The notes below the pieces were generated by a model. It was not told the origin of the DNA, made no database searches, and saw nothing but the letters and a program-made list of their open reading frames with translations. Shown here in pieces: positions 1-32,196 of a DNA stretch of 32,196 nt (position 1 is its first letter; each line of letters begins with the position of its first letter). The position numbers were made by a program, and so were the translations under genes. Source of the DNA: a virus; IMG/VR virus record IMGVR_UViG_3300044695_003060, positions 1-32,196 of that record. The stretch is one strand, 5' to 3'.

Positions 1-2092
1 GTATATTGCCTTCTGGATAGTGGGAGTAGTTATAGTAAAGGTTTACGCTAATACTCATATCCACAAATTTCTGTAAAACTGCACATATGTTCAAAATGGC
101 TTTGTTATCTTTCATTTCCCAAGCTAACGTATAGTAGTTTTTTCTAGAGTTATAGTTTGGCACTAGCTGCTTTAAAACGCCGTTTTTAGCCTTCTTGTAA
201 GAAACTAGACTCCTGACAGGCTCTATTCCGTTTGTGCTGTTCTGGATAACGCTAGATGACTCACATGGCATGATAGCGGTTAACGTAGAATGTCTTAAGC
301 CATGATCTGCGATTCTTGTTCTTAGTCCTTCCCAATCCATAGTGTACTCTGGACTAACTAGTTCGTCAACCGTTTTTTTGTACCAATCTATTGGTAATAG
401 ACCTTGTGCATACTTGGTGTCTTGAAATTTATTGCATGGCCCAAGTTTTTGTGCTAGTTTACAAGATTCGTTGAGTAGATGCCATTGAATTTTTTCCATT
501 GTGGAATGGACCAGCTTTAAAGTTTCTGGATCATCATACTTTAACTTTTGCTTTGCTAAGTATGCTGCAAAATTAGTAATGCCTATACCAAGAGATCTAC
601 GATTTTTCGTAAAATTTTCTCCAGCAAGAACTGGATAATCTTGATAATCTATCACGCTTTCTAATGTCTGAACAGCCATAGCACAAGCCATCTGTATGTC
701 TCTGTCATCTTCCATCTCTAAAAGATTCAGTGCTGATAAAATACAGATGCCTATTTCTCCATTTGGATCATCTATAGAAGTTATAGGTTGTGTTGGATGG
801 ATTATTTCTTGACACAAATTACTCATGTAAACAGGAACTAACCAAGATCCATGCTCATTTGCATTGTCAATATTCATTACATATATGCGTCCAGTTTCTA
901 GTCTTTCTTTAGCAAATATTTCTGCTAATTTTCTAGCACTGATTTTTTTCTTCATCTTGACATATCTGTTATTCTCATACTTCTCGTATAGCTTTTTGAA
1001 ATCTTCGTTGTCATTCATAGAACTATACAAGCCGCCCGTTTCTTCTGGATTGAATAACGTAATGTCTTCGTTCTTAATCAAGCGTTCGTAGAATAACTTA
1101 TTAAACTGTACAGAGTAATCTAGTTTACGCACTCTGTTATCGTCTGTGCCAGCATTGTTCTTTAATGTCATTACATCTTCTATTTCATAATGCCAGAATG
1201 GAATATGTACTGTTGCTGATCCTCCACGAATTCCATTTTGACTAGTGGCTTTTACCGTAGACTCAAATATCTTTAAGTATGGGATAAGACCAGTGTGTAT
1301 TACTTCTCCACCGCGAATACTTGCATTGATTGGTCTAATGCGTCCTATATTCAGTCCTATGCCAGCACGACGAGCAGTATATTTACCAACGGCATGTACG
1401 CTAGAAAAAATGGAGTTTAGATCATCCTCAACGTCTACAAGAACACAACTTGCAAATTGCTTAATTTTTGTTCTTACGCCAGCCATAATTGGTGTTGGTA
1501 AATTGATCTTAAAAGTAGAAAAACACTCATAAGCTTTCTTGACTTCTTCTACCGTGTTGAATAGTGCTAATGCTATGCAAATGTAGGCAAATTGTGGAGT
1601 TTCATATATCTCTCCTGTTGCACGATTTTTTACAAGGTACTTGTCTATTAACTGCTGCAAACCAGCATATGTGAATAGATAGTCTCTGTCGTGGTCTATT
1701 ATTTTATCTAATTCACTCAGCTGATCAGAAGTCCACTTATTGAGTATTTCTTTATCGTAGACATCGCTTTCTACATTTTTTTCTATGTGCTTTTTTAAGG
1801 TCGGTGGATTATCATATCTTTCCCAAAGATCTTTTCTTAGGGACATGTTCAACAACCTTGATGCAACATATTGATAATTAGGTTTTGAGCTTGATGTTAA
1901 ATCGTTAGCAGATTTGATAAGTATTTGATGTATGTCTCTTGTGTTTATTCCATCCTTTAAGGATAGATGGGCATTCATTTCTATGTCCGACCAAGAAACA
2001 TTTGCTATATCCTTTATAGCCCATTCTACTACTTTGTGGATTTTCTCCACGTTATATTTTTCAAAAGAACCATTCCTTTTTTGAACCTGCAT
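1..2092 (-). CDS. nrdA: Ribonucleoside-diphosphate reductase, large (alpha) subunit, 3' end missing
   Basis: Class I ribonucleotide reductase catalytic subunit, which reduces NDPs to dNDPs for phage DNA synthesis. My translation starts at the ATG ending at 2092 (MQVQKRNGSFEKYNVEKIHK), an N-terminal ATP-cone giving allosteric control. Further on I read SNLCQEI followed by NGEIGIC, matching the NLCxE active-site block and the second catalytic cysteine. I also read a GLRHSTLTAIMPCESSS block and, at the window edge, DMSISVNLYYNYSHYPEGNI, all typical of NrdA. About 697 codons are present. The E. coli protein is 761 residues, so roughly the last 60 residues, including the C-terminal redox cysteines, lie beyond base 1. 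The frame is uninterrupted and I see no intein. AGGGGA precedes the start. The beta subunit NrdB is not in the window and may follow to the left. Family assignment is very secure. Confidence 0.96.
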   Translation of the reverse strand, partial: MQVQKRNGSFEKYNVEKIHKVVEWAIKDIANVSWSDIEMNAHLSLKDGINTRDIHQILIKSANDLTSSSKPNYQYVASRLLNMSLRKDLWERYDNPPTLKKHIEKNVESDVYDKEILNKWTSDQLSELDKIIDHDRDYLFTYAGLQQLIDKYLVKNRATGEIYETPQFAYICIALALFNTVEEVKKAYECFSTFKINLPTPIMAGVRTKIKQFASCVLVDVEDDLNSIFSSVHAVGKYTARRAGIGLNIGRIRPINASIRGGEVIHTGLIPYLKIFESTVKATSQNGIRGGSATVHIPFWHYEIEDVMTLKNNAGTDDNRVRKLDYSVQFNKLFYERLIKNEDITLFNPEETGGLYSSMNDNEDFKKLYEKYENNRYVKMKKKISARKLAEIFAKERLETGRIYVMNIDNANEHGSWLVPVYMSNLCQEIIHPTQPITSIDDPNGEIGICILSALNLLEMEDDRDIQMACAMAVQTLESVIDYQDYPVLAGENFTKNRRSLGIGITNFAAYLAKQKLKYDDPETLKLVHSTMEKIQWHLLNESCKLAQKLGPCNKFQDTKYAQGLLPIDWYKKTVDELVSPEYTMDWEGLRTRIADHGLRHSTLTAIMPCESSSVIQNSTNGIEPVRSLVSYKKAKNGVLKQLVPNYNSRKNYYTLAWEMKDNKAILNICAVLQKFVDMSISVNLYYNYSHYPEGNI

Positions 2093-2133
2093 ATATATTA
2101 TCCCCTATCTAATCTAGTAGAAAGTAGAGAGTA

Positions 2134-2751
2134 TCACTCAAATATTTTTCTGAATAGTCTTTCGACTATAAATTTCAACACGACCGGCAACAAAACATAT
2201 AGCAAAATAAATGTAAGAATAGCGGAACCGTGTCGTTCTTCATTTCTGATGTTTTCTGTTATAAAATCTTTACATTGTTGCTTTAAAACTCTTTGTTCAG
2301 CAAATGAGGCTTCACGAAAAGCCTTGCTCTGATAGGCTATTGTAGCCCATTCAGTTCCGTAATGCAAGCACTTGGTTGCAAGTTTTTTTCTGGCATCGTC
2401 TTTAAATTCGCTTGATATGGCTTCTTCTATTTCCGAGAAATCAAACAGCTGACCATAGATTAGCTCTTGTGTTTTCTCATATGAAAAATCTATATCTGGA
2501 AGATATCTTAGCTTTATAGTACCGCCAGTTTCACCTAGACACAATCCATTAACGTGTGCCGAAAGTGTTATGAATCTTTTCCAGCTTAATCTTGGAGAAT
2601 TATCAACAAAGTCTAAAGAGATTGTGTCATTCTCTTTGGTTATCTTTATATTCAGAGGTTGTGGAAACTGAATATTGATATTATTTATTGAATAACCAGA
2701 TTCTGAAAAAATCTGATAAATTATATCTCTAACCTGTTTTAAGTCTATCAT
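2134..2751 (-). CDS. Unknown protein with C-terminal membrane anchor
   Basis: A 205-residue protein that I do not recognise. The N-terminal two thirds look soluble and mixed alpha/beta (about residues 20-110, with strands such as NIQFPQPLNIKI and GTIKLRYLPDIDF). A helical, charged stretch follows, then one hydrophobic segment near the C-terminus (about 178-196, ILTFILLYVLLPVVLKFIV) with a basic end, so it may be tail-anchored. I place the start at the ATG ending at 2751, which overlaps the stop of the upstream gene as ATGA. A TTG at 2772 in the same frame would add seven residues but has no support. It is the last gene of four consecutive small membrane-associated genes and is followed by nrdA. 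Function unknown. A role at the host envelope is only inferred from context. Confidence 0.75.
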   Translation of the reverse strand: MIDLKQVRDIIYQIFSESGYSINNINIQFPQPLNIKITKENDTISLDFVDNSPRLSWKRFITLSAHVNGLCLGETGGTIKLRYLPDIDFSYEKTQELIYGQLFDFSEIEEAISSEFKDDARKKLATKCLHYGTEWATIAYQSKAFREASFAEQRVLKQQCKDFITENIRNEERHGSAILTFILLYVLLPVVLKFIVERLFRKIFE

Positions 2752-3215
2752 TGTTTTTGTATTAATGACCAAGCAAGACCCATAAATTTTGCAGAGATGT
2801 CTGCCTTTTCTGTCTCTGTGAGTATGTGATTATCTTCACCAATACTTGACTTGAGCAGTTTTACTAATTCAACATCTAAATCATTGTACTTATCTTTTAA
2901 AGAATCAGTAAAAAAGAAACTCGCCGCCAAAACATAAACATCATTTGTTTGCTGATTATCGGCTGTATAGTTTGTTATGCGTGTGGCAAAATCTTGATTA
3001 AAAATTGCTAGCTTTGCTCTGTCTGTTGGGTCCGTAACAAGGTTAGAGATTGGTTGTACCAAATCTATTATATCTTGTGCTGGCTTTTTAATATCCAATA
3101 TAGCGATTTCATCTTTATCTATTACAACATTAGATGATTTTTGAATAGCTAAAACTAATCCGAATAAAACTAAACAGATTGCTACGGCGTTCTTTAAATT
3201 AAGATTGAACTTCAT
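2748..3215 (-). CDS. Unknown protein with N-terminal signal anchor
   Basis: A 155-residue protein of unknown function. Residues 9-25 (NAVAICLVLFGLVLAIQ) form one hydrophobic segment after a short basic N-terminus, giving a signal anchor with the rest probably outside the cytoplasmic membrane. The remainder is polar and largely helical, with no cysteines beyond the one in the anchor and no motif I recognise. The ATG start lies inside the end of the preceding gene (17-base overlap), and its own stop overlaps the next start as ATGA, so the four genes from 3797 down to 2134 appear translationally coupled. Together with the lipoprotein and the other anchored proteins it could be an envelope complex, a lysis helper or an exclusion system. 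Nothing in the sequence decides between these. Confidence 0.75.
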   Translation of the reverse strand: MKFNLNLKNAVAICLVLFGLVLAIQKSSNVVIDKDEIAILDIKKPAQDIIDLVQPISNLVTDPTDRAKLAIFNQDFATRITNYTADNQQTNDVYVLAASFFFTDSLKDKYNDLDVELVKLLKSSIGEDNHILTETEKADISAKFMGLAWSLIQKQ

Positions 3216-3486
3216 CTTCTAAAATCCCATTCAATAAAGGAAAGACTTCATCTAATTTTTGTGACGCTACATCTAGATGAAAATTGTCACATTTTGCTTT
3301 GAGTTGATACCACAAGCTGACAATTTCCAAAAACTCTTTTTGTTTATCTGAACTATTCTGGTTTGGTACTGTATTATTGTTTTTAAAGAATAGCTTCGAC
3401 ATCAGATATGAAAAATCTATGAAATTGGTCATTAGTAGTAATAGGCCCAACCCAATTGAGCCATATATAAGATAATTTATGTTCAT
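3199..3486 (-). CDS. Small unknown protein with N-terminal transmembrane segment
   Basis: A 95-residue protein with a single transmembrane segment at about residues 4-24 (NYLIYGSIGLGLLLLMTNFI), then a polar asparagine-rich linker and a helical C-terminal part ending in acidic residues. I chose the ATG ending at 3486 because it overlaps the upstream stop as ATGA and follows an AAAAGG sequence. A GTG at 3525 would add 13 residues that only shadow the upstream gene. Size and topology resemble an inner-membrane spanin, and the preceding gene encodes a lipoprotein. However, a long coiled coil typical of i-spanins is not obvious, so this is only a possibility. No family recognised. Confidence 0.7.
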   Translation of the reverse strand: MNINYLIYGSIGLGLLLLMTNFIDFSYLMSKLFFKNNNTVPNQNSSDKQKEFLEIVSLWYQLKAKCDNFHLDVASQKLDEVFPLLNGILEDEVQS

Positions 3487-3797
3487 TTTGGACCTTTTAA
3501 CGATGATTGACCATGATAGCGACACGGAGTTTTATGTCCGTCGCCTTGAACTATTATACCCGTTCCGCGACAAACGCACTTAGACGCATCTGGATTGGTT
3601 CCATCGTCTGGTAGTGGTTCTGGCTTTTTCTGGAACACTTCCTTTTCTGCTTTTATAAAAGAGTCTGTTGACTGCTTTTTCCATTCTTCAACATAAGAAG
3701 AATACATATTAGTTATGTCTTCATTTTCTACAAAACAAAAATTCGGGCTACAACAACCCAGCACAACCAAACCAAGTATGATCCATAGGTATTTCAT
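3483..3797 (-). CDS. Small lipoprotein with a CxCxGxG...CxxHG cysteine/histidine motif
   Basis: A 104-residue predicted lipoprotein. The start is the ATG ending at 3797, preceded by AGGTGA; an in-frame ATG at 3833 would lie in the upstream gene and spoil the signal peptide. Residues 1-15 (MKYLWIILGLVVLGC) form a classic type II signal peptide with lipobox VLGC, so Cys15 would be lipidated. After a helical, charged middle and a Pro/Asp-rich linker comes a compact motif with Cys74, Cys76, two glycines, the GDGHKTPC block around Cys92, and His95. Its spacing suggests a small metal-binding knuckle reminiscent of half of a DnaJ-type CxxCxGxG site, but it is not that family. It opens a coupled four-gene membrane cassette. 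An outer-membrane spanin or an exclusion lipoprotein are possible roles, and neither is shown. Confidence 0.75.
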   Translation of the reverse strand: MKYLWIILGLVVLGCCSPNFCFVENEDITNMYSSYVEEWKKQSTDSFIKAEKEVFQKKPEPLPDDGTNPDASKCVCRGTGIIVQGDGHKTPCRYHGQSSLKGPK

Positions 3798-3814
3798 TAT
3801 GTCACCTGCTTGTT

Positions 3815-4315
3815 TTAACCTATTCTCCAACATTCATCAATATTGTCATAGAATGTTGTTATGCTACTTCCGGGAGTTAATACATAATCATTGCCAGATG
3901 CGCATTTTATTTGTGGACCACTTAAGGCTGCGATATGCAAAAAAGTGATATTAAAAGATCCAACATTTGAAAGTATTCTTATGTCGCTATAATCTCCCTC
4001 GCTATCTGGATATGGCTCTAATCCATCCACAGAGTAATTTCCAGTGGATGTTAGTCTGACTATTCTTGCTGTTCCTATGTCCAAAGACCCCACAACATCA
4101 TCTGTTATGGAGTCCGCTGTATCATAAGTATACAGTATATCATTTACTTCGCTATAGAAATCTGTGATATTGCTAACGGTATGACTATGTGGAAGATCTC
4201 TTATACTGGCTAGTGTTAATTTTTCTGTTGCTGTGCCAGCTTGATTATCTGAAGGAATCACGCCGCTAGGATGAGCGGTTCCTAAAGGTAGATCAGAAAT
4301 CTTAATATTTGACAT
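3815..4315 (-). CDS. Tail-fibre-associated structural protein
   Basis: A 166-residue protein probably belonging to the tail-fibre set. The N-terminal part (KISDLPLGTAHPSGVIPSDN) resembles short adaptor regions of phage fibres. Residues 43-52 (HSHTVSNITDF region) repeat the HTH...ITDF collar seen in the large fibre proteins at 7055-10318, 11453-12982 and 13004-14605. The C-terminal half is beta-rich and ends in a segment typical of fibre tips (SSITTFYDNIDECWRIG). The start is the ATG ending at 4315, one base after the upstream stop and following GGTGGA. A TTG at 4330 is less likely. It shares an operon with the gene ending at 4317. The exact place in the virion is unknown. Confidence 0.7.
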   Translation of the reverse strand: MSNIKISDLPLGTAHPSGVIPSDNQAGTATEKLTLASIRDLPHSHTVSNITDFYSEVNDILYTYDTADSITDDVVGSLDIGTARIVRLTSTGNYSVDGLEPYPDSEGDYSDIRILSNVGSFNITFLHIAALSGPQIKCASGNDYVLTPGSSITTFYDNIDECWRIG

Positions 4316-4316
4316 A

Positions 4317-4523
4317 TTATGTTCCACCAAAATAATAATTTACATCATCAAATCTATTTGTATACTTGCTTTCTAAAGCAGTATAGCCGATACTGGTTTC
4401 GTATGTCGCATTTAAAGTTTCGAATTCGCCTGTTCTTTGGCAATAAACGACACAAGTTGCGTTCTTCGGTGTTTCAACTCCGCTAACCACATTTGTAACT
4501 ACGTCTGTTGTTGAAATTGGCAT
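4317..4523 (-). CDS. Small protein in fibre region, unknown
   Basis: A 68-residue protein (MPISTTDVVTNVVSGVETPK...) with no recognised domain. It has a strong Shine-Dalgarno (AGGAGA, about 6 bases before the ATG) and is the first gene after the GTGTATA motif at 4567-4573, so it probably heads the late transcript that continues through the fibre-associated and membrane genes. Its composition (Thr/Val/Asn/Tyr-rich, predicted beta) fits a small virion or fibre accessory protein. Position is the only evidence for that. Confidence 0.6.
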   Translation of the reverse strand: MPISTTDVVTNVVSGVETPKNATCVVYCQRTGEFETLNATYETSIGYTALESKYTNRFDDVNYYFGGT

Positions 4524-4566
4524 GATATTCTCCTAAAAGTCATTTGTGGCCTAAGTGCTAATATAG

Positions 4567-4573
4567 TATACAC
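4567..4573 (-). promoter_or_regulatory. Candidate late promoter (GTGTATACTA)
   Basis: On the minus strand this reads ACAGTGTATACTATATTAG, 44 bases before the ATG of the gene at 4317-4523. The GTGTATA core is shared with sites at 10351, 19470 and 31893, each in a gap between genes. No -35 hexamer is evident. Late-promoter status is inferred from recurrence and position only. Confidence 0.55.
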
Positions 4574-4601
4574 TGTTCATAGATATAAAACAGCTGTGTT
4601 C

Positions 4602-6710
4602 CTAAACTATGCCAAGGATATTTGATCCGTTTACTCCCTTTCCGTATTGAAATTCTATGTCTGCATAAGTACCGTCATATCCGTTACTTATCATTTGTTC
4701 TGCTGATGATAGCGTAAATGTTCCAGTTCCCGTTATCGTTCCACCCCTATTTGTTGCTAAATTTTGAAATAGGGCATTGCCGCTGACTACGGCGGTAGAA
4801 TCTAAGTATGTTTCGTCACTTAAAGTTGCTAAATTAGTTACTAAAATTGCTATGCTAATGTATGGATAACTTCCGGTTGTGCTTATGTCATAAACAGATG
4901 GATTTGATGATGTATTGCTGGTTATATTATTTTGTACTATTACATTTTGATATGGCATAATTTCAGAAGGTACAGCGCCATATCCACTCGCGTTTGCAAA
5001 ATCTAAATACCAATTTCCGACAGTACTCCAATCCCCGTCATTCATTGGCCCACCAAAATATAACGTATATCCATAGTATGTTACGAATCCGGTTACTGTG
5101 CCACCGACCGGTTTTTCTGATGGGTAATAAACATCAACATCACCATTAATTGTTCCATCATTGCTAGAAGTGGATTGAAATATTACAGGATTGTAATTAT
5201 TTATTGTTCCTTGGTTATTAGACGAATCATTAAATGTTATATTTCCCGCCACCCCAGATGATTGAGTTAATGTAGCGCTCGTAGTTAAGTATGAAAAATC
5301 TCTAAAAAAAGCCGAATCACAAGTTATATCTATATTAATAAACGGATTAGACACTACAACCCCGGTTACTGTTAAGTCTCTAATAGTAGTATCTAAACTG
5401 CCCGTATTGCTACCAACGCTAGCTTCGACCAAAACATCATCTTTAGATATAGTTGGATTGGGCGGTGTTGTTTGGTTCATATGAGCAGAGTCGCTATACC
5501 AAAAATTTCCACCCCAATCTTCGCTGCTACTAGTATGATAAAAATATACTGTTCGTGCTGGATATCCACTGTAGGACAGTGTTCCGTTTATTGTGCCAGT
5601 ATACGAAAAAGGCGCTGGATGATCATAATATACGGTAACATTTAGTGTAACTGTACCACCAGTAAAAACGCTAGTACCATAGAACGATGCGTTTCCTGTT
5701 ATTGTGCCACTAATAAATTCACTAGAATCATTAAATACCACATCTCCTGTAATATTTGCTCCACCATAATTAGAATGTCCTAGTTCGGATGTACTATTGA
5801 AAGTAACAGTTCCAGAAGCACTAATATCGGTATTACCAGTTACATAGGAATTTCCATTAAATATAGCGTTGGTACAAATTATGTCTGGACCCGCATACAT
5901 ACTATCTCCAATGTAGTATGTATCTGATACTGTTAATGTAGACGCTACGTTTAGAGCATATGGTGTACTCATAGTTAAACTATAATTTATTGTAGCATTA
6001 TTACAGTACATGTCTGTTGTTGTATTGTAAATAGATCCACCAATTATTACATCATCGCTATTAGATGGAATATCGTATGATTGCTGAGTATAGCTACTAT
6101 CAATCCACCAATTTAGATTATTATGCCAATCGTTACTAACGGCAGCATTGTAATATAGTGTTGAGTAATTAGTGTAAAAAGTACCACCAGCTATTGTTAA
6201 GTTTGATCCAACAGTACTAGTATATCCACTTTGATATATTAGATCACCTCCAGTAGCTATCCAATCTATAGGACCAGATCCAGTTATGTAAATATTACCA
6301 GACACATCAGCAATATTTGCTGATATCCCGCTTTCGGTTTGACCAGTACCAGCAAATGATAATATACCGTTAATATAAACTAAATCTCCAGCATGACCTA
6401 TTATACCACCATTATCACAAGTCACATCTCCATAAACTGTAGCAAATCCACCAATTTTTCCACCATTTTGTAACGTAACTTCTGGAGAATAAAGATCTAT
6501 AGCAGTTATTATACCACCACTATCAATAGTTGTAGTATTTACAGTTGGCGTAGTAGAACTCGCTGTGTCCACAGGAGATGATATAACAACATCATCGCCG
6601 CTAGTTGGTGTTTGTCCAGAAGTTCCTCCAGATGGAGCGTCATACCAATTTGTAGAATCATCCCAATCTGTTGGTGCTGTGCCGCCACCTAAAAAATAAT
6701 ATGTAGCCAT
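4602..6710 (-). CDS. Large repeat adhesin / tail-fibre protein, predicted beta-helical
   Basis: A 702-residue protein built from four tandem units. Each unit opens with a signature of YxF...W...NWY...P...DDVhh, at about residues 4-43 (TDWDDSTNWYD, SGDDVVI), 185-223 (NDWHNNLNWWID, NSDDVII), 387-428 (EDWGGNFWYSD, SKDDVLV) and 549-592 (GDWSTVGNWYLD, PYQNVIV). Between them are many short strand-turn repeats rich in G, T, S and N (for example GTITGNASFYG, GGTVTLNV), as in right-handed parallel beta-helices. This arrangement is common in bacterial surface adhesins and phage fibres or tailspikes. No catalytic motif for polysaccharide cleavage is visible. It has a GAGGA site before the ATG and lies between small fibre genes, consistent with receptor binding. 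The product name is inferred from composition and context. Confidence 0.75.
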   Translation of the reverse strand: MATYYFLGGGTAPTDWDDSTNWYDAPSGGTSGQTPTSGDDVVISSPVDTASSTTPTVNTTTIDSGGIITAIDLYSPEVTLQNGGKIGGFATVYGDVTCDNGGIIGHAGDLVYINGILSFAGTGQTESGISANIADVSGNIYITGSGPIDWIATGGDLIYQSGYTSTVGSNLTIAGGTFYTNYSTLYYNAAVSNDWHNNLNWWIDSSYTQQSYDIPSNSDDVIIGGSIYNTTTDMYCNNATINYSLTMSTPYALNVASTLTVSDTYYIGDSMYAGPDIICTNAIFNGNSYVTGNTDISASGTVTFNSTSELGHSNYGGANITGDVVFNDSSEFISGTITGNASFYGTSVFTGGTVTLNVTVYYDHPAPFSYTGTINGTLSYSGYPARTVYFYHTSSSEDWGGNFWYSDSAHMNQTTPPNPTISKDDVLVEASVGSNTGSLDTTIRDLTVTGVVVSNPFINIDITCDSAFFRDFSYLTTSATLTQSSGVAGNITFNDSSNNQGTINNYNPVIFQSTSSNDGTINGDVDVYYPSEKPVGGTVTGFVTYYGYTLYFGGPMNDGDWSTVGNWYLDFANASGYGAVPSEIMPYQNVIVQNNITSNTSSNPSVYDISTTGSYPYISIAILVTNLATLSDETYLDSTAVVSGNALFQNLATNRGGTITGTGTFTLSSAEQMISNGYDGTYADIEFQYGKGVNGSNILGIV

Positions 6711-6721
6711 TTATATCCTCA

Positions 6722-7039
6722 TTATAGTGATTTAACAATCATTTCATTGCTTGGAACTAGTGTTTTTAACACCGAAGCTGGATCATTTCCAAGAACTTCA
6801 AGGACTCGTTCTTCTAGTTGAGCCTGAGTATAATCACCAACAGCATCATAGTCCTCACCACTCCACAATACCAAAGGAATTGGAAAAGGGGTGATACGCA
6901 CACTACAGGTTTTCTTATTTACATCATCAAGAATAAGTAACTTTAATGATGATAGTGTTATTGGTGGTAAAGTTTTAAATGATCCGTCACGTTTGAGTAT
7001 AGGATCAACATTAACAACTATTGGATTATCTAAGTTCAT
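6722..7039 (-). CDS. Unknown small protein between fibre genes
   Basis: A 105-residue protein. The N-terminal half is beta-like (NPIVVNVDPILKRDGSF...SSLKLLILDDVNKKTCSVRITPFP) and the C-terminal half helical (DYTQAQLEERVLEVLGNDPASVLKTL). I do not recognise the family. It sits 15 bases after the 1087-residue fibre gene and 11 bases before the 702-residue adhesin gene, so it is probably co-expressed and might be a fibre chaperone or a small structural subunit. That role is inference from position. Confidence 0.6.
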   Translation of the reverse strand: MNLDNPIVVNVDPILKRDGSFKTLPPITLSSLKLLILDDVNKKTCSVRITPFPIPLVLWSGEDYDAVGDYTQAQLEERVLEVLGNDPASVLKTLVPSNEMIVKSL

Positions 7040-7054
7040 AAATTTTCTCCACTA

Positions 7055-10000
7055 TTAATAACCGGGTACGAATGCTACAACATCCCACTTAACACGACCA
7101 GCATGATATGTTGCTGCTAATATATCTGTTGCTCCAGCCGCCGTACTCCAAGGTAGCGGACTACTTGCTGATGATGGAATTTGGAATTCACTACCTAAAG
7201 ATACAGTATGACCACCAGTGCCGTCTTGAGTTATTCTCCAACGAACCGTAACTCCGTCAACGGCATTTGTGGGGTTGCTTAGTGTGGTTGCTCCAGTAAG
7301 TGTCATATCAAAAATTTGACCGGTTGATACATCTGTTCCAACGCTACCGCTAACATTACCATTACTAATTACTGTTGGATAAAGTTGTTTGAATTTGCCA
7401 GTTGATGCTGTTGTTGCTCCTATCGCTGTATTATCTATGCTGCCACCATCAATATCAACCTTACTAAGATCAACTTCGCCGGTTCCGTTGGGTGTAATAG
7501 CTATATTTCCGTTTGATCCTTGATTAATTACTATACTTCCGCTATTTGTTCCACCGTTTGTATTGACCGTCAAATTTCCAGTGCCATTTGTCGTGATCGT
7601 GGCGGCAGAATTGCTATCTCCAACTCTTAATGTGTCGGCATCGACTTGAACATCTCCAGTGCCGCTTGGTGCTAGAACTATGTTTCCATTTGTATTAGTT
7701 GAACTAATTGTATTGCCATCTACCCTTATGTTATCAACGTCTAAAAATCCATTGAAGTATCCACTACCAACAACGTGTAAAGTATATGTTGGATTGGTTG
7801 TGGCAATGCCAACTCTACCGCCAAGTGGATTCAAAGATAGCGGATAATAATCAGTTCCACCGCTTTGAATATAACAGGCGTATGGACTATTACTAAGTGT
7901 TCCAAAAATAAGCGCATTTGTAGAACTTCCAAGTATTTTTATAATACCAGTAGCAGCACTGGCGCCAACTGTGGAAGTACCATAAACTTCTAGAGGTGCT
8001 GCTGGCGTTATTGTACCTATACCAAGTCTATTATTCGTAGCATCCCAATAAAGCTGACCACTATCAGCAATTATTCCACTAGAGCTATTCCAATACGCTA
8101 TGTGGCTAGCAACGCCTGTTCCAGTAACAGGATTTGTCAGCGTATTTTGTTTAGCGCTCAATTGGGTTTGTATTGCGCTCGTAACACCCTTTACATAACT
8201 CAGTTCAGTTAAACTTGGATATGTTACAGTGGATAACGACACAACGTTTTTATTGCCATCAAAACTAGCTATAGTATTGGTTGTTTGATTACTTATAGTA
8301 ACTTGAGTGCCAGAAAATCTCCAATCGTTACCACTAAATCCAATATGTTCTCCATCTTCGGATGCATAAATACTACCTTCAACATTATTTCCTTGAAATT
8401 TAATATAGTGAAAACCATTAGTAGAATTTGTTGTTGGTTCTATTGTTATGCCATAAGACCCTTCTAAAAATGAACCACTTTTAGCTACTATATTACCGCT
8501 AATATTTAGATTGGTTCCATTAAATGTTAGATTACTTTCTCCGTTTATACCAGTACTAGTGCCATCACTAGTTAATATTCTATTATCGCCAGCATTTGAT
8601 ATTGTTGCTCCACCGCCACCACCTCCAGTAATTGTGAGTGTGCCAGAAGCGTCACTATAAGAGATAGTGATACCACTTGCTCCAATCAGGAATCCGCTAG
8701 CTCCAACAACATCCTGCACAGCTTCAGTAAAGTCTGTAATATTTGACGAAATGTGCGTATGTCCACTAACACTAACATTTGTTCCATTAAGTTGTAATGA
8801 TGATGTAAAATTACCACTAGCTGCACTTAGCAACCCACTACTAATAGTTAATCCATTGGTGAAAGTATGATTAGCCTCGACTGTTCTTGCGGTATTTATA
8901 TGAAGATATTGAGAGTGATCATCATCTCCAAGGCCGAATAATAATCCATGATCATTCTGAGTCACGCCGTTAATTGTTGATGATACGCTCAGTCTAAGAT
9001 CTAGTATGCTTTGTAAACTACTCTTTGGAGTATTAGTAAAACTATCATTTGTTACAAATATCAATCTATAGAGTGGTTTGATTTCACTAGCTGGAATATT
9101 AGCTAAGTTTAGATCGGACCAAATATTATGATTTTCAGCACTACCTAAACTACTATCCTCTCTTTGACCCACAATTGCTAGTATAGGATCATTAATATCA
9201 TTAGTAGCCACAATCCACATAGCAAAATATCGGTTATTAGGAACGTTTGGAGTTGTCCAAGTTCCACCAGAATACAAATTGTATTGCGCTCTTGTGCCAT
9301 TATATTTAACTGGAAACGCTGTTGCGGAATCTCTTACCCATTGACCAGTAGTGCCACTATGATAGTAGGTAGGAATATAAGCAAACGGAGTTAACTCCTG
9401 AGTAAATGGATCACCATTACTCCCATCAACAATATTAATGACAATATCTTCTTGATAAAGCGTACCGTTACCGATGCTCACTTGAGCGTGAAGATCAGAA
9501 CTGCCATCTCCTAATAATCCACTTGGACTAATACTTAATCCACTAATATATTGCATACCAAAAGTGTTATGGATCCATTTATGAGTAACACTATCCATTC
9601 GGATACCGTGGCGCTCTTCTCCAAAAAATGTGCTTTGATTAATATCAGCATTCCAATGAATATATGCAATTGGCACATCAGTATCAAAATTGAATTCTGT
9701 TGTTTTATTGCTTAATAGTCCAGTGCTTATATCAAAATGTAAATAGTTGAGTGCTGTTCCACTACCGATAACAACAGTTTCCGTTGCTGTTTTTCTTACT
9801 TTTATACCCTCAATATAAATATCATAGCTTACTCCAGTAGGTGCTATAGTAAAAGTTCTAGTACTATCGTTAAAACTAAGAACGCTATCTGTTCGATTTA
9901 CGAATCCTTGAGGTTCTTTACTAAGAATATTAATCTCGGTATGAAGATTATTTAGTGTTAATGTTCCAGATGGATCGTTATAACTAAGATTAACTCCAGT

Positions 10001-10318
10001 ACCAGCAACTAATAATTGAGCAACTCTATCATCAACACTTTCATCAAAATCGCTAATATTACTGGAAGATAATCCGCTTGCACTGATTGTGATACTGGAT
10101 CCATTAGTTCCCAAATTTAGAGATATGCCGCTACCGGCCAAGAATCCTGTTGGTACTACGCTAGAATAAGATAATGCACTCCATTGTGTAGACCCATTTC
10201 CAATTTTCAAACGGCCAGTATCTACTTCGTATCCGGGTTCTCCGCTGGCTAAAATAATAGAACCATTCGTAGACCACTCTGAGGCAGTACCTTTTCTTAG
10301 CTTAATTGTTACTGACAT
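7055..10318 (-). CDS. Large tail-fibre protein with Mtd-type N-terminal domain
   Basis: A 1087-residue modular tail-fibre protein. Residues 1-55 (LRKGTASEWSTNGSIILASG, GYEVDTGRLKIGNGSTQWSAL) match the N-terminal domain of the phage major tropism determinant family. Repeated SNI(S/T)DF...V blocks, each followed by a SGTLTI/SGTLTL strand, occur twice, and HTHIS collars and a glycine-rich GGGGG hinge follow. The middle carries RLGIGT and RVGIATTNPTYTLHV motifs, common in fibre shafts, and the C-terminus has LTGATTLSNPTNAVDGVTVRWRI-type tip strands. A segment near 8500-8600 is clearly related to one in the fibre gene at 11453-12982, indicating module exchange. The gene stands behind a GTGTATA motif. 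Probable role: receptor binding or fibre shaft. Confidence 0.85.
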   Translation of the reverse strand: MSVTIKLRKGTASEWSTNGSIILASGEPGYEVDTGRLKIGNGSTQWSALSYSSVVPTGFLAGSGISLNLGTNGSSITISASGLSSSNISDFDESVDDRVAQLLVAGTGVNLSYNDPSGTLTLNNLHTEINILSKEPQGFVNRTDSVLSFNDSTRTFTIAPTGVSYDIYIEGIKVRKTATETVVIGSGTALNYLHFDISTGLLSNKTTEFNFDTDVPIAYIHWNADINQSTFFGEERHGIRMDSVTHKWIHNTFGMQYISGLSISPSGLLGDGSSDLHAQVSIGNGTLYQEDIVINIVDGSNGDPFTQELTPFAYIPTYYHSGTTGQWVRDSATAFPVKYNGTRAQYNLYSGGTWTTPNVPNNRYFAMWIVATNDINDPILAIVGQREDSSLGSAENHNIWSDLNLANIPASEIKPLYRLIFVTNDSFTNTPKSSLQSILDLRLSVSSTINGVTQNDHGLLFGLGDDDHSQYLHINTARTVEANHTFTNGLTISSGLLSAASGNFTSSLQLNGTNVSVSGHTHISSNITDFTEAVQDVVGASGFLIGASGITISYSDASGTLTITGGGGGGATISNAGDNRILTSDGTSTGINGESNLTFNGTNLNISGNIVAKSGSFLEGSYGITIEPTTNSTNGFHYIKFQGNNVEGSIYASEDGEHIGFSGNDWRFSGTQVTISNQTTNTIASFDGNKNVVSLSTVTYPSLTELSYVKGVTSAIQTQLSAKQNTLTNPVTGTGVASHIAYWNSSSGIIADSGQLYWDATNNRLGIGTITPAAPLEVYGTSTVGASAATGIIKILGSSTNALIFGTLSNSPYACYIQSGGTDYYPLSLNPLGGRVGIATTNPTYTLHVVGSGYFNGFLDVDNIRVDGNTISSTNTNGNIVLAPSGTGDVQVDADTLRVGDSNSAATITTNGTGNLTVNTNGGTNSGSIVINQGSNGNIAITPNGTGEVDLSKVDIDGGSIDNTAIGATTASTGKFKQLYPTVISNGNVSGSVGTDVSTGQIFDMTLTGATTLSNPTNAVDGVTVRWRITQDGTGGHTVSLGSEFQIPSSASSPLPWSTAAGATDILAATYHAGRVKWDVVAFVPGY

Positions 10319-10350
10319 ATTTTGTTCCTATTTGTGGGATTATATTGTAT

Positions 10351-10357
10351 TATACAC
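10351..10357 (-). promoter_or_regulatory. Candidate late promoter (GTGTATAATA)
   Basis: The minus strand reads AACGGTGTATAATACAATAT, 33 bases upstream of the ATG of the 1087-residue fibre gene. It contains TATAAT within the GTGTATA motif shared with 4567, 19470 and 31893. I find no -35 hexamer at 16-18 bases. It could alternatively be an ordinary extended -10 promoter. Confidence 0.55.
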
Positions 10358-10392
10358 CGTTTATTTGGCGGCGTTGTTGACAATTATCTGGC

Positions 10393-10812
10393 TTATATGT
10401 GCTGTCCCTCTATAAATGCTCTATCTATATCATCAGATGATAGTCCTAAAATTTGAGCCAACGGAACCAACATTTGATGATTTCTCTCTACGTATGGGGC
10501 GTATTCCCACTCAACCTTGGTAATTTCTCTCATTACTGGATCTTCTATGCTATTTATCGCAGATTCTACCTGAGCTAGTTGAATACCATTATTAATTAGC
10601 CATAATCTTATTTGTCTTGCGCTTATGCTTTCGGGAACGGGCTGGTTTATTAAAACCCATTCACCATTATGCCAGTAATGATCTTCATTTGGTTGTGGTG
10701 GTAATAATATCCATGTCTCTTTTTTAGGATTATCATTATCAATCCAACCTTGAATTAGTGAGTCTTCTAAATCTCTAATTTCATAGTTGTCTTTATGATA
10801 ATATAGGGTCAT
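10393..10812 (-). CDS. Tail-fibre assembly / chaperone-like protein
   Basis: A 139-residue protein. Residues about 63-135 (ISARQIRLWLINNGIQLAQV, then VEWEYAPYVERNH, PLAQILGLSSDDIDRAFIEG) match a helical C-terminal region that recurs in small proteins next to phage tail-fibre genes. In those, the polypeptide is thought to help fibre assembly or to sit at the fibre tip. The N-terminal half carries a WHNGEWVLI segment, also usual in this group. It overlaps the stop of the preceding gene as ATGA, so it is translationally coupled to the LamG-like gene. The assignment to the fibre-associated group is fairly firm, but chaperone activity is inferred. Confidence 0.65.
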   Translation of the reverse strand: MTLYYHKDNYEIRDLEDSLIQGWIDNDNPKKETWILLPPQPNEDHYWHNGEWVLINQPVPESISARQIRLWLINNGIQLAQVESAINSIEDPVMREITKVEWEYAPYVERNHQMLVPLAQILGLSSDDIDRAFIEGQHI

Positions 10813-11453
10813 TTATATATCCTTGTATGATTGGAAACTGTTGCTCCACCATTATTAGTAATCGTCAATTGACTTTTAACATCTATAAGATCTCTAACTA
10901 AAGGCGCATAAATATTTAAACTTTGTGGTCTTATAAGAGATGGGCTTATTCCTCGCGCTAATGCTAAAACCTCATCGGCTGTTAAAGCTGCGTTCCATAC
11001 TCCCACCTCTGCCAATGATCCACTAAAATAGTTACTAAATGCTGATGCTGCCCGTGTTACTCCTTGAAATAATCGATTCTCACCAGTGCCGCTAGAGTTT
11101 GTAGTATTGGTAGCTGAACTACCACCATTAATATAAACTGTACGACTAGTTGAGCTAGCAAAAACGCCACAAGCATGTGTCCATGTGTTAGCGGAAAAGC
11201 CTGTAGTTGTATCAACAGCAGCAGTAGCTGTACCAACAGAAAGAATGCGAATAGGATCTCCTGCCACGGCGCCTTGAGCATTTAAACGTATACCCTGTCC
11301 CCCGGTGGCGTTATCGCAGATATTTAATAATCCTTGGTTTGTTGTAATATTAGAAGTTATAAACCAACAAGCCATTGTAATAGGAAAATCAGCAAATCGA
11401 TCTCCTGTTAAAGTACTGAGATATTGAGTTGAACCATTAAAAGAATATGCCAT
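10809..11453 (-). CDS. LamG/concanavalin-like fold protein, probable fibre tip or glycan-binding
   Basis: A 214-residue protein with the signature of a laminin-G-like (concanavalin-type jelly-roll) domain: MAYSFNGSTQYLS at the start, ITMACWFIT, then NTWTHACGVF, RTVYINGG, a SGSLAEVGVWNAALTADEVL block, and a C-terminal LNIYAPLV strand. Such domains bind carbohydrates or proteins and are frequent in phage fibre proteins. No signal peptide is present, as expected for a virion part. Its ATG shares one base with the TAA of the preceding fibre gene, and its own stop overlaps the next gene as ATGA. Probable role: receptor recognition on the cell surface. Confidence 0.8.
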   Translation of the reverse strand: MAYSFNGSTQYLSTLTGDRFADFPITMACWFITSNITTNQGLLNICDNATGGQGIRLNAQGAVAGDPIRILSVGTATAAVDTTTGFSANTWTHACGVFASSTSRTVYINGGSSATNTTNSSGTGENRLFQGVTRAASAFSNYFSGSLAEVGVWNAALTADEVLALARGISPSLIRPQSLNIYAPLVRDLIDVKSQLTITNNGGATVSNHTRIYK

Positions 11454-12982
11454 TATAATACGCTCCTAATTTCTACAGCAATAAGTTCAACGTCTCCAGT
11501 TATAGTATCGTTAGTAGTATCACTAACATCTCTATAAATTTTAATTCTGAAGAAATCTCCAGCTGCTAATGAATCTATGGTTGTACATGTTATTGTTGTT
11601 GTGGTTGGTATTCCAGCAGTTGCGTTGGTAGCGGAATGGGCTTCTGTTGCGGTGTCAAATGAATCGGCGTCTTCATCGGTATTCATATCTTCGAATTGTA
11701 TGCCCCAACGGCAATTTCCTGTAGTAGCACTAGTTGCCATCCAATGAATTCTGACGGATAATCCTGACGCTAGATTAGCATTGTCTGGTATAACTCCAAC
11801 GAAGACACAGCTTTCTTCTGTAGTATCATCAAAATCTAAAACAGCAATACTATTTCTCGTATCTAACGCTGCAAATGCTGATGCTGGAGGTTGATTGTCT
11901 AAAGCGTTAAAATAACATAAAGATTTATTTTTTAGACAGGTTGCTGCACCGGCTCCTCCCTCAGTTAGATCAAGATAATATCCTCTTGTTGATCCGGTTG
12001 TTTCAAAAAATCGTAATCGATTTTGAAATAGATCTATTGTAAGATTACCACTGATCGAACTATTTGTTGCTGGTTTAGTAAGTAATATCTCGCCGCCTTC
12101 ATCTCCACTAGATTGTGAACTAATAAATCTACTAGCATTAAGATCTGACGTAAATAAGCCAGAGCCAACAACATGAAGCGGAGCGCTTGGGCTTGTTGTT
12201 CCAATACCAATACTACCATTACTATTTTGCATATATAGCCTAGCAGTACCATTAGCACTTCGTAATTCTATTCCACCAGCATCTCCTCTACCGTGTTGTA
12301 GATAGGTTCGATTTGCATAATAGCTATAGCCCAAATAGGCAGAGGTATCGGTAGCCCCAAACTTACTATTTAAGTCTAATCTTGGTCCAGTGCCAGCGTT
12401 ACTACCAGCGTCACCAATTCTAAGGACAGCATCATTTTTAGATATATGTAGAGTAGAAGACGGCGATATTGTGCCTATGCCAACATTGCCAACATCTGAA
12501 AGTGTCCAATTTCTACCGGCAACCAACCAGTTATAATTACCATTAGCATCACTAGTAATTTTGTTATTAACATCACTTCTAAAGATTATTCGATCATATC
12601 CCCAAGCGTTACCATTAAACTTATATGATTTTAATGCGCCAATAATACAATCACCATTATTAATGGTAAGATTAGTACCATCAAAAGTTAAGTTACTTTC
12701 AGCATTGATCCCATTAATTGATCCTGTGCTGGTTAGCACTCGATTATCTCCACTACTACTAATAGTCGGTAATAACCCGCTAACAGCAGAGTTAAAATCA
12801 GTTATATCAACACTTGTGTGAGTATGATTACTGAGAGTACTCCAAGTACTAGTTCCATTACCAATTTTTAGAATATTATTGGTAGTATCAAATCCTGGCT
12901 CACCAGATCCCAATATCGGATTAGATGTTGACCATGATGAGCTAGTGCCTTGACGAAATTTAATCAAATTGTTTACTGGCAT
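11453..12982 (-). CDS. Tail-fibre protein with Mtd-type N-terminal domain
   Basis: A 509-residue fibre protein. Residues 1-52 (IKFRQGTSSSWSTSNPILGS, GFDTTNNILKIGNGTSTWSTL) form the Mtd-type N-terminal domain. A collar HTHTSVDITDF and a GDNRVLTSTGSINGINAESN segment follow, the latter closely related to a segment of the 1087-residue fibre. The middle has VGIGTISPSSTLHI and IGIGTTSPSAPLHV repeats, often seen in fibre shafts. The C-terminal ~150 residues (from about NKSLCYFNALDNQPP onward) form a distinct beta-rich domain with Thr-rich strands, probably the receptor-binding tip. It lies 21 bases after the next fibre gene in the same late block. Confidence 0.85.
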   Translation of the reverse strand: MPVNNLIKFRQGTSSSWSTSNPILGSGEPGFDTTNNILKIGNGTSTWSTLSNHTHTSVDITDFNSAVSGLLPTISSSGDNRVLTSTGSINGINAESNLTFDGTNLTINNGDCIIGALKSYKFNGNAWGYDRIIFRSDVNNKITSDANGNYNWLVAGRNWTLSDVGNVGIGTISPSSTLHISKNDAVLRIGDAGSNAGTGPRLDLNSKFGATDTSAYLGYSYYANRTYLQHGRGDAGGIELRSANGTARLYMQNSNGSIGIGTTSPSAPLHVVGSGLFTSDLNASRFISSQSSGDEGGEILLTKPATNSSISGNLTIDLFQNRLRFFETTGSTRGYYLDLTEGGAGAATCLKNKSLCYFNALDNQPPASAFAALDTRNSIAVLDFDDTTEESCVFVGVIPDNANLASGLSVRIHWMATSATTGNCRWGIQFEDMNTDEDADSFDTATEAHSATNATAGIPTTTTITCTTIDSLAAGDFFRIKIYRDVSDTTNDTITGDVELIAVEIRSVL

Positions 12983-13003
12983 ATAAGAAACGTTTCAATT
13001 GCC

Positions 13004-14605
13004 TTATGGTGTCCCACCATCGATAGCAAAATAAGTTAAAACAACGGGATTAGCTGCGCTTACTCCGCTAATAGCATTATAGGTCGAACCTAAAGATAAA
13101 GCAGTCTGACCTATTGTAAAAGAACTATTTACTAATGCAGAATTGCCAACCCCGCCTGTTTTTATGCTAACAGCACCAGCTGTCACCGAAAAGTTAGCAC
13201 TGTCGAAGCTAGCGATTCCCTGCACACCAGTTGTTGCTAAAGTATGGGTCGTTCTATTTACTCCGGTGACTCTACCATAAGCGTCCACGCTTACACTGCT
13301 AACAAAAGTACCGCTTGGGCCAGTTGTTGTATCTGTTTGAGATACAGATGGTAATCTTGCAGCGTTCAGTGTACCGGCGCTAATATTGTCAGCACTTATG
13401 CCCGTTATTGATGCTCCGTTGCCAGAAAATGTTGCAGTAATTGTGCCAGCACTAAAATTACCACTACTATCTCTTGACACAACATTAGAAACGCCGGTCG
13501 TAGCGGCATTTACACCTATTGTTAAAGCTGCTCCTTCACTACCACCATTGCCACCAGTAATAAAACTACCATTTGTTATACTGGCAACATAATTACCGGT
13601 AGTATCTATTCCAAGAGCCACACTGTCTGGAGCTATTGTTGCTGCTATTGATAGAGTTCCGTTAGCCAAATCTGTTAGCGTTACAGTTCCAGTGCCGGTA
13701 ACATCACCTGTTAGAATACCGGTAATAATTGGATCTGGTTTACTTAATATATTGCTCCAATCAACATTCGCGTCAAGCTCACCCTTTGTTCCACTAAATA
13801 CTTCGCTTGTATTAGTAGCATCTGGAATAAATGTGAACTTGCCCGTGCTATCGTCGTAACCAAAAAAACCAACCTTTGCAGATGTACCGTTGTGGTATTT
13901 AAACTCTATACCACGATCTTTATTGTCATCACTACCGGGATTAGTATCACCACCTAATGTAAATATTGGATCGTCTATTGTGACTACTGTACTATTAACG
14001 GTTACAGTATTACCATTAACAATTAAATCGTTGCCAACAGTTAAATTGCCAGTTGTACTTAGATTTCCAATATTGACAATATTTAGATTACTATCCAAAA
14101 CAACCGCTTTGCCAGCAACGCCAGTTCCGGGTATACTACCATCAATATAATTTACTTCTGTTGCTGACGCTGTAACATCCGTGATAGCTGATAATGTGTG
14201 CGTATGATTACTTAAACTGATGCCAGTGACAGCTATATTTAAGGAACTAGTGTCATTACCGCTATCGGTATATGTAAGCTGTATGCCATTACCAGCAGTA
14301 ATTAGATCGGCTACTCTATCATTAACGCCATCTATAAAGTCTGTAATATCTGCAACTTGAATTGTTGGATCAGAAAGAGATATGGTATAATTACCATTAC
14401 TATTGGTAATGCTGATTCCACTACCAGCGGTTAAAGCCTTAACGGATGCGTATGTTAAGCTTGTCCAAGTAGTTGTGCCGTCACCAATTTTAAATAGTCC
14501 GGTATCAGTCTCAAAACCTATTTCGCCAGCTGTTAGCGTTGGATTTGAACTAGTCCAACCAGAAGCAACACCTCTACGAACTTGAATTTTTGTATTAGCT
14601 GGCAT
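13004..14605 (-). CDS. Tail-fibre / structural protein with Mtd-type N-terminal domain
   Basis: A 533-residue fibre protein. Residues 1-54 (IQVRRGVASGWTSSNPTLTA, GFETDTGLFKIGDGTTTWTSL) are an Mtd-type N-terminal domain, followed by VADITDF and HTHTLSAITDV collars. A long stretch beginning GNLTVGNDLIVNGNTVTVN and containing the DDPIFTLGGD, KDRGIEFKYH and KVGFFGYDDSTGKF blocks is a recognisable module of structural proteins in T4-like phages of aquatic bacteria. The C-terminal part is Gly/Thr/Ser-rich with a YGRVTGV motif. The ATG is preceded by AAAGGAGA. Likely part of the adsorption apparatus; its exact location is unknown. Confidence 0.85.
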   Translation of the reverse strand: MPANTKIQVRRGVASGWTSSNPTLTAGEIGFETDTGLFKIGDGTTTWTSLTYASVKALTAGSGISITNSNGNYTISLSDPTIQVADITDFIDGVNDRVADLITAGNGIQLTYTDSGNDTSSLNIAVTGISLSNHTHTLSAITDVTASATEVNYIDGSIPGTGVAGKAVVLDSNLNIVNIGNLSTTGNLTVGNDLIVNGNTVTVNSTVVTIDDPIFTLGGDTNPGSDDNKDRGIEFKYHNGTSAKVGFFGYDDSTGKFTFIPDATNTSEVFSGTKGELDANVDWSNILSKPDPIITGILTGDVTGTGTVTLTDLANGTLSIAATIAPDSVALGIDTTGNYVASITNGSFITGGNGGSEGAALTIGVNAATTGVSNVVSRDSSGNFSAGTITATFSGNGASITGISADNISAGTLNAARLPSVSQTDTTTGPSGTFVSSVSVDAYGRVTGVNRTTHTLATTGVQGIASFDSANFSVTAGAVSIKTGGVGNSALVNSSFTIGQTALSLGSTYNAISGVSAANPVVLTYFAIDGGTP

Positions 14606-14620
14606 TATTGTCTCCTTTTA

Positions 14621-14914
14621 CTATGGTGTTCCACAGTCTATATTGTATGTGTCTATAAAATCACTAAGATAGTTTTCTAAACCAATAATGTCGCTGGCAA
14701 ACACAACGTTACCAACATAACCACTATTTATTTCTAAACTTTGACTTGAAATAGCTTCGATTTCTAATGTGTAAGTATTATTTGAAATAGATGCTTCTAA
14801 GCTTTGATTTAAAAAAGCTTCTATTTCTAACAAATCTGTATCATTTGAGATTGCTGTTTCTACTTCTAATGTATATAAAGTTTCATTGATTTCGATTGTG
14901 GCTGTAGTACTCAT
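14621..14914 (-). CDS. Small repetitive acidic protein, fibre region
   Basis: A 97-residue protein dominated by degenerate repeats of the type (S/T)LE(I/V)E(A/T).I(S/N), seen at TLEVETAIS, LLEIEAFLN, SLEASISN, TLEIEAISS and SLEIN. The repeats alternate hydrophobic and acidic residues, consistent with stacked beta strands. The last 25 residues (DIIGLENYLSDFIDTYNIDCGTP) resemble the short C-terminal tails of neighbouring fibre proteins. It overlaps the preceding gene as ATGA and precedes the 533-residue fibre gene by 15 bases. I know no family. A small fibre or neck component is the best guess from context. Confidence 0.6.
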   Translation of the reverse strand: MSTTATIEINETLYTLEVETAISNDTDLLEIEAFLNQSLEASISNNTYTLEIEAISSQSLEINSGYVGNVVFASDIIGLENYLSDFIDTYNIDCGTP

Positions 14915-15315
14915 GTTTCACAATCTAGTAAAGTATTGGTATTACTATATCGTTTAACTAAAACAACATTTCCGTATAACAGTCTTACAACATCTTTTCC
15001 GCCGCCGGAATATATGTCTTCGTCATTTTGTAGCTCTAAATCGTATTTGGCTTTGTTAAAATTGAAACCATTGGTTGTTTCTGGTGGTATAATAAGTGTC
15101 AGTTTTCCTAATAATGGTTCGATATAAAATTTGTACAAACTGAGGTCGCTGTTAGTTGAAATAAATGTCTGTGTAATATTTTTATCTGTTGTCCAAATCA
15201 ATCTGGCGCACCAATTTGTTAAATCTATTGCATTCCCATTACTATCTTTGTATACAAGAGATAGTCTAAAGGATGTCCCTTGCTCTATATTAAAATCATA
15301 TTTTGTTGCTGCCAT
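14911..15315 (-). CDS. Baseplate/fibre-associated Ig-like protein
   Basis: A 134-residue protein with a pattern common in phage tail or baseplate proteins: an opening FNIEQGTSFRLSLVYKDSNG, then AIDLTNWCARLIW, a central GKLTLIIPPETTNGF strand-turn, KYDLELQ, and a closing LLYGNVVLVKRYSN strand. This resembles the N-terminal domain of BppU-like proteins that attach receptor-binding proteins to the baseplate. No enzyme motif is present. It follows the lectin-like fibre gene by 14 bases and overlaps the next gene as ATGA. The family match is from pattern memory, so treat it as moderate. Confidence 0.65.
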   Translation of the reverse strand: MAATKYDFNIEQGTSFRLSLVYKDSNGNAIDLTNWCARLIWTTDKNITQTFISTNSDLSLYKFYIEPLLGKLTLIIPPETTNGFNFNKAKYDLELQNDEDIYSGGGKDVVRLLYGNVVLVKRYSNTNTLLDCET

Positions 15316-15329
15316 AATTTTTTGTACCT

Positions 15330-16961
15330 TTAACAGCCAGAGTATGTTACGCCACCACCATCTATCTCTGATATGGCTTTGGCTAAATTGCTTATGCTTA
15401 ATACTTGAGTATCGCGAGCAGAATTTTGAACTAAAACATATTCAGTATTGCAAGCATCTGTCATTGTTGTTAATGATTGTAAATCTAGATTTGTTTGAGC
15501 AACTACCCAATCAGCATTTGTTCCACCGCCTGTTGGTCTGTCGGCTAATGCTATTACCAAATCTCCTACTTCACAAATATTACCCGCATATGTGCCAGCT
15601 GTTGTTACTTTGTAAACCCAGCCAGTTTCGTAAATTGATGGCAATGAAGTTATCGTTCCTCCAGTACCTAACGTTCCTTTAAATAAAAGGGCATCATTTA
15701 GAGATAAAACATTATCTACATAATCTGTTGTTGCTACTCCACTACCATTAATGGTTAAAGCTGCAAAATCTCCACTTGCTGCCGATAAAAACATACTACC
15801 AGACAATGATGGCGATACAAGTTCTGTCCAAGGCGTAACACCATCACCTATTTTAAATAGAAATGAATCTGTGGCAAATGCAGGTTCGCCAGATGCTAAT
15901 ATGGGATCAACATTATTGAAATTTTCTTCTAAATCTCTTCTTATCTGAATTGAAGAATATTGTTTATTATTGCATCTATCTAGTGTGGGTGGATAAGTTG
16001 TGCTTGTTGTGGTCGTGCTTGTTGTTGTTGTGGTTGGAGGTGCTGTGGTAGTTGTTGATAATACAGCGCACTGATACTCAGAAAAAATTGGACCATTTCC
16101 TTCTGAGTCAGCATCTATGCATTGTGGTTCAAAATCTTCTTGTGTTGCGTATTCCCAATATCCAGTATCTATACCGTCGCTTTTATAATAGGCAGCTTTA
16201 TACCACTCATTTTCGTCTGGCACATAATACTTTGCTCCAGCTTTTTTTGGAACAGTATATCCACCACAAATACCATTTAAGGCATACGCACCGTCTTCTG
16301 TTGTATTATCGTCTTGATATCCGGTGGGCTTATTGTTATGTAACCAATTTGCGTATCTGGCGGCGTCGTACCAGCTTACAAAAACAACTGGTTTTTTATC
16401 CATACTATTTTTGAGATAGTAAAAATATCCACCAGATATTCCATCTCTAACAATACCACCATAGTCCGAAGAAGACATTTGAGTATTGTATAAACCGTAT
16501 CTATCGGTTTTAGCTACAGCGTTTAAAAATTCTGCGTATTCGCAATTAGTAACTAGATACTTGCTAATCCAGTACTGATAAGATACGGAACCGTAGTCAG
16601 TTACTAAATCTCCAGAGTTATTTATATCTCCTACGGAACACCATCTACCAGAATCTAATGTGCCAGAAGCGGCTAATCTGAATCCTAATGAACTAAATTC
16701 ATCGCCAACATTTTCTTCGAATCTTTCATGTTTTGATAATTCTATTAGCGAGCTATTCCATGCTCCACCCCTATAAACAACTTGTGTTTCCCAAATATTA
16801 GAAAATCTAGTAATTATTTCTTTGACATTACCATTTTGATCAAAAGTGCCATAAGCACTTGTTCCACCATTAGAGCCAACAGTTGTTAAATTGCCATCTA
16901 AACTATTCCAAACAGCACAACTATTATAATTTGCGGTGTTATTTCCGGCTGGAAAACTCAT
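15330..16961 (-). CDS. Fibre protein with permuted SUMF1/C-type-lectin domain, Thr-rich linker and Mtd-type domain
   Basis: A 543-residue chimeric fibre protein. Residues 1-97 carry the C-terminal half of a formylglycine-generating-enzyme-like (SUMF1, C-type-lectin fold) domain: SAYGTFDQNGNVKEI, VYRGGAWNSS, LGFRLA. Residues 105-273 carry the N-terminal half: VGDINNSGD, ISKYLVTNCEYAEFLNAVA, FVSWYDAARYANWLHNN, TTEDGAYALNG, VPDENEWYKAAYY, GYWEYATQ. The halves are thus in reversed order. A Thr/Pro linker (302-326) follows, then an Mtd-type domain (336-381, PILASGEPAF, FKIGDGVTPWTEL), and a C-terminal module (424-492, LLFKGTLGTGGTI, NICEVGDLVIALAD). Enzyme activity is unlikely; ligand display is expected. 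The start is fixed by the upstream stop, which directly abuts this ATG. Confidence 0.85.
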   Translation of the reverse strand: MSFPAGNNTANYNSCAVWNSLDGNLTTVGSNGGTSAYGTFDQNGNVKEIITRFSNIWETQVVYRGGAWNSSLIELSKHERFEENVGDEFSSLGFRLAASGTLDSGRWCSVGDINNSGDLVTDYGSVSYQYWISKYLVTNCEYAEFLNAVAKTDRYGLYNTQMSSSDYGGIVRDGISGGYFYYLKNSMDKKPVVFVSWYDAARYANWLHNNKPTGYQDDNTTEDGAYALNGICGGYTVPKKAGAKYYVPDENEWYKAAYYKSDGIDTGYWEYATQEDFEPQCIDADSEGNGPIFSEYQCAVLSTTTTAPPTTTTTSTTTTSTTYPPTLDRCNNKQYSSIQIRRDLEENFNNVDPILASGEPAFATDSFLFKIGDGVTPWTELVSPSLSGSMFLSAASGDFAALTINGSGVATTDYVDNVLSLNDALLFKGTLGTGGTITSLPSIYETGWVYKVTTAGTYAGNICEVGDLVIALADRPTGGGTNADWVVAQTNLDLQSLTTMTDACNTEYVLVQNSARDTQVLSISNLAKAISEIDGGGVTYSGC

Positions 16962-17882
16962 TTAAAATACCTTATCTAAAGTCCAAGTTACTTTTCTGGG
17001 TGGGAAACCATCAACATCGCTAAATACCCAAGAGCCATTTTCGCCCAACATATTTGCTGCATCACGCTCACGAATCCAAAAACTACCATCTGGTTGATCA
17101 TGACGTTTAGGGCCGTTATTCCACAAGCCCCAACTATTTTGGACTAGAAATAGGGTTTCATTATATATTTCATGTGTATCGTCCATTCCTATCCAAGCCA
17201 TAGCGTGCGCCCAAGAACCACTTCTTGCCGCTATTCCATTTTTATCTCTTCGACTAGAAAAACCGGCCATAGAACACACACTAATACAATAACCATTTGC
17301 TATTGAATCTCTCGCTTGTTCTACAGTATTTACTAATGATATTGTTTTTACTTGGTGCTTTTTTGCTTCTTTGACTAATGATTCTGGAACACCACCCCTA
17401 CCCCAACTGGCGGCTAACTTACCTTCATATGAAGAAAGGTCTATGGAACCATACTTTTGACGAATTAATAAGCCGCCAGTTTTATTAACAAATCTAGCCG
17501 CACCAGAACAAGTCATACCTTCTCCACCGTGACCACGCGACCCATATATACCTTCTGTAGCCCCTCTAGCTATAAATTCTTCGCGTTCTCCATTTATAAT
17601 TTCGCAACTGCGTGTTACATCTATCGAATTTCGGGTAGCATGTGAAACACAATCACCTACAACTTGTCTTTCTGATGGGCCAAAACCCGGATCAAACTTT
17701 AACAAGTTCTTAAATGGTAACGCTAACTTTCCCTTTCCGCTACCATATAGATCATATGCAGCAGCACCAAATAGTGGATGAGGTAATTCGCCTAATAGTT
17801 TATCTAAGTCTTTTGGATCACAATATGATCCAATAAAACCGTCTTTATAGGCTTTTAATAGGTCGCTTGGTGTTTTAAACAT
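16962..17882 (-). CDS. Papain-like (C1 family) cysteine protease
   Basis: A 306-residue protein with all the landmarks of a papain-fold cysteine peptidase. These are Gln73 (oxyanion hole) and Cys78 in QVVGDCVSHA, His226 in SGSWAHAMAWIG, and Asn249 in VQNSWG, with the usual spacing of a mature catalytic domain. I see no signal peptide and no long inhibitory propeptide; residues 1-70 precede the catalytic domain. It lies between a holin-like gene and the lectin-like fibre gene in the late block. It may therefore act in virion maturation, as a virion-borne protease that acts on the host surface, or at lysis. The fold call is firm, the target unknown. The Shine-Dalgarno is weak (GAAG). Confidence 0.88.
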   Translation of the reverse strand: MFKTPSDLLKAYKDGFIGSYCDPKDLDKLLGELPHPLFGAAAYDLYGSGKGKLALPFKNLLKFDPGFGPSERQVVGDCVSHATRNSIDVTRSCEIINGEREEFIARGATEGIYGSRGHGGEGMTCSGAARFVNKTGGLLIRQKYGSIDLSSYEGKLAASWGRGGVPESLVKEAKKHQVKTISLVNTVEQARDSIANGYCISVCSMAGFSSRRDKNGIAARSGSWAHAMAWIGMDDTHEIYNETLFLVQNSWGLWNNGPKRHDQPDGSFWIRERDAANMLGENGSWVFSDVDGFPPRKVTWTLDKVF

Positions 17883-17886
17883 TGTA

Positions 17887-18102
17887 TTACTTCTTCTTTG
17901 TGTTATCCTTGATATAATTTACTAATGTGTTGACCACAACTAATACTACTGGAACAACTAGAGCAGAAGCGGGACCAAGATCTATATTGGATATGTGTTC
18001 GCCAACATATGTTAGAACAGCCGCTACCCCTACTAGTAAAGCATTTTTGCCAACGTTAACAAGATCATTAACGTCCATAGAGAAACCTTTTGAAGTTAAC
18101 AT
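17887..18102 (-). CDS. Holin-like small membrane protein
   Basis: A 71-residue protein with two hydrophobic segments, about residues 20-37 (ALLVGVAAVLTYVGEHI) and 44-63 (ASALVVPVVLVVVNTLVNYI), separated by a short acidic loop and ending in a lysine-rich tail (KDNTKKK). Size, two-helix topology and charged C-terminus fit a class II-type holin, which would permeabilise the cytoplasmic membrane at the end of infection. I chose the ATG ending at 18102 because AAGGAGT stands at the right distance; an internal ATG at 18078 follows a weaker AAAGG. A dual start, as in lambda S, is conceivable. No endolysin is evident next to it. Confidence 0.6.
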   Translation of the reverse strand: MLTSKGFSMDVNDLVNVGKNALLVGVAAVLTYVGEHISNIDLGPASALVVPVVLVVVNTLVNYIKDNTKKK

Positions 18103-18106
18103 TTAA

Positions 18107-18697
18107 TTACTCCTTGACTAAAGTGACACTTATTATAAAACCACCATGACTTCTATCATTGATTTTGTATGGAAAACCTACAAACTTTACATGCTCATTA
18201 TTGCAATTTTGTGTTTCTTTTAGAAATTTTCTATTCATATCTACACAAGATTTGAATTCTGTAAAAAATTCTTCTCTTTCTTCTTCCTTAATGTAAGTTA
18301 ACCAATCATAACCCTCCACGCTGGTAACACTGTCCGATGTCAAATCGTAAAAATTACTATTTGTCCACGTTAACCTTCCTTGCTCATCCGTTTCAAATAA
18401 AGCAGTATTGTTGTAATGTAATGCTGCCTTTGTTCTTTGTTCTATTACTTTTTGTCTATTTTCCATCCTTGAGCATGTTCCTCTAAGATCTATTATAGCA
18501 TCTTTAAGGCTATTACCACCATTTGTAGTAAGCTCTTTTTTTATAGTCTCTACAGATTTTGTGATAGTTTCTTGATTATCTATAATCTGAAATATGGGCC
18601 TAATTATTTTTACCCATATTACACTTAAGAGAGTTATAGCACCACCAAGCACACTAAAAACAAATGTTATGTGTTCTGGATTATGTACGTCTAACAT
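18107..18697 (-). CDS. Membrane-anchored protein with coiled coil and PAS domain
   Basis: A 196-residue protein. Residues 10-35 (TFVFSVLGGAITLLSVIWVK) form one transmembrane segment. Residues 37-95 are a helical, probably coiled-coil linker (ETITKSVETIKKEL, RMENRQKVIEQRTK). Residues 96-194 look like a PAS fold: ALFETDEQGRLTWTNSNF, then YDWLTYIKEEEREEFFTEF, VGFPYKINDRSHGGFIISV. PAS domains sense small ligands, redox state or mediate dimerisation. No kinase, cyclase or GGDEF output is attached, so the protein may act by interaction, perhaps with the holin-like product just downstream (4-base gap). The ATG ending at 18697 follows GGGAG; a TTG at 18709 is less likely. The PAS call is moderately firm, the function unknown. 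Confidence 0.75.
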   Translation of the reverse strand: MLDVHNPEHITFVFSVLGGAITLLSVIWVKIIRPIFQIIDNQETITKSVETIKKELTTNGGNSLKDAIIDLRGTCSRMENRQKVIEQRTKAALHYNNTALFETDEQGRLTWTNSNFYDLTSDSVTSVEGYDWLTYIKEEEREEFFTEFKSCVDMNRKFLKETQNCNNEHVKFVGFPYKINDRSHGGFIISVTLVKE

Positions 18698-18720
18698 TTT
18701 TGCTCCCAAGATTATTCAAG

Positions 18721-18746
18721 GCAGAAGCCCCGATTGGAGCTTCTGC
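18721..18746 (-). terminator. Hairpin after the 18773-19399 gene, probable terminator
   Basis: GCAGAAGC (18721-18728) pairs perfectly with GCTTCTGC (18739-18746), and the stem can extend through one mismatch. It lies 27 bases beyond the stop of the strongly expressed gene. The bases that follow on the minus strand (CTTGAATAAT) are only weakly U-rich, so it may be a partial terminator or an mRNA-stabilising hairpin. Confidence 0.55.
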
Positions 18747-18772
18747 ACATGAATTATGAAACTTTACTTAAA

Positions 18773-19399
18773 TTACGATTCGTAACTGTTTCTGGCCTTA
18801 TACTCGTCGGTTGTTGGACGAGCTAGAGCGCCAAAGTGATAAGTAAGTTCACCGGGAACACTTCTGGTTGGACTAGCAGCATCGTCTGTGGCGGCTGTTG
18901 AGCCATCATCAGCTTGTACATATTCAACGAGATCCCCAGCACCAGTACCTTTTGTGCGACCGGGAACTAAATCTCCATTTGGAACTGCTAGAACATTAAA
19001 CTCAGCATCTTCATAAGAACCTAATTGTCTTGTTGTGACAAGCTTATGAATGCTCTTGGTAGAAACGCCTCCGGGTACGGTTAGAACACTAGATGAAGAA
19101 CCGTTTACCTTGCCAGCATTTGTGTCACCAGCAGCCCTTATAAGGAAATTTTCCCCTTTATCGGGTGTATAGGCAAATGTACCAGAAGATTTTGCCTTGA
19201 TAACTCCATGAGGATCAGAGGTTCCATTACCAGTAGCAGTATTGACTACTACTTGTGAACCATATTCCGAACCGGTGTTTAAATCTTTGACTGCTATAAC
19301 TTTTGTAACTGGACTGCCAGCGGGAACGTTGCCAGCATTTACTACTGTTCCGCCATTGTTAACGGTAGAACCGCTACCTTTTGCTGTTGTAGATGCCAT
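18773..19399 (-). CDS. Probable abundant virion structural protein
   Basis: A 208-residue protein rich in Gly, Thr, Ser, Ala and Val, with no Cys, no Trp and only the initiator Met. The sequence is consistent with a beta-rich structural protein (GTFAYTPDKGENFLIRAAGD, SSSVLTVPGG, ELTYHFGALARPT). The gene has the best ribosome-binding site in its neighbourhood (AAAGGAGA). It has a GTGTATA promoter motif 71 bases upstream and a hairpin right after the stop, so it is probably a single-gene, highly expressed transcript. A capsid decoration protein or major tail component is likely. I cannot match it to a named family. Confidence 0.7.
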   Translation of the reverse strand: MASTTAKGSGSTVNNGGTVVNAGNVPAGSPVTKVIAVKDLNTGSEYGSQVVVNTATGNGTSDPHGVIKAKSSGTFAYTPDKGENFLIRAAGDTNAGKVNGSSSSVLTVPGGVSTKSIHKLVTTRQLGSYEDAEFNVLAVPNGDLVPGRTKGTGAGDLVEYVQADDGSTAATDDAASPTRSVPGELTYHFGALARPTTDEYKARNSYES

Positions 19400-19469
19400 A
19401 AATTGTCTCCTTTAAAATGTAATATTTTGAACAATTTCCACATCCTTAACAGTCCAGTTCCTAAGTTTA

Positions 19470-19476
19470 TATACAC
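19470..19476 (-). promoter_or_regulatory. Candidate late promoter (GTGTATATAA)
   Basis: The minus strand reads TGAATGTGTATATAAACTTA, just after the stop of the sigma-factor gene and 71 bases before the ATG of the presumed structural gene. It shares the GTGTATA core with 4567, 10351 and 31893. No -35 hexamer is seen. Its place between the sigma gene and an apparently highly expressed late gene supports late-promoter use. Confidence 0.6.
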
Positions 19477-19478
19477 AT

Positions 19479-19949
19479 TCAAGCAAATTTCTTTGCTATC
19501 TTGTTTAATACAGTGTGCATTTTTCTTCTAGTACTTTCTCTATTTTTAGCGTATTTTTCAGCCATTTCTGCTATAGTCATATTCGAAAGCCTATCCAAAA
19601 ATATCTCTTTTTCATTTTCGTCTAGTTCATCTAATATATCTATCATCATGTACTGATCTTTATTTGACTGTATGTTGTCATGTAATTTACCAGTATTTCT
19701 AGCCGATTTTTGATAAAACTTTATTTCTTTCATGCACTCTATGAATACTCCATTGTATAGATATGTAGTAAACTTAGCACCCTTTTGTGGATCATGATTT
19801 ACAAATGTTTTCCAAAGAGCATTAAGCTGACAAGTTTTTATCGTGTCTCTATCCAGCTGATTAGAAAATCGCTTAGATGCTTTGTTCATGATTTTGACTA
19901 TATTTGTATCTTTAAGAGCATTTTCAATTTTTTCACTCAAGCAATCCAT
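19479..19949 (-). CDS. Phage RNA polymerase sigma factor (sigma70-like, short)
   Basis: A 156-residue protein with the two essential sigma modules. Residues about 35-82 (ALWKTFVNHDPQKGAKFTTY, NGVFIECMKEIKFY) resemble region 2, which contacts core polymerase and melts the -10 element. Residues about 103-155 (LDELDENEKEIFLDRL, MTIAEMAEKYAKNRESTRRK) resemble the region 4 helix-turn-helix. It is as short as an ECF or phage late sigma factor such as T4 gp55. A strong AAGGAGAG precedes the ATG. It is the last gene of the operon starting at 23119 and is followed at once by a GTGTATA motif, so it probably switches the host polymerase to late genes. The target motif is inferred. Confidence 0.82.
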   Translation of the reverse strand: MDCLSEKIENALKDTNIVKIMNKASKRFSNQLDRDTIKTCQLNALWKTFVNHDPQKGAKFTTYLYNGVFIECMKEIKFYQKSARNTGKLHDNIQSNKDQYMMIDILDELDENEKEIFLDRLSNMTIAEMAEKYAKNRESTRRKMHTVLNKIAKKFA

Positions 19950-19959
19950 GTATCTCTCC

Positions 19960-20400
19960 TTATATTAATTCTTCTTCTATATTTTTACGAACTTCCTTAA
20001 AATCAAACAATTTACCAATCCCTATAAAAAATCTATATCTACTAAGCACTTTCAAAACTTCTACGCCAGCGGTCGAGTCCAAAATATTTTTCACGCTTGG
20101 TGTGATATCAAAATTTGTATGACCAATCCAACAATCGAAGCTAGAAAGCATTGATATATCTTCTATAATCTGTGCTGTTAGCGGCAATATAGGTGATATA
20201 ATCTTTGATTGATCTTTTTCACCTAACCCCAAGTAGCTCTCATCGTCCTCGTCTTCGTTTTCGGAATCATCTTCATCATCTATAAAGTGTGTGTGCAGCG
20301 ATGCTATATTTTGCATAATATTCGTTAACACTGGCGAAGATAATTGTTTTTCTATGTAATCTTCGTATTTTTGCCACGCTATTGTTTTCTGGTCTTTCAT
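19960..20400 (-). CDS. Unknown acidic protein
   Basis: A 146-residue protein with a very acidic stretch at about residues 41-56 (DDEDDSENEDEDDES) flanked by predicted helices. The C-terminal part (VLSRYRFFIGIGKLFDFKEV) is more hydrophobic but not a transmembrane segment. No family recognised. It lies in the sigma-factor operon, 10 bases upstream of the sigma gene and 9 bases after the previous stop. An acidic partner protein or a polymerase-binding protein could be imagined, but nothing in the sequence shows it. Confidence 0.65.
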   Translation of the reverse strand: MKDQKTIAWQKYEDYIEKQLSSPVLTNIMQNIASLHTHFIDDEDDSENEDEDDESYLGLGEKDQSKIISPILPLTAQIIEDISMLSSFDCWIGHTNFDITPSVKNILDSTAGVEVLKVLSRYRFFIGIGKLFDFKEVRKNIEEELI

Positions 20401-20409
20401 TTTAAACTC

Positions 20410-20769
20410 CTATCGGAACATCTCAGATGGCTTGACACATGGCTCATCTTTTATTCTTTCTTTTGCAGAATTGATGATTTTATTTCTTATGCTTGTTTCT
20501 ACTTTAGAGAATAAGTTTACTATTAGATCAAATCTGTTTTGTTTTGTGAATGAATTTTTGATTATGTTGACAGTATCTATGTAAAACGCATCGCTACCAA
20601 GTATTTCAAGTAAGGAGCCTAAAGCCTCTACTGATTCGGCGTCATAATCAAGTAACTGTACATCTATTAAGGCATTATTGTCACCGCGTTTAATCACATA
20701 ACTTATAGAAGCTAAAGTATCTTCATCTTTTTGATTGTCTTCTGATTTTTTGCTAAAGATATTAAACAT
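20410..20769 (-). CDS. Unknown small helical protein
   Basis: A 119-residue protein, polar and mostly helical, with a basic N-terminus (MFNIFSKKSEDNQKDED), a beta-like middle (ISYVIKRGDNNALIDVQLLD) and helices to the end. No known domain is seen. It overlaps the preceding glycosyltransferase gene by 8 bases, so it is translationally linked to it, and precedes the acidic protein gene by 9 bases. No function can be proposed. Confidence 0.65.
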   Translation of the reverse strand: MFNIFSKKSEDNQKDEDTLASISYVIKRGDNNALIDVQLLDYDAESVEALGSLLEILGSDAFYIDTVNIIKNSFTKQNRFDLIVNLFSKVETSIRNKIINSAKERIKDEPCVKPSEMFR

Positions 20770-21829
20770 GTTTTAGTATAGCCTCCGCTGTATTATTCCA
20801 GCTAAATTGTTTTGCTGTTTCAACTCCATTATAATTAGTCTTTAGTTGACCGCACTGTTTTAATTTGTGAACTTCTCTCATATAGTCAACAAAGTTGTCT
20901 AGTTCTTTAGAAGTGAGTTTTGCCCAATTTCCTTGACCAAAAAACCACTTACCATCTTTGGCTAGTTCTTTTTCTTTTACGTCTACAAGATATGCATTAT
21001 TTTTTGTGCAGAACTCTGTGTGAGCAGAATAATCAGTTGAAATGACAGATTTGCCGCAAGACATAAGTTCCAATAATTCTAAATTCCAACCCTCTGCTCT
21101 AGACGGAAATATTCCACAGTCTACTTTAGACATAATACTATACACTTCTTGCTGGCTGGATAATCTGGGAAGAAATTTGATTTTTGAACCTAGATTTGAT
21201 TCTTTATACAAAGAGTGCCACTGTTTTGTTTCGTCTGCTTGTAGAAATGGATTCTCGCACATTAGCCAAAGTTCAACATTGTCGGTCGGAGAAAATGCAT
21301 CATTAAAAATATCTACTAGAACATCGTGACCTTTTCTTATTTCCCACTTACCACAGTTAAAGAAAACCGTGTTGTTTTTTGGATCATTGTTTTCTTTGCT
21401 ATCAAAGATTGTTCTGTCAACACCAAGCGGAACAACAAATACACAATCTTCATTTATGCTTATATTAGATAATATGACTTCTTTGGCCCATTTTGAGCAT
21501 ACAAATATTTTATCAAGTGAAGATAAGTGATGTCTCTCTACGTCTGAGAAAGTGTCTAATTCAAATATTGGAAATCCTATTTTTGTGCCTTTACCAACAA
21601 ATTGTGACATGTCGTGTTGATGCCAAATTCTGATACATGGGGATTTAAAGTCAGGTTTTTGACTATTCTTGATAAGTTTAGATATTATATCAGCATCTTG
21701 CTGGTTAGATATTTGTGGTTGTCCAATTGTCCATAGTGAAACATCGGTTATTTTAGACAAAGCTTTTACGATATTTAGGCCAGCTATTCCGTAGCCCAAT
21801 TGATTTATTGGCGATATTACATTAATCAT
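20762..21829 (-). CDS. Glycosyltransferase, GT4-like (GT-B fold)
   Basis: A 355-residue retaining glycosyltransferase of GT-B fold. Residues 9-20 (NQLGYGIAGLNI) form the glycine-rich N-terminal acceptor-side loop. Residues 155-170 (VFFNCGKWEIRKGHD) hold the basic pair that binds the sugar-nucleotide phosphates. Residues 246-254 (EGWNLELLE) are the E-x7-E motif of family 4, followed by MSCGKSVISTDYSAHTEF. No signal peptide is present, so it is cytoplasmic. In phages such enzymes modify DNA bases, virion proteins or host surface glycans; the substrate cannot be told from sequence. It sits with a deoxyribosyltransferase-like gene and a deaminase, leaving DNA modification as one possibility. Confidence 0.88.
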   Translation of the reverse strand: MINVISPINQLGYGIAGLNIVKALSKITDVSLWTIGQPQISNQQDADIISKLIKNSQKPDFKSPCIRIWHQHDMSQFVGKGTKIGFPIFELDTFSDVERHHLSSLDKIFVCSKWAKEVILSNISINEDCVFVVPLGVDRTIFDSKENNDPKNNTVFFNCGKWEIRKGHDVLVDIFNDAFSPTDNVELWLMCENPFLQADETKQWHSLYKESNLGSKIKFLPRLSSQQEVYSIMSKVDCGIFPSRAEGWNLELLELMSCGKSVISTDYSAHTEFCTKNNAYLVDVKEKELAKDGKWFFGQGNWAKLTSKELDNFVDYMREVHKLKQCGQLKTNYNGVETAKQFSWNNTAEAILKHV

Positions 21830-21830
21830 T

Positions 21831-22376
21831 TTACATCTCCGAAAAAAAGAACCATCTAGATAGTAGATTTACATCTTTGTGTGAGTTTATGAAAGAAAGA
21901 TATGATATCAAACTCCCAGATGAATCGAATATATGTTCATGAGGTAGCATAAAAAATAACCAATTTGGTGCGTATTTTTTACCTTGTTCGCACCAAACAA
22001 GAACGGGTTTTTTTTGCCTATTAGCTGTTACTATTTCCTCATAAGACCCACATGCATGAACATTCAAGTCAATGTGAGCAACTATAAAGTCAGATATATC
22101 TACGCATCTTAGGTCCGCATTTCTTATGAATGAAAATTTCTGCTTTATCTTGTGATATTGCCCTGTTTCTTTATAGTATTCTATCCACCACCTAGTTTCA
22201 TCATCTTCTTTAACTCCATGTATTGGTTTATCACATGGATTTATTATTTTAACGCCAAAATTCTCTATCATAGGAGTGATCTTATTACGCCATGACACGC
22301 CGCCGTCTTTGACTCTATCCATCGCTCCTACTAAATATGTTTTGGTATTTCTAAGATTATTTATTGAATCCATCAT
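21831..22376 (-). CDS. Nucleoside 2-deoxyribosyltransferase-like protein
   Basis: A 181-residue protein of the nucleoside 2-deoxyribosyltransferase-like superfamily. It has TYLVGAMDR near the start (residues 13-21), SWRNKITPMI, GVKIINPCDKP, the DISDFIVAHIDL segment (93-104) and GSYEEIVTANRQKKPVLVW (110-128). In this fold a Glu of the last block (113 or 114) is the likely nucleophile. Such enzymes exchange or hydrolyse the base of deoxynucleosides or nucleotides, so the role may be salvage or removal of a nucleotide. I chose the ATG ending at 22376 after GGTGGAGTG; an ATG at 22412 would start within the upstream gene's end. Substrate unknown. Confidence 0.72.
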   Translation of the reverse strand: MMDSINNLRNTKTYLVGAMDRVKDGGVSWRNKITPMIENFGVKIINPCDKPIHGVKEDDETRWWIEYYKETGQYHKIKQKFSFIRNADLRCVDISDFIVAHIDLNVHACGSYEEIVTANRQKKPVLVWCEQGKKYAPNWLFFMLPHEHIFDSSGSLISYLSFINSHKDVNLLSRWFFFSEM

Positions 22377-22764
22377 TATCACTCCACCATATTTTGGTAA
22401 TACTAAGCGCATTAAGTATCTGAGAACATTTTTCGCACGGCTTGCTGCAACGAAGCTCTCCGCGTTTATTCAATCTGACAATTACCATCTTAAGCGAATT
22501 GTCTATATAATGCTTGCCCCACAATCTTGATATCAAGTCTGTTTCAGCATGAAGATACGGATGTTCTGTATCTGTGTTAAATCTCTTAGCAAGCATAAGT
22601 GCTTGAGGATGTGTCTTCTCTGGATTATTTTGTCCTATTGCTAGAAGTCTGCTTTTTTTAAACCCAAAAGCAAAATGAAAAAATTTGTTCTTTGAGTTTC
22701 TAGCATTTTTTGCTTTGGGCAATAACGATAGTGCTATATCTACAGATTGTTCTATTATTGACAT
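22357..22764 (-). CDS. Divergent cytidine-deaminase-superfamily protein
   Basis: A 135-residue zinc-dependent deaminase-fold protein. His72-Ala-Glu74 in PYLHAETDLI gives one zinc ligand and the proton-shuttling Glu. Cys110 and Cys113 in SKPCEKCSQIL give the other ligands. The N-terminal part (FHFAFGFKKSRLLAIGQNNP) differs from standard dCMP deaminases, and the window holds a more typical dCMP deaminase at 24290-24712. The substrate could be a free nucleoside, a nucleotide or a nucleic acid. It precedes the deoxyribosyltransferase-like gene with a 20-base overlap, suggesting joint action on nucleotides. Confidence 0.78.
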   Translation of the reverse strand: MSIIEQSVDIALSLLPKAKNARNSKNKFFHFAFGFKKSRLLAIGQNNPEKTHPQALMLAKRFNTDTEHPYLHAETDLISRLWGKHYIDNSLKMVIVRLNKRGELRCSKPCEKCSQILNALSITKIWWSDNDGFNK

Positions 22765-22765
22765 G

Positions 22766-23119
22766 TTATTTCTTAAGGGCTATGAGTAAAAATTCTTGAA
22801 CACTTTGCGGAACGCTGTTAGATGAAAAAACTTGCTTGGTCTTCTTGGTTGCTTCTGATTTCTTCATTCCTAATGCACGTAAAGCCTCTACGCAGTCGTT
22901 ATAGAGTTGTTGTGTCTCAGCACTGATCGTTTCTTTGACACTGGTTATGTGTATGTTATTTGTTGTTCCGGTAGAATTTTCTACATACCCTATAACGAAC
23001 AGGTCTGTTGGAGTATTGGGATTTGCTTGAAAAAAAGCTTTGACGGCATAATACAGAAAAAACATTCCGAATAATACAGCAAGCAAATTTCCGACATATG
23101 GTTCTGGTTGTGGATTCAT
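22766..23119 (-). CDS. Small membrane protein with RuvA C-terminal-like domain
   Basis: A 117-residue protein. Residues 10-30 (GNLLAVLFGMFFLYYAVKAFF) form a transmembrane segment. Residues about 69-117 (TQQLYNDCVEALRALGMKKS, then EATKKTKQVF, SVQEFLLIALKK) resemble the three-helix C-terminal domain of RuvA, which binds the RuvB helicase (EAxxALxxLGykksEA...xALk). The DNA-binding parts of RuvA are absent. I chose the ATG ending at 23119, preceded by AGAGGA. The TTG at 23164 would overlap the -35 box of the promoter and is unlikely. It is the first gene of the sigma-factor operon. Function unknown. Confidence 0.7.
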   Translation of the reverse strand: MNPQPEPYVGNLLAVLFGMFFLYYAVKAFFQANPNTPTDLFVIGYVENSTGTTNNIHITSVKETISAETQQLYNDCVEALRALGMKKSEATKKTKQVFSSNSVPQSVQEFLLIALKK

Positions 23120-23135
23120 TGTTTCCTCTAGCGTA

Positions 23136-23164
23136 ATTGTACTTGTGCTATCGGCATTTGTCAA
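23136..23164 (-). promoter_or_regulatory. Sigma70-type promoter of the sigma-factor operon
   Basis: The minus strand has a perfect -35 TTGACA (23159-23164), a 17-base spacer and the -10 TACAAT (23136-23141), 17 bases upstream of the ATG at 23119. The spacer begins AATGCCGATA, a sequence also found in the promoter at 29755-29782. It lies just downstream of the terminator at 23178-23211, so it starts a new transcript. Confidence 0.88.
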
Positions 23165-23177
23165 GCTGCGACGTTAA

Positions 23178-23211
23178 TAAAAAGACCCGTCTACATTTCT
23201 GTAAACGGGTC
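23178..23211 (-). terminator. Rho-independent terminator after ssb
   Basis: AGACCCGT (23183-23190) pairs perfectly with ACGGGTCT (23204-23211), and three more pairs form past one mismatch. On the minus strand the hairpin is followed by TTTTTATTAA. It lies 26 bases beyond the SSB stop codon and closes the operon. Confidence 0.92.
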
Positions 23212-23236
23212 TAAGATCACCAAGCTAGATTATAAT

Positions 23237-23569
23237 TCAAGATTTCTCATCGCTGGTTACAGCATTTGATGGTCCAAGTGAAATCTCATCTGCCATTACG
23301 CAGATCGAATTCTTTGTATTACCATCCTTATCTTGATAGTCATCTATCTTTAACTTTCCTTGAACACCAACTAGGCGACCTTTTGTTAGATGCTCTGACA
23401 ACGCTTCTGCCATCTTACCAAAACAAAGAACGTTTAAATACAGCGTATCTTCATTTCTTCTATCGTTGACGGCCATGCGAAACTTAGCCATACTAGTACC
23501 CTTTTGGGTTGTACTAAGTTCTGCATTCTTTGTTAATCTACCACAACCAAGCCAAGTATTAATATTCAT
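23237..23569 (-). CDS. ssb: Single-stranded DNA-binding protein (OB fold)
   Basis: A 110-residue protein of the bacterial SSB family: LGCGRLTKNAEL near the start, MAKFRMAVNDR, LYLNVLCFGKMAEAL, LTKGRLVGVQGKLKIDDYQD, and a closing ICVMADEISLG strand. It would coat single-stranded phage DNA during replication, recombination and repair. It is shorter than E. coli SSB (178) and lacks the DDDIPF-type acidic tail, ending in SDEKS, so it may not recruit host SSB-partner proteins in the usual way. It is the last gene of its operon, directly before the terminator at 23178-23211, with a 4-base gap from the preceding gene. Confidence 0.92.
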   Translation of the reverse strand: MNINTWLGCGRLTKNAELSTTQKGTSMAKFRMAVNDRRNEDTLYLNVLCFGKMAEALSEHLTKGRLVGVQGKLKIDDYQDKDGNTKNSICVMADEISLGPSNAVTSDEKS

Positions 23570-23573
23570 ACAA

Positions 23574-23891
23574 TCATACCTCCAGTGCTGAACGAATTCT
23601 ACCTCTTACTACTTGAGTATCACCATGATTATATGTGCCTAGGGTAGCACTATAAACATTTCTAGCAAACTTTCTTGAAATACCGAGTAAGCGAGCAGCA
23701 TACTCTGTTTCATCTCTTGTATTATCAAAAAGACCAAAACCACTCTTATGTGCTAGGGCTGTAATTGGATTAAGTGTAAATCCACGATTCCAGCCGCTTT
23801 GAATCTTTGCTACAACTCTGTTGCCATCAACATCCCAATGATATGAATTAGCAACATTCTCTAATCTATCAAAAAATTCCGAACGATTCAT
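23574..23891 (-). CDS. Unknown small basic protein next to ssb
   Basis: A 105-residue protein, fairly basic, with a WDVDGNRVVAKIQSGWNRGF beta-like N-terminal half and a helical middle (ETEYAARLLGISRKFARNVY). I do not recognise the family. It lies 4 bases upstream of the SSB gene and 22 bases after the 57-residue coiled-coil gene, so it belongs to the replication-linked end of the operon. A DNA-related role is suggested only by its neighbours and charge. Confidence 0.65.
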   Translation of the reverse strand: MNRSEFFDRLENVANSYHWDVDGNRVVAKIQSGWNRGFTLNPITALAHKSGFGLFDNTRDETEYAARLLGISRKFARNVYSATLGTYNHGDTQVVRGRIRSALEV

Positions 23892-23913
23892 AATATACTC
23901 CTTACAATGCTAA

Positions 23914-24087
23914 TTAGTTTGCACTCTCTTTTTGGTTTAGTGCCTCTATCTTCATTATACCTTCGTTTAGATAATTATTCAGCTTGTCGATTTCTGTTTG
24001 GATCAAATTTTTTTGGTTAGTTAGTTCTTGAATTTTATTTGCTACATTTTGTAGATGAGCTTTTGCCATTTCTACTATCTCTTGCAT
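23914..24087 (-). CDS. Very small coiled-coil protein
   Basis: A 57-residue protein reading MQEIVEMAKAHLQNVANKIQ at the start and ending in KESAN. It has heptad-like spacing of Leu/Ile/Val through most of its length (AHLQNVANKIQELTNQ, TEIDKLNNYLNEGI), so a short coiled coil is likely. The ATG ends at 24087 and is preceded by TAAGGAGA at ideal distance, and the gap to each neighbour is short (9 and 22 bases), which argues that it is a real gene. No family is recognised. It could be a small oligomerisation partner. Confidence 0.7.
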   Translation of the reverse strand: MQEIVEMAKAHLQNVANKIQELTNQKNLIQTEIDKLNNYLNEGIMKIEALNQKESAN

Positions 24088-24096
24088 AATTTCTCC

Positions 24097-24300
24097 TTAA
24101 TTTAACTCATAGGTTACATAATCTAAAACTTTTGTGTGTGACCACCCATCATGATAATTTCCATCGGTACATAACAAAGCTAAGTCTTTGTAGTTATTTT
24201 GAAGTACAAATATCAAGTTTGATAAAAACTCTGCTTTGTCATTCTTAATGCATTCTTCAACTAGAAGTTTTATGTCTTTTAATTCTATTTTATCGCTCAT
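24097..24300 (-). CDS. Unknown small acidic protein
   Basis: A 67-residue protein (MSDKIELKDIKLLVEECIKN...), mainly helical, with a C-terminal DGNYHDGWSHTKVLDYVTYE segment. No family is recognised and no membrane segment is visible. Its ATG lies 11 bases inside the end of the dCMP deaminase gene, so the two are probably co-translated. The overlap and the good spacing to the next small gene support it as real. Function unknown. Confidence 0.6.
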   Translation of the reverse strand: MSDKIELKDIKLLVEECIKNDKAEFLSNLIFVLQNNYKDLALLCTDGNYHDGWSHTKVLDYVTYELN

Positions 24301-24712
24301 ATAGTGTTACTTCTACAGAAGATTCCAAAAATAAAGATTTAGAAATTTCAAAGTCATTTTGCCAGCGTTCTGGCATATTATTATACGACACTATTCTAGT
24401 TATTCCTGCTTGTATTATTATACCAGCACACCTTGGACATGGCATAAAAGGATAAGTATATAAAGTACAGTTGTTTAAAGATCTACCAGCAAATAAAATG
24501 GCATTCATTTCTCCATGAATAATGATTTTATATTTGGTGTCTCTATCTTCTAACCTTTCGTCATCCGTAATATTTTGTGGAAAACCATTATATCCGATAG
24601 ATATTATCCTATTATTTTTGTCTGTTATTACAGCACCAACTTTCGTAGATGGATCTTTTGACCAACTAGAAATAAATTCTGCAAGATCTAAAAATCTATA
24701 GTCCCACTTCAT
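24290..24712 (-). CDS. Deoxycytidylate (dCMP) deaminase
   Basis: A 140-residue zinc enzyme that converts dCMP to dUMP, the substrate of the ThyX found at 30093-30728. Motifs: SKDPSTKVGAVI at residues 18-29, SIGYNGFP at 38-45, His66-Gly-Glu68 in IIHGEMNAI, and Cys92 and Cys95 in PFMPCPRCAGII. The usual HAE is HGE here, which should preserve the zinc ligand and the catalytic Glu. Length fits the phage dCMP deaminase family. It overlaps the stop of the GMP reductase gene by 4 bases, and the two are part of one nucleotide-metabolism operon. Confidence 0.9.
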   Translation of the reverse strand: MKWDYRFLDLAEFISSWSKDPSTKVGAVITDKNNRIISIGYNGFPQNITDDERLEDRDTKYKIIIHGEMNAILFAGRSLNNCTLYTYPFMPCPRCAGIIIQAGITRIVSYNNMPERWQNDFEISKSLFLESSVEVTLYER

Positions 24713-25824
24713 AATGACTTATCAAAATGAACTCTGTTGACCCTTATAAATTCTGCACATTTAGGTAAATCTTTGAGCGAGGATGCACCAACATATGCAC
24801 AAGCACTACGAATTCCACCGAGTATATCAGACATTACATCTTCTGCTAATCCCTTATATTTTACAGTAATTACTCTACCTTCGCTAGATCTATAGTTTTT
24901 TACACCACCATATTTTTCTTGAGCTTTATGTGAACTCATTCCATAAAATGTTAATAATACTTTTCTCTTTTCTGTATTGTATCCCGGCTCTATTGGTTGC
25001 CAGAATTGTTTTGATGGTCCACATGGTTTGGTAAGATATTCATACTTCCATTCGCCTTCGCACTCTTCTGTTCCAGCAAACATTCCTCCAAGCATCACAA
25101 AGTCTGCATTGGCAGCAAACGCTTTTACAACGTCTGAGGGAGTTCTACAGCCACCATCAGCACAAATCAAGCCTCCAACACCATTTTTATTTGTTAAGCC
25201 GTGTGCGGCGTGAGAGCATTCGGAAATTGCTGATAACTGTGGATATCCAACACCAGCTTTTAATCTGGTTGTACAAGCAGATCCGGGACCAATACCTACC
25301 TTCACAATATCTACTCCACCATGAAGTATTAATTCTTGTACCATTTCTGGTGTACAGATATTACCCGCCATAATGATTGGTCGATTACCAAATGTGTCTC
25401 TAACCCTTCTGCAAAAGTTTACAAAATCATCCGTATAACCATTAGCAACATCTATGCAAATATTCGGTACATCCTGTATTGTCTCTGAAAATTGTGCTAA
25501 CTTTAGTAGGTCTTCATCTTTTATACCAATTGTGTACCAATAATTTCTTAAATCTGATAGTCTTTCACGATGATTTTCATTTGAGTAGTGTTTGTGTAGG
25601 CACACTATGTTATTGAACTTGTTACATAAAGCATCGGCCATATCAAATGTGCCGGTTGTATCCATATTTGCAATCATTATTGGAACACCGCTCCAACTTT
25701 GAGAAGAGTGGTAGAAATTAAACTTTCTATCTACCAACACACTGACCCTTGAAGCCGCTCGCGATCTCTGTGGAACGAGTAGGACATCATCAAAGTCTAA
25801 TTTTGTGTCATTAATTATTTTCAT
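24709..25824 (-). CDS. guaC: GMP reductase (IMPDH/GMPR family)
   Basis: A 371-residue protein of the IMP dehydrogenase/GMP reductase family, better matching GMP reductase, which converts GMP to IMP with [18 protein letters not shown] opens it. Cys184 in [12 protein letters not shown] is the catalytic cysteine. [30 protein letters not shown], and the GuaC-like [16 protein letters not shown] and [15 protein letters not shown] blocks follow. The CBS pair of most IMP dehydrogenases is absent. E. coli GuaC has 347 residues. It starts 4 bases inside the end of the glycosyltransferase gene. GMP reductases are unusual in phages. It may recycle host guanine nucleotides or feed adenine synthesis. Confidence 0.88.
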
Positions 25825-26510
25825 ACGATATCTTCCAAATAAAAGGATTTGAGATTATGATACTCCATTATGTCCGCGTTGACTTGTTTTATGATCTCGT
25901 TCATAACTTTCTTTATTGTCTTACTTTCTAGATGTCCTATCTTTGAATTAGTTATATTCTTAGTCGAGAATCCTAATTGTCTTATTCTCATGAATATTAG
26001 ATCATCACCGTAGATTATTTTTATGGGGGCGGGAATATTTTTCCATAGTTTTTTCTTTAAACCAAAGAACCAGCCCGTCTTATTATTGTCTGGATTTCCA
26101 AAAGTTTCATTAGTGACGATTGAAGAGTCTTGATTTGTATTAGAAGCTAAATAATCTGATAAAGAGTTAATATTGAGTGTTTGTATAGAACATAGCCCGC
26201 AGGATTCATCATTTAATAAATTGTCAACAATATCATAGTTGTTTTCGCAACAAGCTATATCGTCATTCATTATCAATATATTGTCGGAGTCTGCTAGATT
26301 TACTCCAAGATTCCAAGCGGGATTAACAAATATGTTCTTTTTTAGAGTGATCTTTTGTACTTTTGGAAGATCAAAATCAAACTCTCCTTTGCTGGTATTA
26401 TCTATTACAAATATCTTGTTTACAGATTTTGCTTTATTAGCTTCATTAAGTGAATAATGAAAAACTTCTGGATCAGACTGCATCAAAGTTGGAATAATGA
26501 TATCTAACAT
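25821..26510 (-). CDS. Glycosyltransferase, GT2-like (GT-A fold)
   Basis: A 229-residue glycosyltransferase. The N-terminal LDIIIPTLM strand, Asp37 in FVIDNTS, the NPAWNLGVNLA helix, and Asn82-Asp83-Asp84 in ILIMNDDIA form the nucleotide-sugar and metal site of family 2 enzymes. A YGDDLIFMRIRQLGF block near residues 165-180 fits the acceptor side. No transmembrane segments are present, so it is cytoplasmic. The ATG lies only 9 bases after the tRNA-Tyr, and no Shine-Dalgarno fits in between, which is unusual (see findings). The stop overlaps guaC. The substrate is unknown. Confidence 0.82.
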   Translation of the reverse strand: MLDIIIPTLMQSDPEVFHYSLNEANKAKSVNKIFVIDNTSKGEFDFDLPKVQKITLKKNIFVNPAWNLGVNLADSDNILIMNDDIACCENNYDIVDNLLNDESCGLCSIQTLNINSLSDYLASNTNQDSSIVTNETFGNPDNNKTGWFFGLKKKLWKNIPAPIKIIYGDDLIFMRIRQLGFSTKNITNSKIGHLESKTIKKVMNEIIKQVNADIMEYHNLKSFYLEDIV

Positions 26511-26519
26511 AGTTTTTTA

Positions 26520-26600
26520 TGGTGTGTGAAGGATTCGAACCTCCGAAGTGTAAACATCTGATTTACAGTCAGACCCCTTTGACCGCTCGGGAAACACACC
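26520..26600 (-). tRNA. tRNA-Tyr (anticodon GTA)
   Basis: The minus-strand sequence starts GGTGTGTTTCCCGAGCGG and folds as a class II tRNA. The acceptor stem GGTGTGT pairs with ACACACC. The anticodon stem TCTGA/TCAGA encloses the loop CTGTAAA (anticodon GTA, Tyr), there is a long variable arm as in bacterial tRNA-Tyr, and a T arm with GGTTCGAATCC. CCA is not encoded: the discriminator A is followed by TAAAAAAC. It lies between rIIB and the GT2 gene on the same strand, probably cut from the operon transcript. Confidence 0.95.
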
Positions 26601-26646
26601 GAAAGCATAACGGAGCAAGTTTCCCCACTCCGTTATACTCACTTTC
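26601..26646 (-). other. Hairpin between rIIB and tRNA-Tyr
   Basis: ATAACGGAG (26607-26615) pairs perfectly with CTCCGTTAT (26628-26636), and GAAAG with CTTTC extends the structure. The hairpin starts inside the rIIB 3' flank and ends at the tRNA 5' end. It lacks a U-run on the minus strand, so it may be a weak terminator, an mRNA 3' stabiliser or a processing signal. Confidence 0.55.
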
Positions 26647-26652
26647 AGTAAA

Positions 26653-27534
26653 TCAAACACTAACAACTTCACGATTAAGACGCTTCGCCAAGACTTGATT
26701 AATCTTCTCAATCTTGGCTGTAACTTCAACAATCCACTCACGATTACGCTGCTTGCGTTGAACATATTCAACATCATCACTGGTCATATGAACAACCTTG
26801 TCGAAGATGCTATCGAACTCAGCAACAACCTCATAGCGACAGCAACGAAGCTTTTGAAACTTATGATCCGTTGGGACACTAACAACATCGCGTGGATTAA
26901 CCTTGCAGATCATGAGACGATTACCACCACCCTTGTCATCATCATCAAGATCAATACCGCCATAACTCTTAGCATAGTCAATCGCACCAACATGAAGACC
27001 GTGACCGCACCCATTATCACGATTACTGTCTACCGTAGTACGTGCGACCTGACAGGTCGATCCAATGCTATTGTCAAAAGTGCCAGAGTAAATATCCTTA
27101 TAATCTTCGCGAACAGCCTTGTATGCAAGGAAACACCCATCATAAGTAATGGGCATATTCTTGTTCTCCATGAAATCGAACAATTCGACAACGGCATGAT
27201 CAGAAGGATTCTGACTAAGATTGTCAAGGAAGTTAAGCATTGGCTCAAAAGGAAAGCCCTGCTTAACCATATCAAGAATAGTGCTTGTAAACATATTCGG
27301 CATCTTGATACCATCCCAACTCAAAGAACCATCTGTGCAATTAACATAACCCTCACAGTAGGCATTAACGTGAGAAACAATATCGTAAGCTGCTTCAAAA
27401 TGCTCAACATTGTTACTCTTAAGATGATTGATCAACTTATTATAGTTAGGGTGCGACTTGCCGAAGCAATAGGTCTGACCGCTAACAATCGCAGTAACCG
27501 TACCATCATTTGCAATAATATACTTTGTAGACAT
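26653..27534 (-). CDS. rIIB: rIIB-like protein
   Basis: A 293-residue homologue of T4 rIIB. Landmarks are FLDNLSQNPSDHAVVELFDF (102-121), NMPITYDGCFLAYKAVREDY (126-145) and the GCGHGLHVGAIDYAKSYGG block (175-193), which is the family signature, followed by MICKVNPRDVVSVP. In T4, rIIA and rIIB act together at the membrane or DNA to prevent exclusion by resident prophages. It follows rIIA by 19 bases with a strong TAGGAGA site. Codon choice differs from most neighbours: in the long opposite-strand frame there is no stop, so TTA, CTA and TCA codons are almost absent. The assignment by motif is good. Confidence 0.85.
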   Translation of the reverse strand: MSTKYIIANDGTVTAIVSGQTYCFGKSHPNYNKLINHLKSNNVEHFEAAYDIVSHVNAYCEGYVNCTDGSLSWDGIKMPNMFTSTILDMVKQGFPFEPMLNFLDNLSQNPSDHAVVELFDFMENKNMPITYDGCFLAYKAVREDYKDIYSGTFDNSIGSTCQVARTTVDSNRDNGCGHGLHVGAIDYAKSYGGIDLDDDDKGGGNRLMICKVNPRDVVSVPTDHKFQKLRCCRYEVVAEFDSIFDKVVHMTSDDVEYVQRKQRNREWIVEVTAKIEKINQVLAKRLNREVVSV

Positions 27535-27553
27535 AATATTTCTCCTAGTTAAT

Positions 27554-29710
27554 TCAGATACGACTCAGAATATTGGACATATTTTCGGCAGACTCAATCG
27601 TGTCGATATAGTCAACCACAATCTTAACATCATTTTGACTAACACCACCATAGTATCCCATATTAGCAATTACCTTGAGCATAGGATACTTCTGTACAGC
27701 GTCATCAAATCTCTTAGAGAACTTTGTGTTATCAATCTTTGTTGCAGACAAATCAACGCTATTACAATTCGGGATGATAGTACTCATGGCACGAACAAGT
27801 TCCATTTCATGACGCATAGAAGTGATACGCTTCTCATACTCATTATACTCAGCGACAACCTTCTTTGCTTCATTGTCTGTTTTTGTGGCACTAAAAATAT
27901 TTGCAAACTTTTCATTTTTATGAGCCGACAAACCGCAGCGAATGTTACAATCAATAATATCTTGCTTATGGTCTGCAACAGCCTTGTTAAAAACTGTGAG
28001 CATAACACTAATAGCATCACTCCAGTTGGAACGCTCCGCAAGTTTACGATTCTTAATCACAGAAGGCTTAACAGCATAAAAGGTCATGCCATCAACGTCA
28101 TCTGGATAATACTTGTGCATAAAGCTAAGAACATTAGCAATATAACTCTCACTCATATCCTTATAGCCAATCGTGATATTGCCCTTTGCTTCAGTAAGAT
28201 AGTACGCATTCTCATACTTGACACTCATGTTGCACACTTCAAATTGACCAGTTTCTTCATTAAAGACTTGAATATGAACGGGTGGAAGACCATCGCTAGA
28301 ACCAGAACTGCTTCTATCGTAGGTGATCTTGGGCAAATTAGAAGTCTGAACAACATCATCTTTGGTCGCTCCACCAAGTATATCATACAAACCGTTGTTG
28401 TCAACAGTCTCACCGTCCTTAAGTTTGTACACATAGCACTTTTGTTCATCACCGTATGCTCTTTGATCCTCACGCATAAATTGCTTGATACGACTCAGGC
28501 CGCCGCGAGTCAAATCATCAACAAACACTTTCATATCGCCAGTAAAGTTGACGAACTCAACATCTTTAGAGCTATTGATTTTCTTACGATAAGAAGACTT
28601 ACTGAGGAATGTAAGTGAAAGCTTATTCTTAACGTTAATGCTCTCATTAACAATATTGTCGAAAAGCTTCTGGCCGTTCCAAGTAATAGACTTCTGAAGC
28701 GATTCAATAGCATTCTTGATAGAAGAACACTGGTCGCTAATTTGAACATACTTGATACGAGCCTTATAAAGCGAAGGCTGGCTCTTAATCTGATCCTCAA
28801 TTTTAGATGCAATCTCAGAAGTGATGCGATTAACGATACTCTTGATATTGATCTTAGTATCCTTACTGTAGGACAGAGATTCACGACTAGGAGTAATATC
28901 AACATCACCAATATTCACAAAGATACGCAGACCGTCAGAATACTGGATGAATCGTGCTTCTTTATTATCGCCGTCGCCCATGATTTGGAAATGATCAACA
29001 GGGTATGCGATCTGACCCATGATAATCAGATTGTTGTCAGCATTGTCATCAAAGTACCAACCATCACCAGCAAGAACCTTATCAATTTTATTGAAGGAAA
29101 TCTTTTCGCCAATAAAGTTGGGCTTAACCTTGAAAAATTCGTACACCTTATATGCTTCAGCATAAAACCTATTTACATCATTGGAATTGACTTGAATAGA
29201 AACCTTGATGCCGTTAGGTTCAGTTGTGTCATTCTCATGCATAAGAGAAAACACGGGGCTTCCATCTTCATTCTTGTAGGCATTATAAATACGCTGCTTG
29301 CCATCAAGATAAGCCTCTACGGTAAAACTATCAGCATAGGCAAACGGAGCCTTGCTACCAAGACCAAGGCAACCAACGGCATCGTTGCTATTATTGCGAG
29401 TGCTGCGGAAATACGTAGTATACAGTTGCATACAATCATCGTGATTCATGCTAGTGCCATAGTCACGAATAAAGAAAACAGGATTCAGAGCGGTAGGAAG
29501 ATGAACGTCGAACGCAACGTCACGCTTGCCAGCATCAACATGAGAATCGTAAGCATTAGTAGAAAGCTCACGAACAACTGCGAGAATCTTGTTAGAATAC
29601 AGACCGTCAGACAGAATAAAGAAAGCCTTAGACGATGCTTCGATGCTAAACTTAGACTCTTCGAAGTTACCAGACTTTTCAATGACGTTATTACCAGCGT
29701 GAAGTTTCAT
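27554..29710 (-). CDS. rIIA: rIIA-like protein (GHKL ATPase domain)
   Basis: A 718-residue homologue of T4 rIIA. The N-terminal 130 residues carry GHKL-type ATP-binding motifs: the N box with Asn52 (VRELSTNAYDSH), the G1 box with Asp83 and Gly85 (FIRDYGTSM), and the G2 box GCLGLGSKAPFAYAD (113-126). A PSRESLSYSKDT block and a long C-terminal region follow, as in other rIIA proteins. With rIIB it counters host or prophage exclusion in T4. A strong promoter (29755-29782) and TAGGAGA lead it. Like rIIB it largely avoids TTA, CTA and TCA codons, leaving long false reading frames on the other strand. Confidence 0.88.
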   Translation of the reverse strand: MKLHAGNNVIEKSGNFEESKFSIEASSKAFFILSDGLYSNKILAVVRELSTNAYDSHVDAGKRDVAFDVHLPTALNPVFFIRDYGTSMNHDDCMQLYTTYFRSTRNNSNDAVGCLGLGSKAPFAYADSFTVEAYLDGKQRIYNAYKNEDGSPVFSLMHENDTTEPNGIKVSIQVNSNDVNRFYAEAYKVYEFFKVKPNFIGEKISFNKIDKVLAGDGWYFDDNADNNLIIMGQIAYPVDHFQIMGDGDNKEARFIQYSDGLRIFVNIGDVDITPSRESLSYSKDTKINIKSIVNRITSEIASKIEDQIKSQPSLYKARIKYVQISDQCSSIKNAIESLQKSITWNGQKLFDNIVNESINVKNKLSLTFLSKSSYRKKINSSKDVEFVNFTGDMKVFVDDLTRGGLSRIKQFMREDQRAYGDEQKCYVYKLKDGETVDNNGLYDILGGATKDDVVQTSNLPKITYDRSSSGSSDGLPPVHIQVFNEETGQFEVCNMSVKYENAYYLTEAKGNITIGYKDMSESYIANVLSFMHKYYPDDVDGMTFYAVKPSVIKNRKLAERSNWSDAISVMLTVFNKAVADHKQDIIDCNIRCGLSAHKNEKFANIFSATKTDNEAKKVVAEYNEYEKRITSMRHEMELVRAMSTIIPNCNSVDLSATKIDNTKFSKRFDDAVQKYPMLKVIANMGYYGGVSQNDVKIVVDYIDTIESAENMSNILSRI

Positions 29711-29754
29711 AATGCAAAATCTCCTACAAGTGCTAAATTACTGAACGTGCTTCA

Positions 29755-29782
29755 AGTATACCAGATGTATCGGCACTGTCAA
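29755..29782 (-). promoter_or_regulatory. Sigma70-type promoter of the rIIA operon
   Basis: The minus strand has a perfect -35 TTGACA (29777-29782), a 16-base spacer starting GTGCCGATA, and the -10 TATACT (29755-29760), 45 bases before the rIIA ATG. The -35 box overlaps the stop codon of the upstream gene. TGCCGATA is shared with the promoter at 23136. Confidence 0.85.
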
Positions 29783-30096
29783 GCGGTGTGCTTGAATTTT
29801 TTTTCTTCGATGCAAAAAACTATAGGCGACAACGAGAAATCTACCAAATTTCCATCTGCGTAATCGTTCCATTCATCAAGAAAGCTTTTAACCAAATTTA
29901 TGTCTTCTGTGCAATATCTATATGAAGTGTAATCGTTTATGTCATCATTCCATACAATTACAGAATCATATCCAGCCTCTACGTTACGCGGATCATCTTT
30001 CAAAGCTCTTGCAGAGCATAATTGTATTGGAGAAAAATTATTACTCTTCATAGAACGAACTATGTCACCCTCAAGCATTTCTACTTTAATTTTCAT
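29779..30096 (-). CDS. Unknown protein downstream of thyX
   Basis: A 105-residue protein that I do not recognise. It begins [20 protein letters not shown], has a [20 protein letters not shown] middle and a helical, acidic [14 protein letters not shown] stretch, and ends in a lysine-rich tail. The pattern suggests a small globular cytoplasmic protein, without a membrane segment or cysteine motif. The ATG overlaps the thyX stop as ATGA, so the two are coupled, and a role near nucleotide or host metabolism is possible but not shown. Confidence 0.65.
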
Positions 30097-30728
30097 TTCC
30101 AGCCTAACGCCTCCGAAACTATTGGGAATTGCTGAATAAAAATATCCTTAACATCATTTGCTATATCCATATGTTCTTTTTGTGTTCCATTTGATGATCT
30201 AAGATTTATGTAGTGAATCCACGATCTTATACTTCCGGTCATGTATAATCTTGTGGGAGTAGCTAGTGGTAGCACAAATCTAGCACATTCTTTTGCTATC
30301 CCATCTTTTAACATTCCTTCGTATAAAGCGACAGATTTAGAAAAGTGTTCTCTTATTTTGCTTCTCCACTTCGCCTTTGTTTCTATTGGCACATCGTCTA
30401 CACTATTCTGTCTGTTTTTAGAATCTTGACTTCTCAATTCAAATAGTGGTATATCTTCCATTAACAATGTGGCGTCTGCATATCTTTGGCTAAATTCTTG
30501 AAATGTAAAACTTCTATGCCTCAATATTTGAGCAGCAATACCTCTGGAAGTATTTATTTCTACTGTCATATATCCTTGCTCAAATATGCTCCAGTGTTCG
30601 TGCTTTATACAGTAAGAGATCAGTTTGGAATATTCATCATTGTCTTGATTATTAGGATTACTTACTCTGGCACAATATGCTATCAATTTTTCAGCATCTG
30701 GCGTTGTAGATATTAGTTTAACTGACAT
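30093..30728 (-). CDS. thyX: Flavin-dependent thymidylate synthase
   Basis: A 211-residue ThyX that makes dTMP from dUMP using FAD, NADPH and methylene-tetrahydrofolate. The ThyX motif is at residues 70-83, [14 protein letters not shown], a known variant of RHRxxSxNExSxRY with Thr and Gln in the variable places. Before it, [20 protein letters not shown] and after it [20 protein letters not shown] and WIHYINLR complete the fold, and the Arg/Ser region near [10 protein letters not shown] holds the dUMP-binding residues. The active enzyme is a homotetramer. It has its own sigma70-like promoter (30766-30794). With dCMP deaminase and NrdA it forms the dTTP pathway of the phage. Confidence 0.95.
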
Positions 30729-30765
30729 TTGTTCTCCAGTTTCAAACTTTGTGGTTCATCAATCT

Positions 30766-30794
30766 ATTGTAGCGTCGAGATCTTTATTTGTCAA
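30766..30794 (-). promoter_or_regulatory. Sigma70-type promoter of thyX
   Basis: The minus strand has a perfect -35 TTGACA (30789-30794), a 17-base spacer and the -10 TACAAT (30766-30771), 38 bases before the thyX ATG. The -35 box lies within the last codons of the protease gene. Its first spacer bases (AAT) match the promoter at 23136. Confidence 0.83.
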
Positions 30795-31554
30795 TCTTCT
30801 TTTTTCTTCGCTCAATTATTTCTTTTACCCATCCCGCATATTTACTCACTCTAGTATGACCAGCTTCATCGCCATACATAGATTTAGGAGCCTTTCCTTC
30901 TGCCATAACACAAGAATTTATACCAGCTAATTTTCCATCGATGAATAACCCACCACCGCTGTCTCCACTGGCTATAATAAATTCTAATTCAGTTCTTCCT
31001 TCTCGTATTGTTCTACTTGGTGTGCATATAAGCAAATCTCCAGAAATATTATCTACAATATTGGATCCGGCCCTTTTTTTACCATCGGATATTTTTTGAC
31101 CATCAAGAAAAGTTCCGGTTAATCCGTATCCAGATATGCAACAAATTTTTCCAACCTCATCTTCTGTTTCATATAGCGGCGGGTAAAAATCCAACTCTAA
31201 AGGTTCAACCAGATGGCATAATGCTATATCAGCAACGCCAAATGATCCATTAAAATCTTTGTGCAATATTATTTCATCTGTCAATATTACTGTTGAATTT
31301 TTTACATGGACTCCGCAATGCTTTGCACCCTTTACAACATGAGCCGCTGTTAATATCCATTCTGGATTAATTATTACAGCAGATGCACAGAATAGTTGAT
31401 TATCTTCATAAAGACCGCACACACTTAAAACATATTCAAATTTTTTGCCATATTCAACATATTTTTCATCATTGGTCAACGGGTCTGTTGTTCCAGCAAA
31501 TAAAGAAGACGCTATCAACAAAAAAGAGAACATCGTTTTAGTTAGACTTATCAT
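30784..31554 (-). CDS. Secreted trypsin-like serine protease
   Basis: A 256-residue chymotrypsin-fold (S1-type) protease. From the ATG ending at 31554 (MISLTKTMFSFLLIASSLFA) the first 20 residues form a Sec signal peptide. The catalytic triad is visible: His72 in WILTAAHVV, Asp109 in GVADIALCHL, and Ser199 in ASGDSGGGLF, followed by an AGINSCV strand. Cysteines are numerous, consistent with disulfides outside the cytoplasm. An ATG at 31605 in frame would add 17 residues from the HNH gene overlap and mask the signal peptide. Export to the periplasm or medium is likely. Targets may be host envelope proteins or extracellular inhibitors. Secreted trypsin-like enzymes are uncommon in phages. Confidence 0.85.
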   Translation of the reverse strand: MISLTKTMFSFLLIASSLFAGTTDPLTNDEKYVEYGKKFEYVLSVCGLYEDNQLFCASAVIINPEWILTAAHVVKGAKHCGVHVKNSTVILTDEIILHKDFNGSFGVADIALCHLVEPLELDFYPPLYETEDEVGKICCISGYGLTGTFLDGQKISDGKKRAGSNIVDNISGDLLICTPSRTIREGRTELEFIIASGDSGGGLFIDGKLAGINSCVMAEGKAPKSMYGDEAGHTRVSKYAGWVKEIIERRKKKIDK

Positions 31555-31861
31555 GATATGGCCTCGTTTGGATTTTGGATAAATATAGTCTAGAATCTTC
31601 CTCAACGTTTGGATTCCAACTTTTATAATCCATCAAATGGCCGAATATCAAATGGCAAGTTTTGCCGCACAATGTTATTAAATTATTTGGATCAAGTTCT
31701 CTAGATGGGTCTTTATGTACTGGTATTTTATGGTGAACTTCTAGATCGTCTTTTCTGCCGCAAGCTTGACAATATGGCTGATGTTTTATATGCTCTTTTC
31801 TTACATCGCCCCATTGAGGCGACCTTTTACCAAAAAATAGAGATTTAAAAAATCCAAACAT
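31538..31861 (-). CDS. HNH endonuclease
   Basis: A 107-residue HNH nuclease. Cys31 and Cys34 (PYCQACG) and later cysteines (LCGKTCH) form the zinc knuckles. The His-His pair in LEVHHKIPVH holds the metal and the general base, and NNLITLC supplies the HNH Asn and following strand. The final His is in CHLIFGH. Stand-alone HNH proteins of this size in phages act as packaging helper nucleases or homing endonucleases; with no terminase in the window I cannot decide. A GTGTATA motif lies 32 bases before the ATG, and the protease gene overlaps its end by 17 bases, so both may be late genes. Confidence 0.88.
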   Translation of the reverse strand: MFGFFKSLFFGKRSPQWGDVRKEHIKHQPYCQACGRKDDLEVHHKIPVHKDPSRELDPNNLITLCGKTCHLIFGHLMDYKSWNPNVEEDSRLYLSKIQTRPYHDKSN

Positions 31862-31892
31862 CGTTATCTCGCATATACTATATTACCATTAT

Positions 31893-31899
31893 TATACAC
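31893..31899 (-). promoter_or_regulatory. Candidate late promoter (GTGTATAATA)
   Basis: The minus strand reads TAAAAGTGTATAATAATGG in the 40-base gap between the oxygenase and HNH genes, 32 bases before the HNH ATG. It shares GTGTATA with 4567, 10351 and 19470. No -35 hexamer at normal spacing is seen. Confidence 0.52.
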
Positions 31900-31901
31900 T
31901 T

Positions 31902-32196
31902 TTATGCATCCAGTTTATTTCTAAACACTATAGAATATCGGTTATTTTCTACTGGAGATATGGAGTGTCGCCATTGCCAACGAATAATACCTCTCATCTG
32001 TATCAACATCTTAGGCATTAATACCAATTCAAAATGCTCTTTTCCATTAGTGAATTTCATTGTTGCTGGCGAATTCAAGCTTAATATTGTGACCACTGGC
32101 CCACTAGCAACCCGATCAATATGTGGATGAATACAATCTCCCGGCAAATATTCATTGATGTTGATAGTGTCTGGTTTGTAAGTTACAATATTGTCT
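31902..32196 (-). CDS. AlkB-like 2OG-Fe(II) oxygenase, 5' end missing
   Basis: The C-terminal 97 residues of a 2-oxoglutarate/Fe(II)-dependent dioxygenase of the AlkB type. The frame is open to the right window edge, where I read DNIVTYKPDTININEYLPGD; the true start lies outside. The iron ligands His and Asp are in HPHIDR, the SLNSPATMKF strand follows, the second His is in RWQWRHSI, and NRYSIVFRNK holds the 2OG-binding Arg pair. Family members repair alkylated DNA or RNA bases or modify bases or proteins. A phage copy may repair its own DNA or act on a base; which one cannot be told. Start codon not visible. Confidence 0.82.
   Translation of the reverse strand, partial: DNIVTYKPDTININEYLPGDCIHPHIDRVASGPVVTILSLNSPATMKFTNGKEHFELVLMPKMLIQMRGIIRWQWRHSISPVENNRYSIVFRNKLDA

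Follow-up and report, generated by a model that had tools for sequence, protein, structure and literature searches.

A probable circular permutant of the SUMF1/FGE-type C-type-lectin fold in fibre-like proteins of uncultured phages

The window analysed here (the whole stretch of 32,196 nucleotides that makes up IMG/VR record IMGVR_UViG_3300044695_003060) encodes a 543-aa fibre-like structural protein of an uncultured virus of bacteria, on the minus strand at 15330-16961 with its ATG at 16961-16959. The first ~293 residues of this protein are very probably a self-contained circular permutant of the SUMF1/FGE-type C-type-lectin fold, with the origin and the role in ligand display set out below. 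It seems that phages have made a bacterial fold into a display module of their own, since the swap recurs in at least 70 other uncultured phage contigs and in no bacterial copy examined. In what follows, A stands for the half of the SUMF1/FGE domain that is usually N-terminal and B for the half that is usually C-terminal; the window protein is laid out as B-A, Thr-rich linker, Mtd_N and C-terminal region. Its parts, all on the minus strand, are as follows.

15330-16961, minus strand: fibre-like structural protein, 543 aa (permuted SUMF1 domain, Thr-rich linker, Mtd_N, C-terminal region)
16671-16961, minus strand: B half, residues 1-97 (ANYN..DQNGNV.E..RGGAW..GFRLA), from PF03781 profile 149-254 and the A2 profile against PDB chains
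16644-16670, minus strand: junction, residues ~98-106, old C terminus to old N terminus, turn of a predicted hairpin
16083-16643, minus strand: A half, residues 107-293 (VGD..KY.VTN.EY..FLNAVA..VSWYDAARYANWLHN..EWYKAAYY..YWEYATQ), from PF03781 profile positions 34-129
15972-16052, minus strand: Thr-rich linker, residues ~304-330, from the sequence, with a tandem repeat at 16000-16036
15834-15950, minus strand: Mtd_N (major tropism determinant N-terminal) domain, residues 338-376, PF18454, E 2.5e-8

The TAA of the upstream gene (16964-16962) lies in frame directly before the fibre ATG, with no gap, and therefore no longer start is possible in the fibre frame, as the sequence-only reading had maintained; the N terminus of the 543-aa ORF reads MSFPAGNNTANYN. 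That reading had also placed the domain before a Thr-rich linker and an Mtd-type domain. The linker is present, and so is an Mtd_N segment, which at 34.2 bits against a cut-off of 26.3 marks the protein as a phage fibre with Mtd_N; the Mtd lectin domain is absent.

In the FGE-sulfatase profile PF03781, residues 126-264 correspond to profile positions 34-129 (whole protein E 4.7e-15, 56.4 bits against a curated cut-off of 23.3), and the DNA at 16671-16937, coding for the N-terminal part of the protein, corresponds to positions 149-254 (E 1.3e-4). The curated cut-off is thus passed with the halves out of collinear order, 149-254 preceding 34-129. A profile of the permuted family, compared with the PDB, matches solved chains of the FGE fold with the halves reversed in one and the same chain; in SUMF2 (1y4j), query residues 28-92 correspond to chain residues 196-267 and query residues 109-200 to chain residues 17-132. 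The proposal that the second half of a SUMF1 domain comes first and the first half second is therefore borne out by both the Pfam and the PDB matches. Chance does not explain the swapped order, because 119 distinct units in viral contigs keep it. PHROGs and NCBIfam provided no useful function for the permuted domain.

AlphaFold2 with 89 homologues gave one compact domain (pLDDT 94.9, pTM 0.93; 263 of 293 residues at 90 or above), and with only 12 homologues a pLDDT of 45.7. A structure prediction of this region had been suggested as a check, and it returned a single confident domain, not two incomplete ones. Two helices (136-146 and 194-205) appear in the model, and the junction is flanked by strands (to ~95 and from 104), features that would fit a C-type-lectin core. 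Strands beta1 and beta5, at the N and C termini of that core, run antiparallel (PMC6328139), so that joining them would produce a hairpin at the junction. The chain would have been opened in the loop between the EWYKAAYY..YATQ and ANYN..DQNGNV regions, and the old C-terminal strand (GFRLA) would run through a short turn into the former N-terminal one (VGD). The junction is placed by the model strands on its two sides and by a gap of 1-14 residues in nearly all relatives. Canonical proteins L191 and L197 keep the uncut loop (in L191, YATQSNAVPTAVTADAVGNGSAGSGDNSANWNKAADWN), the left part of which resembles the ends and the right part the starts of permuted units, which indicates that little or nothing was lost at the cut. 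Together, the short gaps, the flanking strands and this uncut loop agree with a single cut in one loop and a joining of the old ends, as first proposed. As in a true permutant, both halves are complete, the old termini are joined and the new termini lie in one loop; the compactness is a prediction.

Searches bound to chain order (Foldseek/VIA-align) matched mainly one side of the domain at a time. Residues ~97-292 correspond to the first ~200 residues of CarF, TvpA, PorK, PvdO and FGE, with Z up to 6.0, possibly an unspecific level, and residues 4-97 to EgtB-IV 342-448 (rmsd 2.5 over 85 residues), the other EgtB-IV matches covering mainly the A side at 179-365. Foldseek gave no PDB match at E 0.001 and nothing meaningful in BFVD, as is expected when an order-bound search meets a permutant. 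The swapped order would likewise account for the way in which profile and fold searches that depend on chain order break up or overlook phage proteins of this kind.

As a rule, the fibres of phages are trimeric, and the same sequence contacts would be used if the B half of one chain completed the A half of its neighbour in the fibre, each lectin unit being built from two chains. Such a domain-swapped oligomer is nevertheless unlikely, as the two strands linked by the 1-14 residue junction lie side by side and antiparallel in the parent fold, which suits an intrachain hairpin, the monomer is predicted with confidence, and tandem units in a single chain would be hard to arrange as swaps. A permutant closed within one chain is thus the preferred reading.

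The sequence-only reading had called for a database search for the same order of halves. Scanning viral contigs with residues 1-289 first revealed it in L003, L004 and L006, and later profile scans and half-specific HMMs raised the number to 119 distinct B-A units in 96 open frames or proteins on at least 70 contigs. This lower bound consists of 68 different contigs in one profile scan, with B-A at every locus, plus L004 and L006. Identity to the window unit is roughly 35-57%, and the gap from B to A is 1-14 residues in nearly all units. The unit is N-terminal in its ORF in 37 cases, C-terminal in 28 and internal in 47, where it sits within long fibres between Thr/Pro linkers; in 7 it makes up the whole ORF (L089 and L091 are cut short). 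One 311-aa protein (L036:5971-6903) consists of the permuted domain alone. A Thr/Pro/Ser-rich linker lies within 80 residues of 76 of the 119 units. Of the 119 permuted units, 57 have an NPxNxxNF-like junction, compared with 3 of 138 canonical flanks; the pattern was picked after looking and hence lends weak support.

In L003, a single open frame of more than 3,500 residues holds five complete B-A units separated by long spacers, several of them Thr/Pro-rich. A chain of this kind (B-A-linker-B-A-linker-B-A) can be read either way, and one might suppose canonical A-B domains with a very long Thr/Pro loop insert, each A pairing with the B of the next unit and the outermost halves left as orphans. 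The single-unit proteins argue against this: 70 of 95 distinct viral stretches contain exactly one B and one A, often without a neighbouring unit, and the partners would have to lie 70-560 residues apart instead of 1-14. We give this arrangement next to no credence and keep to B-A as the folding unit.

Several odd architectures were seen among the relatives. In L035 (ORF 1, residues 599-1173) a normal-order unit directly follows a permuted one in the same protein; in L305 (first ORF, residues ~800-1400) and L115 a complete canonical SUMF1 domain is nested in the A half of a permuted one; and in L061, L063, L075 and L077 the former ends of the chain are the site of an insert of some 260-290 residues between B and A, which looks like a propeller by eye. 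These arrangements fit a modular, loop-tolerant domain.

A tblastn search with two permuted units and one canonical unit found no match in 50,697 phage records, and a search of the same type in plasmids yielded two weak partial Streptomyces matches and nothing else. The canonical profile picked out 34 distinct A-B units in the viral contigs. Nearly all of them start with a signal-peptide-like segment and end in a PEP-CTERM-like one, features by which we take them to be bacterial-type genes and not fibres.

The gene upstream of the fibre, whose stop abuts the fibre ATG, is the following.

16962-17882, minus strand: papain-like C1 peptidase relative (Pfam Peptidase_C1 E 0.012, below the curated cut-off; relatives at 77% identity)

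The order of peptidase and then fibre is the same in the syntenic contigs L025 and L026. In L025, the closest syntenic orthologue, the fibre consists of an RCC1-like propeller (by reading), poly-Thr, a complete B-A unit, poly-Thr and an Mtd-like segment; a match to Mtd_N was obtained in the 980-residue frame of its twin contig L026. Other relatives start or end at the edge of the unit, or are the unit alone. The window protein begins abruptly at its B half just after a stop codon, and tandem AB-AB proteins exist in bacteria; it might thus be taken for a truncated or misassembled remnant of such a tandem, from which the first A and the last B were lost, leaving two half domains that do not pair. 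This is already contradicted, and we consider it highly improbable: upstream of the B half the syntenic orthologue has a propeller and not an A half, the same B-A unit is found in the at least 70 contigs at the identities given above, single-unit proteins and the stand-alone 311-aa protein exist, and the prediction is of one domain (pTM 0.93). A complete domain or a missing half upstream in homologues, which would have pointed to truncation, was looked for and found in none. Because L025 keeps both the propeller and a complete B-A unit, the window protein is best seen as a shorter version that starts at the edge of the unit, not as a broken domain.

The peptidase gene itself varies among the contigs. 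In L025 (2828-4885), as well as in L026, L103 and L104, an intein-like insert sits exactly at the GD|C motif of the papain-like peptidase and is absent from the window gene at 16962-17882. In L009 (3168-5111), a peptidase of this family has an insert at a different site, and that insert matches PHROGs named thymidylate synthase, ribonucleotide reductase and PhoH; matches named for such unrelated enzymes suggest that this insert may be a shared intein.

Relatives of the domain in cellular genomes keep the usual order. When 84,980 species of bacteria and archaea were scanned, the 80 best-matching loci held 104 distinct units, every one A-B and none B-A, and these canonical units come mostly from Planctomycetota and Verrucomicrobiota. 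No full-span B-A match at E 1e-80, a threshold passed by the B-A units in 12 of 12 viral control records, was found in 388 sampled genomes of Verrucomicrobiota (the phylum of L191) or 392 of Planctomycetota (the phylum of L175); few best candidates per genome were scored in these 780 genomes, and a rare bacterial or prophage B-A gene could be missed. As far as searched, the swap is restricted to viral contigs.

Several proteins from bacteria carry the domain in tandem (A-B-A-B), 6-63 residues separating B from the next A, and the permuted profile runs across the central B-A of one such protein, L243, over positions 2-273 (E 1.7e-62). Most likely a bacterial-type domain was duplicated in tandem (AB-AB) and the outer halves were then lost, which would leave B-A. 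In a rotated tree (100 rows, 258 columns) the order of the halves was strongly clustered, with 3 changes against a shuffled mean of 33. The free tree places the canonical bacterial rows L191 and L243 among the permuted ones, and many of its inner branches are weak. The tree in which the permuted units form one clade has a log-likelihood 18.4 above that of the free tree (AU p 0.677), so that a single origin is not rejected; it is compatible with these data and slightly preferred, short of proof. The permutation probably happened once, and the unit may then have spread among large uncultured phages as a repeatable module of fibre and structural proteins.

The active-site cysteine pair of FGE (human C336/C341) is replaced by Ser and Leu in the window protein, and in the alignment columns the pair is absent from all 119 units, mostly in favour of Ser/Asp/Thr/Asn and Leu/Ile, which makes FGE-type catalysis unlikely. 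The kinship in sequence with the FGE, EgtB and SenA families might still suggest that the permuted domain is an enzyme carried on the virion, formylglycine-generating or sulfoxide-synthase-like; given the loss of the cysteine pair throughout, and matches to the EgtB and SenA families that are far below the curated cut-offs, this is very unlikely. The RVT_1 reverse transcriptase was found in none of 47 viral records, several of them longer than 150 kb, records that may be fragments, and diversification by a retroelement is accordingly unlikely in those 47.

Three further fibres with Mtd_N lie downstream of the fibre-like protein in the window.

13004-14605, minus strand: neighbouring fibre with N-terminal Mtd_N
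11453-12982, minus strand: neighbouring fibre with N-terminal Mtd_N
7055-10318, minus strand: neighbouring large fibre with N-terminal Mtd_N

Mtd_N occurs somewhere in 18 of 32 related viral records, and the neighbours of the unit are tail-fibre or virion proteins in some loci only. With the FGE cysteines lost and no DGR reverse transcriptase found, the permuted domain most probably serves phage fibres as a ligand-display module without enzymatic activity, a function suggested by fold and context. Flexible Thr/Pro linkers would carry it on tail or head fibres with the ligand-binding face towards the host surface, presumably without any catalysis.

Elsewhere in the window, a 63-base tandem repeat (2.1 copies, 14732-14862) lies inside a small gene (14621-14914), and a tRNA-Tyr gene (26520-26600, minus strand) overlaps an ORF. 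The ORF at 30784-31605 resembles, by eye, a secreted trypsin-type serine protease (ILTAAHVV, GDSGGG), which is unusual in a phage. An rIIA homologue (27554-29710; PHROG E 1.1e-130) is overlain by long antisense frames on the plus strand (27635-28618 and 28742-29863), which are probably an effect of composition.

If the permutant reading is true, the chain ends have moved away from the paired terminal strands, and the lectin face could be placed at fibre tips, in mid-fibre or as beads on a string. The C-type-lectin/FGE fold serves in proteins from human receptors to phage tropism proteins, and its permuted form is widespread here. The canonical parent is visible, tandem proteins could be intermediates and the radiation is long, which makes it possible to test directly by what route the permutation arose and what it brings. 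The domain is also a candidate for host recognition in these phages, and the phage records searched contain no relative of it. That a single event gave rise to a virus-exclusive fold variant, whose topology is itself adaptive and which serves as a general receptor-binding cassette of large uncultured phages, is a tentative idea that we are inclined to doubt.

Natural permutation of a ligand-binding module has a precedent in circularly permuted calcium-dependent carbohydrate-binding modules, reportedly described by Montanier et al. in 2010; those modules belong to other families, not SUMF1/FGE. The open-licence literature searched yielded no description of a C-type-lectin or FGE domain in permuted order. 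Human SUMF1 and bacterial FGE share with the window domain the FGE subtype of the C-type-lectin fold, by sequence profile, but the window domain is permuted and has lost the active-site cysteine pair. The PEP-CTERM-type and tandem PF03781 proteins of Planctomycetota and Verrucomicrobiota have the same motifs in both halves, with at most 58% identity between canonical and permuted units after rotation; unlike them, the permuted units are swapped, lack signal peptide and PEP-CTERM, and occur in phage structural-type proteins. The variable proteins of DGRs (Mtd, TvpA 2y3c and TaqVP; PMC6328139) have the FGE fold subtype as well and, in the case of Mtd, a role in phage tropism, and the window protein carries an Mtd_N. 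Their variable region is at the C terminus of a domain in normal order (PMC6328139), whereas the order is swapped in the window domain and RVT_1 is lacking in the 47 viral records. The fold and the family are thus already known; the novelty lies in the permuted topology, in how widely it has spread and, within the searches made, in its confinement to viral contigs.
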